From positions 1 through 64,000 of IMG/VR virus record IMGVR_UViG_3300023179_000040: a stretch of DNA of 64,000 nucleotides. One strand, given 5' to 3'. A program made the translations under genes and the position numbers. Below are positions 1 to 64,000 of the stretch, piece after piece (the first letter of the stretch is position 1; every line of letters starts with the position of its first letter). A model generated the notes under the pieces. That model was not told the origin of the DNA. It saw only the letters and a list, made by a program, of their open reading frames with translations, and made no database searches. Origin of the DNA: a virus.

Positions 1-200
1 GCAACAGCCCGATCACGCTGGGAACGAATCTTACGCATTATACGCAAAAAAGTTTCGTCTGTCAACTCTTCGATAGCCTTCGCCTTGATTGTGACAGGGA
101 CATTATAAAATTGAGGATCCTCAGTGATAGCAACAGTATTTACTACTAAATTATAGATATCTTCATAAACCTTATCACTATCAGTCTTAGCCAATTTCAT
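1..200 (-). CDS. hypothetical protein, C-terminus cut by window edge
   Basis: The reading frame starts at ATG 200-198 and stays open for 66 codons to the window edge. It begins MKLAKTDSDKVYEDIYNLVV and ends in a basic helical stretch (FLRIMRKIRSQRDRAVA). The start is supported by a GAGGTGG ribosome site and by a TAATG overlap with the stop of the upstream gene, which implies translational coupling. No family was recognised. It is the second gene of an operon driven by the promoter at 381-409. Function unknown. Confidence 0.75.
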   Translation of the reverse strand, partial: MKLAKTDSDKVYEDIYNLVVNTVAITEDPQFYNVPVTIKAKAIEELTDETFLRIMRKIRSQRDRAV

Positions 201-358
201 TATTCCACCTCAAAGATTTCATAAATCCCACACTTAGGACTCATACCATTCTCATCAAAATCCTTCTCTTGACGAACCCACTCCCTAGCATCTTCTATAT
301 CGTCAAAATCAAAGGTCGTACTTGACCCATTTTCAGTTCTAATCACACGATAGACCAT
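200..358 (-). CDS. small hypothetical protein (52 aa)
   Basis: The protein begins MVYRVIRTENGSSTTFDFDD and is acidic, with a predicted beta-beta-alpha-beta look (DDIEDAREWVRQEKDFDENG). I chose ATG 358 because an AGAGAGG ribosome site lies just upstream. The longer frame that starts near 409 would begin inside the promoter (-35 at 409-404, -10 at 386-381). The stop overlaps the next start as TAATG. Family not recognised; probably an early phage protein of unknown role. Confidence 0.75.
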   Translation of the reverse strand: MVYRVIRTENGSSTTFDFDDIEDAREWVRQEKDFDENGMSPKCGIYEIFEVE

Positions 359-380
359 ACAGACCTCTCTTTCTGCACCA

Positions 381-409
381 ATCATATCATAATAAGGACT
401 ACTTGTCAA
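381..409 (-). promoter_or_regulatory. early sigma70-type promoter
   Basis: TTGACA (409-404), 17 nt spacer, TATGAT (386-381), reading leftwards into the gene that starts at 358. This is the closest to consensus of the ten minus-strand promoters. Confidence 0.8.
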
Positions 410-457
410 GACCCTCTATTCTGGCTGACTATCGCCCATTACCGCAAATCCGTAGGA

Positions 458-619
458 TTAGGAAGGACAGACCACTCGTTCCACCAAAATATACTTACCG
501 TATTTTTCTTGTGCTTTTCTCAGAGCGTCAATTTCGCTCATGGCAACTACATATCCCACGAACCGGTTGTTCTGGAAAACTCGCCACGAAATACCCGAAT
601 AACAAAATGCAGTATTCAT
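458..619 (-). CDS. small hypothetical protein (53 aa), possibly leaderless
   Basis: The protein begins MNTAFCYSGISWRVFQNNRF and reads like one small alpha/beta domain: an FVGYVVAMSEIDALRKAQEKYG strand-helix unit, then ILVERV. A longer frame starts at 646 but would begin within the promoter. The -10 hexamer ends at 626, which places the expected transcription start at 619-620, on the ATG itself, and no ribosome site is visible. It is a single-gene unit: a cassette lies upstream and the promoter of the next unit downstream. Function unknown. Confidence 0.65.
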   Translation of the reverse strand: MNTAFCYSGISWRVFQNNRFVGYVVAMSEIDALRKAQEKYGKYILVERVVCPS

Positions 620-625
620 AGAGTT

Positions 626-653
626 ATTGTACCCTATTATCGGCAAGAGTCAA
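626..653 (-). promoter_or_regulatory. early sigma70-type promoter
   Basis: TTGACT (653-648), 16 nt spacer containing GCCGATAAT, TACAAT (631-626). It lies directly before the ATG at 619, so the transcript may be leaderless. Confidence 0.75.
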
Positions 654-690
654 GAGAAAACTTTAGATTGTTCGTAAAGTATTGAGACAT

Positions 691-755
691 AAGGAGTTAG
701 ATCAAATTTTCGGGCGCTCCCTAGCCCTAAGTGCTGCCGTAGCAACAACTTAGGG
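691..755 (-). repeat. intergenic cassette copy 1 (box plus stem-loop)
   Basis: On the minus strand a stem-loop at 755-725 pairs CCCTAAG with CTTAGGG, then TGTTGC with GCAGCA around a TACG loop (about 13 bp with one bulge). It is followed by the box at 720-691 (CGCCCGAAAATTTGATCTAA, then CTCCTT). It sits after the stop of the 783-1190 gene and before the promoter at 653. Likely terminator or RNA-processing site; there is no long U tract. Confidence 0.7.
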
Positions 756-782
756 TGAGGGTTTCGACCGACAATCAAATTT

Positions 783-1190
783 TTAGAGAACCATTGCAGC
801 CACAGTACGGAACAGATGGTTGCTCAGTGGAAGCCTACGCACATTCCGAGTCCGTTCTGCGTAGAAGTTGCGGATACTACCATCCGTCATTTCGCACGTA
901 ACAAGATGCTTGGTACGCTTGAAGTTTGGATCATTAGCACGATACCGACTGCGAGCATTGAGTCTACGAATCTGGAAATCATCCAGCGTATACACAGGCT
1001 CAATAACCTTAGCAAGAACACGCTCCGGATCACCATGATACGGTTGTTCGTATTCAAAATTATATACTTCGCCAACCTTTGCAGAAGCCAGCGAACCAGC
1101 CACACCACGCAATGAATTGAAGACCATATACGTGATAGCAGTAACCAGACCAACGACAGCAACCAGACCAAAAATCATTTCATTCGACAT
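783..1190 (-). CDS. putative membrane-anchored hypothetical protein (135 aa)
   Basis: I chose ATG 1190 (MSNEMIFGLVAVVGLVTAIT) because AAAGGG precedes it, and because the longer frame from 1226 begins at the expected transcription start of the promoter at 1261-1233. Residues 5-25 form one hydrophobic N-terminal segment. A soluble basic domain follows, with a beta-rich core (GEVYNFEYEQPYHG, ERVLAKVIEPVYTLDDFQIR) and an Arg-rich tail (RNFYAERTRNVRRLPL). It is probably an inner-membrane-anchored protein with its C-terminal domain in the cytoplasm. Family not recognised. Confidence 0.75.
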   Translation of the reverse strand: MSNEMIFGLVAVVGLVTAITYMVFNSLRGVAGSLASAKVGEVYNFEYEQPYHGDPERVLAKVIEPVYTLDDFQIRRLNARSRYRANDPNFKRTKHLVTCEMTDGSIRNFYAERTRNVRRLPLSNHLFRTVAAMVL

Positions 1191-1232
1191 AAAAACCCTT
1201 TCAGTTAGAAAACCCTCAATCAACATACCACA

Positions 1233-1261
1233 AGTCTACAGTAAGTATCGACAAAAGTCAA
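1233..1261 (-). promoter_or_regulatory. early promoter overlapping an upstream stop codon
   Basis: TTGACT (1261-1256), 17 nt, TAGACT (1238-1233). The -35 hexamer overlaps the TGA stop (1260-1258) of the preceding gene, so the two units are fused without a cassette. Confidence 0.75.
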
Positions 1262-1545
1262 GAGCGGACTTGAGAAAAATTTTCTTCCCAGAAACCTTGC
1301 AATTCCGTCAGGCTCACGGCACTATCATTCCACGCCACACCATCGGGAGTCTGGAATGCGATAGGACGGTACACAGATGAAATTTTGCCAGCATGAAATT
1401 CTTCTACGGTATTCACTTCCTTCAAAGTTTCAGTGAACGAACCGTAATCGCCACAATGGGCCGCAAGTTCATTCAGACCTTCATCATTACTAATCCACAG
1501 GCAAACGTTCCATGTCTCGTAATTAGCGTAACCGTTGTAACTCAT
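1258..1545 (-). CDS. NYETWNV-motif small phage protein (95 aa)
   Basis: The protein begins MSYNGYANYETWNVCLWISN. The N-terminal YxNYETWNVxLWIxND motif recurs in many small phage and plasmid hypothetical proteins (DUF7249-like, from memory). The rest is acidic and helical (LNELAAHCGDYGSFTETLKE), with Trp-rich C-terminal segments. ATG 1545 is preceded by GGGAGAATC and by the promoter at 1598-1570. Its function is not known; an early host-interaction role is only inferred from position. Confidence 0.8.
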   Translation of the reverse strand: MSYNGYANYETWNVCLWISNDEGLNELAAHCGDYGSFTETLKEVNTVEEFHAGKISSVYRPIAFQTPDGVAWNDSAVSLTELQGFWEENFSQVRS

Positions 1546-1569
1546 GATTCTCCCTTTCGTGATACTCTA

Positions 1570-1598
1570 ATCGTATCATACTTATCGGAACAAGTCAA
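1570..1598 (-). promoter_or_regulatory. early sigma70-type promoter
   Basis: TTGACT (1598-1593), 17 nt spacer with CCGATAAG, TACGAT (1575-1570). It drives the gene starting at 1545; the leader contains TATCACGAAAGGGAGAA. Confidence 0.8.
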
Positions 1599-1642
1599 GA
1601 AAAATCTTTAGAAAAATTTTTTAGACGTAAAGTGTTTATACA

Positions 1643-1701
1643 TAAGGACTTACGACGAACCCGGCGCCGCCCGCTCGCCCTAAGTGCTTACGCAGTAAGG
1701 G
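1643..1701 (-). repeat. intergenic cassette copy 2 (box plus stem-loop)
   Basis: On the minus strand the stem-loop at 1701-1678 pairs CCCT with AGGG and TGC with GCA around GTAA, with internal mismatches. The box follows at about 1669-1643 (CGGCGCCGGGTTCGTCGTAA, then GTCCTT). It lies between the stop at 1715 and the promoter at 1598. Confidence 0.65.
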
Positions 1702-1714
1702 TTTGCGGTAGGTT

Positions 1715-2008
1715 TTATTCGAAGTCTACGAAAATAACCTGATGGTATCCTCGCGGCTTAATGGTCAGGCTATCACCATAATCGTATGTATCAGCCTTTA
1801 CACCAGTCATACCCGCCAGAAACTTGGCCTTTCGTACAATGTTACGCTGAGACGCTTCGCTATTAATAGCAAACTCGTAACGATTAGCCCAAGAGTAGTT
1901 AGCCTCACCACCAAACGTATCGGTCTGCGTAACGGTAACCTTCATCATCTTATTATTCCTATTAGTAAAGTAACTGTTGATCCAATTTTTGATATGTTCA
2001 GTTTTCAT
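1715..2008 (-). CDS. conserved small phage protein with TDTFGGEANYSW motif (97 aa)
   Basis: The core reads KVTVTQTDTFGGEANYSWAN, then RYEF and a basic helix (SQRNIVRKAKFLAG). The TDTFGGEANYSW signature recurs in small hypothetical proteins of unrelated phages and bacteria, and its role is not known to me. It is the last gene of a three-gene operon (2468 to 1715). Its ATG overlaps the TGA of the acidic protein upstream (TGATG), so translation is probably coupled. ATG at MMKV, about 20 codons in, is an alternative start. Confidence 0.8.
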   Translation of the reverse strand: MKTEHIKNWINSYFTNRNNKMMKVTVTQTDTFGGEANYSWANRYEFAINSEASQRNIVRKAKFLAGMTGVKADTYDYGDSLTIKPRGYHQVIFVDFE

Positions 2009-2262
2009 CAGTAATCATCACCCGATTCATAGTGTTCATAGTATTCATCAACACCCCATCCGCAGGAACCGAATGCAGATTCAGCATCCCCATCCATACT
2101 ATCATCATACGAATCATCCCAAGATTCATCGGTCGTTTCCTCATTCGTATCTTCATAAAAGTCATTGTAATCATCATAGTTCAACGCATCAACATCATCG
2201 GCGTAGTTCATATCATCCTCATAAGCGTTATCGGGATCGAACAAGGGATCGGGGTGACTCAT
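2008..2262 (-). CDS. extremely acidic protein (84 aa), no Lys or Arg
   Basis: By my count 22 Asp and 9 Glu occur in 84 residues, with no Lys and no Arg; Tyr and Asn are also common (YEDDMNYADDVDALNYDDYN). ATG 2262 has a strong AAAGGAGA ribosome site. It is the middle gene of an operon with another acidic protein (2286-2468) and the TDTFGGEANYSW protein. Such composition is seen in DNA-mimic proteins that block nucleases or DNA-binding proteins, but no specific family was recognised. It could instead be a disordered acidic protein with another role. Confidence 0.8.
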   Translation of the reverse strand: MSHPDPLFDPDNAYEDDMNYADDVDALNYDDYNDFYEDTNEETTDESWDDSYDDSMDGDAESAFGSCGWGVDEYYEHYESGDDY

Positions 2263-2285
2263 TTAGTTTCTCCTTTTATCTAATC

Positions 2286-2468
2286 CTACCACACCAAATC
2301 GTTCGCGTCAAGAGGCTCGGGATACATTTCATCCCACAAGCCCGTAACTTCTGCATAATCAAACGGACTGCAATCGCTAGCGTCAATCGGCTCGGCCATA
2401 GGTTCAAGAATGTTGTTCTCGGCCATCTCGTTCAGAATCCGGTTTATTTCATCAAGATCGTGCAGCAT
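2286..2468 (-). CDS. small acidic hypothetical protein (60 aa)
   Basis: The protein begins MLHDLDEINRILNEMAENNI, an amphipathic helix followed by an acidic Pro-containing tail (EPLDANDLVW). ATG 2468 has AAGGAGAAAA upstream and follows the promoter at 2521-2494. It is the first gene of the operon that continues into the extremely acidic protein. Family not recognised. Confidence 0.75.
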   Translation of the reverse strand: MLHDLDEINRILNEMAENNILEPMAEPIDASDCSPFDYAEVTGLWDEMYPEPLDANDLVW

Positions 2469-2493
2469 GATCTTTTCTCCTTGTGATGCTCTG

Positions 2494-2521
2494 AGTCTAC
2501 ACTAATTATCGACCATGTCAA
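2494..2521 (-). promoter_or_regulatory. early sigma70-type promoter
   Basis: TTGACA (2521-2516), 16 nt spacer with TCGATAAT, TAGACT (2499-2494). The leader contains GCATCACAAGGAGAAAA, shared in part with other units. Confidence 0.8.
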
Positions 2522-2573
2522 GCCCTCTCTATAGAAAATCTCTAAAAAAATTTTTTTCTGTAAGTCTATGCTA

Positions 2574-2634
2574 GATAAGCACTTACGTCGCGGCGGGCGG
2601 CGCGGCCTTGCTCTAAGTCTTTTAGAGTCAAGGC
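2574..2634 (-). repeat. intergenic cassette copy 3 (box plus stem-loop)
   Basis: On the minus strand the stem-loop at 2634-2605 pairs GCCTTG with CAAGGC and then CTCTAA with TTAGAG around a short loop, with one bulged A. The GC-rich box follows (ending CGACGTAAGTGCTTA). It lies between the stop at 2641 and the promoter at 2521. Confidence 0.7.
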
Positions 2635-2640
2635 TTTACG

Positions 2641-2949
2641 TCAACCCACAACCATACCATCCATAAACGGATAGGATTTGTCGTTGATTTTCACGAACCA
2701 TTCGAAATTCTTTTGATAAACATAACGCGGGCTATACTGATTAATCCGATCCTTAGTGGTCAAGGTTTGCCAGCCACCACTATTCAGCGTATATGTACCA
2801 TCCTCATGAATCTTTACCACATAGGTACTGTGCAGCATAATCCCTACACTACCATCATGGAGAATTTCAGCGTAAGTATTATTACCAACCTTGCGACGAT
2901 TGGCATTACGCTTGCCACGAACCATACTAACCGCTTCGGAATGATTCAT
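2641..2949 (-). CDS. conserved phage hypothetical protein with SGGWxTxTTKDRIN motif (102 aa)
   Basis: The layout is NTYAEILHDGSVGIMLHSTY, then VVKIHEDGTYTLNSGGW, then QTLTTKDRINQYSP. This beta-rich signature (a strand ending in HxTxVV, then DGxxTLxSGGWxTxTTKxRxN) recurs in small proteins of many actinobacterial and other phages. Its biochemical role is unknown to me. The start overlaps the upstream stop as TAATG. It is the last gene of the operon from the promoter at 3143. Confidence 0.85.
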   Translation of the reverse strand: MNHSEAVSMVRGKRNANRRKVGNNTYAEILHDGSVGIMLHSTYVVKIHEDGTYTLNSGGWQTLTTKDRINQYSPRYVYQKNFEWFVKINDKSYPFMDGMVVG

Positions 2950-3098
2950 TACTTAGTTTCCTTTTTCTTGGACTCAACCATCTCACGATACAGATTTTCC
3001 AGAAATCGAACCTGAGCCAACGCACGACCAGTTTCTTGCTTCATGCGAGTTTGGGTCTTTTGGTACTCGCTAACCGGCTTTCTCTTGGTTTTCATCAT
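2949..3098 (-). CDS. small basic helical protein (49 aa)
   Basis: The protein begins MMKTKRKPVSEYQKTQTRMK and is very Lys/Arg-rich and helical throughout. Two tandem ATGs (3098 and 3095) follow AGGAGAAAG; spacing slightly favours the second. The longer frame from 3143 starts inside the promoter and is rejected. It is coupled by TAATG to the next gene. Nucleic-acid binding is possible from charge alone. Confidence 0.7.
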   Translation of the reverse strand: MMKTKRKPVSEYQKTQTRMKQETGRALAQVRFLENLYREMVESKKKETK

Positions 3099-3114
3099 CT
3101 TTCTCCTGCGATTG

Positions 3115-3143
3115 ATTCTACAGTATAGATCGGCAAGAGTCAA
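3115..3143 (-). promoter_or_regulatory. early sigma70-type promoter
   Basis: TTGACT (3143-3138), 17 nt spacer with GCCGATC, TAGAAT (3120-3115), upstream of the gene at 3098. Confidence 0.8.
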
Positions 3144-3190
3144 ATATAATCTTTAGAAGATTTTTATTTTGTTCCTAAGTCGTTGATATA

Positions 3191-3249
3191 TAAGGAGTTA
3201 CGTCAAATTTTGCGGCGCAAATTTTCCCTAAGTGCTTATGCACCAAGGG
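3191..3249 (-). repeat. intergenic cassette copy 4 (box plus stem-loop)
   Basis: On the minus strand the stem-loop at 3249-3226 pairs CCCT with AGGG and GTGC with GCAC around ATAA, with one mismatch and one G-T pair. The box GCGCCGCAAAATTTGACGTA follows, then ACTCCTTA (3220-3191). The 3' end of the gene at 3236-3397 lies inside the stem-loop. Confidence 0.75.
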
Positions 3250-3397
3250 TTTGCGTCTCTTTTCGCCATCTCTTTTTCAACTTTTTTGCAAGATGCTTGA
3301 TTCGATTCATGATAGCAGCCCGCTGTAACGGATGCTGCACAGTGGACAAACGTATCTGTTCGATTCGCAGGATATCTTGAAGTACTCGTGTTTTCAT
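3236..3397 (-). CDS. small basic helical protein (53 aa) ending in the cassette stem-loop
   Basis: The protein begins MKTRVLQDILRIEQIRLSTV and ends in a strongly basic helix (LAKKLKKRWRKETQ). ATG 3397 overlaps the upstream stop as TGATG, with GGCGAGTG just before it. A longer frame at 3228-3503 on the same strand is a shadow. The last four codons and the stop lie inside the cassette stem-loop, so translation and hairpin folding would interfere. Family not recognised. Confidence 0.65.
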   Translation of the reverse strand: MKTRVLQDILRIEQIRLSTVQHPLQRAAIMNRIKHLAKKLKKRWRKETQTLGA

Positions 3398-3768
3398 CAC
3401 TCGCCTTTCCAAGCAAACGGGGAAACTTCCTCACCACAAGCCAGAATCGCAGCGTATTGAGAAGCCAAAGCCTCTTTACGCTCTTGTGAACCCGGCTTGC
3501 CAACCTTTACGATCATGGTGTCATCACCACCCACAAATCGAGGATCGACGTTTTCCTTCTTACGCTTTCCGAGATTCTTGAGAGCCTTACGGTTGAACTT
3601 CAACACCTTTTCGCTCACAACGTAGCGACCATGATCCTGTACACCGTACACATAGTCCACATCTTCCACAACTCTCGAGTCAGGAACCGGAACCACCATG
3701 GGAATAGCGATTCCTTTGAAGACCATACGGGCTTGACGCTTTGCATTTTCGATAATCGGAAACTTCAT
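3397..3768 (-). CDS. hypothetical protein (123 aa)
   Basis: I chose ATG 3768 (MKFPIIENAKRQARMVFKGI) because CAGGAGAAAGAAAA precedes it and the longer frame from 3804 overlaps the -10. The sequence has a Pro/Val segment (IPMVVPVPDSRVVEDVDY), a basic centre (KFNRKALKNLGKRKKE) and a C-terminal Ala-rich helix. No family was recognised. Its promoter (3823-3795) begins inside the coding end of the upstream gene, and its stop overlaps the next start. Confidence 0.75.
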   Translation of the reverse strand: MKFPIIENAKRQARMVFKGIAIPMVVPVPDSRVVEDVDYVYGVQDHGRYVVSEKVLKFNRKALKNLGKRKKENVDPRFVGGDDTMIVKVGKPGSQERKEALASQYAAILACGEEVSPFAWKGE

Positions 3769-3794
3769 TTTTCTTTCTCCTGTTGAGTGATGGT

Positions 3795-3823
3795 ATTCTA
3801 GCAAAATTTCAGGAAGCGGTCAA
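3795..3823 (-). promoter_or_regulatory. early promoter with -35 inside the upstream gene
   Basis: TTGACC (3823-3818), 17 nt, TAGAAT (3800-3795). The -35 lies in the last codons of the 3809-4045 gene, so no cassette separates the units. Confidence 0.75.
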
Positions 3824-4045
3824 CTCCATTTCCTCGATCATTTCCGTGAACGGAATCATCCTGGAAACGAGCGTCTGCTCAGTATTGTCATCATGGAAGA
3901 ACGTTTGAACACTACCATTGTCTAGATACACAGTGAGTTGGTATCCACACGGAGCAGCAAACCCGCCATTTGCACGGGAAACACGCATATCCTTTTCTCC
4001 TAGGAATCGGACAACAACTTTTTCAACCATTTCTTTGGTAATCAT
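3809..4045 (-). CDS. hypothetical protein (78 aa)
   Basis: The protein begins MITKEMVEKVVVRFLGEKDM, then has a beta-rich centre (CGYQLTVYLDNGSVQTFFHD) and an acidic helical end. ATG 4045 follows a purine-rich GAGAGAAAGAC leader and the promoter at 4098-4070. No family was recognised. Its final codons carry the -35 of the next unit. Confidence 0.75.
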   Translation of the reverse strand: MITKEMVEKVVVRFLGEKDMRVSRANGGFAAPCGYQLTVYLDNGSVQTFFHDDNTEQTLVSRMIPFTEMIEEMELTAS

Positions 4046-4069
4046 GTCTTTCTCTCTTTCTTATGAGCA

Positions 4070-4098
4070 ATTCTACCATAATCATCGGCAAAAGTCAA
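4070..4098 (-). promoter_or_regulatory. early sigma70-type promoter
   Basis: TTGACT (4098-4093), 17 nt spacer with GCCGATGAT, TAGAAT (4075-4070), upstream of the gene at 4045. Confidence 0.8.
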
Positions 4099-4136
4099 GC
4101 ATAATCTTTAGGAAATTTTTAAGTCCTTATTTTTCA

Positions 4137-4266
4137 ATACTTTACGTCAAGTGCGGTCAAAATGGACACTTGGAATCGCGAGAAATCGATCATAAACCAT
4201 TGTCAGATAAAGAGTTACGTCAAATTTTGCGGCGCCGCCTTGTCATAAGTGCTTAAACAGCAAGGC
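4137..4266 (-). repeat. intergenic cassette copy 5, with a second degenerate box
   Basis: On the minus strand the stem-loop at 4266-4237 pairs GCCTTG with CAAGGC. The box GGCGCCGCAAAATTTGACGT, then AACTCTTTA, follows at 4236-4207. A second, degenerate TTACGTCAA box on the plus strand (4142-4150) leads into another inverted repeat, CAAGTG with CACTTG (4148-4172). It looks like a partly duplicated cassette. Confidence 0.65.
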
Positions 4267-4272
4267 TTTGCG

Positions 4273-4350
4273 TCAACTATTTACAATCCATGCCGCTATA
4301 CATCCGATCACAAATGAACAAAACAACACAACCCTTTCACTCTTCGTCAT
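4273..4350 (-). CDS. tiny single-span membrane protein (25 aa)
   Basis: The translated protein is MTKSERVVLFCSFVIGCIAA followed by WIVNS. It has a short charged N-terminus and then one hydrophobic span of about 17 residues. The ATG overlaps the end of the upstream small membrane gene. It is too short for ordinary gene finders, but its position as the third of three consecutive overlapping or closely packed small hydrophobic genes supports it. Function unknown; membrane or lysis-associated roles are guesses. Confidence 0.5.
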   Translation of the reverse strand: MTKSERVVLFCSFVIGCIAAWIVNS

Positions 4351-4462
4351 GTTTTCTATAATCCTTTGATGGATAAACCAAATCGGACACAAACCAACTA
4401 CAAGTAATACCAACAACAAAACCCACCATCATCCAAAACCATTCTATATTAATATCGGCCAT
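4337..4462 (-). CDS. small membrane protein (41 aa)
   Basis: The protein begins MADINIEWFWMMVGFVVGIT. One hydrophobic span (about residues 7-27) is followed by a short charged tail (YPSKDYRKHDEE). Likely topology is N-out with the charged tail in the cytoplasm, by the positive-inside rule only weakly. It overlaps the next gene by 14 nt. GGCTAGGG precedes the ATG. Family not recognised. Confidence 0.55.
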   Translation of the reverse strand: MADINIEWFWMMVGFVVGITCSWFVSDLVYPSKDYRKHDEE

Positions 4463-4480
4463 CCCTAGCCACTTTCTTAA

Positions 4481-4573
4481 TTAAATATCTTCAGCCACAC
4501 GCAAAAGAGCCATTATAATACCACCAATAATGATAATTGGTATAAAGCATATAATGATCATAACTCCGATCAT
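4481..4573 (-). CDS. tiny membrane protein (30 aa)
   Basis: The protein is MIGVMIIICFIPIIIIGGII followed by MALLRVAEDI, almost entirely one hydrophobic span. The ATG overlaps the upstream TGA (ATGA), which indicates coupling. It is the first of three successive tiny membrane genes in the operon from the promoter at 4990. Confidence 0.55.
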   Translation of the reverse strand: MIGVMIIICFIPIIIIGGIIMALLRVAEDI

Positions 4574-4770
4574 ACAGCCCTCAACTCTTCTAAAGAAACA
4601 GTACGAACATACTTCTTATTCTCATCAACTTCATATACAGAGCAATCATACTGGAATAACAAAGTATTGCGGATATCTCTTTCCCAAACAACCTTTGCTT
4701 CAGCAATAGTATCGTAAAGTCTATAGTCCTGAATGAAACCATCAAACGCTAATGCAAACTTATTCATCAT
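4570..4770 (-). CDS. small hypothetical protein (66 aa)
   Basis: The protein begins MMNKFALAFDGFIQDYRLYD, then a helix (AEAKVVWERDIRNTLLFQYD) and a YEVDENKKYVRTVSLEEL end. I chose ATG 4770 (or 4767) because AGGAG lies 5 (or 8) nt upstream, immediately after the preceding stop. The longer frame from 4803 overlaps the upstream gene. Similar short proteins about modifying inputs by position in sequence exist in phages, but no family is claimed. Confidence 0.75.
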   Translation of the reverse strand: MMNKFALAFDGFIQDYRLYDTIAEAKVVWERDIRNTLLFQYDCSVYEVDENKKYVRTVSLEELRAV

Positions 4771-4777
4771 GTTACTC

Positions 4778-4933
4778 CTAACCAAACATCTCATATTCTT
4801 CATCGGTCAACACTACTTCATCTGGACGATAGCAGTTGTTACCATATAAATCACGATTCTTAGGACGCTTTTCCCATTCATCCATAAACCGATTATACTC
4901 TTCAATCCTACGCAGTTCTTCATCACCTTTCAC
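4778..4933 (-). CDS. small acidic protein (51 aa), GTG start
   Basis: With GTG 4933 as start the protein begins MKGDEELRRIEEYNRFMDEW and ends DEVVLTDEEYEMFG. The frame opens only a few codons upstream, so GTG is the only plausible start that keeps the well-formed N-terminal helix; GAGAAAGAGAGA is a weak ribosome site. An overlapping ATG frame (36 aa) has AAAGGTG but a less protein-like composition. It is the first gene of the operon from the promoter at 4990. Family not recognised. Confidence 0.55.
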   Translation of the reverse strand: MKGDEELRRIEEYNRFMDEWEKRPKNRDLYGNNCYRPDEVVLTDEEYEMFG

Positions 4934-4961
4934 TCTCTCTTTCTCTACTTCTTATATCGGT

Positions 4962-4990
4962 ATTTTAGCAGACAATACTTTAGCTGTCAA
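4962..4990 (-). promoter_or_regulatory. early sigma70-type promoter
   Basis: TTGACA (4990-4985), 17 nt spacer, TAAAAT (4967-4962). It drives the five-gene unit that ends in the three tiny membrane proteins. Its spacer lacks the CCGATAA core seen in most of the others. Confidence 0.75.
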
Positions 4991-5035
4991 GCGGAAAATT
5001 TCCTTTCAATGCTGTTAGGCTGTAAGGTCTTGCTG

Positions 5036-5098
5036 CATAATGAGTTACGTCAAATTTTGCGGCGCCAATCCGCTTTAAGTCTTTGCCCTATAAGAGTT
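5036..5098 (-). repeat. intergenic cassette copy 6 (box intact, stem-loop degenerate)
   Basis: The box (GGCGCCGCAAAATTTGACGT, then AACTCATTATG, minus strand) is well conserved. The adjoining CTTATAGGGCAAAGACTTAA segment pairs poorly compared with other copies. It lies between the stop at 5108 and the promoter at 4990. Confidence 0.65.
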
Positions 5099-5107
5099 TA
5101 TAAATAC

Positions 5108-5257
5108 TTAGAGAATCGTACCATCACCACGAATCCGATACATGATACCACCGATACTGTACAGATAGATACCCTCGCCCATATTACGCACAAACGTGGC
5201 CGAATAACCGTGGCGAGCAACTAACCGGCGAACAACGTTTTGAACTTGAATGGTCAT
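5108..5257 (-). CDS. small hypothetical protein (49 aa)
   Basis: The protein begins MTIQVQNVVRRLVARHGYSA and ends GGIMYRIRGDGTIL. It looks like a basic helix followed by a beta hairpin. ATG 5257 follows GGGAAAAGGAAAAAGAA and the promoter at 5315-5288, so the gene is well supported despite its length. Family not recognised. Confidence 0.7.
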   Translation of the reverse strand: MTIQVQNVVRRLVARHGYSATFVRNMGEGIYLYSIGGIMYRIRGDGTIL

Positions 5258-5287
5258 TTCTTTTTCCTTTTCCCTTGTGATGCTCTT

Positions 5288-5315
5288 ATTCTACAGATAT
5301 TTATCGGCAAGTCAA
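5288..5315 (-). promoter_or_regulatory. early sigma70-type promoter
   Basis: TTGACT (5315-5310), 16 nt spacer with GCCGATAAA, TAGAAT (5293-5288). The leader has GCATCACAAGGG, close to that of the 2468 unit. Confidence 0.8.
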
Positions 5316-5364
5316 TAGGGTATCCATAAATTTTTTTAGATTTTCTATAAATCCTTATCCATAC

Positions 5365-5427
5365 AGCACTTACATCAAATTTTTGGTAGCAAATACGATC
5401 CAAGTCTTTGCTATATAAGTACTTAGG
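5365..5427 (-). repeat. intergenic cassette copy 7, most divergent
   Basis: On the minus strand a weak hairpin (CCTAAGT with ACTTGG, 5427-5400) is followed by CAAAAATTTGATGTAAGTGC, a diverged box. It is the outermost copy, next to the endonuclease genes. Apart from this and the promoter, nothing else is seen in 5258-5543. Confidence 0.5.
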
Positions 5428-5543
5428 GGGTTTTTTTGTTTAACTTGCCCATTTTAACATTTTTCCAAAAATCGCAAGGAGATACAGAAATAGTAAGGAC
5501 ACTTTTATTGAAAATGTACTAGCTAAACTTCTCTATTAGCGCA

Positions 5544-6260
5544 TTAATTATCCCAGAAATATTCTTTTCCATCAGGTCCTATATGCCAAGGTTCTTTTTT
5601 TTCTCCGTCTCTTAAAAATCCATAAAACACGACACGTTGTTTCTTTATAAAATCTACAAATGTCATATCAAACGGCATTTGGCCATTAGTAATTTTATGC
5701 AATATGCATAGCTCCGCCAATTCCGTATCACTATACTTCATATAGTTGACTCTTAAAAACTCTCGAAACTCTATACCATATATAGAATCCTCACTTAACC
5801 TTCTAAGGGTTTGTTCGGGTTGTAGGCCGCCCCTATATAAGCCCCAACGAAATCTCATAGTTGTTAATCTGTCAGGAGTTAATTCTGCATCAAATTTTAT
5901 ATTTATAAGATGACATAGCTCCGCATCAATATATTGATCTAGATGTTTTTCTATAAATTGATATATAGGATCTTGAGTATAGCTTTGATCTTTTAATATA
6001 GGCTGTGGACTACCTAGCCTATAAATAACACTGTCTCTAACTGAAATATTAAATTTTGTTAAACATAATTCTTGAATTTGATTTTTATTATGAGTATCTA
6101 AAAGCCCCACAATAAAATCTTTAATAGTCTTATCATATATATTTTTACCACTACGTTCTCTGATAATATGATTATATTTTTCTCTTAAATTTAACTCTTT
6201 TTCCCAGTAATATACAGGGCTATTAGCTATAGGATATTTCCAACCAAATATCTCTGACAA
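5544..6260 (-). CDS. probable detached DNA-binding C-terminal part of a homing endonuclease (238 aa)
   Basis: The frame opens with TTG 6260 and overlaps the upstream endonuclease by 34 nt. Three imperfect helical repeats are visible, each of the type FIxxxLxxxxxxELxxLxxxKFxxxLTxxxL(Y/R)RxG (around residues 45-85, 95-145 and 165-200). They resemble the helix-turn-helix repeats at the C-termini of phage homing endonucleases. Reading back one frame, the sequence runs MGDIQKLSEIFGWKYP in continuity with the upstream protein. So it may be the displaced tail of one about 560-residue enzyme (one-base loss in a G run), a programmed shift, or a separate protein started at TTG. Confidence 0.6.
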   Translation of the reverse strand: MSEIFGWKYPIANSPVYYWEKELNLREKYNHIIRERSGKNIYDKTIKDFIVGLLDTHNKNQIQELCLTKFNISVRDSVIYRLGSPQPILKDQSYTQDPIYQFIEKHLDQYIDAELCHLINIKFDAELTPDRLTTMRFRWGLYRGGLQPEQTLRRLSEDSIYGIEFREFLRVNYMKYSDTELAELCILHKITNGQMPFDMTFVDFIKKQRVVFYGFLRDGEKKEPWHIGPDGKEYFWDN

Positions 6261-7207
6261 TTTTTGAATATCCCCATATGCTCAACCCACTCATTCTCAA
6301 ACAACACAGGAAAATCGCCCCTTTTATCTAGAGCATTATCCCTATGGCTCCCACTCGCTAAATGATCAGGATTATAACACTTTTTGTTATTGCATAAATG
6401 TCTGATTAATTCAGGATATTCTCCATGTTTTTCCCAGTATGCTATACGATGTTTGTTTAATGTTTTGGTTACATTGTTTTCTGTTATTTTTATGCGTCCA
6501 TAGCCACTTTTATGTACACAAATACTTTCTTTACAAGGAGTGTTGTTATATATACTATTATGATTCAAATGATAATTAGTATTATATCCAGGCATAGACA
6601 ATGCTTTAATTAACCATGGCTCTATATCATCTTTTTTTATTGGTTTCCATGTGTTTAATAAACTAGAGCTAGCCCACTTATTCAGATAGTGAGACTCTCT
6701 TTGCATAATTGCTTTTTCTTCACACTTTTCAATAATAGCGTACTTAACTGTATAGCTCGAATCATTATAGAATTGTTGTAATTGTTGATTATAATGATTA
6801 TTACTTATTAAATCTTTCTGATGATATCTTAATCTATCCCCAATACTAACACTACTACCAATATAAACTCGAATATCATTCATTAATTTATGCTTATTTG
6901 AGTTATGTATATCATATTTCCACGTAAAATATATTGCGTATATACCACTAATATCCTTAATTTTGCTAAAATTTTCGGATTCGATAGTTTCCCACAACGA
7001 TATTTGACTGGGATCTATTACGCTTTCGGTATTTCTACGTTTTTTTAGAGAGCTTAAACTACTTTTAGTAATATTATATTTTTTTAATATGTCACTAGAA
7101 TTCATTCCGTTTTTATAATCTTGAATTAATTCTCTTTCTTGACATCCATTTAATATAACTTTTATTTTACGTTTTTTAGTATCTATACTACCTTTGGGTC
7201 TTGGCAT
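6227..7207 (-). CDS. GIY-YIG plus HNH homing-type endonuclease (326 aa)
   Basis: Residues 1-60 are basic with a helix-turn-helix (ELIQDYKNGMNSSDILKKYN). Residues 85-185 form a GIY-YIG nuclease domain (GIYAIYFTW, then VYIGSSVSIGDRLRYHQKDL, ending ESHYLNKW). Residues 220-300 contain an HNH/His-Me finger (HRIAYWEKHGEYPELIRHLC, then NPDHLASGSHRDNALDKRGD). Two nuclease domains in one chain is unusual. Such enzymes nick or cut DNA and spread themselves by homing. The locus is more AT-rich than the genes to its left, consistent with an inserted element. The C-terminus seems to continue in the neighbouring frame. Confidence 0.85.
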   Translation of the reverse strand: MPRPKGSIDTKKRKIKVILNGCQERELIQDYKNGMNSSDILKKYNITKSSLSSLKKRRNTESVIDPSQISLWETIESENFSKIKDISGIYAIYFTWKYDIHNSNKHKLMNDIRVYIGSSVSIGDRLRYHQKDLISNNHYNQQLQQFYNDSSYTVKYAIIEKCEEKAIMQRESHYLNKWASSSLLNTWKPIKKDDIEPWLIKALSMPGYNTNYHLNHNSIYNNTPCKESICVHKSGYGRIKITENNVTKTLNKHRIAYWEKHGEYPELIRHLCNNKKCYNPDHLASGSHRDNALDKRGDFPVLFENEWVEHMGIFKNCQRYLVGNIL

Positions 7208-7230
7208 TGTAAGTTCTGTTTATATAGTAA

Positions 7231-7268
7231 ACAACAAAAGGCAAGGGCCATCAAAGACCCCGCCCTTG
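7231..7268 (-). terminator. probable intrinsic terminator
   Basis: On the minus strand CAAGGGC pairs with GCCCTTG (7268-7262 with 7248-7242) around a 13-nt loop, followed by CCTTTTGTTGTTT. It lies after the stop of the small DNA-binding gene at 7290. Confidence 0.6.
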
Positions 7269-7289
7269 TTGATAAGACATAGTAATATT

Positions 7290-7505
7290 TTATAGAGACG
7301 AGATATTAGTAGTAGTAACTTTTTTCGGTCGCCCTCTACTTTTCTTTAATGCTAACTTGCGTCGTTGACGTCTTACCATAGCAATAGTAATATTTTGACC
7401 AGTCATTTGAGCTAGCTCCTTGGCTAAACTTTCATCATTCATACTCCCATGATTATTGCTGATAAATTCTACTTCTGTTGCTGTCCATTTTTTATAATTA
7501 GCCAT
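7290..7505 (-). CDS. small DNA-binding protein, homeodomain-like with AT-hook (71 aa)
   Basis: I chose ATG 7505 (MANYKKWTATEVEFISNNHG) because AGAGGAAGGGAAAT precedes it. Residues 5-50 look like a SANT/Myb-type or homeodomain-like three-helix unit (KWTATEVEFI, LAKELAQMTG, ITIAMVRRQRRKL). They are followed by an AT-hook-like RGRPKK motif near residue 60. It stands divergently from the late operon start, so a role in regulating one or both directions is plausible but inferred. Confidence 0.7.
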   Translation of the reverse strand: MANYKKWTATEVEFISNNHGSMNDESLAKELAQMTGQNITIAMVRRQRRKLALKKSRGRPKKVTTTNISSL

Positions 7506-7561
7506 ATTTCCCTTCCTCTTTGCATAATATAAAGTTGTCAATAGTCATCTATCACCAGATA

Positions 7562-7589
7562 TTGACTAAAATTCATTCGACCTTATTAT
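7562..7589 (+). promoter_or_regulatory. promoter at the head of the rightward gene block
   Basis: TTGACT (7562-7567), 16 nt, TATTAT (7584-7589), 36 nt before the ATG at 7626. It reads rightwards into the sigma-factor and terminase block, with the minus-strand gene diverging on the other side. Confidence 0.65.
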
Positions 7590-7625
7590 ATTAGGTATTG
7601 GTTAGTTTCATGCAAGGAGATTTTT

Positions 7626-7784
7626 ATGAATATTACTAATTTAAATTTGGCTAATTCATCATTACAAGTTAATCCCTCAGGATGTGACGCTAATATTTGT
7701 CACGACCTGAATTTACCAGACGGCAAAAGTATAGCCGAATTACTACAAGAATCACAGAATGAGCAAAAAGAAGAAACCAACTAA
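7626..7784 (+). CDS. small hypothetical protein (52 aa)
   Basis: The protein begins MNITNLNLANSSLQVNPSGC and ends KSIAELLQESQNEQKEETN. A CDANICHD pair of cysteines sits in the middle. AAGGAGATTTTT gives a strong ribosome site. It overlaps the sigma-like gene by 26 nt, so the two are probably coupled. Family not recognised. Confidence 0.75.
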   Translation: MNITNLNLANSSLQVNPSGCDANICHDLNLPDGKSIAELLQESQNEQKEETN

Positions 7785-8433
7785 ACAAACAATATTACCC
7801 AATAATGTTTCCGAAGAGGAATTTTTGACCGTTTTAGATAATATTAGCAAAAGATTAAGCCACAAATTCCGCTTTGGTTACCATGATCTAGATGACATGA
7901 AGCAACAAGCTGCTATTTTTGCTATGGAGGGCTTAGAAAAATATGACAATAAAAGACCTCTTGAAAATTTCTTATGGACTCATGTGAGAAATCGTCTCTT
8001 TAATTACAAAAGAAACAATTACCAAAGACCAGACAAGCCTTGTTTATCCTGTCCATTTTTTGACAAACATTGTTTCAAATCTAATAATCAGTGTACAGAA
8101 TATGCTAATAAATTAGACTGTGAACTATACGCAGGATGGTCACAAAGAAATGATGCTAAAAAAAATATTATGCAGCCATTATATATTGAACCAGAGAATA
8201 ATTATTCTAATCTACAGTCCGACAACTTTGTGCAAAATATACAAAATCAAGAAATTATAACCTATTTGGACTCTAATGTTTCCGCAGAATATAGAGAGTG
8301 TTATCTTAAGTTAAAACATAATGTTAAAATTCCTAAACAGCAATTGTTAAATTTACAAAAACACATTTACTCCCTTTTAGAAAAATCACAATGGCATCAG
8401 CTAATGAAGCTCCAAAAAAACGAGGACAATTAA
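7759..8433 (+). CDS. sigma factor-like protein with cysteine-rich insert (224 aa)
   Basis: Residues 18-90 resemble sigma70 region 2 (FGYHDLDDMKQQAAIFAMEG, then LENFLWTHVRNRLFNYKRNN), the segment that binds core RNA polymerase and the -10 element. A cysteine cluster (CLSCPFFDKHC, then NNQC and LDC) follows at about residues 95-125 and probably binds zinc. The C-terminal part is helical. Such proteins direct host polymerase to late promoters, as gp55 does in T4. It is the second gene of the rightward block and starts inside the small gene before it. The assignment rests on motif resemblance. Confidence 0.7.
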   Translation: MSKKKKPTKQTILPNNVSEEEFLTVLDNISKRLSHKFRFGYHDLDDMKQQAAIFAMEGLEKYDNKRPLENFLWTHVRNRLFNYKRNNYQRPDKPCLSCPFFDKHCFKSNNQCTEYANKLDCELYAGWSQRNDAKKNIMQPLYIEPENNYSNLQSDNFVQNIQNQEIITYLDSNVSAEYRECYLKLKHNVKIPKQQLLNLQKHIYSLLEKSQWHQLMKLQKNEDN

Positions 8434-9239
8434 GTCTTGATGAAGAAAAATATATCAAGGACTTTTTTGGTACCAAAACTATCGATGAGATAGCCAAAGA
8501 TCTTAATAGAAGCACCGCTCCTATTAAAAGATACATTTCTGAAAATCAGCTATTCGTATCTGAAGATGAAAAATATGATACGGAAATTTTACGACACAAA
8601 TTATATAGTAAAACATTTTGGTCAGAAATTGTAAGACAGTTTGATGCTGATAGCGGAGAGTTAAAATATTTTGAAGATACATGGATTGGTTTAATTAAGC
8701 AGTTTAGGGAAGACGTTCTACCAGCAGAAGAACTTCAAATCAAACAGTTTATCACCATAGATATTCTGATTAATCGCAGTATGAAAGAGCGTAAACGACA
8801 CATTAGCGAAACTGAAAAACTACAAAAGTTAGTAGACAAAGAATATGAAAAGCCCGAGGACCAAAGAGACGGACCAAAACTAGTTAATTTAGAAACTCAA
8901 TTAAGTTTTGCTCGTAATAGTATCGCTAATTATACTAATGAATATACTAAACTATTAAATGAACAACAGAAGATTAGCAAAGATTTAAAAGCTACCAGAG
9001 AGCAAAGAATTAAAAGAATAGAAGATGGTAAAAGCTCTTGGACAGGATTAATACGCATGCTAGAAGATGAAACTATACGAGAGAAAGAAGGACGAGAGAT
9101 GGAAATTCTTAGCATGGCTACTGATAAATATAGAACAATGCTAGAAAGCTATCATCAATATGAGGATAAGAAAATAGATAGACCATTTTTAACACCAGAA
9201 AGCGTACTATTAGAAGATACGGAGAATAATAATGAATAA
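8391..9239 (+). CDS. putative terminase small subunit or packaging DNA-binding protein (282 aa)
   Basis: Residues 14-55 contain a helix-turn-helix (LDEEKYIKDFFGTKTIDEIA, NRSTAPIKRYIS). The centre and end form long charged helices, probably coiled coil (residues 125-235). The N-terminal DNA-binding and helical oligomerisation layout, and its place upstream of the large terminase, fit a small terminase subunit that recognises phage DNA. It overlaps the sigma-like gene by 43 nt and the next gene by 8 nt (ATGAATAA). A different DNA-binding role cannot be excluded. Confidence 0.55.
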   Translation: MASANEAPKKRGQLSLDEEKYIKDFFGTKTIDEIAKDLNRSTAPIKRYISENQLFVSEDEKYDTEILRHKLYSKTFWSEIVRQFDADSGELKYFEDTWIGLIKQFREDVLPAEELQIKQFITIDILINRSMKERKRHISETEKLQKLVDKEYEKPEDQRDGPKLVNLETQLSFARNSIANYTNEYTKLLNEQQKISKDLKATREQRIKRIEDGKSSWTGLIRMLEDETIREKEGREMEILSMATDKYRTMLESYHQYEDKKIDRPFLTPESVLLEDTENNNE

Positions 9240-10224
9240 GACCGCGATCATTACGGGAATTACTGGTCAAGACGGATCATATTTGTCAGATCTATTATTA
9301 GACAAAGAATATACTGTGATTGGCACATATCGAAGAACAAGCACTAATAGCTTTTCTAGAATATCTCATTTATTATCAAATGATAATCTTATTCTAGAAG
9401 AATCAGACCTTACAGACCCATCGTCCCTTAGATTCTTAATACAAAAATATCAACCTAATGAATTTTATAATTTAGCAGCTCAAAGTCATGTTGATACGAG
9501 CTTTAAACAACCAACTACAACATTTGAGATTAATACAGTAGGAGTAGTTAATATATTAGAAGCCATAAGAGATTTATCTCCAGACACTAGATTTTATCAA
9601 GCTAGTACCAGCGAAATGTATGGCAAGAATTTTGATATAGATAATAATGGACAGTACTATCAGGACGAAAATACATTGTTATTACCACAAAGTCCATATG
9701 GAGTAGCTAAATTAGCTAGCCATAGACTAATTCACATTTATAGAGAAGCATATAGTTTATTTAATTGTTCGGGGATTTTATTTAATCATGAAAGTCCAAG
9801 ACGAGGAGAGAATTTTGTTACTCGTAAAATTACTAAATACATAGGACTTTTAGTTCATAATAAAATTAATAAGCCATTAAAACTTGGAAACCTATCAGCC
9901 AAAAGAGACTGGGGCCACGCCAAAGATTATGTAAAGGCTATGTGGTTAATGTTACAACAAAATAATCCAGAAGATTATGTTATCTCTACGGGCGAAACTC
10001 ATAGCGTTTATGAATTTTTACAAGCTGCTTTTGGTCGTGTTAATTTAGATTATAAACAATATGTAGAAATAGACGAAAATCTATATAGACCAGCAGAAGT
10101 AGACTATCTTAGAGGGGATTGTACTAAAGCTAAAACTAAATTAAATTGGCAACCGGAATATTCATTTATAGATTTAGTCAACGATATGGTTGATCACGAT
10201 TGTCAAGTATATTCAAATGTTTAG
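9232..10224 (+). CDS. gmd: GDP-mannose 4,6-dehydratase (330 aa)
   Basis: A short-chain dehydrogenase fold is evident: the NAD(P)-binding GITGQDG at residues 9-15, NLAAQSHVDTSF near 80-90, STSEMYG at 125-131, and catalytic Tyr156-x3-Lys160 (SPYGVAK). The RGENFVTRKIT segment is typical of the GDP-mannose branch. The enzyme converts GDP-mannose to GDP-4-keto-6-deoxymannose, precursor of fucose or rhamnose sugars. Length is close to the usual 330-370. It sits among packaging genes, so it is probably a cargo gene that modifies host surface glycan or supplies sugar for virion or DNA glycosylation. Confidence 0.88.
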   Translation: MNKTAIITGITGQDGSYLSDLLLDKEYTVIGTYRRTSTNSFSRISHLLSNDNLILEESDLTDPSSLRFLIQKYQPNEFYNLAAQSHVDTSFKQPTTTFEINTVGVVNILEAIRDLSPDTRFYQASTSEMYGKNFDIDNNGQYYQDENTLLLPQSPYGVAKLASHRLIHIYREAYSLFNCSGILFNHESPRRGENFVTRKITKYIGLLVHNKINKPLKLGNLSAKRDWGHAKDYVKAMWLMLQQNNPEDYVISTGETHSVYEFLQAAFGRVNLDYKQYVEIDENLYRPAEVDYLRGDCTKAKTKLNWQPEYSFIDLVNDMVDHDCQVYSNV

Positions 10225-10489
10225 AAACTACCAAGACCCCTTATATAAAGAATGGAGACAAAAGGTTTATAAAAGAGATAATCATCAATGTCAGTGGCCA
10301 GGATGTAATCAAAGAAAAAAACTTAATGCTCATCATATTAAAACATGGGCTAATTTTCCCGCTCTTAGATTTACCGTAGATAATGGTATTACTTTATGTT
10401 ATCAACATCATAAAATGATCAAAAATCTAGAAAATCTTTATGAAAGTGTATTTCTAAAAATAGTACAAGATAAAAAATCCTCACAATGA
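10217..10489 (+). CDS. HNH endonuclease (90 aa)
   Basis: I chose ATG 10217 (MFRNYQDPLYKEWRQKVYKR), overlapping the upstream stop by 8 nt. The layout RDNHQCQWPGC, LNAHHIKTWAN, NGITLCYQHHKMI is a compact HNH domain with a Cys-x4-Cys and C-terminal Cys zinc site and the catalytic His pair. Small HNH proteins next to terminase genes are common in phages and assist the packaging motor's cleavage; homing is an alternative. Confidence 0.85.
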   Translation: MFRNYQDPLYKEWRQKVYKRDNHQCQWPGCNQRKKLNAHHIKTWANFPALRFTVDNGITLCYQHHKMIKNLENLYESVFLKIVQDKKSSQ

Positions 10490-10498
10490 AGTTTATTT

Positions 10499-10978
10499 AT
10501 GAAATCTCCAGACTTTACTATTATAGTAGATACCAGAGAGCAGCATCCATGGTCTTTTGATAATTACGCTACAGCCAAGCGTAAATTAGATACCGGAGAC
10601 TATAGCATAGAAGGTTTAGAGCATCTATTAGGCATAGAAAGAAAGAAAAGCGTTAGTGAATTTGCCAATAATATTGTGGAAGAAAGATTTACTGATGTAG
10701 TTGATAGATTAAGCAAGTTAAAATATTCTTATATCCTATTTGAGTTTAGTTTAAATGATGTTTTAATTTATCCTGTAGGATCAAATATTCCTAAGAAGTG
10801 GTGGAACAATATTAAAATAAGTCCATCATTTATTATTAAACATATTTTAGAATTGGAAATGATACATAATATTAAAATTATTTTTTGTGGATCGGCCGCT
10901 AATGCAGAGAAGATGGCGGAACACATATTAAAAAAGGTTAACTATATTGAAAGAGTTAAAAACCAAACAACTATTTGA
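10499..10978 (+). CDS. ERCC4-type nuclease (159 aa)
   Basis: The motifs IIVDTREQHPW (residues 8-18), DTGDYSIEG and LGIERKKSVSEFA give the ERCC4/XPF active-site pattern (Asp, GDY, ERKxS). The C-terminal half continues the fold (KYSYILFEFSLNDVLIYPVG). Such single-domain nucleases cleave branched or flapped DNA. Its place between HNH and large terminase suggests clearing of branches before packaging, the job that endonuclease VII does in T4. That role is inferred. Confidence 0.8.
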   Translation: MKSPDFTIIVDTREQHPWSFDNYATAKRKLDTGDYSIEGLEHLLGIERKKSVSEFANNIVEERFTDVVDRLSKLKYSYILFEFSLNDVLIYPVGSNIPKKWWNNIKISPSFIIKHILELEMIHNIKIIFCGSAANAEKMAEHILKKVNYIERVKNQTTI

Positions 10979-12980
10979 TGATGCATGGTTAGGACTTGGT
11001 GACTTATCCAACCTAGTCATACCTTCTAATCCTATGATTCACAGAAGTGAACAGGACATAGAGAAACCAGATCTGCATCTTATGAAACTTATCAGAAACC
11101 CTAAATACATTGGGGCCACATGTAAATTGCTTTTTAATATAGAACTACATCCTATACAAATGGCAATTTTACAAGAATTTTGGTTAAGAGCTTTTCCTAT
11201 GTATATTGCTAGTCGTGGATGGGGTAAAAGCTTTTTATTAGCTTTATATTGCATATTAAGAATGACATTTTATCCAGGTACTAAGATTGTTGTAGTAGGA
11301 GCAGCATTTCGTCAAAGTAAGATTATCTTTGAATATATGGAAACTATTTGGCGTAATAGTCCTATTTTAAGAAGTATATTTTCAGGTAATGATGATGGTC
11401 CACGACGCGATGTTGATCGCTGTACTATAAGGTTGGGAGATAGTTGGACAGTAGCTATCCCCATGGGAGATGGTAGTAAAATCCGAGGTCTTAGAGCACA
11501 TATCATTATTGCTGACGAATTTGCATCTATATCTCCAGATATTTACGAAACGGTAGTATCAGGGTTCGCTGCGGTAAGTGCTAGTCCTATTCAGAATGTT
11601 AAGGATCAAGCTAAAAAATTAGCTATGAAAGAGGCAGGATTATGGAATGATGAGTTAGAAGTATTAAATACCAAAATGGGTAATCAAGCTATTATTTCGG
11701 GTACTGCGGATTATGACTTTAAACATTTTGCTAGTTATTGGAAAAGATACAAGGCTATTATAGAAAGTCGTGGAGACAAGAATAAATTAGAAGATATTTT
11801 TAAAGGTGAAATTCCTAGTAATTTTAATTGGAGAGACTATAGTATTATTCGTATACCATATGAGCTTATACCAAAAGGTTTCATGGATGATAAGCAAGTT
11901 AGTAGGGCTAAAGCCACAATACATAGTGGAATATATAATATGGAATATGCCGCTTGTTTCGTAACAGATAGCGAAGGATTCTTCAGAAGAAGTTTGATAG
12001 AAGCATGCGTTACATCTGATTCTAAACCTATTTCAGTTGGTAACAAAAAGATAGTATTTGATGCTATGGTTAATGGGGATCCAAAATCTCAATATATATA
12101 TGGTATCGATCCAGCCTCAGAACAGGATAATTTTAGTATCACTATTTTAGAAGTTCATCCTGATCATAGTAGAATAGTTTATTGCTGGACTACTAATAGA
12201 AGTAATTTTAAAGAAAGATTAAAAACAGGACTAATAAAAGATCATGATTTTTATGGATTCTGTTGTCGCAAGATTAGAAATTTAATGAAAATTTTTCCAT
12301 GTGCTCGCATTGGTCTTGATGCTCAGGGAGGTGGTGTTGCGATAGAAGAAGCATTACATGATCCTTCCAAACTAGAAGAAGGAGAACACTTAATATGGCC
12401 TATTATAGATCCAGATAAAAATAAAGATACAGATAGTCAATCAGGATTACATATTATTGAATTGGTGCAGTTTGCGAAAGCAGACTGGACTGCTCAGGCT
12501 AATCACGGACTAAGAAAAGATTTAGAGGATAAAGTATTATTATTTCCTAGATTTGATAACTTAACATTAGGATTAGCTCTAGAAAGAGAAGGTAAAGATA
12601 TCCTTGAAAGTGATCTTAATCCTATTTATGATAGTTTAAGTGAATGTATTTTGGAGATTGAAGAGCTTAAAAATGAGCTAACTACTATAGTCATGACTCA
12701 AACAAGCACAGGACCAAATGCTAGAGATAGATGGGATACTCCTGAGGTTAAATTGGTCAATAGGAAAAAGGGTAGACTAAGAAAAGATAGATACAGTTCT
12801 TTATTGATTGCTAATATGATAGCTAGACAAATGATGAGAAGTTTAAAGCCTATGGGATATGAAATAGTAGGCGGTAAAGCCTCAGAAATGACCGGCCATT
12901 CAGGAAATCTTTATAAAGGACCAGAATGGTTCACTTCAGAAGCAAATAACGATATTTATACGGGAATTTATCGAGACTAA
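10947..12980 (+). CDS. terminase large subunit (677 aa)
   Basis: This is the ATPase-nuclease of the DNA packaging motor. Walker A is ASRGWGKSF (Ser89-Ser95), Walker B is IIIADEFAS (Asp190, Glu191). The C-terminal RNase-H-like nuclease has acidic residues in YGIDPASE (Asp388), IGLDAQGGG (Asp458) and YDSLSE (Asp562). The frame opens with TTG 10947, overlapping the nuclease gene by 32 nt; ATG 11034 (MIHRSEQDIEK) is an alternative start. The architecture is that of gp17-type large terminases. Confidence 0.9.
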   Translation: MKELKTKQLFDDAWLGLGDLSNLVIPSNPMIHRSEQDIEKPDLHLMKLIRNPKYIGATCKLLFNIELHPIQMAILQEFWLRAFPMYIASRGWGKSFLLALYCILRMTFYPGTKIVVVGAAFRQSKIIFEYMETIWRNSPILRSIFSGNDDGPRRDVDRCTIRLGDSWTVAIPMGDGSKIRGLRAHIIIADEFASISPDIYETVVSGFAAVSASPIQNVKDQAKKLAMKEAGLWNDELEVLNTKMGNQAIISGTADYDFKHFASYWKRYKAIIESRGDKNKLEDIFKGEIPSNFNWRDYSIIRIPYELIPKGFMDDKQVSRAKATIHSGIYNMEYAACFVTDSEGFFRRSLIEACVTSDSKPISVGNKKIVFDAMVNGDPKSQYIYGIDPASEQDNFSITILEVHPDHSRIVYCWTTNRSNFKERLKTGLIKDHDFYGFCCRKIRNLMKIFPCARIGLDAQGGGVAIEEALHDPSKLEEGEHLIWPIIDPDKNKDTDSQSGLHIIELVQFAKADWTAQANHGLRKDLEDKVLLFPRFDNLTLGLALEREGKDILESDLNPIYDSLSECILEIEELKNELTTIVMTQTSTGPNARDRWDTPEVKLVNRKKGRLRKDRYSSLLIANMIARQMMRSLKPMGYEIVGGKASEMTGHSGNLYKGPEWFTSEANNDIYTGIYRD

Positions 12981-12990
12981 GTGTATATTA
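12981..12990 (+). promoter_or_regulatory. candidate late promoter motif
   Basis: GTGTATATTA, 54 nt before the portal start, in the only gap within the packaging block. One of at least eight such intergenic copies. Confidence 0.5.
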
Positions 12991-13034
12991 CAGTATTAAT
13001 AGTATTATAATAGCATTACATTAGAAATATAATT

Positions 13035-15239
13035 ATGGCTAAAAAGAAACCCAAAAACGAAGTAATAAAAGACGCTAATATAATTCCAGAAGATGCTTAC
13101 GTAACATGGGGAGATGATTTAGCCAGTAAACAGGATGCCCTAAAAAGATCATCGGCTTCTTTAGATGAGTTCACGCTCATAAATAAAGCTGAAGGCATGA
13201 GAAGGTATGGTCTAGATTACTCAAATCTTGATGGAATCACAGGTAGTCGTCCGGGTTTTACTAGAACAGACTATGACTATTTTAGACCGGATGAAGCAGT
13301 ACCGAAAAAGGTTAAAGCCATTTTACAACGAGCTGAGGACATTTATCAAAGGGTTGGTCTAGTTAAAAACGTTATAGATTTGATGGGTGATTTTGCTACT
13401 CAAGGAATCAGACTATCACACAAGAATAAAAGAATAGAAAGATTTTACAGAAGATGGTTTAAAAAAATACAGGGTAAAGATAGAAGCGAAAGATTTTTAA
13501 ATAATCTTTATAAATCTGGTAATGTAGTTATCGATAGACGCACAGCTAAAATTAGTTTGAAGGTTACAGAAAAATTATATCAAAGCTTAGGAACCGCAGA
13601 CTATCAAATAGCAGACATTGACAATGTACAGATAGAAAAAAGAGAAATACCATGGAAATATACTTTTATAGATCCAGTATTTGTGGATGTAGTTGCCGGA
13701 CCATTAGCTTCTTTTGTAGACAACAAAACATATGAATTACAACTTCCAGGAAATCTTAGAAGCCAAATAAATGCTCCTAAAACAGAAGCAGAGAAACAAA
13801 TTTTGGCTGGTCTTCCTAAAGAAATTATAGAAGCAGCTAAAACACAACACGGATTTCCTCTGGATCCAAATAAAACTTTAGTATTCCATTATAAAAAAGA
13901 TGATTGGCAAGCTTGGGCTTTCCCAATGATCTATGCTATTATGGATGATCTAACAGTTGTAGAAAAATTAAAACTTGCTGATATGGCGGCTTTAGATGGT
14001 GCAGTATCTAATATAAGAATTTTTAAGCTAGGTAATCTAGAACATAGAATTGCTCCCACCAAAGCAGCAACAGCTAAACTAGCACAAATCCTAGGAAATA
14101 ATACTGGTGGCGGCACTATGGATTTAATTTGGGGTCCAGATATTGAACTATTAGAATCTAATACTAATGTTCATCAATTTTTAGGTGAAAATAAATATAT
14201 TCCTCATATGAATGCTGTTTATGCTGGTCTAGGTATTCCACCAACATTAACTGGTACATTCGGAGCTGCCGGAACAACCAATAACTTTATTTCACTAAAA
14301 ACATTAACACAGAGACTACAATATGGTCGAGATGTTCTAGTAAGATTTTGGGAAAATGAAATTGCATTAGTACAAAAAGCTATGGGATTTAAATATCCAG
14401 CTAAAATAGAATTTGATAGAATGGATCTATCCAATGAAGATACTGAAAAAGCATTATTAATTCAACTAGCAGATCGTAATCTAATTAGTGATGAACTATT
14501 ACAAACTAAATTTGGTTTTGATCCTGACATGGAGAAGTCTAGACTCAATAGAGAAACTAGAGAAAGAAAGAGCGATAGAATGACACGTAAGGCCGGTCCA
14601 TGGTTTGATCCTCAGATAGAAAACTCACTTAAGAAAATAGTTCTACAGACAGGTACGGTGACTCCAAGTCAGGTCGGTCTTGATCTTGAAAAAAAGAAAG
14701 CTGGAGAAAAATCGGCACTTGAACTGAAGGTACCAGCAGCTCCTACCATGAAGTTGGCAAACGATTCGCCAGAATCGTTGCCTAAAGCACCAGGACAAGG
14801 AAGACCCAAAACGTCCAAGGATTCTCAGAAACGAAAAACAAAAGTTTTCCAACCCCAAACAGGGGCTACTCTAATGATTTGGGCAAACAAAGCACAAGAT
14901 AAGATAAATGAGATTATAAATCCAGTATTATTAGATTTCTATAATAAAAAAAATTTAAGAAGTTTAAGTTCTATAGAGTTTTCTGAAGCAGAAGAGATTA
15001 GGACAAAAATTTTATTTGGACTTCAACCAATGTCCAAGATAGACGAAGATTCAATAATGGGTTCCTTTGCACAAATAGATAGTCCAGAAAATAAATATAA
15101 AATATATGAATATAAAAACTGGCTTAAATCTATTGAACAGACTTTAAATCAATCACTATCTGTAGAAGAACAAAAGCAAGCAAAAGCTTCTTTTTATAGC
15201 TTGGTGTATTCTCCTGAAGACACAGGAGAAATAGAATGA
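13035..15239 (+). CDS. portal protein (734 aa)
   Basis: It follows the large terminase and precedes the protease, the standard portal position. The sequence has the portal-type pattern: an N-terminal segment, a helical-plus-beta body (KKVKAILQRAEDIYQRVGLV, then RFLNNLYKSGNVVIDRR), an FTFIDP-like wing strand (YTFIDPVFVDVV), and the LGIPPTLTG loop near residue 395 that fits the tunnel region. Length is on the high side, partly from a Lys/Pro-rich C-terminal extension (residues about 540-620). It forms the dodecameric DNA gate of the head. Confidence 0.85.
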   Translation: MAKKKPKNEVIKDANIIPEDAYVTWGDDLASKQDALKRSSASLDEFTLINKAEGMRRYGLDYSNLDGITGSRPGFTRTDYDYFRPDEAVPKKVKAILQRAEDIYQRVGLVKNVIDLMGDFATQGIRLSHKNKRIERFYRRWFKKIQGKDRSERFLNNLYKSGNVVIDRRTAKISLKVTEKLYQSLGTADYQIADIDNVQIEKREIPWKYTFIDPVFVDVVAGPLASFVDNKTYELQLPGNLRSQINAPKTEAEKQILAGLPKEIIEAAKTQHGFPLDPNKTLVFHYKKDDWQAWAFPMIYAIMDDLTVVEKLKLADMAALDGAVSNIRIFKLGNLEHRIAPTKAATAKLAQILGNNTGGGTMDLIWGPDIELLESNTNVHQFLGENKYIPHMNAVYAGLGIPPTLTGTFGAAGTTNNFISLKTLTQRLQYGRDVLVRFWENEIALVQKAMGFKYPAKIEFDRMDLSNEDTEKALLIQLADRNLISDELLQTKFGFDPDMEKSRLNRETRERKSDRMTRKAGPWFDPQIENSLKKIVLQTGTVTPSQVGLDLEKKKAGEKSALELKVPAAPTMKLANDSPESLPKAPGQGRPKTSKDSQKRKTKVFQPQTGATLMIWANKAQDKINEIINPVLLDFYNKKNLRSLSSIEFSEAEEIRTKILFGLQPMSKIDEDSIMGSFAQIDSPENKYKIYEYKNWLKSIEQTLNQSLSVEEQKQAKASFYSLVYSPEDTGEIE
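15204..15213 (+). promoter_or_regulatory. possible late promoter motif inside the portal gene end
   Basis: TTGGTGTATTCT resembles the intergenic copy at 53116 and lies 32 nt before the protease start. It is within coding sequence, so chance is possible. Confidence 0.25.
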
Positions 15240-16798
15240 AAATATTTTCCCAAGAGATCGTAGACGGTCTAGAAACCCAACTATCTGCATCAGCCTCTAT
15301 CTCATATGCTTCTATGGCTACTCCGTCGCCAAATTCTCGTCAACATAAAATTAATAATATTCAATCAATAGCATCATTAAGCGATAATGATCTATACTAT
15401 GTTCAATCTATTTTAGTTAGTTCATCTTGGAATAAAAATGATGATATATTCGATAAAACTGAGGTATGGAACGCAAGACGCACCCCTGAAGACAAACCAA
15501 CCAATTTAGAGCATGATGAGTCTACTATTATTGGACATATTACTTCTAACTGGCCAATTAAAGATGATGGTACACTGATTGACGATAATACTGATATTGG
15601 TGATTTGCCAGAAAAATATCATATATTAACTGGTTCTGTTATTTATAGAGGATTTACTAATCCCGATCTTAAAAGTAGAGCAGATAAATTAATAGATGAA
15701 ATAGAACAAGGTGTTAAATACGTAAGTATGGAGTGTTTCTTTAAAAGCTTTGATTATGGACTAATTAATAAAAGTACTGGAGAATATAAAGTATTACCTA
15801 GAAATGAAGCCACTGCATATTTAACAAAATATTTAAGAGCATATGGTGGACAAGGAGAACATGATAATTATAAGATAGGTAGAGTATTAAGAGATATTAC
15901 ATTTTCTGGAAAAGGCTTTGTTAATAAACCAGCTAATCCAGATAGTATTATTTTTACTAAAAATATGCTAGAAGAACAAAATACAAAAAAATCAACCGAA
16001 AAATTTGAAGATTTATCAATTGCGGGTGTATGTGATAATCAGACCAACCTTAATGTGGAGAATAACATTATGAATTTAGAAAATATTCAAGCAGAAGTTG
16101 CCGAACTCAAGACCAAGATTGAAGCTATGACAGCTTCTTCAGCCGAAGTAGTCAAAGAAGCTTATGCTTTAACTACCGAGCTTAAGGATAAGGTAGCCGC
16201 ACTAGAAAACGAAATTAAGGCCAAAGAGCAGACAATTGCCGAATTAACAGCTGCTCAGGAAGCTATTGCTGCTGAAAAAGAAGAAGCAGCTAAGAAAACA
16301 GCAGAGAAGAAGGTCGAAGAAGAAGCTGAAATGGATAAAACCAAGAGCGATCTTGCTGCTGCTCTTGAAACCATTGCAGGCTATAAAGCCAAAGAAGAAG
16401 AAATGGCTAAGAAAGAAAAGAAAATAAAGAGAGCTTCTGCTCTAATTGAAAATGGTCTAGACACAGAAACTGCTAATGCTACAGTCGATAAGTTTGAAAG
16501 TATGGATGATGAAACTTTCGCTGCTATGACCAGTCTTTTTGCTGCTACAAAGAAGAACAGTAATAAAGAAGAAGAAATGGAAGATGAAAAAGAAGAAGCA
16601 GCTAAGAAAGATACAGAAGAAGCTGAGGATACAAAAGACAAGGCTTCACAAAATACAGTTGATGCGTCTGTTCTAGAAACAGCAGAAGTAGAAACTGGTG
16701 TTAATCTTGGTGTTGGCGGAGAGGCCATATCAGCCGTTGAAGCAACACGCGCAGCATTGGTTGAATTCGTTTCCAGTAGACTCGGTAAGAAACAATAA
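15236..16798 (+). CDS. prohead protease fused to scaffold domain (520 aa)
   Basis: Residues 45-250 look like a phage maturation protease. NLEHDES carries a probable catalytic His93 and YVSMECF a probable Ser164, with the usual ITSNWP-type strand between. Residues 280-500 are a very charged coiled coil (AELKTKIEAMTASSAEVVKE), ending in a Lys/Glu-rich tail. A protease with a scaffold C-terminus cleaves itself and the core as the head matures. The start overlaps the portal stop (ATGA). Confidence 0.8.
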   Translation: MKIFSQEIVDGLETQLSASASISYASMATPSPNSRQHKINNIQSIASLSDNDLYYVQSILVSSSWNKNDDIFDKTEVWNARRTPEDKPTNLEHDESTIIGHITSNWPIKDDGTLIDDNTDIGDLPEKYHILTGSVIYRGFTNPDLKSRADKLIDEIEQGVKYVSMECFFKSFDYGLINKSTGEYKVLPRNEATAYLTKYLRAYGGQGEHDNYKIGRVLRDITFSGKGFVNKPANPDSIIFTKNMLEEQNTKKSTEKFEDLSIAGVCDNQTNLNVENNIMNLENIQAEVAELKTKIEAMTASSAEVVKEAYALTTELKDKVAALENEIKAKEQTIAELTAAQEAIAAEKEEAAKKTAEKKVEEEAEMDKTKSDLAAALETIAGYKAKEEEMAKKEKKIKRASALIENGLDTETANATVDKFESMDDETFAAMTSLFAATKKNSNKEEEMEDEKEEAAKKDTEEAEDTKDKASQNTVDASVLETAEVETGVNLGVGGEAISAVEATRAALVEFVSSRLGKKQ

Positions 16799-16822
16799 TT
16801 TTTATTAAGGGAGAAAACTAAC

Positions 16823-17281
16823 ATGGCTCTTAAACCACATCGTGTCGAATCATACACAGACGTTTCATACTTCATGGACACAGCCGCAGAACGTGGCGGT
16901 ATCGTTGTTCATACAACTTCTGGTAGCGGCGTTGCTATAGATGATGGCAATGCAGTTGTCGCCTATCCAACAGGTGTCAATTCTGGTACCAAACCAGCAG
17001 GCTTGCTACTAAATGATGTTGTTAGTATTGACCTAACAAGACAGCACATCAACTGGTATCGTGATGAAGTTCCGGTAGGCTCAAAGGTTACCGTACTTCG
17101 TCAAGGACAAGTTGCCACAAATATGGTTGCTTCTGGCGCTACGCCAACAGCTGGTGCAGATGCCTACTATGACACAGTTGGTAAGCTAACAACAGTTAGT
17201 ACCAATAGTGTTAAGGTTGGTAGATTCCTTGGTAGCAAAGATGCAGATGGTTACGTCAAAGTAGATATCAATATCACCTGA
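16823..17281 (+). CDS. head decoration protein (152 aa)
   Basis: The sequence is beta-rich and Gly/Thr/Val-rich (GGIVVHTTSGSGVAIDDGNA, then PAGLLLNDVVSIDLTRQHIN). The position directly between the protease/scaffold and the major capsid gene, and the composition, fit a head-stabilising decoration protein. AAGGGAGAAAACTAAC upstream is nearly identical to the capsid gene leader, so both should be translated at high level. Confidence 0.75.
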   Translation: MALKPHRVESYTDVSYFMDTAAERGGIVVHTTSGSGVAIDDGNAVVAYPTGVNSGTKPAGLLLNDVVSIDLTRQHINWYRDEVPVGSKVTVLRQGQVATNMVASGATPTAGADAYYDTVGKLTTVSTNSVKVGRFLGSKDADGYVKVDINIT

Positions 17282-17299
17282 TAAGGGAGAAAATCAAAC

Positions 17300-18307
17300 A
17301 TGTCAGCTAAAACTCAGAAATTTCAACCAACGCCTGAACTCACAGACCTTCTTGTTCGTTCAGGCTCGCCTAACCGTGAAGTTGCTCTAGCAGCCAATGC
17401 AGAATTTGCTAAGGCTTTAGAGCTTCCATTGAGAAAAGGTCTTCTTAGTGGTGATATTCTTGATGGTATCTTTGAGCCAATCAAACTTGCTCAAGGTGCT
17501 ACTCCAGAGTTTCCATTAGATTTCCTTGCTCCTGGAACAGAAAAAGACTTTGTGGCATATACCGTACCAAATCACGGATATATTCCAGAACGTCACGTAG
17601 AGAGCGATTACGTCATGGTGCCAGTATACGACATTGGCTCCAGTATCGACTATCTACTTAAGTATGCCCGCGATGCTCGCTGGGATGTTGTTGGTCGTGC
17701 TATGGAAGTGCTAGAAGGCTCATTCGTCAAGAAGATGAACGATGACGGCTGGCACACACTATTAGCCGCTGGCGTTGATCGTAATATCGTTGTATATGAT
17801 AGCGATGCTGCTAGCAACCAGTTTACCAAGCGTCTAGTAAGTCTCATGAAGACAGTAATGCGCAGAAATGCAGGCGGTAACTCAGCCAGCAATAATCGTG
17901 GTATCCTAACCGATCTTTATGTCTCACCAGAAAGCATGGAAGACATTCGCAATTGGGGTATCGATCAAGTTGATGAGATTACTCGTAGAGAAATCTATAC
18001 AGCTGCTGATGGTACACTCAACAGAGTTTTCGGTGTTAATCTCCACGATGTGGACGAGCTAGGTGTTGGTCAAGAATATCAACTATTCTATACCAATACT
18101 CTCGGTGGTACTATGGGAAGTAAGAGTGAGATTGTTGTTGGTCTTGATCAACGCAAGACTGATAGCTTTATCATGCCGGTTCGTGAAGAAGTTCAGATCT
18201 TCGAAGACGAAACACTACATCGTCAGAAGAGAGCTGGTTTCTACGGCTGGGCCGAACTCGGCTTCGCAGTACTCGATAACCGTAGAGTTCTCCTCGGCGC
18301 TCTCTAA
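17300..18307 (+). CDS. major capsid protein (335 aa)
   Basis: The sequence fits an HK97-fold capsid protein: an N-terminal helical arm (residues 1-60), a long spine helix (DARWDVVGRAMEVLEGSFVK), a peripheral domain (ILTDLYVSPESMEDIRNWGI) and a beta-rich end (QIFEDETLHRQKRAGFYGWA). It has a strong ribosome site (AAGGGAGAAAATC) and codon use more GC-rich than the neck and tail genes, as for a highly expressed gene. A strong terminator follows. Confidence 0.85.
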   Translation: MSAKTQKFQPTPELTDLLVRSGSPNREVALAANAEFAKALELPLRKGLLSGDILDGIFEPIKLAQGATPEFPLDFLAPGTEKDFVAYTVPNHGYIPERHVESDYVMVPVYDIGSSIDYLLKYARDARWDVVGRAMEVLEGSFVKKMNDDGWHTLLAAGVDRNIVVYDSDAASNQFTKRLVSLMKTVMRRNAGGNSASNNRGILTDLYVSPESMEDIRNWGIDQVDEITRREIYTAADGTLNRVFGVNLHDVDELGVGQEYQLFYTNTLGGTMGSKSEIVVGLDQRKTDSFIMPVREEVQIFEDETLHRQKRAGFYGWAELGFAVLDNRRVLLGAL

Positions 18308-18334
18308 TTCATCAGAGAGTATTAATTTAAAATC

Positions 18335-18374
18335 AGAAGGGTTCAGTAAGAGATTACTGACCCTTCTTTTTTTA
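18335..18374 (+). terminator. strong intrinsic terminator after the capsid gene
   Basis: AGAAGGGT and CAGTAA pair with TTACTG and ACCCTTCT around GAGA, followed by seven T. It ends the head transcript. Confidence 0.9.
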
Positions 18375-18472
18375 TATACAGCCTAGTATAATTGTTAAGA
18401 TATACTCACAAATACAAATCTGCCCATCATGAATAAAAGCCTAATTATCCTAATATCTATATTATCTGATAG

Positions 18473-18482
18473 GTGTATATTA
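18473..18482 (+). promoter_or_regulatory. candidate late promoter motif
   Basis: GTGTATATTA, 50 nt before the neck gene start and after the capsid terminator, where a new promoter is needed. Confidence 0.55.
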
Positions 18483-18522
18483 TTATAGTCTAAAATTATT
18501 ATTCTCATTAAAGGGCTAAAAT

Positions 18523-19038
18523 ATGAGTTGGCAAATAGAAATCCCTATTATAGTACGCACATTAATTAATGATTTGGGAGATCAGTCAGTTTATAGTGAT
18601 GAAAGAATTTTACAAGTGATTACAGTAGCAGCAAAATATGTTCAATTCGATGTGGTATTAGACCACTCGTATAGCATCGATGTGAGTAATTTAGGTATTA
18701 GTCCTGATCCAACAGATGATAGAGATGAAATTTTTATTAGTTTAGTTTCTTTGAAAGCGGCTTGTCTGATAGATCAAAGTACATTTAGAACAAAAGCAGC
18801 CATGGAAGGTATACGTGCCGCTTTAGGTTCAGCTAGCCTAAGTGTAGCCGGTCAAAGTGCTGCATGGAATACTATTCTAGAGAAAGGACCGTGCGCACTG
18901 TATGATGAATTAACTAGTCATTGGGATGTTAAAGATGCTAGTGCTGTTCGCGCTGTACTTAGTCCATTCGTCGGTAATAAGTTTGATCCAAGAGCAATAC
19001 AGCTCAATCCGTACAGAAGTAGAGATATATACTCTTAA
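18523..19038 (+). CDS. probable head-tail adaptor (171 aa)
   Basis: It begins MSWQIEIPIIVRTLINDLGD. The helical layout (YSDERILQVITVAAKYVQFD, then a long Ala-rich helix near residue 95) and the position just after the capsid gene resemble head-tail adaptor (connector) proteins that bind the portal. The short Pro/Asp loop between helices (NLGISPDPTDDRDE) is typical. The assignment is by position and fold pattern. Confidence 0.55.
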   Translation: MSWQIEIPIIVRTLINDLGDQSVYSDERILQVITVAAKYVQFDVVLDHSYSIDVSNLGISPDPTDDRDEIFISLVSLKAACLIDQSTFRTKAAMEGIRAALGSASLSVAGQSAAWNTILEKGPCALYDELTSHWDVKDASAVRAVLSPFVGNKFDPRAIQLNPYRSRDIYS

Positions 19039-19058
19039 ATTATTAGGAATATTTTATT

Positions 19059-19985
19059 ATGCCAGCAGCAGTATACGATACAGTTATAGAACAAGGATCC
19101 TCTTTTGTAATAAATTTTATATATACAGATAATAATGGATCTCCTATAGATATTACTAATTATTGCGTATTATTACAGTGGTTAACTAATACTAATGATT
19201 TGTATAGTTTTTCTAACAGATATGATGGTACCGATTATAGTTTAGTTGCAAAATCAGACGGCACAATTACATTAACAATACCATCAAAAACTACTAATGA
19301 TTATGTATTTGATAGCGCTGTTTATGATTTAGATATACAAGAACCCAACGAAGAATATCCTGGTAGCGGCCTTAAGACATATAGACTCGCTACCGGAACT
19401 ATTAGGGTCTTAAAAAGAATAACATCCATATTATCCTCAAACTGTGCAGATTTATCTTCTAGATTTGAACTTAAAGATACTTGCGATGTAGAATGTGGTA
19501 AATTAGATATCTATAGCGCTCAATATGACGGTGCTGGTTTTAGTATACCAGATATGTCATCTGCTAGTAGTTCTATTTATGTAGACGATACAAGAGTAGT
19601 AGAAAATATAGAAGTAGCTATTAATGGATTAAGACATAATAGCCCACAAGATTTATCATTTGTATTAACTCCACCGTCTGGAGACAGCATACTACTCTCT
19701 GCCAATTCTAAAATTACTAATTATAGACCAGGATTCAGTTGCATGTTTTCAAATAGAGCCCCCTATGATGCTTATATTAGTACTATAAATAGTGGTGGAT
19801 TATGTAGAATTGTTGATAAAGCTGCCGATGTATTATTTGATGGTGGTCCAATAGTAGGGTCTTTTGATCATTTATATACTAATAATAATATTCCTGGTAG
19901 TTGGTCTCTTACTATCAAAGATAGTGATGTTGGAGTATCCGGCTCTATCGATTCCTGGAAACTAATCATTACATACCAACCATAA
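19059..19985 (+). CDS. virion neck protein with C-terminal P-domain-like module (308 aa)
   Basis: Residues 1-120 follow a common phage structural pattern (YDTVIEQGSSFVINFIYTDN, then GSPIDITNYCVLLQW). Residues 175-305 resemble a proprotein-convertase P (homo B) jelly roll: VVENIEVAINGLRHNSPQDL, then SFVLTPPSGDSILL, FDGG, and PGSWSLTIKDSDVGVSGSID. P-domains bind calcium or ligands in secreted proteases. Here it is probably a surface-displayed adhesive module on the neck. No protease triad is seen. Confidence 0.65.
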   Translation: MPAAVYDTVIEQGSSFVINFIYTDNNGSPIDITNYCVLLQWLTNTNDLYSFSNRYDGTDYSLVAKSDGTITLTIPSKTTNDYVFDSAVYDLDIQEPNEEYPGSGLKTYRLATGTIRVLKRITSILSSNCADLSSRFELKDTCDVECGKLDIYSAQYDGAGFSIPDMSSASSSIYVDDTRVVENIEVAINGLRHNSPQDLSFVLTPPSGDSILLSANSKITNYRPGFSCMFSNRAPYDAYISTINSGGLCRIVDKAADVLFDGGPIVGSFDHLYTNNNIPGSWSLTIKDSDVGVSGSIDSWKLIITYQP

Positions 19986-19997
19986 AGGACGATTGGT

Positions 19998-20195
19998 ATG
20001 ATTACAAAAACTATATTTATTGATCAGAGTAAGTTGGCTATGTCCACCGAAAGATTTGCTATAGATATGGTATATACAAATACCAATACAGTTTATATCA
20101 AACATACGATTGATACTTCCAGCAAGATTATGGTACGTAAAGATACTGTTAATTTCCAACAAGAAAATACAACGTTATTCCCGGTAAAATCATGA
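19998..20195 (+). CDS. small structural hypothetical protein (65 aa)
   Basis: The protein begins MITKTIFIDQSKLAMSTERF and is beta-rich. It has an AAAGGACG ribosome site and its stop overlaps the next ATG as ATGA. It lies among neck genes. Family not recognised. Confidence 0.7.
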   Translation: MITKTIFIDQSKLAMSTERFAIDMVYTNTNTVYIKHTIDTSSKIMVRKDTVNFQQENTTLFPVKS

Positions 20196-20710
20196 ATATG
20201 TTTAAGAATATTATAACGGCAGAATTTAAACAATTATATAATGATGCTATAGACGCTTTGTTAGATCCATCCAGCGGACTAGTCAATCCATGCATAATCA
20301 GATATGGCAATAACCCATCAGAATCTAGTCTATGTAATAATTGTATTTTTGATTCAATAAGTCACCTATCTTCTAATGTGTATAACAATACTGGACCAAT
20401 GCCATTTGCTGAAGGCGGAGTATGTCCTGTTTGTTTAGGTAAGGGGCTCATTAATTCCGGCATAATTACTAAACAAGAAACTGTTAATATAGCCGTAATT
20501 GTTGATGCTAAATCATTTATAAATGTTGCAGATATTACAAATATCAGATCAAATGTTATACAAACTATTTGTAGTATAAATCTTATGAATAAATTACAAA
20601 ATGCTGTTGATATTGTTGTTCATGGTATTGCTTATCAAAAAATGGCCGCAGCACAACCTTGCGGATTAGCTGAACATAAATATATCAGTATGCTTTGGAA
20701 AGAGATTTAA
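20192..20710 (+). CDS. neck-region protein with CxxC zinc-like motifs (172 aa)
   Basis: Two Cys pairs, SLCNNCIF (about residue 47) and GVCPVCLGKG (about residue 77), probably make a zinc site. The rest is alpha/beta (TVNIAVIVDAKSFINVADIT). Position in the neck block suggests a head-completion or connector protein. Family not firmly recognised. Confidence 0.6.
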   Translation: MNMFKNIITAEFKQLYNDAIDALLDPSSGLVNPCIIRYGNNPSESSLCNNCIFDSISHLSSNVYNNTGPMPFAEGGVCPVCLGKGLINSGIITKQETVNIAVIVDAKSFINVADITNIRSNVIQTICSINLMNKLQNAVDIVVHGIAYQKMAAAQPCGLAEHKYISMLWKEI

Positions 20711-20711
20711 T

Positions 20712-21353
20712 ATGCAATTTTCTTTACAATTACTAGAAAGCAATAGTGATATTCGTCAAAAAATATTGAATGCATTATTAACAGAATGCGAGAGGACTAT
20801 CGATAAGTCTATACCTGATATTAGAGATAAAACTAAATCAGCATTGATTGATGCTTTGAAAACAGAACCAGAGTATAATGCTCTTAAAAGTGGTATTTTA
20901 AAATTAGAATTTGGTATTCCTAATACAGAAATTATTGATGACATTATAAATAAATTAGCTAATACTATTAATATAACTAAAAAAACATTAACTATTAATA
21001 ATAATGGCTTGTCTGGCGGATTAACTATTACTGCTATTTCTAGTGATATTGGTGACTTATTAAGCGATAGTAGTGCTATGGTTGTGGATACAGAGAGAGG
21101 GTATTCTTTACCATGGTTAGATTGGCTTTTATTAAAGGGAAACTCTATTATAGTTAGAAACTATACAGTAAAGTTCGGCCCTAGTCCAGCATCACGTACC
21201 GGGGAAGCCATAATGGTAGAATCCAATAAGAACTGGAGAGTACCAGCAGAATTTGTGGGTACAGAGAAAAATAATTGGACCACCAGAGCGATAGAGAAAA
21301 TAGAAAATCAAATCAATAACATTATAAAAACAGCAATTGAGAAAAATATATGA
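20712..21353 (+). CDS. probable tail completion/neck protein (213 aa)
   Basis: The SLPWLDWLLLKGNSIIVRNY segment with a following SRTGEAIM near residue 160 recalls virion proteins of other large phages found next to the tail tube gene. The N-terminal half is helical, and the C-terminal end is a helix. It overlaps the next gene by 4 nt (ATGA). Tail completion is inferred from the neighbours. Confidence 0.55.
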   Translation: MQFSLQLLESNSDIRQKILNALLTECERTIDKSIPDIRDKTKSALIDALKTEPEYNALKSGILKLEFGIPNTEIIDDIINKLANTINITKKTLTINNNGLSGGLTITAISSDIGDLLSDSSAMVVDTERGYSLPWLDWLLLKGNSIIVRNYTVKFGPSPASRTGEAIMVESNKNWRVPAEFVGTEKNNWTTRAIEKIENQINNIIKTAIEKNI

Positions 21354-22282
21354 CATCGTTTAATCATGTATCAAACATAGGCCAGAGAGATGCTTTTGCT
21401 AGTTTAGAAGATAATCTCAAAAGTTTTTTAGATTGGTCTTTCTTAAATATTGGAGGTTTCGTTAATGTATCTATTCCGGTAAATCCAACGAATCCAGGAT
21501 ATCATCAACTAATTCCACTAAGCGGCGACCCATCTTTGGCATACGGCAAAGAATGGGGAACGCTAAGAAAAGACTGGGTTTATGAAACAGGTATTAATTA
21601 TGAAAATACCTCCCCATCCCCCATTTCTGGCATAATTGTTAATGGAACTTTTTTGCCTGCGCCTACAGGTAGCGGTAATTATGGTTATTATATAGATCAT
21701 ACTAATGGTCGTATTATATTTGATAAAAATATATCAGTATCTAGTAAAGTCTATTTAAATTATAGTTATAGATTATTACAAGTTTATAAATCTAGTGAAA
21801 ACTTTTGGTGGAAAGAAATAGAAGCTAATAATTACAATCCATCAACAGTTTTATTTAAAACCCCAAACTATACAGCCAATTCTATACAATTACCGGCAAT
21901 AGTTATACAAACAGCTTCCAGATCCCAACTAATACCATACGAATTGGGTACAACAGAAAATATCCTAAGACAAGATGTATTATTACATGTTTTTTCAGAA
22001 CTATCATCTCAACGAAATAATTTTATTGATATTTTATTAAAACAAAAAGATAATAGCTTTTATCTATATGATATTAATAAAGTTATCAAAAATCAGTCTC
22101 AGCCTCTTAATTTTAGAGGAGAAGCTAATCCTTCTCGTTTAAATTATGATCAAATTGTCAATGATACTGAATTAATGTTAAAAAAAGCCTTTATTTTTAA
22201 TTCTACTCTATCAGAAATACAATCTTTTACCAATTCTCTCCACCATGGTGTGGTGAGATGGACCATTGAAATTTTCCCTTGA
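21350..22282 (+). CDS. neck/tail-terminator region protein (310 aa)
   Basis: Residues 20-145 are beta-rich with loops (NIGGFVNVSIPVNPTNPGYH, then GYYIDHTNGRIIFDKNISVS), like a virion structural domain. The C-terminal third is helical. Coupled by ATGA to the gene before and last before the tail tube gene. A tail terminator role is possible but not shown. Confidence 0.5.
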   Translation: MTSFNHVSNIGQRDAFASLEDNLKSFLDWSFLNIGGFVNVSIPVNPTNPGYHQLIPLSGDPSLAYGKEWGTLRKDWVYETGINYENTSPSPISGIIVNGTFLPAPTGSGNYGYYIDHTNGRIIFDKNISVSSKVYLNYSYRLLQVYKSSENFWWKEIEANNYNPSTVLFKTPNYTANSIQLPAIVIQTASRSQLIPYELGTTENILRQDVLLHVFSELSSQRNNFIDILLKQKDNSFYLYDINKVIKNQSQPLNFRGEANPSRLNYDQIVNDTELMLKKAFIFNSTLSEIQSFTNSLHHGVVRWTIEIFP

Positions 22283-22294
22283 TCAATATAATTG

Positions 22295-22304
22295 GTGTAC
22301 TATA
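22295..22304 (+). promoter_or_regulatory. candidate late promoter motif
   Basis: GGTGTACTATA, 71 nt before the tail tube start; the furthest spacing among the copies. Confidence 0.4.
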
Positions 22305-22365
22305 AATTAGACCGAACAAGAACCTTTAACTCTAAATCAAATTTAATCTAATACGGAGTTTAAAC

Positions 22366-23472
22366 ATGCCAGCAGCTAATAACAGAATTTTTTATGCAAG
22401 TCAAGCAGTATCTCTTAAACCACAAAACTCAGACGGTTCACTATATGGTAGTTGGTATCAACCACAAGGTTTGCAAAGTGTTGGTATGACAACCAATTTT
22501 TCTTTACAGCCAGTATTCCAATTAGGTCAATTAGATCTATATGAAAACTTAGAGAACGTACCAGAAGTAGAAGTTACTCTAAATAAGGTGCTTGACGGCA
22601 CTCCCACACTATTCGCTATGTGCATGTGCGGTGCTGGCGGTATAGCTAGTGCTAGCGGTAAAGATCTTGTTGAGTTAGTAAATAATCGTGTTAATTTACA
22701 ATTAGGCATTTGGCCAGATACGGCGGTAGCCGCTACAGGAAATGCCACACAGTATGTAAATTGCTCAGGCATGTATTTGAGTCGTTTTTCTTATACTTTC
22801 CCAACAGACGGTAATGCTACAGAAGAAATCACATTAGTTGGTAATAGTAAAGTATGGAACACTGGATTAAGTCAAGTTTCTGTTAGTGAATTTAATCCAA
22901 GCGGTAACACTAGTGCTGCTGCCCCTGGTATTGTTCGTCGTATGAATATTGATTTCAATAATACTCTGTTACCAACAGGTTATGCTGGCATCCCAATTCC
23001 ATTAGGACGCACTCTTAATCGTCCTTATGTTCAGAGCGTTAGCATTAGTGCTGATTTACGTCGTGAAGCTATTAACGAACTAGGTGCAATGGCTCCTTAT
23101 TTCCGTTATGTGCAGTTCCCACTAGAAGTTCGTTCAGAATTTCAGGTTACAGCTACTGACGGAGATCAAGTAAATGCCGATGATTTTTCAGCAACATCAA
23201 CCTGTGGTAAAAATTATTCTAACGTTGCTGATAAGTCTATTAAACTTGCTGTTTGCGCCGGTACTGGATCAATAACCGGAAGTTTAACTCTTGATCTAGG
23301 CGGTAAGAATAAGCTAACATCTGTTAACTATACTGGTGGCGATACCGGCGGTGGTAATGCTACTGTTACATATAGTTTCCAGACCTATAATAAGTTTACT
23401 ATGACTAGTGCCGGTACATTTAATGAAACTAAATGGATCGACAACGTAGCAGATACAGACAGCTACAGATAG
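22366..23472 (+). CDS. probable tail tube protein (368 aa)
   Basis: The pattern QSVGMTTNFSLQPVFQLGQL, then DLYENLENVPEVEVTLNKVL and a later strand block (MYLSRFSYTFPTDGNATEEI) fits tail tube proteins, which polymerise into the DNA conduit. It is preceded by a late promoter motif, as expected for an abundant protein, and followed by the tape measure group. The C-terminal region (residues 270-365, Gly/Thr-rich) may be a surface Ig-like decoration. No sheath gene is adjacent. Confidence 0.7.
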   Translation: MPAANNRIFYASQAVSLKPQNSDGSLYGSWYQPQGLQSVGMTTNFSLQPVFQLGQLDLYENLENVPEVEVTLNKVLDGTPTLFAMCMCGAGGIASASGKDLVELVNNRVNLQLGIWPDTAVAATGNATQYVNCSGMYLSRFSYTFPTDGNATEEITLVGNSKVWNTGLSQVSVSEFNPSGNTSAAAPGIVRRMNIDFNNTLLPTGYAGIPIPLGRTLNRPYVQSVSISADLRREAINELGAMAPYFRYVQFPLEVRSEFQVTATDGDQVNADDFSATSTCGKNYSNVADKSIKLAVCAGTGSITGSLTLDLGGKNKLTSVNYTGGDTGGGNATVTYSFQTYNKFTMTSAGTFNETKWIDNVADTDSYR

Positions 23473-23529
23473 TCTAGTATTGGTATTGTAACGTAAATTA
23501 GGAATTAAGTTTAGGATTAAGGAAAAATA

Positions 23530-23673
23530 ATGGAAGACGTATTTACTATAATAGGTAAACTATATATAGACTCTTATAATTCACAAAAAATTATAGAGCT
23601 ATTACAGCAACAGCTAAAGGATAAAGACAAGACAATAGAGGAATTACAAAACTCAAAGGTTCAGGATGGATGA
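23530..23673 (+). CDS. small coiled-coil protein (47 aa)
   Basis: The protein begins MEDVFTIIGKLYIDSYNSQK and continues as one amphipathic helix (IIELLQQQLKDKDKTIEELQ). AAGGAAAAATA is its ribosome site. It overlaps the next gene by 8 nt. Family not recognised; a chaperone or assembly role is a guess. Confidence 0.65.
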   Translation: MEDVFTIIGKLYIDSYNSQKIIELLQQQLKDKDKTIEELQNSKVQDG

Positions 23674-24712
23674 TGTTGATATTGAAACACTATTACATAG
23701 GATACTTAGCGGATATCTTATATTTTACTATAAAAATGAGAGGTATGAACTGAGAAAGATTTCATATAGTATAAGATATAAAGCTGATCTTTTATATAAT
23801 AAAATTGTTTCTGATGAAAAATATAGCGATTGGATTAGACAGGATCAGGTGGATAATATCTTGATCAATATAGGACTATGGCATAAAGATACTAATAAAA
23901 TGATGGAAAAATTAGAAAAAAGCATAGAAAATCTTAAAGTAGAGTTATTCGAAAATTTTTTGAATACTAATAACCAAAAAAGAATTAGATCTACCTTAAA
24001 TAGAACAAGAGAAAGCTTAGACAAGATAAAAAGCATAAAAACAGAATTTAATGCTAATACTCTAGAAGGATATGCGTCATCTATCAAGCACGAGTTTATA
24101 ATCTGTAATAGCTTATATCAAAATAACAAAAAAGTTTTTGATTTTGAAAATAAAGACCAGAATGCGGTTTCTTTATCTAAATTTAATGCTTTGGTCACAG
24201 AGATCAATAAGTACAATATCACAATATTAGATTTTAAAAAATTAGCACGAAGCTATCTGTGGAAATCATACTGGAACATTAAAAGCAATCAGATCTTTCC
24301 AGGTTCAGTTATAGAATGGACTGATGATCAACGTAGTTTAGTAAGTTTTAGTCAAATGTATGATAGTATATATGAACATCCAGAATGTCCATCAGAAAAT
24401 ATCATATCAGACGATGATATGTTAGACGGATGGATGATTGTACAAAAGCGCAAGGTAGAAAAAGCTAAAAAACAAGCATCTATTGATAATGTTAATCCTA
24501 GTTTAAAAAATGCTAATGAAGTATTTTTATTTGGAAAAAATAAAGATGAAGCGGAAGAAATTATTGGATTAAATAGCCAAGAATCTCTGGGTAGATTAAA
24601 AGAAAAACTTAATTTTATTAATAATACAGGATCTGCAAACGATTCTATATTGCCAGATAATAAACGTCAAATATTATCAGATATGAACGAAATGATAAAA
24701 AATAGAAAGTAA
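23666..24712 (+). CDS. tail-region hypothetical protein (348 aa)
   Basis: Helical throughout, with a compact centre (LARSYLWKSYWNIKSNQIFP, then GSVIEWTDDQRSLVSFSQMY) and a charged C-terminal part that mentions FLFGKNKDEA. It lies between tail tube and tape measure genes, the place of tail assembly chaperones. No frameshift pair of the lambda G/GT kind was identified. The function is inferred by position only. Confidence 0.55.
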   Translation: MDDVDIETLLHRILSGYLIFYYKNERYELRKISYSIRYKADLLYNKIVSDEKYSDWIRQDQVDNILINIGLWHKDTNKMMEKLEKSIENLKVELFENFLNTNNQKRIRSTLNRTRESLDKIKSIKTEFNANTLEGYASSIKHEFIICNSLYQNNKKVFDFENKDQNAVSLSKFNALVTEINKYNITILDFKKLARSYLWKSYWNIKSNQIFPGSVIEWTDDQRSLVSFSQMYDSIYEHPECPSENIISDDDMLDGWMIVQKRKVEKAKKQASIDNVNPSLKNANEVFLFGKNKDEAEEIIGLNSQESLGRLKEKLNFINNTGSANDSILPDNKRQILSDMNEMIKNRK

Positions 24713-24715
24713 TTT

Positions 24716-25021
24716 ATGGACTATAAACAAGAACTTATATATAATTTAGAGAAGCGTTTTCAAACTACTATGATAGGAGCTTTAGCTAAATTCGAAGAAA
24801 ATTTTGCATATCTTTGGGACGATAATAATCCTAATTGCGATAAAAATGAAGATATTTGGGAAAATACACGAAACGATATTTTGAATAATGGAAATAGACA
24901 GATGAGACTCGCGCTTAAAGAATTATCAGAATTTTTATATGCTAATTCGCCAAAAATAAACCAGAAATATCATTACAAATTTTATTTCAAAAACCCTAAC
25001 CAAAACGACGGAGATAGATAA
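24716..25021 (+). CDS. tail-region hypothetical protein (101 aa)
   Basis: Helical and acidic (ENTRNDILNNGNRQMRLALK). The motif with NDILNNGN and Arg-rich helix resembles small proteins near tape measure genes of other phages. The stop overlaps the next ATG as TAATG. Tail assembly role inferred. Confidence 0.6.
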   Translation: MDYKQELIYNLEKRFQTTMIGALAKFEENFAYLWDDNNPNCDKNEDIWENTRNDILNNGNRQMRLALKELSEFLYANSPKINQKYHYKFYFKNPNQNDGDR

Positions 25022-25893
25022 TGAAAACTAAAACTTTCAAGGTAGTACTAGACGGAACCGAAAAGGAAATGCTTGTGCGCAGTCCATCTTTGCAAGATCA
25101 AAGAGAAGCTCAAAAGGTTTATAATCAAGCTTTTACAGATGCTATTAAAAGCAAAAGTGTTGTTAGGGCAAAATTAGATGACTTATTGCAAGATCAAGGA
25201 CTATGGAATGATGAAAAACAGGCCAAGTTCAGCGCCCTGCAAAAAGAACTATTAGACGGAGAAAAAAGACTAGCTAAGGGCGGTTTTAGTTTAAATGAAG
25301 CCAAAGACCTTGCTATTAAAATGAAGGGCGTTAGAGAAGAAATACGAAGCCTTATTAGCGTAAGAACATCACTTGATAATCATAGTGCAGAAGGTCAAGC
25401 TGATAATGCCCGATTCAATTATCTTGTAAGCGTATGCTTGGTGTATAATGATACTAAACAGCCCTATTTTAGTAGTATGGAAGAATATCTAAATAGAGCT
25501 GGCGAAGAGGTTGCTTTATTGGGTGCTCAAAATTTGGCTAATATGCTTTATGGTTTGGATAATGACTATGAAAGTAATTTGCCAGAAAACAAGTTTTTAA
25601 AGAAATACCGATTTGTTGATGATAAATTGCGTTTAGTAGATAAGAAGGGCAGATTGATTGATGCTGACGGAAGATTGATAGATGAGAATGGTAGATTCAT
25701 AGATGAGCAAGGTAATTTTGTTGATAAATATGGTAACAGAGTAGATTCAGAAGGTGATTATTTAGTTGAAACACAACCGTTTTTGGATGAAAATGGAAAT
25801 CCAGTAATTTTAGATGAAGAAGTTAAAAATGAAACTACAACAAATACCACAACATCTTCTTCAGTATCAGGCTCAGAGGAAACTCCTAGTTAA
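25021..25893 (+). CDS. pre-tape-measure protein with C-terminal 7-residue repeats (290 aa)
   Basis: Residues 1-200 are mostly helical (MKTKTFKVVLDGTEKEMLVR, then a long charged helix), in the place of a tail assembly chaperone. From about residue 203 a 7-residue unit repeats about seven times: (R/N)LVDKKG, RLIDADG, RLIDENG, RFIDEQG, NFVDKYG, NRVDSEG, DYLVE. The end is Thr/Ser-rich. The repeat may be a beta-roll or calcium-binding tract. A strong terminator follows. Confidence 0.65.
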   Translation: MKTKTFKVVLDGTEKEMLVRSPSLQDQREAQKVYNQAFTDAIKSKSVVRAKLDDLLQDQGLWNDEKQAKFSALQKELLDGEKRLAKGGFSLNEAKDLAIKMKGVREEIRSLISVRTSLDNHSAEGQADNARFNYLVSVCLVYNDTKQPYFSSMEEYLNRAGEEVALLGAQNLANMLYGLDNDYESNLPENKFLKKYRFVDDKLRLVDKKGRLIDADGRLIDENGRFIDEQGNFVDKYGNRVDSEGDYLVETQPFLDENGNPVILDEEVKNETTTNTTTSSSVSGSEETPS

Positions 25894-25931
25894 TATTGAT
25901 ACAAACCTATTTAATATAGTTAACATAAGGT

Positions 25932-25970
25932 CCCCATTTAGATATGCTCTAAGTGGGGATTTTATTTTTT
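25932..25970 (+). terminator. strong intrinsic terminator before the tape measure gene
   Basis: CCCCATTTAGA pairs with TCTAAGTGGGG around TATGC, followed by ATTTTATTTTTT. Confidence 0.85.
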
Positions 25971-25997
25971 AATAACCTTTTAGGATTATAGGAAATT

Positions 25998-28900
25998 ATG
26001 GCATCAGGCTTTAATCTCACAGCCCAGTTAAATCTTAGAGGACCGTCAAATATTGGCGTGATCGTAGCCGATATTCGTAGACAGATAGGATCTATTAATG
26101 CTGCTGTTAATCTCAGATTAGATCCGAATGCTATAAGAAATACAACTCAACTTAATGCTTCTTTACAAGGTCTTAATAGAACCCTTAATCAAGTTACATC
26201 ATCAGCTTCTAATGCAGCTGCCGCTATTGGTAGATTATCTAATGCCTTGGGTAGAGTTAATGCTGGTGGAGTAGCTCAAAATTTAGGACGAGTAGCTGCA
26301 TCTACTAATACTATTGGTCAGTCAATGAGAGATGTTAGCACCCGCATAGTTGCTGCATCATCAGAAATGCAAGAGTTCGGTAAGCAATCAGGATTGGCCG
26401 TAAGACGCTTTGCAGCATTTAGTACTGTTACTGGCGTTATATATGGTTTAACTAATGCTATTAATCAAGGAGTTAAAGCTTATATAGATTATGATAGACA
26501 ATTAGTTAAATTACAACAAGTAACTGGACAATCTGCGGCCGGTTTAAAATCTCTTGAAGATACTATCACTCAATTAGCTGTTGGTTTAGGTGTTGGGTCT
26601 GCTGAATTAACACAAATTTCTAGCACATTAGCACAAGCTGGTTTGAGTGCCAAAGATACTGAAAGAGCACTTAAGGCATTAGCATTAAGTTCCTTAGCAC
26701 CATCGTTCGATAGCATGAACGAAACCGTAGAAGGCGCTATTGCGTTGATGAGACAGTTTGGTATCGGAGCCAATCAGCTAGAAAAAGCTCTTGGTTCTGT
26801 TAACTCTGTTGCTGCTAAGTTTGCTGTTGAAGCTAGCGACTTAATTACAGCTATTCAACGTACCGGTGGTGTGTTCGCCACAGCAAGTAGAGGAGTAAGC
26901 GAAGGAACAGATGCTTTAAATGAGTTCTTAGCAGTCTTTACTAGTGTTAGAGCTACTACTCGTGAAAGCGCAGAGACTATTGCTACTGGCTTGAGAACTA
27001 TTTTTACTAGAATTCAAAGAGAAGATACAATAAATGCTCTTAAATCATACGGAGTAAATCTTACAGATTTAGATGGTAAATTCGTCGGAGCATATAATGC
27101 TGTAGAATTATTAAGTAAAGGATTATCTAAACTAGATCCAAGAGATCTTAAGTTCTCTCGTATTGTTGAAGAGCTTGGCGGTTTTAGACAAATCGGTAAA
27201 GTTATTCCATTAATTCAGCAGTTCGCCACTGCTCAAGAAGCTCTTAAGGTTGCACAATCAGGTCAGGGATCATTAGCTGCCGATGCTGCTAAGGCTCAAG
27301 AGTCATTAGCTATTCAAACAGCTAAAGTTAAAGAAGAATTTTTATCGCTCTTTAGAGAAATTGGTAAAAGTGATAGTTTTCAGACCTTGGTGAAAGGAGC
27401 ATTATCTGTTACTAGTGCTTTAATTAAAACCGCAGATAGTGTCAAAGGAGTATTGCCAATATTAGGAGTTATGTTGGCATTTAAAGGAGCATCCGCTATT
27501 ACTCAATTTGGTTCTGGATTTGTTCAAGGTATTCGCGGTTCTGGTGGAGCCAGAGGATTAGGTCAGAGACTAGGTGGTGGTTCTGGTATGTCTAACGGAG
27601 GTCCGGTAAGATACTATGCTTCTGGTGGTCTTGTTCCTGGCTCCGGAGACACAGACTCAGTTTCTGCTAGACTAACTCCCGGCGAATTCGTTATAAATAA
27701 GAGAGCAGTTAAAGCTATAGGTACCAGTAATCTGAATAGAATTAATAGATATGCTGTGGGAGGACCAGTACCAATCAGACAATTGGCTAGTTCTACCAAG
27801 GGTGGATCAACAATTAAAAAATATAGAGATACTAATTCTGATATTATACAAGACATAGATCTTGTCTCTTCTGCTATAGATCGTAAAAATTTACCATTAA
27901 CAGATGCTGATAAAAAATATCTTTTTAGAGCAACGTTAGCGGATAAGGGATCGGGTAAAAGATTTAAGGGTAGTATTGCCTATTTAAATAAGAATGTTTG
28001 GGGCGATGCTTATGAAGAAATCATAGCTAAAAAGCTAGGCTCTGGTTGGCAAAAAACATCATCTATAAAAGAAATGGGTCCGTCTTATCCATTAGATCTA
28101 TATAATTCTAGTACTGGTGAATTAGCAGAAGTTAAATTTACAGATAAGCCAGTTAGTATAGCACATATTCTTAGTAAAAAATTAAGACAAAAACTTATTT
28201 CTTCTGGTAGAACTAAAAAAACAGGATGGGGATTTACTCAATCTGTTGGCGAAAATGTTAATCTTGGCAGGGCTACTGTTTATGAGCCTAGCGAAAATGA
28301 AAAAAGAGAGTTTGTGAACGCATATAAAACAGGAGCTTTGGATGCTAAGGCTTCTACAGGAGGTATCATTCGTAAGTTTGCGGATGCTGGACTAGTCAGC
28401 GCCACCGGAGGTAAACCAGTCTCGGCATCACAAATTATTAGGCTCCTAGGAGCAGAAGGAGCTGCGAAGGCTGGTAATATCAGCGCTAATGAAGTTAACA
28501 GAATCTTGCGTATCCGCAAGCCCGATGCTATAGAAGCAATGATTCAAAATAATATCCTAAAAGAATATCAAAAAACAATAAATAGAAGAGAGGGCGCTCA
28601 AAAAGCAAGAGGAACTAGATTAACATCTCAAGGCTTATTGTTTGGTGTCGCTGGTATGTTTGGATCCGCATTTCCGCCTGTTATAAAGACTATAGAATCT
28701 AATTTATTAAAATCTCCAGTTAGTGTTAAAATTATGAGCGGTATTATGAGTGAGAGTACCGCTCAATCTGTAGATGAAATGTTTGCTAGTTCTCTTAACA
28801 AGACAGCAAATAAAGCAGCTAAAAAAATTATGGTTGCTGATATTCTTGGTAAGGTTGGTTTGGGTAGAGAATTAAATTTAGATTTTGATAGAACACTAGC

Positions 28901-31900
28901 TTTTGGGGCAGATAATATTCTGTCCGATCCTAAAAAGCCAAAATTTGTTGAATTTTCAGATAGAAATAAAGTATCAGGAGCACTTAAAACAGCCAAATTA
29001 AGTTTACTAGGTAGAGAACTAGCCAGTTTAGTATCTAGTAAACCAGAATTATTAAATAATCTAAGACTTATTACCGCCAGACCAGCATCAACATTAGATC
29101 TAATTCAGTCTTGGTTGTCTAGCAAAGGATTACCAATACCACTAAGTCAGTTTAAGGGTCTTGGTGGTCCAAGCGTTTCTGGTTCTCAGATAGCCAAACT
29201 CAAAGCTGCTTTATTAAGTCCAGGGTCATTATTTGTTGATGATGATGTTAGAAATATTAAAGCCGCTCGTAGAAGATCCAAAGAAGGCATAGAATCATAT
29301 CGCTATAGCAACCGCAGAAACACAACTAATATAAATGGAGATGCAACCGCACAAGGTATTCTTTTTGAAAAAGTAATTGAAAAGCTTGGTGGGCCTTTAG
29401 CCCTTAAAGGTGGCGGATTAGATTTTCCAGAAGGACTAAAAGGTGCAGCTAAGTATTTTGGTATTCCGGCAAATATACCAACAGATGCAAAGCGTACCAT
29501 TAATGGACCATCAACAGTAGAAGATAATATTATTACCTATCTAAGAACCAAGGGCTACGCTACTGGAGGAGAGGCAAACAAGAATATTCTAGCCATGCTC
29601 ACTCCGGGCGAACTAGTATTATCTCCGGATCTCGCATCGTCTATTGGAAGATCTAAATTAGATAAACTAAATCATGCAGAAAAGTTTATAAAGAAAGCTA
29701 GTGGTGGAACTATTAGTATGGTTCCAGGTTCTGGAGACGGAGACTCTTACGGTCCTGTACCACTAGAGGTTGGTAGTTATGTTATTAGAAAGAAAGCGGC
29801 TCAAGCTCTAGGATTCAATACCGGAGGATATGTTCAAGGTTTTGCTGTTGGAGGACCAACACTATCAGCAAGACCAGCAAATCCAACAGTAGATAATGTG
29901 AGAATAGATACAAATGTAGTATCCCTGCTACAAAATGTGGGCAAAGCCTTAACTGATCTTGGATTATCGTCTAATAGTGCCGCATTATTACTTAAGAAAA
30001 ATGCAGATATAAACTATAGAGAAGCTCAAAGAGCGCTAGAAGCAGACGTTAGACGTATGAGAGTTGCTGGAGCATCAGCTCAAGAAATTTTAGATGTTGA
30101 AGCTAGATTGGCTAATGTTAGAAATTCAGCAGCTAGTAATATTGCCGCAAGACAAACATTATCAAATACATCAGGACAACAATTACAAGAAATACAGTTT
30201 AGGGCACAAAGAGAACGAGAAGATATGATTAATCGCAGAAGATCTGTTGCTAGAGCAAGAGGTCGAAGCGAAGATGAGATTAATGCTGCTATCGCAGATC
30301 CTAATTATCAACGATTTGTTAATAATAGAAGTTTTGAAACTGCAACGACCGCAGTTACAGGAGTTAGTGCTCGTACACTAAGATCACAAAATATTAGTGG
30401 GTCAGATATTGAACAAGTAGTTCGTCAGTCTATGATGGATCGCAGAACATTGGCTCAAATGGATAGGCAATACGTATCTCAAAGAAGACAGGAAATTTTT
30501 AATCAATTAAGAGCAGAAGCTGGAGTTACAGCTACTAAATCTCAAATTAGAGTATTAGCTTCTCAGGCTTTAACTATGGCCCAACAAGAAGTTAAAGAGA
30601 GAAGACAAATACTAAACCAACAGGCCGCTGCTGCTGGAGTAATAGGTCCTGGTAGAGGTGGAATATTAGGTACAGGTATTGGTATAGGTCCATGGTCAAA
30701 TGATCCTCGACAAGGAGCTATTTATAGAACATTATCTCCGATGATGGGAGGAATTACTCCACGTAATATTATGGGCGGTATCAGAAATTTTGGTTCATCA
30801 TTAGGTACTGGAAATGCTGGATTTTTCTTAAGTATGGGGATAGGCGCGGTTGCTGGACAATCTGAAAATATTTCATCATTGATGGGTGGCGATAAAAAAG
30901 CTCAAAGAGGACGAGCCGCAGCTATAGAAGGAGGCTTAAGCACCTTTGCTTCTGGACTATCATTAGCTAGTGGTGCCGCAATGATTCCTGTTGTTGGACC
31001 ATTTGTTGCCGCTGCAACTGTTGCTGGTAGTGCTTTGTTGGCGTTTAAGGACGCCACGAATGCTTCTGCAAAAGCTCTTAAAGAATATGAACAAGAGCAA
31101 AGAACCAAAAATATAGATGATATTAATGATAAAATTAATAGAGCATCTGAAACATTTCAAAAAACAGGTAATTCTAACGAGTTAATTAAACTTTCACAGC
31201 AAGCTAATGGGGCTATTAATGAAGATCTTCTTATTAAAACTAGAAATGCTGCTGAGGAAAAGGCTAAATCTCAGAGTACCTTTAGTTGGTTGATGGGAGA
31301 AAATAAACCAATTCTATCTAGTGAAGACTATAAATCTCTAGGTAAGGATGCTGCTAAACAAGCAGAGCAGTCAGCTCAGTCTGCTCGTATGATTATAGAA
31401 TCTAGAATACAAGGAGGAGCAGATCTTAATCAATACGGATTAACAGAAGAATTTGCTAAATTATCAAATATTATTGCTCAGGCCGATCCCACCTTTACAA
31501 CTTTTATAGCATCAACAAAGAATATGACTGATGCTGAAAGAGCACAAGCCATATCGGTAAAATTAGCTGAGAGAAGATTATTATTAATGAGAGATGCAGG
31601 ATTAGTAGCTACAAATAGTACTGTTATGGCATCCAAGGCGATGGAAGAAGCGAATAAAGCAGGTAGAAAACTAGCTCAAACTTTTGAAAGCATGAACAGG
31701 TCATTTTCTCAAGCTTTGGGCAGAACACAGTATGAGGCCGGTGTTAATCTGAATAATAGAGAATCTAGATCAGAAGACTTGACTGGCTCTTCTAGAATTA
31801 TGATATCATCGTCTAGAGATCTCAATATTGCTGAAAATCCATTAGCATATGATTCTGCTACTAGGGCTCAAACATATGGCCGAGTAGCTAGAGAAATTGT

Positions 31901-34900
31901 TAGACCAGATATGGCTGGATTAGATCTCGCAGAAAGAAATCGAAGAGCTAATGAAGCTAATCTAATAAGTCAAACATTAAATTTTGATACTGTTGGTGTT
32001 CGTAATCGTACTGTAGGCGCTGTTAATGCTATAAATAATGGGGGAACTACTTTTGAACAAGCTTCAGCAGCATCAAGGACCAAACTAGAACAAGAATTAG
32101 CCAATGCACCAAGCTCTATTAGAGATCAGATACTTAAAGAATTTGATGATATTATTAATAATATAGCTAAGGGAGATAGTAAAGATAAATCTAATCAAGA
32201 TAAAATTAAAATATTAGGCGAAACTCTACAGAATGATTTAGGTAAAAGTGCTATAGAGGCCAAGGACAACCTGAACCAGATGGCTCTTGAATTTTTGAAA
32301 TTTAAGGACAGTACTCTAAAACAATTTGTTGATTCTCTTAATAAGGTTGTTCAAGAACAATTAAAAGCCGCTGAAGCTATTAGACAGGCTAGATCTATAG
32401 TCATTGAATCACGGGTGGCCTTGAGAGAACTTATTAGCGGTGGATCGATAGGACTAGGAGAAAGAGCACAAATTATTAATAATAATGTAGGATCTCTAAC
32501 AGGAGGCATAACTGATCCTACTCGCATAAGACAAAATATTCAGAATCTTAGCGCAAGAAAATCAGAACTAAATAATAAATTAAATGATCCTTCTTTATCT
32601 AAGGAAGAAAGAGATAAAGCCATAGTAGAATTAGAAGGCTTAACACTATCTCTTAATAAAAATAGAACAGCATTAGATGAGTTAGCTAATAGTACAGAAT
32701 TAGCTAGTGCTGCTATGTCTCAGCTACAAAATTTACAGAAGATGCAAGCTGATAGACTACAGAATATTGATCAAATACTCACATCAACACCGCAAGAACT
32801 TAGAAAATTTAATGAGTCACTCATTAGAGTTCAACAAAGAGCAATGGGTATCGATCCTGGGCCATCACGGGAAGCTCGCAAAGCATATAACAGAACACTA
32901 AGACAAACCGGTGGAAATGTTCAAGCTGCTATGATGGCCGGTCAGGCTCAGATGGCAGAGGATAGAGGTACTGATTTAAGAAATATGGAACAGTATCGTA
33001 GTACTTGGATTTTGAATCAAATGAATGAGGCTCGTGCTCAGGGCATAGAATTAAGTCAAGAAGAAGCTAATAGAAGATTCAATGCTAATGCCGCTAATGT
33101 TAGAGGCCAAATGGCTAATGAGTCTGGTGCTGCTAATATGTATGGCCCAGGAATCAATGAAGGCATAATGGCTAGTGTTGATCCTATGAGAGACCCAGCT
33201 TTTGCCGCCACTGCTAGAGTGGCCATGGCAGCAAGTGATAATCAAGCCAGAGCCAAAGAACAGCAAGCTATTTTATTAACAACAAATGCAACAGAGGAAT
33301 TTGGTAATGCATTAAAATTACTAACAGATCAAATGCTGTTAATTAGTCAAAGATTCTCACTAATGCAACAACAGCAAGGAGCAGATTTAGGATTAGCTCC
33401 GCCTCCTGGACAAATGAGACCACCGGTCATAGTACCCCCACTGTTTCCTGCACAACGAAATCAGCCACAAAGAAAGGCTTTGGGTGGTTTGATTTATGCT
33501 GCTAATGGTCAATTTGTAGACTTTAAGCCTATGGGGACTGATACCATACCAGCAATGTTAACTCCAGGAGAATTTGTTGTTAATAGAACTGCTACCGAAA
33601 AACACTTGCCTCTATTAACCGCTATTAATGGAGGTAACGAAGTTAGGGTTGATGGTATGAGTAGCGGAGGATTAGTTTATTTGGCTAGAGGTGGTAGGCC
33701 AGGAATGAATATGATGACCAATGGAGGCAATAGGGTCGATGGGCGTGTTCCCAAGAGATTGGCCGTGCGTAGAGATTATGCTACTTTTTCTAGATTAGAT
33801 GCAGATAGTAGCGGTTATTTAACATCAACAGAGATTGATGACGAGATCTTATCAAGATTAGATGGTAATAATGACGGTAGACTCAGTACTGTAGAATTTT
33901 TTGGAGCATTACCAAATACTAGAGATAGAAGATTTTTAGGTAGAGTAGACTGGCGTAAACCTACAATTATTACTAGAGCACTAGAAGCACAAGATATTAG
34001 TTATAGAGTATTTTCTGAAAATAGATATGCTAAGTTTGCAGATAAATACAGAGACCCTAGCACCATAGAACAGGGATTGATGGTCGATCCTAGAAGACCA
34101 AAAGATCCTGATGCTGTTATTCCAAAGATCGATATACCATCATTAGTGCCTAATGATCCTAGATCCCGTATGACAATGGACATGCAGAGATCTGTAAATG
34201 GTAATCTTATTCCTATTCCCAAAACACTTAAAGAAAAAGACCCTAAATCTTTACGCAATTCATTTTATAGATTAGATGTTAATGAAGATGGCGTATTGTC
34301 TGGTACAGAATTAACCTCGTATCGTGATTTAGATACTGACTTAAATCAGCAAATTACAGAAGATGAGTGGCTAGGTGTGGGTTTTGATCCTTATGATTCA
34401 TTACAAAGGGAAAGATTTAATATTACTAATCCTTTTGGTAAAGGAATGGATGCTCGTAGAAGAGCTTTAGAGTCCGGAATGGCAGCATACGAAAGAAGCG
34501 TTGCGACCGGCGAGCCAATACGCGATAGAAAAGGAAATATTGTTTTTGACGGTACTGCTGAAAGCTTAAAGAATAAAAGAGAAGAGTTAGCAACTATAAG
34601 AGCAGCTAGAGGAGGAAAGTCTCAAACACAATTAATTCGTGAACAAAAATATAATGATCGCTTAGTTAATCAAAGACTAGGATCTTCTGGATATGCTGTT
34701 GGCAAGGCTCAAAAGCAGATAGATACAGAAAGAGAAATGTTTGAGGAAGAAAGAAAAAAAATCAGCAATGCCAATCCATTAATGACGGAAGATGAGGTGA
34801 TACAAGCTACAACGGATTCTCTTAACAAAGGCGGATATACTATTGGAGCGGATGTTAATTGGTGGAAAAATGAAAGAGGAATCACTGCTACCGCCGGTCA

Positions 34901-37900
34901 ATATGACGAAACTAGAACCTTAGAAGCTATAAAAAATAGCGATGCTCTAGCTACTAATAGCGATCCAACCGGAGCAAAGGCAAGAGCATCAATAGATGCC
35001 TATGCCGCATCACAAGGAGCCAGAGCACAAGCAGATAGAGTAAGTAGAGGTATGGGTGATGAACCTATTAGCCCTGATGCTGCTGTAGTTGGTACGCAAG
35101 GACCGGTATCGTCTTTAAACAGAGCGATAGATAATGCTGAAGTTGGTAGAGCAGTAGATACTAGAGTTAGAAGAGAAAAACAAGATCAATTAGCAGCTGA
35201 TATTCAAGCTGATGTTGCCAGATCCGCAGCTATGGACAAGAGAGATAAAGAGCTTGGTATATACACCGGAGATATCAATAGAGATATCTATGTTTCTGGT
35301 ATGGGCGATGTATCTTATCAGCCTGGAATGGGATCAAAAATATCTATCGAAGAACAAAAACAGAGAAGACGTGAAAAGGTTATTAAAGACAGATTAACAT
35401 TCACAGATAAAACTGGTAAATATTCACAATCTGGTACTATAGATAGTATTGATGCTAAGACCGGCACTGTGCGTATTGCTAAAATTGATCCAAACACCGG
35501 GGCACCAGTTACGAAAAAAGATAAAGATGGGATAGAAAATCAAGTATATACAACTATACCAATAGATCAATTAGATACAAAATCTCAAGCTAAAATCAAT
35601 AAAGCTCTAGAAAAAGATAGAGCACAGCAAGCAGCAGTGGCTAATGCTACGCTAGATAAAGCCGTTCAAGGCATTTCGATATCTGCTGAGGTGGATTTAT
35701 CATTACCATCTGAATCAACTAAAGCCAAAGCAGATGCCCTAGCTAAAGAAACTATGGAGAGAGCTAATGCTGATCAGGCTAGGTTTGATCAAAGCATTTT
35801 ACCAACATCTAAGCCATCTATCGTTATTGATCCTATTACTCGTCAGCCTAAAACTATTGATGGACAGAATATAGATGTTAAAGCTATAAGGCAAAGATTA
35901 GAACAAGATCGTCAAGATTTACAAGCCCAAATAGAAGATTGGGTTAAGAATGGACAATTTGGCGAAGGTGTGGCTCGTACACAAGATATGAATCTTACTC
36001 AAGCTAAGATTGATAGGTCACTACAAGAATTAGCAGATTTAGAAAATGCAAAATACGAATTTGATACCGCAAGAGAGGAAAAGAATCTTGCTACACAAAA
36101 AAGATATGAAGAGCTAAAGAAAAAGAGTGAAACTGGTAGAGGTCTAGCGTCAGTTAAGGAAGCAGATGAATTTGCTAGACTATCTATTGAGAGAGGAGTT
36201 GCTCCGGGAGAAATTCCTGGAGGAAGAACTGTTGTTGTTGAAAGAGCCATGAGAAGCGAAGCTTTTGCGACATCAGATAAAACTGATGCTTTTGGTCAAC
36301 CTGTTGCTGTTGGAAATATGGAAAAACAATCAACAGAGCAGTATACTAAAGATCTTGTTGAGGAGAAGAGAACTTCACAATATAGTAAATTAACATCGGA
36401 AATTTCTAATAATGCCAGTCAGTCTGTAGAAAATTTAACAGGTTCTCGTTATTTAGGTAATACCGCCGGTTTTGTAACCACACTAGGTTTAGGTATTGTA
36501 TCACCAGAAAATGTTGTAACGCAGGTTGCTACTGGAGGGTTAGGACTTATCCCAGCATTAGGTGTTGATGTGGCTAGTGCCGGAGGAGGTGCTCTAGGTG
36601 CTTATGGTGCAGGAGATTCTCAAGGAGTAATAGAAGCTGCGTTTCAAGGAGCCACTACATTAGGTATGACGGGGGCTTTTAGAGCTTTAGGCGCAGCACT
36701 ACCGTATATTCCTGCTGTTAAGATGCCTAATTTAAGTTTCCCTTATAAGTCATTTGGAAATGGCGTACAATCTTTATTAGATACCGCAGATGAGTCTCTT
36801 ATTAGGGGCATATATGGTGTTGATCCTAAAGTATATCGTAGAGCAGAAAATATAGCTGGTATCAGGGCGGATATACAGGCCGCAGCTGAAGAAGAAGCCT
36901 TCGTCAATTCTGTCACTGATTTTATGACTGGTAAAAATAGTCCAGTTGTTAGAGCGATAAAAGAGGCAGATGCAGACTTTAGATCTGCTCCAGACAGAGC
37001 AGCACAACAAAGAAAAGCATTAGATATAAAAAAACAAGAAGCAACAGCACGACTAGAGCAACAAAAAATAGATGCCCAAAAAGCTGAACAAGAATTTGTA
37101 GATAGTCAAATTACGGATATTCGTGATCGGGTTATAAGAGATGTAGAAGCTGCTAAACAAAATGGAGCCACAGCATCCGGCATAAAAGCAATTGAGTATA
37201 GAGGTAAGGTTGAATTAGAGGAAAAAGGATTATTGCCTAGAGCTGAAGAAAGACTTAATCTTGCTCAAGAAACAAGACGCAAAGCAGAAGCTGATCAAGC
37301 TATTAAAGAAATGCAAGACTCATTTAATACTACTAGCGCACCAATACCATCGAAACCATCACCTAAAAAGCCAAAGAAACTTGCTACTGGAGGTATTGTT
37401 TATGCTGCTAATGGAGCATTAATCAATGCCCAACAAAAGGGTTCAGACACAGTACCAGCCATGCTTACTCCGGGAGAATTTGTCGTTAACAGACAAGCAA
37501 CTCAACAACATTTACCAGTTCTACAAGCTATTAATAAAGGATACTATAGCAGAGGCGGAATGGTACAATATTTAGCTGATGGCGGTATTGTTGCTCCTAA
37601 GTACTATATGTTTGGTGGATTAAGTAGCGGTATGGGCTTCTTAGCTTCATCTTTCAACAAGGGTAAGGACGGAGCATTAAGTGACGTCGATCCTGCTATA
37701 ATAGCAGAATTCGGCAGGGCTGTACAGTCCCTTAAAGATACTTTTGGTTCACTAGAAAACTTTAAAGATGTTGGCGAGAATATTAAACAGGCCATGAGCA
37801 CAATGAGTCAAAATGTAGCAATGTTTGGTGAGTCTATCAACTCCATACCTCAAGAAGTTGTACACAACATGAGCGCAACAGTTATGCAGCACGTTATGGG

Positions 37901-38063
37901 CTTGGACGGAGCAGAACAAAAATACGCTAAACAATTTGATAGTAAAATGGAGCAAGTGGCACTTAATACAGTAGCCACAGCTCGTCATAGAGATGCTAAA
38001 TTACACGAAGAAGACCCAGCAACAGTTGGTCAGATTATTGGTCATCAAGCAGGATTGGTATAG
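25998..38063 (+). CDS. giant tape measure protein with embedded enzyme-like domains (4021 aa)
   Basis: Residues 120-450 match the phage tail tape measure core (KAYIDYDRQLVKLQQVTGQS, then ETIATGLRTIFTRIQ). Four LTPGE(F/L)V motifs stand at residues 559, 1201, 2521 and 3823. Embedded segments: a PD-(D/E)XK-like block (Asp700, Glu711-x-Lys713, helix with AYEEII before it); a HAD-like block (DFDRTL at 962, LITAR with Thr1026, VDDD at 1081); two pairs of EF-hand loops (start near 2601, 2622, 2760, 2779). Hydrophobic stretches lie near 1650-1690 and 3490-3540. It sets tail length and is ejected into the host. By the usual 1.5 A per residue the tail could reach about 0.6 micrometre, less for inserted domains. 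Confidence 0.9.
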   Translation: MASGFNLTAQLNLRGPSNIGVIVADIRRQIGSINAAVNLRLDPNAIRNTTQLNASLQGLNRTLNQVTSSASNAAAAIGRLSNALGRVNAGGVAQNLGRVAASTNTIGQSMRDVSTRIVAASSEMQEFGKQSGLAVRRFAAFSTVTGVIYGLTNAINQGVKAYIDYDRQLVKLQQVTGQSAAGLKSLEDTITQLAVGLGVGSAELTQISSTLAQAGLSAKDTERALKALALSSLAPSFDSMNETVEGAIALMRQFGIGANQLEKALGSVNSVAAKFAVEASDLITAIQRTGGVFATASRGVSEGTDALNEFLAVFTSVRATTRESAETIATGLRTIFTRIQREDTINALKSYGVNLTDLDGKFVGAYNAVELLSKGLSKLDPRDLKFSRIVEELGGFRQIGKVIPLIQQFATAQEALKVAQSGQGSLAADAAKAQESLAIQTAKVKEEFLSLFREIGKSDSFQTLVKGALSVTSALIKTADSVKGVLPILGVMLAFKGASAITQFGSGFVQGIRGSGGARGLGQRLGGGSGMSNGGPVRYYASGGLVPGSGDTDSVSARLTPGEFVINKRAVKAIGTSNLNRINRYAVGGPVPIRQLASSTKGGSTIKKYRDTNSDIIQDIDLVSSAIDRKNLPLTDADKKYLFRATLADKGSGKRFKGSIAYLNKNVWGDAYEEIIAKKLGSGWQKTSSIKEMGPSYPLDLYNSSTGELAEVKFTDKPVSIAHILSKKLRQKLISSGRTKKTGWGFTQSVGENVNLGRATVYEPSENEKREFVNAYKTGALDAKASTGGIIRKFADAGLVSATGGKPVSASQIIRLLGAEGAAKAGNISANEVNRILRIRKPDAIEAMIQNNILKEYQKTINRREGAQKARGTRLTSQGLLFGVAGMFGSAFPPVIKTIESNLLKSPVSVKIMSGIMSESTAQSVDEMFASSLNKTANKAAKKIMVADILGKVGLGRELNLDFDRTLAFGADNILSDPKKPKFVEFSDRNKVSGALKTAKLSLLGRELASLVSSKPELLNNLRLITARPASTLDLIQSWLSSKGLPIPLSQFKGLGGPSVSGSQIAKLKAALLSPGSLFVDDDVRNIKAARRRSKEGIESYRYSNRRNTTNINGDATAQGILFEKVIEKLGGPLALKGGGLDFPEGLKGAAKYFGIPANIPTDAKRTINGPSTVEDNIITYLRTKGYATGGEANKNILAMLTPGELVLSPDLASSIGRSKLDKLNHAEKFIKKASGGTISMVPGSGDGDSYGPVPLEVGSYVIRKKAAQALGFNTGGYVQGFAVGGPTLSARPANPTVDNVRIDTNVVSLLQNVGKALTDLGLSSNSAALLLKKNADINYREAQRALEADVRRMRVAGASAQEILDVEARLANVRNSAASNIAARQTLSNTSGQQLQEIQFRAQREREDMINRRRSVARARGRSEDEINAAIADPNYQRFVNNRSFETATTAVTGVSARTLRSQNISGSDIEQVVRQSMMDRRTLAQMDRQYVSQRRQEIFNQLRAEAGVTATKSQIRVLASQALTMAQQEVKERRQILNQQAAAAGVIGPGRGGILGTGIGIGPWSNDPRQGAIYRTLSPMMGGITPRNIMGGIRNFGSSLGTGNAGFFLSMGIGAVAGQSENISSLMGGDKKAQRGRAAAIEGGLSTFASGLSLASGAAMIPVVGPFVAAATVAGSALLAFKDATNASAKALKEYEQEQRTKNIDDINDKINRASETFQKTGNSNELIKLSQQANGAINEDLLIKTRNAAEEKAKSQSTFSWLMGENKPILSSEDYKSLGKDAAKQAEQSAQSARMIIESRIQGGADLNQYGLTEEFAKLSNIIAQADPTFTTFIASTKNMTDAERAQAISVKLAERRLLLMRDAGLVATNSTVMASKAMEEANKAGRKLAQTFESMNRSFSQALGRTQYEAGVNLNNRESRSEDLTGSSRIMISSSRDLNIAENPLAYDSATRAQTYGRVAREIVRPDMAGLDLAERNRRANEANLISQTLNFDTVGVRNRTVGAVNAINNGGTTFEQASAASRTKLEQELANAPSSIRDQILKEFDDIINNIAKGDSKDKSNQDKIKILGETLQNDLGKSAIEAKDNLNQMALEFLKFKDSTLKQFVDSLNKVVQEQLKAAEAIRQARSIVIESRVALRELISGGSIGLGERAQIINNNVGSLTGGITDPTRIRQNIQNLSARKSELNNKLNDPSLSKEERDKAIVELEGLTLSLNKNRTALDELANSTELASAAMSQLQNLQKMQADRLQNIDQILTSTPQELRKFNESLIRVQQRAMGIDPGPSREARKAYNRTLRQTGGNVQAAMMAGQAQMAEDRGTDLRNMEQYRSTWILNQMNEARAQGIELSQEEANRRFNANAANVRGQMANESGAANMYGPGINEGIMASVDPMRDPAFAATARVAMAASDNQARAKEQQAILLTTNATEEFGNALKLLTDQMLLISQRFSLMQQQQGADLGLAPPPGQMRPPVIVPPLFPAQRNQPQRKALGGLIYAANGQFVDFKPMGTDTIPAMLTPGEFVVNRTATEKHLPLLTAINGGNEVRVDGMSSGGLVYLARGGRPGMNMMTNGGNRVDGRVPKRLAVRRDYATFSRLDADSSGYLTSTEIDDEILSRLDGNNDGRLSTVEFFGALPNTRDRRFLGRVDWRKPTIITRALEAQDISYRVFSENRYAKFADKYRDPSTIEQGLMVDPRRPKDPDAVIPKIDIPSLVPNDPRSRMTMDMQRSVNGNLIPIPKTLKEKDPKSLRNSFYRLDVNEDGVLSGTELTSYRDLDTDLNQQITEDEWLGVGFDPYDSLQRERFNITNPFGKGMDARRRALESGMAAYERSVATGEPIRDRKGNIVFDGTAESLKNKREELATIRAARGGKSQTQLIREQKYNDRLVNQRLGSSGYAVGKAQKQIDTEREMFEEERKKISNANPLMTEDEVIQATTDSLNKGGYTIGADVNWWKNERGITATAGQYDETRTLEAIKNSDALATNSDPTGAKARASIDAYAASQGARAQADRVSRGMGDEPISPDAAVVGTQGPVSSLNRAIDNAEVGRAVDTRVRREKQDQLAADIQADVARSAAMDKRDKELGIYTGDINRDIYVSGMGDVSYQPGMGSKISIEEQKQRRREKVIKDRLTFTDKTGKYSQSGTIDSIDAKTGTVRIAKIDPNTGAPVTKKDKDGIENQVYTTIPIDQLDTKSQAKINKALEKDRAQQAAVANATLDKAVQGISISAEVDLSLPSESTKAKADALAKETMERANADQARFDQSILPTSKPSIVIDPITRQPKTIDGQNIDVKAIRQRLEQDRQDLQAQIEDWVKNGQFGEGVARTQDMNLTQAKIDRSLQELADLENAKYEFDTAREEKNLATQKRYEELKKKSETGRGLASVKEADEFARLSIERGVAPGEIPGGRTVVVERAMRSEAFATSDKTDAFGQPVAVGNMEKQSTEQYTKDLVEEKRTSQYSKLTSEISNNASQSVENLTGSRYLGNTAGFVTTLGLGIVSPENVVTQVATGGLGLIPALGVDVASAGGGALGAYGAGDSQGVIEAAFQGATTLGMTGAFRALGAALPYIPAVKMPNLSFPYKSFGNGVQSLLDTADESLIRGIYGVDPKVYRRAENIAGIRADIQAAAEEEAFVNSVTDFMTGKNSPVVRAIKEADADFRSAPDRAAQQRKALDIKKQEATARLEQQKIDAQKAEQEFVDSQITDIRDRVIRDVEAAKQNGATASGIKAIEYRGKVELEEKGLLPRAEERLNLAQETRRKAEADQAIKEMQDSFNTTSAPIPSKPSPKKPKKLATGGIVYAANGALINAQQKGSDTVPAMLTPGEFVVNRQATQQHLPVLQAINKGYYSRGGMVQYLADGGIVAPKYYMFGGLSSGMGFLASSFNKGKDGALSDVDPAIIAEFGRAVQSLKDTFGSLENFKDVGENIKQAMSTMSQNVAMFGESINSIPQEVVHNMSATVMQHVMGLDGAEQKYAKQFDSKMEQVALNTVATARHRDAKLHEEDPATVGQIIGHQAGLV

Positions 38064-38085
38064 TTGATATTGAAAAATAATACGG

Positions 38086-38095
38086 GTGTATATAT
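38086..38095 (+). promoter_or_regulatory. candidate late promoter motif
   Basis: GGGTGTATATATA, 36 nt before the first fibre gene, directly after the tape measure gene. Confidence 0.55.
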
Positions 38096-38121
38096 AACTA
38101 GAGACTAACAAGGTATAAAAT

Positions 38122-39567
38122 ATGATCAATTTTCCTATTACAATTTTAGATAATACGGCCTGTTATTTCTATTCTGAAAATAACTATTTTATCTTAGGGT
38201 ATGCTCTGTCTGGATATAAAGGATTCGATAGTAATCAAAATGGATTAGTAATCCCCTATTTATGCAAAAACCAGGGCAGATACGAGGTTGGAATAGGACA
38301 AATAGAATATCTTAATAATGACAATAAATTAATCTTAAATAGACTAAAAATTTTATCATCATCTGATAATAATAACCCAGTATCTTTTGAAGAAAATTCT
38401 AATAATGCTCTATATTGTTTTGCTAATTCATATAATTTTAATCGGTCATTATCTAGTCTTATAGAAGTTAAAGAGAATACGGAACTGGCACCAATTTCTG
38501 CTACATATTTATTGGATATTAGTGAAAAAAATCTTAATATAACTTTACCAGACCCAACAAATAATGAAAATATAATTATAGAACTTAAAACCAGCACAGG
38601 ACCTTATGTTGTTAATATAATAAATGGTTCTAATTATTATACTACTCTATATGCTGATTCTTATATTAAACTTGCATGTACAGGATCAGACTGGATAGTA
38701 TTGGTTAATCCCGACAATCATTCGCTATTAGATAATGAATCAGCCACTTTTGGTGCTCTTGGGGTTGCCGTAGGAACATCTGGTTCTTTTCAATATAATA
38801 ATGGTGGTGATCTAGGAGATTCTAATGTTTTTGTAGGAGGAAATAATAAGGTTTTATTAGGGTCATCAGAAGAAGCCCTAGCACATGCCATATTACCAAC
38901 ATCTGGCAATTATCCTACCATATTTAATAATAGTAGAAATGCTTCTGATTTTATCGTAAAGGGCAGCGGCGATAAAAATCTTTTTTTTGGATATGATGGT
39001 AAACTAGGCATAAATATTCCTAGCGGATCAAGACCTCAAACATCTTTACATATTATTAATAGTTTATGCCAAGATAGTATAAGAGTAGAAAATCGAAATC
39101 AATGTAATCCTACAAATATCACACTATATCACAAGCCATCAACAGCAATAGATTCTAACTCAATTATCGGAACCATAAATCTATCATGCAAAAATTCTAC
39201 TGGCAATCAAGCAGACTATGCCCAATTAAGAGGTAAAGCAGTATCATCAAATGCCGTTTCTACAAGCGGAGAATTTGCTGTTGCTGTTAATAAAAATGGA
39301 ACATTAATTGAACAACTTAGTATAAATGGAGATAGTGCTTATTTAGGAATTAATAATACTAATAATATTAGAGTAAATAATTCTGGTATATTTTTAAATG
39401 GTAAAGTTAATCTTACTAATATTAAATTTAGTATGCCTACAACAAGTGGACAAATTTTATTAGTAAATAATAATGGAGAAATTGTTTTGACTGATATTAT
39501 GAATTCTCCTATAATTAATATATTAGATGGCGGTACGGTAGTATTTACTGGAGTATGCTCATCATGA
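38122..39567 (+). CDS. putative tail fibre protein (481 aa)
   Basis: N-terminal half is beta-rich with loops (FYSENNYFILGYALSGYKGF). Near residue 290-310 a GYDGKLGINIPSGSRPQTSL segment recalls fibre shaft-to-tip sequences in which a ligand-domain follows LGIN-type units. The C-terminal part (GEFAVAVNKNGTLIEQLSIN, then repeating strand-turns) is fibre-like. It probably sits at the tail tip. It overlaps the next gene by ATGA. Confidence 0.55.
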   Translation: MINFPITILDNTACYFYSENNYFILGYALSGYKGFDSNQNGLVIPYLCKNQGRYEVGIGQIEYLNNDNKLILNRLKILSSSDNNNPVSFEENSNNALYCFANSYNFNRSLSSLIEVKENTELAPISATYLLDISEKNLNITLPDPTNNENIIIELKTSTGPYVVNIINGSNYYTTLYADSYIKLACTGSDWIVLVNPDNHSLLDNESATFGALGVAVGTSGSFQYNNGGDLGDSNVFVGGNNKVLLGSSEEALAHAILPTSGNYPTIFNNSRNASDFIVKGSGDKNLFFGYDGKLGINIPSGSRPQTSLHIINSLCQDSIRVENRNQCNPTNITLYHKPSTAIDSNSIIGTINLSCKNSTGNQADYAQLRGKAVSSNAVSTSGEFAVAVNKNGTLIEQLSINGDSAYLGINNTNNIRVNNSGIFLNGKVNLTNIKFSMPTTSGQILLVNNNGEIVLTDIMNSPIINILDGGTVVFTGVCSS

Positions 39568-40088
39568 TCTTAAAAAGAGATATAACATCTACATCCGCTC
39601 CCGCCCCAGAACAAATAGAGGTTGGAGAGCTTGTTTTTAATGCTAATACCGGCATACTATTTGCTAAAATGCAAAATGGTACCGTAATAAAATATTTAGG
39701 TTCACCAGTTTGTCAGACACCAGACGATCAAACTTGTCCGGTACCTGTACCAGATATCAAAACTAGCGATATTACTAATTTTTGCTGTGGTGGTGATAGC
39801 TTAATCGTTTACATTAATAATCTATTGGTAAATCATAGATATCTTTGTCAAATTACAGATCTTATTTCTAATTCTACTATGGTTATTAGTCAAAATCAAG
39901 TTGAGTTATTACCATTAACAAGCTCATCAAGATCTATGGCTTTGAATCTAACTATTGATAAAAATGTACAGGCTGTTGCTCTGATCAAAATATCTGTTTT
40001 AGAAATAGTTTCAGCCGGAGGAACTACTCAGAACCTAATAAGATCGGAAAAAATTCTGGATATTTGTTGCACTCAATGTAATGGATGA
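39564..40088 (+). CDS. fibre-associated protein with Ig-like domain (174 aa)
   Basis: I chose ATG 39564 because it overlaps the upstream TGA (ATGA). Residues 1-45 show the fibre N-terminal pattern RDITSTSAPAPEQIEVGELV, then FNANTGILFAKMQNGTVIKY. After a Pro-rich hinge comes an Ig-like domain bracketed by cysteines (FCCGGDSLIVYINNLLVNHR, ending DICCTQC). It is the first of a series of small Ig-like proteins. The gene is close to 40097. Confidence 0.6.
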   Translation: MILKRDITSTSAPAPEQIEVGELVFNANTGILFAKMQNGTVIKYLGSPVCQTPDDQTCPVPVPDIKTSDITNFCCGGDSLIVYINNLLVNHRYLCQITDLISNSTMVISQNQVELLPLTSSSRSMALNLTIDKNVQAVALIKISVLEIVSAGGTTQNLIRSEKILDICCTQCNG

Positions 40089-40096
40089 TATAAATT

Positions 40097-40852
40097 ATGG
40101 CTGAAAAATTAATATATAGCCCCAATATTTGCGGTAGCGGTATACTAATTAGTTATACTGGATTAAATTTATCATTAGATGAAACATACAGAATAACATT
40201 TACTAGTTTAGGATCTATACCAACTCAAACCAATGTTACTATTGATCCTACAGGATATTTGCTCAGATCTCAAAAACCATCTCCAGAGCTTAAAACTTTT
40301 GTTAAAATTAATAGTAATATGTCAGATAATTCTAGTAATAATATTATTGCTTTATCTATTTATGATAGTAATGATACTTTAATCTATACTGACTATAAGA
40401 ATCTGGTTTGTGGTACTCTTTGTGGCTCAGGATATCCAATACCGGCATCTCCAACACCCACTCCTTCAGTTACAATTACGCCGACCCTTACTCCAACACC
40501 CACCATCACCCCAACAGTAACAGCATCACCACCAGCACCACCACTAGCCTTCTCAGCGTCTTTTGATAGATACATAAACACATTAGGAGATTGTAATAAA
40601 GTTACTATTAGAGGTAAGGCTCAAGGAGTAATAGGAGAAACTTATAGATATAAATTTAATACTGATATGAATGGATTAGACCTTAAATTGAGCAATCCTA
40701 GCGGAGTTATAACAATACTGGACAATCCAACCTATGTTTATACAGAGATAACTTTGCCTAATTCTTGTCAAAATTATATACTCGAATTTGGACTTTCTGA
40801 CGCTAATCAGACCGTACAATCAATGGCCGTATTTAGGTGTGGTAATTGTTAA
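40097..40852 (+). CDS. two-domain Ig-like fibre protein with Pro/Thr linker (251 aa)
   Basis: Two Ig-like domains (residues 1-110, with GSGILISYTGLNLSLDETYR; residues 155-250, with LGDCNKVTIRGKAQGVIGET) are joined by a Pro/Thr linker (PTPTPSVTITPTLTPTPTIT) near 118-150. Cys residues bracket each domain. It likely forms part of a stalk on the virion surface. It has a poor ribosome site. Confidence 0.6.
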   Translation: MAEKLIYSPNICGSGILISYTGLNLSLDETYRITFTSLGSIPTQTNVTIDPTGYLLRSQKPSPELKTFVKINSNMSDNSSNNIIALSIYDSNDTLIYTDYKNLVCGTLCGSGYPIPASPTPTPSVTITPTLTPTPTITPTVTASPPAPPLAFSASFDRYINTLGDCNKVTIRGKAQGVIGETYRYKFNTDMNGLDLKLSNPSGVITILDNPTYVYTEITLPNSCQNYILEFGLSDANQTVQSMAVFRCGNC

Positions 40853-40858
40853 TGTTTA

Positions 40859-40868
40859 GTGTATTACA
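40859..40868 (+). promoter_or_regulatory. candidate late promoter motif
   Basis: GTGTATTACA, 43 nt before the 1113-residue fibre gene. Confidence 0.45.
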
Positions 40869-40901
40869 TGATGAATATATGATTTTTTAAAAGAGGAAAT
40901 A

Positions 40902-43900
40902 ATGCCCAATCCCACTATTCAATTTGATTTTAGAAATTATGTTCCAGATCAGAGCCTAGGAGCCGGAACTTTCACGCTAGAAAGCAAAGATTGTGTATCA
41001 GATACTCTTATAATTACATTATTGGCCAAAAATTTAATCCCAGGGCATATCTATAAAACAACGTATACATTATTAAATCCTAGCGAAAATACTTGCATCG
41101 ATGCCGGTACATTTTTTAATCCCTCATCCTCAGATTTATATGCATCATCTAGTTCTCAAAATCTAGCCACAACAGCTAAGATCAAATGTTCTGGCAGATA
41201 CGTTATTAGTGCTACAATTATCGATATGACAGAGGGTTTCGGTCAAACAGGATCATCTCAAACAGTATTACAATGCGGAACTAACGATGCCTCATTTTTT
41301 GTTGAAATTATTGATTCAGATATTGAGTCTCCTATAGATTCTACAGATGATATTATAAAATTAGGACTTTGTGATAATCCATTGCCTTTAATAGGTTTAA
41401 TTAAAAATGCTGAAAGAGGCAAAGCATATAAGTATCGTTTTTATGATAATCCAGTTAATAGTATAGCCTTTGAAAATCAAAGTGGTATAATATACGCTGG
41501 TGATAATACACAAAATTTTAATAGTAAAATTGCTTTATCCGGAAATCCATATGCGTTTGTTTATGCCGAGGTACAAGATCTAGATACTAAGATTATAAAA
41601 AATAGTCAACCTGTTTTATTACAGTGTTATCAGACCAATCCCTGTTCAGTTGTGCTACCAACAGGAGTAAATGTTTCTTACGGTATACCAACATATAAAG
41701 AGTGCAGACCAATGGGTTGCACAGCTGCTAGTTTGGTTAAGCTAAATGGAGGTAGTAATTTTACTGTTGGTGATAAAGTAGCATTCGGAGGAGGATCAGC
41801 GCCATGTATAGTGCAAATAGATAAAGTCGGTATTGGATATGAGAGTATTAAAACATTCGGCGGCGGTAGTGGCATAAAAGTAGGCACCATGCTAACTTTA
41901 GGTGGGGGATCTTTAATTAAGGTACAATCTGTTGGCCTTACTAATGATTCTGTTAATAGCTTAACCAGTTGCGGAGGATTCGGTGTTGGTGACCTACTAA
42001 CTACTGTGGGAGGAGATGGCGATGGGGTTATTATTAAAGTTTTAGCCACAGGTTTGAATGGTAGTATATCTTCTTTTAATGTTTTAAATGGAGGATACGG
42101 CTTCACCTATGCTCCAACTGGAGTAAAAGCTATTACAGGAAACGGTAGTTGCGCTAGTGCCTCATTCAATATGAATAATGGTACCATCCCATATGCTGGT
42201 GGTCTTACTAATGATTCATTCTCTATTTATGGAGGAATAGGTTATCAATTCGGACAAATTTTGAGAGTTGATGGTCAGGGAGGAGAAGGAGCAAAAGTTG
42301 AAGTTATTTCTTTAAGTTTAACACAAAATAGTATTAGTTTATCTGGAGGCTCCGGATATACTGTAGGAGATTATGTTACTACTAGTGGGTGTGGAGGTAA
42401 GGATGCATTAATTAAAATTACTTCAGTATCTTCTGGCGGAGCTATTTTAGATTGGGAAGTAGAAAATGGAGGCTATGATTTTGAGTGTGTTCCAACAGCT
42501 TTAATCAGATTAAGTGGTAATGGTAGTGGTGGTTCTATTACAGGCTCAAATTGTTGTTGGGCATTACCATCAGAAGGTGGTATTACTAAAGAATCAATAT
42601 CCGGTATAATTGGTGATGGGCCAGGATATACTGTTGGAGAAAAAATCTATTTACAAGGAGGTGGCGGCTCTGGTGGAATAATTGTGGTTACTAAGGTTGA
42701 TGCTAATGGTAATATACTAGATTTTGCTATAGAGGGCAGCGGTTGCTGCTACACTTCTACCCCATTATTCTTTGATGAGAACGGCGCGACCATTGTTCCG
42801 ACTCCCACCATTAATTTTAGTAAGCTTATTGAGAATCCCATAGTAGTTATTGATTCTGGATCAGGATATGGAGATGCTAACAATCCATTAGTTATTAGAG
42901 ATGATGCTACTGGTACTATCATCGCTAATCCGGGCTTAACTATTTTAGATTTTACACAAAATATACCATTAGGCCCCAACGGGCCTATAGTAATTATTAA
43001 CGCTGGTAGTTTTCCTCCACCAGACTCTCCCATAAGTCCTCCAGAGCCTATTCCTTCAGATCTAAATATATGCTGTATAGAAACATCATATACTCAACCT
43101 CTTAGAGGCTCTATTGTTTGTTCAGGATCTATCACTAAGGACGTAGTAAGTAATTTAATTGGTAAATCTGGATTTGCATTAAATGAAAAAATATATGTAG
43201 AGTCCGCTAATGGAGGTAATGGTGCTGGTGGTGTGATTCAAGTTACAGCAGTAAGTGGCAATATTATTACAGACTTTGTGGTATATAATGGAGGATGCTA
43301 TTATTCTGATCCTATAGCCTTAAGAAAGTCTAATGGTAGTATCATTACTAATGTTATCATAGATTATGATGCATTAACTGGCTCTCCCATAACAGTTATT
43401 GATCCGGGCGATATTAAAGGAAATGGCTGTACCTCTTGCTGTGAAACTATTACTGGTTATGGTATTTGTCCTGATCCTGAAGATATAGTATTTTTTGATC
43501 ATCTACAACCAGATTATGGTCCGCCTAGAACCCCCACACCTACGCCAACAGTTAGTCTAACGCCCTCTCCAACACCACCAGTATTATGCAATGATATTCA
43601 ATCTGCTGGTGGTCAAAATGTAACATCTATTACAAAAATTATTAATGCTGCTGTAGCTGGTCAGAATTATTTAATTATTAAAGATGTTGATGGTTTGAGT
43701 AAAAATACTGTTGTTAATGCCGATGGTATACCTGCTGGTACATATATTACTGAAATAATTAATTGGTTTTCAGATTTTGATAATCGCGTAGTCAATAAAA
43801 AAATCTTTTTAAGTAATGCTATTACAAAAAATATATCCACCAATACAGATTTAAATTTATATTTTGTTGATATCAGATTGATTCAAGTACCTTATTGGCC

Positions 43901-44243
43901 AGGAGTTATGACTTTTGATTATGATGCCTATAGTGTTCCAGACAGATTTTTAGTTTTTGCTGTGCCGTTAGATAGTAGATTAAACGATGTTTTACTATTT
44001 GATAGTAGATATAGAGGAGCAGCAACTTGCGGCTATGCAGATAGTATAAGTGGAACGGGAAGAGGCTCAGTTAATTTAAATAAGCCAGATGGATGTACAT
44101 ACATTAAGGTTATAGTAGAAGCCCCATGCGAGGGAACAGCTTGGGAATATGCCTTATCTTGTCCACAAAGAACATTTACTACCGTGAGTAGCACCCCTAC
44201 TGTTACCCCAACTATAACACCAACCCCATCCTCATTACCTTAA
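40902..44243 (+). CDS. large repetitive fibre protein (1113 aa)
   Basis: Residues 1-250 hold Ig-like units with bracketing cysteines (ITLLAKNLIPGHIYKTTYTL). Residues 265-855 contain at least seven Gly-rich repeats of about 45 residues, of the type GGSGYTVGDYVTTxGxGG, xAxIKITSVxxxGxIxxxxV and NGGYxFxxxPT. These repeats are frequent in phage fibre stalks and may form a beta-solenoid or beta-prism shaft. Pro/Thr linkers precede residues 890 and the C-terminus (PTVTPTITPTPSSLP), which ends without a tip domain. The end looks like a broken linker. Confidence 0.7.
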   Translation: MPNPTIQFDFRNYVPDQSLGAGTFTLESKDCVSDTLIITLLAKNLIPGHIYKTTYTLLNPSENTCIDAGTFFNPSSSDLYASSSSQNLATTAKIKCSGRYVISATIIDMTEGFGQTGSSQTVLQCGTNDASFFVEIIDSDIESPIDSTDDIIKLGLCDNPLPLIGLIKNAERGKAYKYRFYDNPVNSIAFENQSGIIYAGDNTQNFNSKIALSGNPYAFVYAEVQDLDTKIIKNSQPVLLQCYQTNPCSVVLPTGVNVSYGIPTYKECRPMGCTAASLVKLNGGSNFTVGDKVAFGGGSAPCIVQIDKVGIGYESIKTFGGGSGIKVGTMLTLGGGSLIKVQSVGLTNDSVNSLTSCGGFGVGDLLTTVGGDGDGVIIKVLATGLNGSISSFNVLNGGYGFTYAPTGVKAITGNGSCASASFNMNNGTIPYAGGLTNDSFSIYGGIGYQFGQILRVDGQGGEGAKVEVISLSLTQNSISLSGGSGYTVGDYVTTSGCGGKDALIKITSVSSGGAILDWEVENGGYDFECVPTALIRLSGNGSGGSITGSNCCWALPSEGGITKESISGIIGDGPGYTVGEKIYLQGGGGSGGIIVVTKVDANGNILDFAIEGSGCCYTSTPLFFDENGATIVPTPTINFSKLIENPIVVIDSGSGYGDANNPLVIRDDATGTIIANPGLTILDFTQNIPLGPNGPIVIINAGSFPPPDSPISPPEPIPSDLNICCIETSYTQPLRGSIVCSGSITKDVVSNLIGKSGFALNEKIYVESANGGNGAGGVIQVTAVSGNIITDFVVYNGGCYYSDPIALRKSNGSIITNVIIDYDALTGSPITVIDPGDIKGNGCTSCCETITGYGICPDPEDIVFFDHLQPDYGPPRTPTPTPTVSLTPSPTPPVLCNDIQSAGGQNVTSITKIINAAVAGQNYLIIKDVDGLSKNTVVNADGIPAGTYITEIINWFSDFDNRVVNKKIFLSNAITKNISTNTDLNLYFVDIRLIQVPYWPGVMTFDYDAYSVPDRFLVFAVPLDSRLNDVLLFDSRYRGAATCGYADSISGTGRGSVNLNKPDGCTYIKVIVEAPCEGTAWEYALSCPQRTFTTVSSTPTVTPTITPTPSSLP

Positions 44244-44250
44244 TTAAGCC

Positions 44251-45444
44251 ATGAATCCAAACTATTTATTATTTAAAGTATCTGTTTTACAACATGCTAC
44301 AGAAGGAACTAATTGTTCCTATGCTGAAGATATATTGACGGTTGTTTGTAATCCTCAACCAACACCAACATGTACTAATACTCCAACATCTAGCAATACT
44401 CCTACACCAACTCCATCTATCACTGCTACAGCTACAGTAACACCATCTATCACTCCTACTATAAGTATAACTCCATCGATTACTGCTACTGTTAGTTTAA
44501 CACCATCTATAACTCCTACTAATACTCAAACACCTACTCCTACAACAACACCGACTCCAACACTACCTCCAGTCATTCCACCACTACAGAGCATATCTAT
44601 TGATAATGATCTAGTTTGGTTATTCAACACTAACGAATATCCTGTTTTGATTCAATCTCAAAGATCAGATACTAATGGAATGTCTTGGCAAGATATTGGC
44701 CCGTTTGTGAATGTTGTTGCAAATGGATCGTCGTCTATATTCTATAACGGCGATACTAATACAAAGTATAGATCCAGAGCATTTTCTCTAGGCGCAGGAA
44801 CCTTATCTAGCCCATGGTCTAATGTATATATCTATACCAATCCAGATGCTATAGCTGCACCTATTATTAATTATGACTTTAATACCTCATATTTATATAT
44901 TTTTAATGTTAATGATGTTTTAGTAAATATGATCATTGAAAAATCTGAAGATGGTATAGTTTGGCAATATGCATTGAGTACATCAGAAAGTATAAATGCT
45001 AACACTAATAAGTCTTTTACAATATCAGGAACTCCTTATACTAAATTCAGAGCTTTATATTTTAGTGCTGGTTTAGGATATTCGGTCAGCTCATGGAGTT
45101 ATACTGATCTAATTCTACCAACACCGACTTCAACACGAACTCCGACTCCTACTATTACTCCAACTAGTACTTCTAATTTTATTAATAGCTTAACAATATT
45201 GTCTGGATCTAACTATATTTCTGGTAATGGATTAACTTTTAGTGGTAATACAGGAGATAGAATTGAATATATAGCACAAAATGGGTATGATTTACCATCC
45301 ACTATGAATATTAGTGTTGGTGGTATTATCAAAGCCACAGTAATATTCCCAGCATCAATTTATAATAATAAATTATTTAAAGTTACTATTAGCGGTATTC
45401 CATATATAGGCAATTTTATTGCTGGAAATATTAATTTTATTTAA
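44251..45444 (+). CDS. Pro/Thr-linked fibre protein with truncated Ig start (397 aa)
   Basis: Residues 1-32 look like the final strands of an Ig-like domain (LLFKVSVLQHATEGTNCSYA, ending TVVC), with the first half missing. A Pro/Thr linker (35-112) leads to two similar beta domains (about residues 115-200 and 205-290; LVWLFNTNEYPVLIQSQRSD and LYIFNVNDVLVNMIIEKSED). A second linker and a C-terminal domain (residues 310-397) end in a GNFIAGNINF type. That last domain is also found at the C-terminus of the next gene. Start weak (no good ribosome site). Confidence 0.6.
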   Translation: MNPNYLLFKVSVLQHATEGTNCSYAEDILTVVCNPQPTPTCTNTPTSSNTPTPTPSITATATVTPSITPTISITPSITATVSLTPSITPTNTQTPTPTTTPTPTLPPVIPPLQSISIDNDLVWLFNTNEYPVLIQSQRSDTNGMSWQDIGPFVNVVANGSSSIFYNGDTNTKYRSRAFSLGAGTLSSPWSNVYIYTNPDAIAAPIINYDFNTSYLYIFNVNDVLVNMIIEKSEDGIVWQYALSTSESINANTNKSFTISGTPYTKFRALYFSAGLGYSVSSWSYTDLILPTPTSTRTPTPTITPTSTSNFINSLTILSGSNYISGNGLTFSGNTGDRIEYIAQNGYDLPSTMNISVGGIIKATVIFPASIYNNKLFKVTISGIPYIGNFIAGNINFI

Positions 45445-45460
45445 TTAAAGGAAATAATTC

Positions 45461-47566
45461 ATGGTATATCCTACTGGAAATAATAGTGCAAATTATAATT
45501 CTTGTGCTAATTGGGATGGTTCGATAAATGGCAATGTTACTACTGTTGGAAGTAATGGTGGGCCATCTGCTTATGGTACTTATGACCAGAGCGGTAACGT
45601 TAATGAATGCGTTATATCATCAAACCAAAGTTATTTGTTCGGTGGTGATTTTAATGACCCCGATTTCTATTTATCTGCTGCTGCTGCAACTCCAGTAGCA
45701 CCATTTGCTACATATACATTAGGATCTCCTAGCATGGGTTTTCGTTTAGCGTCATTATTAGACATTTATAGCTATAGTAGTTTTGTTGCGGTAGGAGATG
45801 CATCTAATCTTAATAATATCTATGGATGTGGATTTGTCCCTTATGCCTATAAAATAGGTCAATATACAGTAACTGTTTGTGAATATGTTGAGTTTTTAAA
45901 TTCTATAGCAAAAACAGATACTAATAAAGTATATGATATTAATATGGCTAGTGATAGATGCGGGATATTAAGATCTGGAACACCTGGTAATTATATATAT
46001 GATATTCGCTCCACATATGCTAATAAACCAGTTGTTTATGTTAGTGTTATGAATATGTTGAGATATTGTAATTGGCTACACAATAGAAAGCTATCTGGTA
46101 CACAGGATGAAACTACAACAGAGGACGGTGCATATTATATATCGCCGCTCGCAGTAATTCAACAAAGACCTAATCCCCTGTATAGACTGCCAACAGTAAA
46201 TGAATGGCATAAAGCAGCTTATTACAAGGGTGGTGGTACTAACGCTGGTTATTGGACTTATGCTACTCAAACAGACACAGCCCCAATATGTGTAACGGCA
46301 AATTCCAATGGCGATGGACCTTTCTTGTCCAATTATATATGCTCTTATGTTGTTCCTGGTCCTACTCCAACACCTACTAATACCGTAACACCATCAGAAA
46401 CACCAACAAATACTCCTACGCCAACTGTTACTCCAACCAACACAATCACTCCGACAGTCACCCCAACTAATACCGTAACACGAACAAATACTCCAACACC
46501 TACTGTTACTCCAACTGTTACTCCAACCAACACAATCACTCCGACAGTCACCCCAACTAATACAAGAACTCCAACCGTTACTCCTACTAATACCGTAACA
46601 CCATCAGAAACACCAACAAATACTCCTACGCCAACTGTTACTCCAACCAACACAATCACTCCGACAGTCACCCCAACTAATACCGTAACACCAACAGTGA
46701 CAAAAACACCTACTCATACTCCAAGAATAACGAGCACACCAACACCGTCACCAACCAAACCTGTACCCCCCACAATGATTACTCAAAAACTTCAATTTGT
46801 TAAATATTTAGGACAATCTGATATAGAAATATCTTCATTATCCAGTAATATATTGAATCAAATAGACACTATATACTATATTGACAATCAATCTTCATGG
46901 CTCTCATGGAGTGCTAACGGAATCAATAGTTTAAGCTCTTTACAAAGATATAAAACATATTTAATTATTAGCAAAAATAGTAATCCTAATTATAGTCTAT
47001 ATAGCAATACAGATATATTGGATTCAACATCATTTACTATTCTTAATAAAAATATTTCTATAGAAACTTATCGAGGACATAGCTCTTTGATTATTAATAA
47101 TGCATCATGGAAGAATAATATTAATAAAATTATAGGATTAAATAGCACTAGTTCGTCGTATATTAGTTGGGATTCATTAATACCAGCTAATCTGAATAGT
47201 CTAATGTCTTTAGAACCGAATAATGGATATATCTTTTTTGCAAATACAACACCCATAGTATTATGGTCAGAGACTTTAAGATCAATTAATAATTGGACAT
47301 ATAGATATAATAATTTTTTGTCTTTAAGATTCATACCTAATACATTTGAATCCACCATAGAACTATCTGTACCAATGGTGGACACTTTAGATCTTCCTTC
47401 TGTTGGAACACCAGCTCCACTACCGTCTACTTGTGTAGTAACCAGAAATGGTAGTAAAATTGGAGATTTACTATTTATACCAGCATATAATGGTAAAAAT
47501 ATAACAGCTATTATCAGTGGAATATCATATTCATCCACTATTAATAATGGTCAAATTAATTTTTAA
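45461..47566 (+). CDS. fibre protein with apparently permuted FGE/C-type-lectin-like domain (701 aa)
   Basis: Residues 15-97 match the second half of a formylglycine-generating-enzyme (SUMF1)-like domain ([18 protein letters not shown], ending MGFRLAS). Residues 105-285 match the first half ([20 protein letters not shown], then [15 protein letters not shown]). So the order is reversed. AAAGGAAATAATTC is a strong ribosome site, so the start is real. A Pro/Thr linker (about 300-437) follows, then two related domains of about 75 residues, and the C-terminal domain shared with the gene before. No active-site claim is made; the fold is probably used for binding. Confidence 0.65.
46507..46680 (+). 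repeat. 174-nt block identical to 49261-49434
   Basis: A stretch of the Pro/Thr-linker coding DNA that by eye is identical base for base in two different fibre genes. Because codon choice is free in such linkers, identity implies recent exchange. Confidence 0.8.
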
Positions 47567-47574
47567 TAACATCG

Positions 47575-47584
47575 GTGTATATTA
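47575..47584 (+). promoter_or_regulatory. candidate late promoter motif
   Basis: GTGTATATTA, identical to the copies at 12981 and 18473, 53 nt before the next gene. Confidence 0.55.
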
Positions 47585-47627
47585 CTATCGCTAACCATAT
47601 ATTCTTATATTATAAAGAGGCGCTAAA

Positions 47628-48701
47628 ATGTTGATTAATAATGAATTTGCTATAGAGAGATACAACGGTCAATATGCTCTAACTTTATTATCCGCTCCCG
47701 CAGGAATGGATAGTGCTACTCAGCAACAGTATACGTCTTTTATGAGTAATATTGTTACTATATATGGTAGTCAAAATGAACAAGGCGCTGTTCCTGTTTT
47801 TTTCAAAAATAGTTCTGGCGCCCCTAGTTCTAGTAGCACTCTTACTCAATTAGAATCTGGTCAAGAATATTATTTTATTTCCAAAAATACAGCAGTATTT
47901 CCATATGCTATTCCCGCTATCGGCGGACCAGCAACAGCGTCATGCCCCACTTTACCAACATGCTGCCCATATATTAATTTTACATCTAACAATGTTACAT
48001 TATCAGGGCCGCCAGAAAATATTTATGCTTATCTTACTGCTAATATTAGCGGATTAGAGCCAGGAAAAGAATATAGGTACTCTTTTGAATCAGTAGCGGC
48101 TAATTGGCCATCTAGAGTTAGTCCAATAAGTGGAACATTTATTCCTATGTCTTATAGCGATACTATTGATGCTGTATTTCGTTTTTGTCCAGAATCTGGT
48201 AATTGCACTGAATATTGGCAATATACTGCTGATACTAATCTTAACAAAGATTATAGTCAAAAAAATATTTTTTCATCTGTTAAAATCAAACTATATCCTA
48301 CAGAAGGATCAGATTGTGATGTTATGAGTGATATGGTAACTGTAAAGTGCAATAAATGTTTGCCTGGAGGATTATACTATAGACCCAAACCATCTATTGC
48401 TGGATCTCCAAAATTATCTTTAACCGCTGGATGTTGTGCTAATCCTATTCCTTTAACTATTAATATTACCGGGGCTGAACCAGGTAAAAATTATACTTTT
48501 AATGTACAAGCTTGGCCAGATACTGTAGCGGTTAGTCCAGCTACTGGTATTAGTAGTTTTGGTGATGGAACTGGTAAAATATTATCTATGGTTAGTATGA
48601 GCGGTATCCCTAGTAGTGTTGTTAAATTTGTATTAAATGATAATGTTACTGGAGAAAGTTTCGTTGATTTTACCAGTATAGTATGCAACTCTAGTTGTTA
48701 A
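47628..48701 (+). CDS. fibre protein with two Ig-like domains (357 aa)
   Basis: Residues 1-105 resemble the two 75-residue domains at the end of the preceding protein (AIERYNGQYALTLLSAPAGM, then LTQLESGQEYYFISKNTAVF). Residues 117-245 and 255-357 are Ig-like, each with an ANISGLEPGKEYRYSF or NITGAEPGKNYTFNV strand and closing Cys pairs (CNKC, CNSSC). AAGAGGCGCTAAA is its ribosome site. It probably belongs to the same surface structure. Confidence 0.6.
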   Translation: MLINNEFAIERYNGQYALTLLSAPAGMDSATQQQYTSFMSNIVTIYGSQNEQGAVPVFFKNSSGAPSSSSTLTQLESGQEYYFISKNTAVFPYAIPAIGGPATASCPTLPTCCPYINFTSNNVTLSGPPENIYAYLTANISGLEPGKEYRYSFESVAANWPSRVSPISGTFIPMSYSDTIDAVFRFCPESGNCTEYWQYTADTNLNKDYSQKNIFSSVKIKLYPTEGSDCDVMSDMVTVKCNKCLPGGLYYRPKPSIAGSPKLSLTAGCCANPIPLTINITGAEPGKNYTFNVQAWPDTVAVSPATGISSFGDGTGKILSMVSMSGIPSSVVKFVLNDNVTGESFVDFTSIVCNSSC

Positions 48702-48733
48702 TTTATAGGAATTTTAGTATCATAGGATAGAGT

Positions 48734-50878
48734 ATGCCATATGTTGTTCCTAGTCCAACGGTTACACCAACATCATCAGTTACTCCGTCTGTAACTCCTA
48801 CACATAGTATTACACCAACAGTTACACAGACCAATCGTATCAGATATCATAAAACTAATTTGCCAGATACTGTAAATATTGATTGTATTGATGATTGTAC
48901 AGTGCAAAATTTTACAGGATATGGATCTGATCGATCAGTATCATTGAGCTGGGAGCTTGATTCTTATTGCTCTAGTTTAGTTAAAAACTTTACTATAGAA
49001 TATAAATTATCTGGAGCATCAAGTTGGACTTTTTATAGTAATGCAACTAATACAGATAGAAGTATTATTGTAAATAATTTAATTAATAATTATGCATATA
49101 TTTTTAAATTATCTATGATTAGATATAGTAGTAGCGTATCTTCTAGCTATTGTAGCGTTGTAATATCTCCTTCTGAGTCAAAAACCCCCACACCAACCGT
49201 TACTCAAACAGTTACTCCAACACATAGTTTAACTCCATCTGTTACTCCAACTAACACAAGTACTCCAACTGTTACTCCAACCAACACAATCACTCCGACA
49301 GTCACCCCAACTAATACAAGAACTCCAACCGTTACTCCTACTAATACCGTAACACCATCAGAAACACCAACAAATACTCCTACGCCAACTGTTACTCCAA
49401 CCAACACAATCACTCCGACAGTCACCCCAACTAACACAAGTACTCCAACCGTTACTCCTACTAATACCGTAACACCATCAGAAACACCAACAAATACTCC
49501 TACGCCAACTGTTACTCCTACTAACACAGTAACTCCCACTAACACTGTTACCCCAACTAATACTGTGACTCCAACCAACACAATCACTCCGACAGTCACC
49601 CCAACTAACACAAGTACTCCAACCGTTACTCCTACTAATACCGTAACACCAACAAATGCTCCTACTAATACCGTAACACCAACAAATACTCCTACGCCAA
49701 CTGTTACTCCTACTAACACAGTAACTCCCACTAACACTGTTACCCCAACTAATACTGTGACTCCAACCAACACAAGTACTCCAATTGATACCGTAAAACC
49801 AACAAATACTCCAACACCTACAGTTACTCCAACACATAGTTTAACTCCATCTGTTACTCCAACTAACACAGCTACTCCAACTAACACAAGTACTCCAACT
49901 GTTACTCCTACTAATACCGTAACACCATCAGAAACACCAATGCCGCCGCCATCACAAACTCCAATCCTCGAGTTTCCAACTCCTACGCCGCAGGCACCAC
50001 AACCTCCGGTGCCGGTGCCGTGCGACTGTACTTTGCCACAAAGTATTAATCAATATTATATATATGACAGCAATGGTAACCCAGCTCCAAATTCTTTTGC
50101 CGAATTATATAGTAAGTGTACTGTTTATGCTGCAGGAGGATTTGCACGGTGTGAGTTTGTCGGATTTCCTTGTCATTATTTTGGTGATGATGTAGGGTTA
50201 AATGGCGGAGATTGTATATTAAAATGGACATACGGATATTTAGATACTAAAATAGGTTCTACATTTTTAGCCAGAGGTATATTCAGTATGACTTTTGAAG
50301 GATATAGCTTAAGTAAAATTAAAATATATGAGTGTACCGGGAAAACCTGGACAGATGTTTCTGAACAAGCATTGTCACCCGAATTTGGTAGTACTGTTCC
50401 TTTTATTAATGGGTGGTGGTGGAATGATTTTGAAAGACCATCTGCTGCTCCGGGAGGTGATGTATCTCCACCGATTACTATTCCGTTAACGCCGCCGTGC
50501 TGCGTGCCCAATGCTCCTTGTGATGGTGATTGCTATAATCTTTTCGGAGCGTCAATTTGTGACGATTGTCCACCAGGATATACTAATAATGGAATGAATT
50601 GTAATTATCCATGTATTAAAAATTGTGAATGTTGTTTATGTGATATTCCGAATAATAATCTTGTTTCAGTAAGTATAGAAGAATTTAATTTAAGTAATGG
50701 ACCAGAAGTATGCGTTTCAGATATTGAATTATTTACAAGTCCTTCCGGATCAGGTACTATTTATTGTGGTCATGCTTTAGATCTAAATGCCTTTTCCATT
50801 ATTTGGACAGATTCTGGTAATACAGACTCTAATGGGAATAGTGTATATGATGTTATGAAAACAAAAAAATATGTATAA
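48734..50878 (+). CDS. Pro/Thr stalk protein with FN3, tip and Cys-rich modules (714 aa)
   Basis: Residues 50-140 look like a fibronectin type III domain ([20 protein letters not shown], then [18 protein letters not shown]). Residues 150-430 are a long Pro/Thr stalk ([14 protein letters not shown] type). A tip domain follows (about 435-580; CDCTLPQ, then [20 protein letters not shown]). The last part has an EGF-like Cys-rich segment ([20 protein letters not shown]). It ends 8 nt into the next gene. Domain order suggests a stalk with receptor-binding tip. Confidence 0.65.
49261..49434 (+). repeat. 174-nt block identical to 46507-46680
   Basis: Partner of the block in the permuted-domain gene; inside the stalk region. 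Confidence 0.8.
49505..49692 (+). repeat. 188-nt block identical to 51992-52179
   Basis: Second identical linker block, shared with the fibre gene two positions downstream. Both copies are the same length and, by eye, base-identical. Confidence 0.8.
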
Positions 50879-51527
50879 TTTTAATTGTCAATTTAGAGAA
50901 TCCGATAATAGTCCTTGTATTTGTAAATATCAATCGTTAAAATTAGGACATATAGTAAAAACATCTTCACTATTTTGTAATCATGAATGTCCGAAAAATG
51001 TTTATGAACAAGGAGAAGAAGATAAAGAATTTTTAATAAAGTGTTTTAATAGAAGATATAATCATGAATTTATAAATAAAGTAATAAATAAATTTGCTAA
51101 ACAAACTAAACTTATAGTACCATCTATTTGGCCAGAAGTATTCCGCACTCTTTATGATATTTTGTCTCAAGAGTTATGGTTTGATGATATTGGGTTAACA
51201 GGATCCATAATAGTTGATGGAGTAGATAATCAAAAAGATATTGATATTGTAATAGGTATTAAAGACATAAATGAGTATATACAATGGTCAAAAAATAACT
51301 CATTACCAAACTACATTAATAATATTAAAACAGATTATTATCTTTATGCAACTCCTATGGATCAAGCCAAAGAAACTATTTGTGGATCGTTTTTTTTATC
51401 TTTATGGCCAAATAAAAAAATTATTTATACTAATGAATTATTTAAAAAAAATATAATTTTTCCAAATGATTATCAGGTATTTTATAATAATATTATCGAT
51501 CAACTTTTTTACAATATTGGTAAATAA
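50871..51527 (+). CDS. nucleotidyltransferase-like protein (218 aa)
   Basis: Centre has a GS-x(n)-DxD pattern ([20 protein letters not shown], about residues 110-129), the hallmark of the nucleotidyltransferase fold; the third acidic residue is not clear. N-terminal part is Cys-rich (residues 6-40; [18 protein letters not shown]). It stands between fibre genes and overlaps the preceding stop by 8 nt, so it is expressed with them. Function unknown; virion modification or a defence/toxin activity are speculative. Confidence 0.5.
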
Positions 51528-51601
51528 ATGATAATGTTTCCAAAGAGAGTATAATTTCTAACAGTGGGGATCTCAAGCTTTAATAACTATTTACATACAT
51601 A

Positions 51602-51611
51602 GTGTATATAA
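51602..51611 (+). promoter_or_regulatory. candidate late promoter motif
   Basis: GTGTATATAA, 39 nt before the next fibre gene. Confidence 0.5.
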
Positions 51612-51640
51612 TAGTAACTTTAAAAATTAATAAGTAATTT

Positions 51641-52807
51641 ATGATATTTAATAATACTAATTATATAGAATTTGCATATAACATTACTATTACCAATTTA
51701 ACAATCGGAGATGCCTATTCTATTAGTCTATCTTTGCTATCTGATTTTGCTCCAGAGCTAGCTTCTGTTAATCCTTCCACAATTTCTTTTATAGCTTCAG
51801 ATTACTATCAGAATATCTCTCTGCTAATAACTATGGATAAAAATGATCTACTAATACTAAAAATAGATAGCTTAAATACTACAAAAAATAAAAGAGATAT
51901 TGATAGTGTTTTTATTAAATGTAGTGAAAGAAATTTATGTTCTCCTAGACCAACAAAAACACCGACAGTCACCCCAACTAACACAAGTACTCCAACTGTT
52001 ACTCCTACTAACACAGTAACTCCCACTAACACTGTTACCCCAACTAATACTGTGACTCCAACCAACACAATCACTCCGACAGTCACCCCAACTAACACAA
52101 GTACTCCAACCGTTACTCCTACTAATACCGTAACACCAACAAATGCTCCTACTAATACCGTAACACCAACAAATACTCCACCTCTTTACACCACGCCGCC
52201 GCCACCTTGTTATTGCAGATCTAATTGCACAATAAGCATGCCGGAGCCAGAAGGCAGCGAATCATGGAATTGGACGTTTTATTCTCAAGCGTTCTTAAAT
52301 ACGACGCCGCAATCATTTTCACTGCAATCTGCTTACCAAGATTATTTGAGCGGATGTACCTACGTTTGGGTTTATTCGCACAGGCAGACGCTTGGCATTG
52401 ATGATTTGTTCGTAGATGGGTGCCAAGCAAACGTTGGAGTGAACTTGCCAGGCAAAGGCTTTACTGGATTGTTGGGAATCGGGCGCGTCAAATTTCAATA
52501 TCGTCTGATGCTATGCCAAGACAACGTGTTTTTTGACATTACAGAAGACGCGCTAAGCGCGTGCGGTTATTCGGGCAGCACTCCTCAAAACGGGCCTCCA
52601 TATACTAATCTTGTTTCGTCAAATTGTTTGAGCGGGGAGTATATGTGGTGGCAAACTAGCCAGGAGTCTGGTTTTGCCAGCGTTTCGGACGAGTTTTTGT
52701 ACAAACGGTCGTGGTGTGACGGTAGCGTAGTGCTTGCACCAGAACGGCCGCCGTCGCCAGTAGGCACGCTCGATGTTGTTCCGACCCTTAATTGCGCAAA
52801 CCCCTAG
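51641..52807 (+). CDS. Ig-like/Pro-Thr stalk protein with foreign-looking tip (388 aa)
   Basis: Residues 1-105 are Ig-like (NITITNLTIGDAYSISLSLL, ending VFIKC). Residues 106-185 are a Pro/Thr stalk, mostly the block shared with the 48734 gene. Residues 186-388 are a tip domain encoded by DNA clearly richer in GC (about half GC in sampled stretches) than its neighbours. The motif FQYRLMLCQDNVFFDITEDA matches [20 protein letters not shown] of the 48734 tip, so the tips are related. The gene ends at a TAG; a homologous linker continues in frame beyond it. Confidence 0.65.
   Translation: MIFNNTNYIEFAYNITITNLTIGDAYSISLSLLSDFAPELASVNPSTISFIASDYYQNISLLITMDKNDLLILKIDSLNTTKNKRDIDSVFIKCSERNLCSPRPTKTPTVTPTNTSTPTVTPTNTVTPTNTVTPTNTVTPTNTITPTVTPTNTSTPTVTPTNTVTPTNAPTNTVTPTNTPPLYTTPPPPCYCRSNCTISMPEPEGSESWNWTFYSQAFLNTTPQSFSLQSAYQDYLSGCTYVWVYSHRQTLGIDDLFVDGCQANVGVNLPGKGFTGLLGIGRVKFQYRLMLCQDNVFFDITEDALSACGYSGSTPQNGPPYTNLVSSNCLSGEYMWWQTSQESGFASVSDEFLYKRSWCDGSVVLAPERPPSPVGTLDVVPTLNCANP
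51992..52179 (+). repeat. 188-nt block identical to 49505-49692
   Basis: Partner copy within this gene's stalk; it ends where the foreign-looking tip region begins. Confidence 0.8.
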
Positions 52808-52896
52808 CCGCTGCCATCACAAACTCCAATCCTCGCGTTTCCAACTCCAACACCAACCATTACGCCGACTACAACATACACAAATACGCCCGGGTG
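52808..52896 (+). pseudogene. in-frame remnant of a Pro/Thr linker after the TAG stop
   Basis: After the TAG at 52805-52807 the same frame continues PLPSQTPILAFPTPTPTITP to a TGA at 52894-52896. It corresponds to [16 protein letters not shown] in the 48734 protein. The remaining DNA to 53153 holds no convincing gene. Confidence 0.6.
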
Positions 52897-53076
52897 AGTT
52901 TAGTTCTTAATTTTGTCTTAAATCCGCTCAAAAGTGAAAATTTATTTTTAGTGGATCATATTTTATGTGCTTTTTGTGGATTTTTTAATCTATACTTTGT
53001 GCGTAATAAACTTGTTCCTTTTAAAGACTACTAGTAATAAGTGTTCCAATTTGCTCCTTTAAACAAGCTTAATATT

Positions 53077-53096
53077 TAATCATATATTTATGATTA
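53077..53096. other. perfect palindromic hairpin in an intergenic gap
   Basis: TAATCATA, TATT, TATGATTA forms an 8 bp stem. It lies upstream of the late promoter motif. It could be a weak terminator or a protein-binding site. In 52808-53153 (346 nt) I see only this, the linker remnant and the promoter motif. Confidence 0.45.
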
Positions 53097-53115
53097 GCTT
53101 ATTGACTATTAGCTT

Positions 53116-53125
53116 GGTGTATTCT
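53116..53125 (+). promoter_or_regulatory. candidate late promoter motif
   Basis: TTGGTGTATTCTAATA, 38 nt before the next gene. Confidence 0.5.
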
Positions 53126-53153
53126 AATATAGAGTACATTATGGGAGAATATT

Positions 53154-53393
53154 ATGGCTAATTCAAATTTAAAAGTAGTTTTTTCTTTTGGTAATATTGT
53201 TCAATTAGACAATAATCAATGCTCTTGCCCAAATATGGTTGAGGTCAATGTGTCTAATTTAACTATAGGAAAAAATTATACGGTCTATATCAATAATTTA
53301 AATAATGTGCCAGTAAGAACTTTCCCCGAAAGCTACTCCTTTACTGCAACAAACGAAACCAAAAATTTATCATTCTATTATCAGTTTGCTTAA
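53154..53393 (+). CDS. small truncated Ig-like protein (79 aa)
   Basis: The protein has the first half of the recurrent Ig-like domain (VEVNVSNLTIGKNYTVYINN, ending LSFYYQFA) but lacks the closing strands and the final Cys pair. A GGGAGAATATT ribosome site precedes it. It may be a stand-alone partner that completes another domain, or a broken copy. Confidence 0.55.
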   Translation: MANSNLKVVFSFGNIVQLDNNQCSCPNMVEVNVSNLTIGKNYTVYINNLNNVPVRTFPESYSFTATNETKNLSFYYQFA

Positions 53394-53426
53394 ATAGGTA
53401 TAAGGACAACACTAGGATAAGTTTTC

Positions 53427-55385
53427 ATGGTATATGCTGCGCCTATTAATTTAGATACTAATAATAATTCTAATAATATTATTACTAAATTAGACGATCC
53501 CGCTTATTCTACAAGACAAACGCCGGTAAGAGTCTATTACGCATATAAGGCTATTGACGAGATAACCGGGCCGGTGCCAATGGTTGATCTTAGTAAGACA
53601 TATAATGTATCTGAAGGTGGTATTACTTATAGTGTCACAACAAAAGCAACACTATCTGGTAAAATAGTAAGATCAAAATATTATGATCCACTAGTAAATC
53701 CTAGTGGTAGCGGAACCGCAGTTATTGCAAGGGCTATTAATGATTTAACAGATCTGTTTAAATCTCCCACAGGAATTTTTGAAATTAAATGTGGTAGCAC
53801 GGTAATATTGTCTGGATCAGGCGTAAAAGTATTAAATTTAACAGCAAATAAAAGTAATGATAATTGGATATTTTCATCAGACTATAATATAGAATTAGAA
53901 TTTTCTGAACCTATATATAGTGGTATACCACTTATTAAAAACGGTACCGATTCTTGGTCATTAGAGCCTGTTGAAGAATATGTATATATGAATCAAAAAA
54001 TAACTGTCAATGGTAATCAAGAATATCATAATCCTATTTTAGGTTATTCTAACGCAGGAACAAACCCAAAAAGTGGACCAACATCTCCTAATTTAGACAT
54101 TGTTACTATACCTCAATTTAGATTATCCAGAAAAGTATCAGCGGATGGATTACCTTCACATAATGTTGTTAATTACGGAGGAGTGCCGGCTAGTGCAAAT
54201 TATTCTGCATATATTAATGCGAAAAAGTGGGTTGAGATGCAATTAGCATCTTCATTTAATGGCAATAGTGCATCGGGATATCCTAAATTTTCTTCTAATA
54301 CTATTTTTAGTATAGATAGTTTTGATAAAATATTTTTATATAATCATCTTAGAACCATAAATTTTAATACAAATGCTGGATCCTATGAAGTCAATGACAC
54401 CTGGTTAGCGATGCCCACAGGGTTAAATTATTTGGAAGACTATACTGTTGAATCTAATACTGATGAAAAAAATATTAAAACAGTAAAAGTCCAGGGACAA
54501 ATCAAAGGCTTAATGATGTCTAGTCTTCCTGTTATGACCGGACAAGCAGATAAAATGATACCAGATAATAATGGTATTATATCAATAACAGGATTATTAG
54601 CAGCTGGCACAACCGGCGGAAAATCTATGCAAAGATTAGACGAATTGTCTCAAACAGGATTGGTTTTAAGCGACAGCAAATATATAAATGCTGTTAGCGG
54701 ATGGTTGCATGATATTAAACCATATATTTATCGTAGAGCATGTATGGTTGTGGATAGTCTCGACAGAAACGCCCCGTATGTACAATTTAACTATTCTCCA
54801 CAACCACCATTAAATAATCCTATTTATTCTCATGAAAGAATGTTGAACATTATTCCTATTGCTACTACAGAATCTCATGATCCTAGAAAAGGAATAGTAT
54901 CATATACATATGAATTTAATAATAAACTTAAACTTTTAAGTGGTGTAATTTCTGAAAATATTACTATTAATGATACTGGCCCTGTAGACGTTATTAATCA
55001 GGCTTTCGTATTAGGTCGCAGATTAGGTCCAGTGCTTCAGTCTTTGGGTACTACCACAAGCTCCACCAAAAGCGTTACTGTAGAAATTATTGTAGGTACA
55101 CCAACAGGAATAGATGGATGTTTAATTACCAGTAACTATTGTCCGGTATGGACAGGCGGAACCACATATAAAGCTATAGAAGAATTGATTGATGGATTAG
55201 CACCTTTTGGTCGTAGGGTTGTAAATATTTTCCCAAATATGAGCAGAGAGCCTTTAACTGGTCAGGTCTATTTACAACAAAATGATTTGAGTTGGAATCC
55301 CACTGAGGGTAGATATATAAGAAATGTTAGCTGGGTTTATCAACATTGTTCTATTGGAAATAACTACAATAGACTTAATCATTAG
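53427..55385 (+). CDS. putative tail tip/baseplate protein (652 aa)
   Basis: Beta-rich, with repeated Gly/Asn/Ser loops and a conserved-looking end (FGRRVVNIFPNMSREPLTGQ). The strand pattern LSGKIVRSKYYDPLVNPSGS and later YTYEFNNKLKLLSGVISENI resembles distal tail or tip proteins. No family firmly recognised. It lies between the fibre genes and a large hub-like gene. Confidence 0.55.
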   Translation: MVYAAPINLDTNNNSNNIITKLDDPAYSTRQTPVRVYYAYKAIDEITGPVPMVDLSKTYNVSEGGITYSVTTKATLSGKIVRSKYYDPLVNPSGSGTAVIARAINDLTDLFKSPTGIFEIKCGSTVILSGSGVKVLNLTANKSNDNWIFSSDYNIELEFSEPIYSGIPLIKNGTDSWSLEPVEEYVYMNQKITVNGNQEYHNPILGYSNAGTNPKSGPTSPNLDIVTIPQFRLSRKVSADGLPSHNVVNYGGVPASANYSAYINAKKWVEMQLASSFNGNSASGYPKFSSNTIFSIDSFDKIFLYNHLRTINFNTNAGSYEVNDTWLAMPTGLNYLEDYTVESNTDEKNIKTVKVQGQIKGLMMSSLPVMTGQADKMIPDNNGIISITGLLAAGTTGGKSMQRLDELSQTGLVLSDSKYINAVSGWLHDIKPYIYRRACMVVDSLDRNAPYVQFNYSPQPPLNNPIYSHERMLNIIPIATTESHDPRKGIVSYTYEFNNKLKLLSGVISENITINDTGPVDVINQAFVLGRRLGPVLQSLGTTTSSTKSVTVEIIVGTPTGIDGCLITSNYCPVWTGGTTYKAIEELIDGLAPFGRRVVNIFPNMSREPLTGQVYLQQNDLSWNPTEGRYIRNVSWVYQHCSIGNNYNRLNH

Positions 55386-55418
55386 CTTTTAATTTTTTTA
55401 AATAGGATAATATTTATT

Positions 55419-58400
55419 ATGCCATTGTGTGCCCCAACAGGAAAAATGATAGCGCAAACCTTATTTTTAGGTGCAAGCATATCAAGTATTAATGTAAGTA
55501 AAGGATGGAGTGGTCAAGCATCCCAGCTAACTGTATCATTAATAGAGGACAAAAATCCTGTTTGTGGTAATGCTCAAATTATTAATAATAGTACACCCCC
55601 AATAACATGGGCCGATAATCACTATCATACTTGTAGTGGTATAGAGTGTTATATATCAACTGTAAGTGGGGCCCCTATTAGCGCCAACACTCCGCCAAGT
55701 GAATGGATGTTACCGGGTAAAGTATATTATTATCTTGATGATACTTCAAACATAGTATCTAAATATTATACCGATCAAGATCCAGGTTTTTTTGGTAATA
55801 AAACTAAAATTAATACTAGTGGAGATATTACTACATCAGAATATGTATATGATATCATAGGTAGTCCTGTTATTTTTAAATTAGGAGACTTTTCATTTGG
55901 CGGAATTGTGCAGTCATGGAGCAGAACAGAGAATACTTCTGGTCGTGGATATAGTGTTAATATTCAAGGTTTTGAAAGTATTTTAGCTCAGTCATATATT
56001 TTATTAAGCGATTTTGCCGGAGCTATATACGCAGCCGATAGTAGTAATAGTGAGTGGGGTGGTCCTCGTAATATTATGACATCAGATGCTGTTTATAATA
56101 ACAGTATTGGTAAGGGTAATATTCCTAATGTTTTTAATATTTATGGATTTTTGGAATCTATGAATAAAGGAGGATTTGGGGGAGCTAATCTTAATGAAAA
56201 TGGTATAGAAGTACAAAAAATTGTAGATGCCTTATTAGTACTAACATCTTCTACAAATTCTAATATTACTCCAGGATCTACTCCATTATTATCTCAGGTT
56301 GGTTCTGATCCCGATTATGGTGCGCCAAAATCTGCATTTTCCCCGTTTGGACGCATAGTAGTTAAAAAAATGCAGGAAGAAATTTCTTCCACCACTATTG
56401 GTACAACATTTAAAAGTTATGGCGTTATTCCACCAGATGACCCATTTATTACAAATGGAACCAATAATACCTATTGTGAATTTTTATTAGACTTATCTGA
56501 ATTACCAACATTTCCTAAAGATTATAGAATAGCTGGCCCTAGTATTAGTATTTTAGATTTTATAACGCAAATTACTGAAGAGTCCGGATATGATTATCAT
56601 ATCAGTATGTACAGACTATATGGACAAAATTATATTAAAGTACATACTATACCACGTAACCAGCAACCAGTACCTAATATGATTAGTAATACTGTTAAAT
56701 TGTTACGCTGTAATGGATATCCAGTATCTTCTGTCAATACTGGTAAAGAATTAAATGAATCTAATGCTAGAACTATGATTATTGGAGGAAAACAACAAAG
56801 ACTATATCAGGCAAAATCATTACGATTAGCATATACTCAAAGCTCTTATATATATAATCCTCAATCTAAAAAGTTTGTTGATTATATACAAATATCAGGA
56901 ACATCCAAGCCATTCAATCATGGCAAAATTAAATTTCCTAATCCTTTATCAACCCATAATCTAGTAGTATCTACCGGTATAAATCCTACTTTTACTGGAA
57001 TATATAATGAATTAAATGCTATAGCTCCTACGGGATTTAGCAGTAATGATACGGTGTGGAATGATAATCTTAATTTGGCGAGCAATCAGTCCGATATGGT
57101 TGTCGGAAATTATTATCTCAGCAAAGAGATACTACCAACAGGCACTATGCCGAATAGATTTTACCCGATATACAATGATGTGATATCCCCATTTTTTGGA
57201 TATATTTCTGATACAGAGTATTCGATTGATACTTCGGCCGCTAATAATGAATTTAAAAGAATTCGACCAGTATACTTTGACACATGGACCGGTCAATGTA
57301 TTGTAGTATTAAAAATCCATGAACTTCCTTTAACTAAAGTTAATTTGGAAGGTTTTTATACTGATAGAGGTGTCGGCACCTTTATTGTTACAGAAAATGA
57401 GATACGAGCAGCTTTGGCTGGGTTCGATAATTTCATTATCTATTCTTTGTCAAAAACTTATAAAAATGATCTTATCGAGATGGTTAGAAGAGCCTATTAT
57501 GACAAATATAAAAAAGAATTTATCGATTCTGGAATCTCTACATCAAATGCTGAAGCCTTAGCAAAAGATAAAACTAATTGGTATTGGAATTTAATAGGCG
57601 GGAATATAGCTGGCTTATATGGTCAACCATCCGCAATATCTCCAGATGAAGGTGATGGTTCACATGAAATCGATGAAGATGCCATACAAGACCTACAGTT
57701 AATCCATAGTTTTGTATCAAAGCTCGGAGAATTTTATGGTAAAAAATATATGGTGTCAGCTCCAAGATTAAGAGCATATAAGGATGATCAATATGCCGAT
57801 ATTACTGTCAGCACCAATATTGGTGATGCTTATGTTTTTCAAGGAGGAGGTAATTTATACTATAATTATGAACCGACTAATGATGGGGCCTGGGAAGAGT
57901 ATGGCAATATTATAGATGATACTATGGTTGTTGGTGGAAATGATTGGTATAATTTGACTGATGATAGTGGTAAAATAAAGCCCATTATAGGATATAACGC
58001 TAATAATACTATAGATATAGTTAGACAAAAATTATGTGAATTTTCTAAAAATAATCTCAATACATATATTGATAATAAGTCCAATGATCCCTTTTGGAAC
58101 TATGAAGCATACGAGTATTTAAAATCTATTGCAAAAAGTGACTGTCTAAAATTTACCCTAGAATCTTTAGACCTGTCAAGTCTAGATTCGTCTGATTACA
58201 TTATAAAAACTGTTCGGTCTAGTAATGCTAATTCTCGCCCTACGAATAATCGTGGAAATGTTAATTGGAATGTAACAACAGCCAGAGACGCTTGGGGAAG
58301 TGGTATCCCAACAACAGGCACAAACTACGACCTGATGCAAAAACTATATTTGAATACTTCTATAGAAGAAGGTTTTACATTTTTAGACCCTATTAATTTA

Positions 58401-61400
58401 CGTGGCGCAAAAATCATTGTTGATGCACCAAGTATCAAGCTTAATTCTACACAAGCAGAAATAGATAAAGATCCTAATAGAACAGTAATTTCGACAGTGG
58501 CCATGGAGGATCTCAGCATTTATTTGCATAAAACCCATCCAAGTAAACGTAATAAACATTGGATTAAATATATGCTTTATTATACTGGAGATATTAATTA
58601 TGAAGCCTTGATATCTGATCAAGGTGTGGCAGCTCCAGATATAGTCGGATCTGAAGCCTCGTCGAATATGAGGTCTTCTAATTTCGTTGAAATAGCACCA
58701 AAAGTTGCTCATCCGTTTTTTGTTGGTATACCAATTAAAATTAATCAATATTCATATGGCCCATGGACTAACTATCCTTCACATGTAAGTAATATTTTTC
58801 CAAGCGGAACATATGTCAATATATCCGATACTTTTCCGTCAACATGTGTTTCCTCTGGTATTTCTGGTATTAGTGTCGCTAATACTATAGACAACTGGAT
58901 TACTCCAACCAAAATCTTGGTAGACCCAGATCTTGTACCATGGAACTACGGAGGATCTGCATTATTGGACAGAGCAGCACTTAATATTATAGAAAAAGAC
59001 CTAAATTATCAATCAATACTAGAAACTGCACAAATCGATCTTGTTGGTTTGCCTTATTTTGGTTTGGGTATGACATTTAGTTATGATGCGCTAACTCCTC
59101 CAATATTAAGCTTAAATTCAAAAACCATATCATATACTGATATAAAAGGTCCGTCATTTGATTCCGCTTCATTGACTCCTATTACAGGAGGTTATCCTAT
59201 AGGCATATTTGATTTGCCTACAACCACCACGACTACAAAGAATTTTAATATTAAAAGTATTAGCGGCACATATTCTAATACTAATGGAGGTCCATTAATT
59301 ACGAATATACAAACATCTATAGGTCAAGGTGGAGTTACAACCACATATACATTTAGAACTTATACGGCTAAAGTAGGTTTATTTAATAAACTTTCTAATG
59401 ATAAATTAAAGAGATTTTATCAACAAAACTTTAAAAGAAATAAACAATTAGCCAAAATTAATCAACAAACACAAAACCTGGGTAGTGTACAACAAAGAAC
59501 TATAGATAATTTAAGATTCAATAAAGCTGAATTATCTTCTGAAAGTTTTCGTAGTAAACTTTTTGGTTGGAGTCCAAGCACTGTTCTAATTGCTCAGGCC
59601 CATCCTTATCTTAGAGATGTAGAACAGCCCCCAATTTCTGGAAATGAACTTTATGCACAAACCTTAATCATGGATGAGACTCCCGGCATAGGATCTCCCG
59701 CTATAGCATATTCTATCCCAGAATCTAAAGATATAGGAGTTACTGGAGTATTTACGGTTGGTCGTTTTACTACTAGTGACTTATCTATTCCGGTATTGTC
59801 AGATGCTACAACACTAAATACTAGCGTTGGTTTATACGAATTAAAAGAAGTTAATGCTCAGTTAAAAAAACAATACGGCTTACAGTCTGTAATGAGTTTA
59901 GATGGTATATTTTCTCCTATATCTTTTTATCCTACACTAAAAAATAGTACCTTTCATTATGGACTGTATGATACTAGTATGTGCCCATTTTGCTCTGGGA
60001 CCAAAAATATTAATGTCACAGCATATAAAAGAGATCCGACAACATTAAATTCAATTGCGTATAAAAAATATTGTACTAAATGCGGCAGAGTAGATCAGAA
60101 TAATATAGATACGCTAAAAGGAAGCGCCACTACTACCGCCGGTAGTCAGTCTATAGAAACACTGCCCCCATATATAGTAAGTAGTGGTACGGATATTAGT
60201 ATATTAAAGGAGTTTAAATCTTTAGCCGGATCAACATCTACAGCGACTATTACAACTAGTACAAGTAGTGTGGGTGGCGCCGGAGTTTCTATACCTATTA
60301 ATTTAGTCACTTTAAATCCTATCATTGTACCATACGGTAATTTTAGAAATTTGAATGCTCAAAACTATACAGGTATTCATCCAGACGGTTCTGGAGTACA
60401 TGGCATACTATCTTATCCAAATGGCGGTACAAGATATTTTCATGATAGATGCAGACATAGTATAGGTATTGTAGGGCGTGGAGCTGTAAGAAATGAATTA
60501 AAGATTTATAAAAATCAAAATAAATTAGTACAAAATCATCATCCAGATTACTATAACGATGATTTATTATTATATGAAAAATTAAATAAACTAGGACAAC
60601 CTAAAACCTATCAAATGAATCAAAGATTTTTAGGCTTAAGAGGTCCACTATCTATGCATTCTTGGGGATATGATTTAGAAGGTTATCCAGTACCTAATGC
60701 CGCGGATGAACCCTATGAAATAGATACAAATGGCGAACCTCTCAGATTTAAATTAAAACTTAAAGATGGATATCCTAAAAAAACTGCATATAAGAATTTA
60801 ACTGATGGGGCTTTATACATGTACCCATTAAATGAAAGTGGTAATGCTCCACAGACGTATGCAAAAGAATACGTTAAAAAACCAAGGACTAAACCAGAAA
60901 AACAAACTATTATTGTACCAGATCAGGATGCTCCTATAGAATTCACTGTTACCGATGATACCGAGGTACTGGAATATATTTATGAAGACGATATGACACA
61001 GACAGGCTTTTCTGCTGGTGTTACAGGTATGGGTACGGATAGAACTGCTGGATATCAAGGATCAGTAGTTAGTAAAACACAAAAGCTTGGCAGCGATGGC
61101 AAGTGGACAGAAAAGAAAAAATTAAAAGATTTTTATTTAAATTGGGGTGAAAGACCAGATTTATGGCCTGTTGGCCCGATTGATCTTAGATGGGATAGTA
61201 ATAGAAGAGTGTGGACAATGAAATCTTCTGAAGCTGCTACTATTTATAAGATGGTTTATGTGACATTGGAAGAAGATCTTATGAAAGATGATGATGTTGA
61301 TGATACTTATCCAGCAAGAGGATTTTTGGATGATTTGGAATACTCTACTCAGCCATTAGCTAGCGGTCTAAGAAGATTAGTTTTTGTAAAAGATAGATCT

Positions 61401-61682
61401 GGATATACTGCTCCTAGAGGAGCAAAGCTATTATGTCGCTATGATAAAGATACAGGTTTTTATGAGCCTGTTAGTAAATCTGCTTTTATAGTAAAAGGAT
61501 CAATTGTTCCAGGAACAAATACTGCCACTTTGGAAATGTCGTATGCTCCAGGTAAAAAACGAGGAGAACCGTATCCTACTATGTTAGTAAATTTTGATAA
61601 TCCATTTGATCTATCAACAACTAATAATAAAGGATTATTCACTTATATGAACAGCAAATGGATTTTAACTACTAGTAGGTAA
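55419..61682 (+). CDS. giant tail hub-like protein (2087 aa)
   Basis: N-terminal 200 residues resemble tail-hub or late-control proteins (ISSINVSKGWSGQASQLTVS, then FSFGGIVQSWSRTENTSGRG and INIQGFESILA). The middle and end are a long mosaic with a zinc-ribbon-like CPFC and CTKC pair near residues 1524-1560 and a conserved-looking block after (FHDRCRHSIGIVGRGAVRNE). No lytic transglycosylase or peptidase was recognised. It may be the hub that nucleates the tip. Confidence 0.65.
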   Translation: MPLCAPTGKMIAQTLFLGASISSINVSKGWSGQASQLTVSLIEDKNPVCGNAQIINNSTPPITWADNHYHTCSGIECYISTVSGAPISANTPPSEWMLPGKVYYYLDDTSNIVSKYYTDQDPGFFGNKTKINTSGDITTSEYVYDIIGSPVIFKLGDFSFGGIVQSWSRTENTSGRGYSVNIQGFESILAQSYILLSDFAGAIYAADSSNSEWGGPRNIMTSDAVYNNSIGKGNIPNVFNIYGFLESMNKGGFGGANLNENGIEVQKIVDALLVLTSSTNSNITPGSTPLLSQVGSDPDYGAPKSAFSPFGRIVVKKMQEEISSTTIGTTFKSYGVIPPDDPFITNGTNNTYCEFLLDLSELPTFPKDYRIAGPSISILDFITQITEESGYDYHISMYRLYGQNYIKVHTIPRNQQPVPNMISNTVKLLRCNGYPVSSVNTGKELNESNARTMIIGGKQQRLYQAKSLRLAYTQSSYIYNPQSKKFVDYIQISGTSKPFNHGKIKFPNPLSTHNLVVSTGINPTFTGIYNELNAIAPTGFSSNDTVWNDNLNLASNQSDMVVGNYYLSKEILPTGTMPNRFYPIYNDVISPFFGYISDTEYSIDTSAANNEFKRIRPVYFDTWTGQCIVVLKIHELPLTKVNLEGFYTDRGVGTFIVTENEIRAALAGFDNFIIYSLSKTYKNDLIEMVRRAYYDKYKKEFIDSGISTSNAEALAKDKTNWYWNLIGGNIAGLYGQPSAISPDEGDGSHEIDEDAIQDLQLIHSFVSKLGEFYGKKYMVSAPRLRAYKDDQYADITVSTNIGDAYVFQGGGNLYYNYEPTNDGAWEEYGNIIDDTMVVGGNDWYNLTDDSGKIKPIIGYNANNTIDIVRQKLCEFSKNNLNTYIDNKSNDPFWNYEAYEYLKSIAKSDCLKFTLESLDLSSLDSSDYIIKTVRSSNANSRPTNNRGNVNWNVTTARDAWGSGIPTTGTNYDLMQKLYLNTSIEEGFTFLDPINLRGAKIIVDAPSIKLNSTQAEIDKDPNRTVISTVAMEDLSIYLHKTHPSKRNKHWIKYMLYYTGDINYEALISDQGVAAPDIVGSEASSNMRSSNFVEIAPKVAHPFFVGIPIKINQYSYGPWTNYPSHVSNIFPSGTYVNISDTFPSTCVSSGISGISVANTIDNWITPTKILVDPDLVPWNYGGSALLDRAALNIIEKDLNYQSILETAQIDLVGLPYFGLGMTFSYDALTPPILSLNSKTISYTDIKGPSFDSASLTPITGGYPIGIFDLPTTTTTTKNFNIKSISGTYSNTNGGPLITNIQTSIGQGGVTTTYTFRTYTAKVGLFNKLSNDKLKRFYQQNFKRNKQLAKINQQTQNLGSVQQRTIDNLRFNKAELSSESFRSKLFGWSPSTVLIAQAHPYLRDVEQPPISGNELYAQTLIMDETPGIGSPAIAYSIPESKDIGVTGVFTVGRFTTSDLSIPVLSDATTLNTSVGLYELKEVNAQLKKQYGLQSVMSLDGIFSPISFYPTLKNSTFHYGLYDTSMCPFCSGTKNINVTAYKRDPTTLNSIAYKKYCTKCGRVDQNNIDTLKGSATTTAGSQSIETLPPYIVSSGTDISILKEFKSLAGSTSTATITTSTSSVGGAGVSIPINLVTLNPIIVPYGNFRNLNAQNYTGIHPDGSGVHGILSYPNGGTRYFHDRCRHSIGIVGRGAVRNELKIYKNQNKLVQNHHPDYYNDDLLLYEKLNKLGQPKTYQMNQRFLGLRGPLSMHSWGYDLEGYPVPNAADEPYEIDTNGEPLRFKLKLKDGYPKKTAYKNLTDGALYMYPLNESGNAPQTYAKEYVKKPRTKPEKQTIIVPDQDAPIEFTVTDDTEVLEYIYEDDMTQTGFSAGVTGMGTDRTAGYQGSVVSKTQKLGSDGKWTEKKKLKDFYLNWGERPDLWPVGPIDLRWDSNRRVWTMKSSEAATIYKMVYVTLEEDLMKDDDVDDTYPARGFLDDLEYSTQPLASGLRRLVFVKDRSGYTAPRGAKLLCRYDKDTGFYEPVSKSAFIVKGSIVPGTNTATLEMSYAPGKKRGEPYPTMLVNFDNPFDLSTTNNKGLFTYMNSKWILTTSR

Positions 61683-61688
61683 TCTAAG

Positions 61689-64000
61689 ATGTATTATCCA
61701 ATTAATAATTTCTCTAACTGTAATATTTTTTCTAATAGCTTTTTACAAGATTTAGAATCTTATAACTTACTAAATGACAGCAATAGTGATCTACATATAG
61801 TCTATGATGGTGATAGTATATCGTCTTCTAATTTGATCGATTTTAAGATAAATGATATGCTTTCTTTGATTCCAGAAACAAATCTGTCACTTACGAAAGA
61901 TGTGTGGTTTCCTGCTATTGCTTATTATGATATTTTAAATCCATCATTAACTAGTAAATATAAGCCTGTATTTGACAAGACAATCAACTATAACCCTATT
62001 TTAGGTATAGACTCCATGATTGTATTTCAACCAAAATTTAAAAATTGGACTATGACTATCAATGGTGAGACACAAAAAAACATGGTTTGTAATTGGCATA
62101 TTAATTCTATACTATCAAATGTAGAAGCCAGATATGGAATAATGTATTGGTATAAATATACTGACTATGGACGTCAGCAAAATTTTAATTATGCCGATTT
62201 ATCGAATCATACTAAATTTACTTTAGATTTTAATATTACCTATGGCCCGAGTAATGCCTTAAAGACCATATCGGCTAATTCTGTTTTAGAAAAATATGAT
62301 AACACATACATTAAACTTCCAGAAACTTATAGAGCAAAAATAGAGTCTGGATCGGATGTCAATTCTGACAGTAATCCTATTTCATTTGGTCCTTCTTGGC
62401 CATTATTGGCCATTTCTGATATAAATACAAATAATTGGCAAAGTCAATGTAAAATTATTAAAGATAGTATTTTTAGTCGTAACAATACTAATTTAGATAT
62501 ATATATCAGTAATGGAGATTGTTTTTCTTATTATGAAAGCTACGCAGATAGATTGAGAAGTATGGCAGCCAGTATGCCGACAAAAACCTATTTATCTCAT
62601 GGGCTCTTTAATATTTATAGAGAAATTTATCATAGATTATCTATTTCAAGACCAAAAAAATTTAATAAATCTTTATCGGTTAAACAAGCTAGATTATTAC
62701 AAAAATTATCTTATTTTTTGAGCAGTGGTCCTTTAATGGATCGAACCACCGTCGATCTTTTATTAGATGATAGTATACAACAGTCTGTTAGAGATTATAT
62801 TGATAGTGATACATCTAGTGTAGCGTCTGAGATTACCGGATTAAAAAATATTTTGCAGACGATATATAGTAAATTTACAAATTTATCTACGTATCAATAT
62901 AAGCAAACTCAAAATTTAAATTATATATTAACAAAAAAAGATCTTTTTAAGTGCTTAACACCCAAATATGGTTGTGGTTTATGGATAGATAATCCGACAA
63001 CTATACAATATAAATATCCATTAAAAAATGGTCCACATTTATTATCTACTCAGAATTATACTAGCTGGTGTAAACCCAATAGTATTGTTGATTCTTCCAA
63101 TGAAATTTTCTTTAATAATAGTGCTATTTCAGTAGGTAATTTACTATATCAAACTAGTATATCTACGACAGGATCAGTTGTACGCTTTGCTACTAATTTT
63201 ACGAGTAATAATACTATTGTTGATGTACCACTTGCCGATATTTCTTTACATCAAACCAAATTAGATAAACTATTTTTAAGTTCTGGTATATATCAGCCTT
63301 GGACCGGATATGAAACAGAATTTAATCTATCGGACGTACTCGGCACCACAGATGATGCTACATATTTTTGGGAACAAATTGGCGGACCCAATTGTTTGCG
63401 ATTTAATGATTATAATAAAGATAAATCTAGTAGGGGTAGTTTTTTAAATATACGTAGATTTTTCACAAGCACTTTCGATTCTCCATCGGTATATACTAGG
63501 CAGTCCGGTACTTATTTGATTAAGTGTACCAGAAATAGTAAAGGAAGCACAGATTCTGATATTGTGATATTAACTAATGATCCCACAGGTATTCCTACTA
63601 TTTCTATACCAACAAAAATCGGTAATTCTCTTTATCCTACTATTATTTCTAGCATACCAAAAACTATAGCTTTTAATAAACAGGGTATGATTGGCATGAT
63701 CTCATCTGAGAATTATGTAGATACAGACGATATTAATGTGAGTGAAGATTTTGATGAATATGGTATAGCAAAATTTAAAGACTATAAAATTAATTTAAAC
63801 GAAGGTTATCGTATACCAGTTTTACAAACAGGTGGTTATTTTTCATTAAATATTAATCCCTCTGGACTATATACATTTTTGTCTTCTATATCTTTACAAA
63901 ATATGAGGGATGAAAAGTATGAATATTGTCAATGCCCTTCTTTATACGAAGAAAAAATCCTGAGAAAACCACGCAAAGGTATAAGTTTACCAGTATTAGG
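61689..64000 (+). CDS. large tail protein, C-terminus cut by window edge
   Basis: The frame starts at ATG 61689 (MYYPINNFSNCNIFSNSFLQ), 6 nt after the stop of the hub gene, and stays open for 770 codons to the window edge. The sequence is Asn/Ser/Tyr-rich and beta-dominated. Near residues 555-620 a PKD/Ig-like pattern appears: YFWEQIGGPNCLRF, then SPSVYTRQSGTYLIKCTRNS and KGSTDSDIVILTN. Probably a further tail-tip component. Confidence 0.7.
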   Translation, partial: MYYPINNFSNCNIFSNSFLQDLESYNLLNDSNSDLHIVYDGDSISSSNLIDFKINDMLSLIPETNLSLTKDVWFPAIAYYDILNPSLTSKYKPVFDKTINYNPILGIDSMIVFQPKFKNWTMTINGETQKNMVCNWHINSILSNVEARYGIMYWYKYTDYGRQQNFNYADLSNHTKFTLDFNITYGPSNALKTISANSVLEKYDNTYIKLPETYRAKIESGSDVNSDSNPISFGPSWPLLAISDINTNNWQSQCKIIKDSIFSRNNTNLDIYISNGDCFSYYESYADRLRSMAASMPTKTYLSHGLFNIYREIYHRLSISRPKKFNKSLSVKQARLLQKLSYFLSSGPLMDRTTVDLLLDDSIQQSVRDYIDSDTSSVASEITGLKNILQTIYSKFTNLSTYQYKQTQNLNYILTKKDLFKCLTPKYGCGLWIDNPTTIQYKYPLKNGPHLLSTQNYTSWCKPNSIVDSSNEIFFNNSAISVGNLLYQTSISTTGSVVRFATNFTSNNTIVDVPLADISLHQTKLDKLFLSSGIYQPWTGYETEFNLSDVLGTTDDATYFWEQIGGPNCLRFNDYNKDKSSRGSFLNIRRFFTSTFDSPSVYTRQSGTYLIKCTRNSKGSTDSDIVILTNDPTGIPTISIPTKIGNSLYPTIISSIPKTIAFNKQGMIGMISSENYVDTDDINVSEDFDEYGIAKFKDYKINLNEGYRIPVLQTGGYFSLNINPSGLYTFLSSISLQNMRDEKYEYCQCPSLYEEKILRKPRKGISLPVL

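What the first reader, a model, noticed from the sequence alone, without database searches (positions are those of the whole stretch)
28860..29330. HAD phosphatase-like block inside the tape measure protein
DFDRTL (962), LITARPAS with Thr1026 and LFVDDDVRNI (1081) are in the order and spacing of HAD motifs I, II and IV. A HAD enzyme in a tail-length ruler is unexpected and could act on host nucleotides, RNA or DNA ends after ejection.
Basis: partly seen in the sequence, partly recalled or inferred. Interest (0 to 1): 0.75.

Follow-up and report, generated by a model that had tools for sequence, protein, structure and literature searches.

The report
Phosphatase-fold domain in phage tail ruler
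The protein that sets the tail length of this uncultured phage carries a built-in phosphatase-type (HAD) enzyme domain next to two nuclease-like domains, and related phages swap such domains in and out of the same protein, which suggests the tail ruler doubles as a carrier that delivers enzymes into the bacterium with the phage DNA.

Summary
Residues ~930-1140 of a 4021-aa tape measure protein (TMP; window 25998-38063) hold all HAD motifs: D962/D964/T966, T1026, K1069 (the lysine whose absence would have refuted it) and D1081/D1082. All but T1026 (T or S) are invariant in a 30-sequence alignment. AlphaFold2 gives a confident HAD fold; Foldseek's best hits are HAD phosphatases and phage polynucleotide phosphatases. 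Divergent members match PHROG polynucleotide-kinase and deoxyribonucleotidase families and an NCBI HAD family.

It is followed by a short PD-(D/E)XK-like element and preceded, in this TMP, by a second PD-(D/E)XK-like domain. In 57 of 58 IMG/VR loci with the HAD it sits inside a TMP of one uncultured lineage (up to 7737 aa), at residue ~880-2450. Many TMPs with the same N-terminus lack it, or carry a second HAD-like type, SNase, ADP-ribosyltransferase or P-loop domains.

Best reading: virion-delivered, nucleic-acid-related cargo, like 'polyvalent proteins' but built into the tail ruler. The fold and an intact active site are well supported. Phosphatase activity, substrate, nuclease activity and delivery to the cytoplasm are inferred. 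I found no published TMP with a HAD domain.

The parts
25998..38063 (+). Tape measure protein ORF, 4021 aa
   Evidence: Pfam PhageMin_Tail 3.7e-21, PHROG tape measure 5.7e-27
25998..27730 (+). Conserved N-terminal TMP core (residues 1-577), shared by at least 132 viral loci
27672..27692 (+). LTPGEFV punctuation motif 1 (res 559-565), before the cargo block
27990..28382 (+). N-terminal PD-(D/E)XK-like domain, res 665-795; E673, D700, E711, K713 invariant in 10 of 10
   Evidence: no family match
28353..28784 (+). Conserved linker before the HAD (res 786-929)
   Evidence: collinear in relatives with the HAD
28785..29417 (+). HAD domain (res 930-1140): D962, D964, T966 (motif I), T1026 (II), K1069 (III), D1081/D1082 (IV)
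29346..29567 (+). C-terminal PD-(D/E)XK-like element following the HAD (res ~1117-1190): E1124, D1142, D1163, K1165
   Evidence: D1142 and K1165 30/30, D/E at 1163 30/30, E at 1124 25/30; model 2 shows helix-strand-helix-strand-helix at modest confidence
29598..29618 (+). LTPGELV motif 2 (res 1201-1207), after the cargo block
30954..31049 (+). Hydrophobic stretch (res 1653-1684), the main candidate membrane segment; C-terminal to the HAD
   Evidence: hydropathy only
33558..33578 (+). LTPGEFV motif 3
37464..37484 (+). LTPGEFV motif 4

Best explanation
The block is a HAD-superfamily phosphoesterase domain with a complete catalytic set, carried as cargo inside the tape measure protein. It forms one cassette with a short PD-(D/E)XK-like nuclease element (right after it in this family, with one order exception) and, in this phage, a second PD-(D/E)XK-like domain upstream. 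Expected chemistry of the fold: D962 forms an aspartyl-phosphate, D964 is the general acid/base, T1026 and K1069 hold the phosphate, D1081/D1082 bind Mg2+. Proposed working: the TMP travels in the tail tube, leaves the virion with or ahead of the DNA, and the cassette refolds in the host, where nuclease and phosphatase act on nucleic acids or nucleotides (for example trimming ends, or removing 3'/5' phosphates left by cleavage) to protect the incoming genome, attack host or rival nucleic acid, or blunt a nucleotide-based defence. Shown: sequence motifs, conservation, predicted fold, modular exchange, residence in the TMP. Inferred: phosphatase and nuclease activity, substrate, delivery and site of action.
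For: Catalytic residues invariant across 30 aligned sequences down to ~30% identity. HAD fold at pLDDT 83.5 with Foldseek hits to phosphoserine phosphatase, AphA and Pnkp1, and to phage polynucleotide phosphatases in BFVD. Members match phrog_415 polynucleotide kinase (3.4e-5), phrog_2643 deoxyribonucleotidase (7.8e-5), TIGR01509 HAD-IA (6e-4). Purifying selection. 57 of 58 HAD-bearing loci sit in ORFs that also hold the TMP core. All 36 HAD-bearing TMPs examined also hold the PD-(D/E)XK-like element. Presence/absence needs at least 14 changes on the TMP-core tree, at least 8 forced by well-supported branches. Other TMPs of the lineage carry SNase, ADPrib_exo_Tox, ART-PolyVal, AAA_16. No internal ribosome-binding start before the HAD, so it is made as part of the TMP. 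The one non-TMP case, L192, is a 3013-aa ORF on a 40.9-kb viral contig, possibly another large virion protein.
Against: No family profile matches the window's own copy. The C-terminal PD-(D/E)XK-like element is short, modestly modelled, matched no known nuclease, and in many TMPs without the HAD its lysine is lost (PTDATR), so it may be structural in those. No host, no virion proteomics, no proof that TMP residues 600-1200 reach the cytoplasm. Rows without HAD were mostly seen only for the first ~3800 residues, so some absences may be unseen presences.
Confidence: 0.6

Rival explanations
1. The HAD acts in the envelope (periplasm) during entry, like the periplasmic class B acid phosphatase AphA, on envelope phosphates or periplasmic nucleotides, and never enters the cytoplasm.
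For: AphA is among the best Foldseek hits. The HAD lies N-terminal to the candidate membrane segment at 1653-1684, and published TMPs work at the inner membrane (PMC13190303).
Against: Neighbouring PD-(D/E)XK-like, SNase and ART cargo fit cytoplasmic nucleic-acid or protein targets better.
Confidence: 0.13
2. The domain works in the producing cell or in the virion (TMP folding, processing, tail assembly) and is not delivered.
For: A TMP is synthesised and chaperoned in the producing cell; nothing here excludes activity then (inference, no tool result bears on it).
Against: Relatives with the same core lack the HAD and carry other domains in its place, so assembly does not need it.
Confidence: 0.1
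3. Inert spacer: a dead HAD retained only for length.
For: TMP length sets tail length, so any insert adds length. A second HAD-like type (B) in 12 TMPs lacks motif IV and may be dead.
Against: In the type found here the catalytic residues are invariant (T/S at motif II) at ~30-40% identity and dN/dS is low; a spacer would not keep an active site.
Confidence: 0.07
4. Selfish cassette: HAD plus PD-(D/E)XK element is an in-frame mobile element that spreads between TMP genes through its nuclease.
For: Patchy distribution, nuclease-like neighbour, varied insertion distance (residues ~880-2450).
Against: No splicing (HINT) signature noticed in the TMP; it stays in frame in the translated protein; always after the TMP core; a phosphatase has no known role in homing.
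Confidence: 0.06

Closest known systems
HAD superfamily phosphatases, especially polynucleotide 3'-phosphatase (PNKP/T4 Pnk type) and 5'(3')-deoxyribonucleotidases
   Same: Motifs I-IV in order, predicted fold, weak profile matches of divergent members
   Different: Embedded in a tape measure protein, no kinase partner found, TARP rather than TGR in motif II, window copy matches no family profile
Polyvalent proteins (Iyer et al. 2017, PMC5512222): multidomain proteins injected with phage or conjugative DNA
   Same: Many exchangeable enzymatic domains (nuclease, ART, P-loop) in one huge polypeptide; one TMP of the lineage weakly matches ART-PolyVal
   Different: Carrier is the tail tape measure protein; that paper mentions neither tape measure proteins nor HAD domains in its main text
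TMPs with cell-wall-degrading domains (for example mycobacteriophage TM4 peptidoglycan-hydrolase motif; own knowledge, and the reference seen)
   Same: Enzymatic domain inside a TMP
   Different: Target there is peptidoglycan; here the chemistry points to phosphate esters and nucleic acids
TMP-derived contractile-injection effectors (Sle1, Tme; PMC13277306)
   Same: TMP-related architecture used as an ejected effector
   Different: Those are bacterial injection-system cargo, Sle1 with a helical, membrane-associated C-terminus; no nuclease mentioned in that paper

Membership tests
HAD superfamily | Motif I DxDx[TV] after a hydrophobic strand | tested here: met
   LDFDRTL, D962/D964/T966 invariant 30/30
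HAD superfamily | Motif II Ser/Thr at end of strand 2 | tested here: met
   T1026 (T 22, S 8 of 30), at end of modelled strand 98-102
HAD superfamily | Motif III Lys/Arg | tested here: met
   K1069 invariant 30/30, in helix before motif IV strand
HAD superfamily | Motif IV acidic pair at end of its strand | tested here: met
   D1081, D1082 invariant 30/30, at the end of strand 154-157 of model 2
HAD superfamily | Rossmannoid HAD fold | tested here: met
   AF2 pLDDT 83.5; the 10 PDB hits with E<=0.001 are all HAD phosphatases; prediction, not experiment
HAD superfamily | Mg2+-dependent phosphoryl transfer | not testable with these tools
   needs protein
Polynucleotide 3'-phosphatase (PNKP type) | Profile membership | tested here: inconclusive
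   6 of 30 members match phrog_415, best 3.4e-5, best match over part of the domain only; window copy does not match
Polynucleotide 3'-phosphatase (PNKP type) | Fused or adjacent 5' kinase | tested here: not met
   No AAA_33 kinase in the 106.6-kb record; the record may be incomplete
PD-(D/E)XK nuclease superfamily (domain at 665-795) | E...D...(D/E)xK in order | tested here: met
   E673, D700, E711, K713 invariant 10/10
PD-(D/E)XK nuclease superfamily (domain at 665-795) | Core fold alpha-beta-beta-beta-alpha-beta | not tested
PD-(D/E)XK nuclease superfamily (element at 1117-1190) | D...(D/E)xK and helix E | tested here: met
   D1142, D/E1163, K1165 30/30; E1124 25/30
PD-(D/E)XK nuclease superfamily (element at 1117-1190) | Core fold | tested here: inconclusive
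   Only a minimal helix/strand core modelled, pLDDT ~43-81; K lost in many HAD-less TMPs
Polyvalent proteins | Several enzymatic domains in one protein injected with DNA | tested here: inconclusive
   Several domains present; injection not testable
Tape measure protein | TMP core domain in a long ORF of a phage record | tested here: met

The most novel reading that the evidence does not exclude
A whole lineage of uncultured phages uses the tape measure protein as a 'polymorphic' effector carrier: between LTPGE-type punctuation motifs it swaps nucleic-acid-processing enzymes (HAD phosphatase, PD-(D/E)XK, SNase, ADP-ribosyltransferase, P-loop) that are injected before any phage gene is expressed.
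Probability: 0.4. Interest if true: 0.82.

Novelty: new variant of a known kind. Interest (0 to 1): 0.62.

Why it matters
Tape measure proteins are usually treated as rulers with at most a cell-wall enzyme. A conserved phosphatase-fold plus nuclease-like cassette inside them, exchanged between relatives, would mean that the first protein to enter the host can be an exchangeable effector. It makes a clear test possible: do tape measure proteins deliver folded, active enzymes into the cytoplasm? It also offers a new place to look for early counter-defence factors, since they would act before any phage transcription.

Tried and rejected
Chance motif match: rejected by conservation, fold and shuffles. 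Host-derived or widespread bacterial HAD: the pattern-based scan of 84,980 bacterial/archaeal genomes found no relative, and tblastn of the window copy in INPHARED phages and PLSDB plasmids found none, nor did the divergent copies tried in phages. Separate gene product from an internal start: no Shine-Dalgarno near residues 850-965. Named curated HAD family for the window copy: none reached. PNKP-type kinase in the genome: none found with AAA_33. Acid_PPase (PF12689) in the genome: none. Foldseek of the HAD-plus-element model gave mainly HAD enzymes among the best hits and no nuclease, so the nuclease reading of the C-terminal element rests on motifs. The first version of my motif pattern missed the real site because of an over-strict flank and was corrected. 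Literature search for HAD in tape measure proteins found nothing relevant.

Full report
What is there. The window is part of a 106,612-bp uncultured virus record. ORF 25998-38063 encodes a 4021-aa tape measure protein by Pfam and PHROG matches over its first ~530 residues. Residues 930-1140 hold the reported block.

Is it a HAD domain? The window copy matches no curated family. Relatives do the work. IMG/VR scans gave 5, then 14 loci. A tape-measure-core scan gave 132 loci, of which the best 80 were kept; 26 of the 69 distinct ORFs among them carry this HAD. AlphaFold2 on the small alignment gives pLDDT 83.5 with the expected order of strands and helices. Foldseek finds phosphoserine phosphatase (3e-5), AphA and, lower down, Pnkp1 in the PDB, and phage polynucleotide phosphatases in BFVD. 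A second model on 30 sequences agrees. Divergent members match phrog_415 polynucleotide kinase, phrog_2643 deoxyribonucleotidase and TIGR01509 HAD-IA. dN/dS is 0.09-0.35. I conclude that this is a HAD domain with an intact active site; activity itself is not shown. The modelled fold has only a small insertion after motif I, so the active site is probably open, as in HAD enzymes that act on large substrates (inference from general knowledge of the superfamily).

What surrounds it. Right after the HAD comes a conserved stretch, G-x3-E ... DFPxGL ... IPT(D/E)xKRT. Its D1142, D/E1163 and K1165 are kept in 30 of 30 and E1124 in 25 of 30. This is the order of a PD-(D/E)XK nuclease, but the element is short and its model is only modest. 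All 36 HAD-bearing TMPs compared also have the element (in L054 it lies upstream of the HAD instead of downstream); 28 TMPs have it without this HAD, and in many of those the lysine is gone. Upstream, residues 665-795 form a clearer PD-(D/E)XK pattern, with E673, D700, E711 and K713 invariant in 10 of 10 sequences. LTPGE-type motifs at 559 and 1201 lie just outside this block. No ribosome-binding start precedes the HAD, so it is translated as part of the ruler.

Exchange. The HAD lies at residue ~880-2450 in different relatives. On a tree of the TMP core its presence or absence needs at least 14 changes, 8 of them forced by well-supported branches; rows were mostly cut at ~3800 aa, so some absences may be false. 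Twelve TMPs carry a second HAD-like type with motif I, motif II and the lysine but no motif IV pair. It aligns with the first type over motif I-II (hhalign probability 88.8%, E 2.5e-6), and no distinct TMP ORF had both. Other TMPs carry SNase, ADPrib_exo_Tox, ART-PolyVal or AAA_16 matches. A wider scan returned 66 loci, 58 of them with the HAD by my reading of the table; in 57 the TMP core is in the same ORF (the set overlaps earlier scans and includes near-copies). The exception, L192, is a 3013-aa ORF on a 40.9-kb contig with a HAD of the same motif order. No relative of the window copy was found in cultured phages, plasmids or bacterial genomes at the sensitivity of these tools.

How it most likely works. 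The simplest account is that the ruler carries enzymes into the host. Tape measure proteins leave the virion at infection and act at the inner membrane (PMC13190303, PMC13277306). A phosphatase next to nuclease-like domains suggests processing of nucleic-acid ends or nucleotides. Steps shown: motifs, conservation, predicted fold, modular exchange. Steps inferred: activity, substrate, refolding after passage through the tail tube, compartment. The HAD lies N-terminal to the only strong hydrophobic stretch (1653-1684), and which side of the membrane it reaches is unknown.

Comparison with what is known. The concept resembles polyvalent proteins (PMC5512222), but that work does not mention tape measure proteins or HAD domains in its main text. 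TMP-like effectors of contractile injection systems exist (PMC13277306), without these enzymes. I found no paper describing a HAD domain in a tape measure protein among 5.39 million open papers; most subscription papers were not searched. I rate it a new variant of a known kind.

Noticed in passing
L052, L074, L082, L099, L100, L104-L106, L117, L118, L123, L128 (type B region, coordinates): A second HAD-like domain (D-x-DRT[LV]xRT ... ISKS ... GG[SDN]K) without a motif IV acidic pair, in 12 TMP ORFs that lack the type described here; possibly an inactive cousin.
   Followed up: partly
window 33783-33911 and 34248-34358: EF-hand-like calcium-binding motifs in the TMP (residues ~2596-2638 and 2751-2787), just below Pfam's cut-offs.
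   Followed up: no
L064 and L130 after the HAD; L056; L107; L064 and L132: Other cargo in related TMPs: ADP-ribosyltransferase-like segments (L056 by Pfam, L064/L130 by eye), a P-loop (L107), staphylococcal-nuclease-like domains (L064 by Pfam, L132 by eye).
   Followed up: partly
L192:626-9667: 3013-aa ORF on a 40.9-kb viral contig with a HAD domain of the same motif order and a possible peptidase-like HEVFH segment; no TMP core. Looks like a large virion or polyvalent protein of a different phage type.
   Followed up: partly
L049:11335-13290 (-) and L049:13740-16520 (-), same viral record: PhoH-like and ribonucleotide reductase ORFs each look interrupted by an intein (C-terminal 'THN' junctions); read by eye only.
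   Followed up: no
record positions ~77385-81738 (L048:17386-19008 and L049:74-1939, both -): DNA polymerase III alpha appears as two ORFs on either side of a DnaQ-like exonuclease ORF (L048:19001-19696); read by eye only.
   Followed up: no
G007 and G014: Tape measure ORFs of 7737 aa, unusually long, with 7 LTPGEFV motifs.
   Followed up: no
L131, L132: The only two TMP-core relatives in bacterial genome contigs lie in short contigs binned as Alphaproteobacteria and Chitinophagia; weak host hints only.
   Followed up: no
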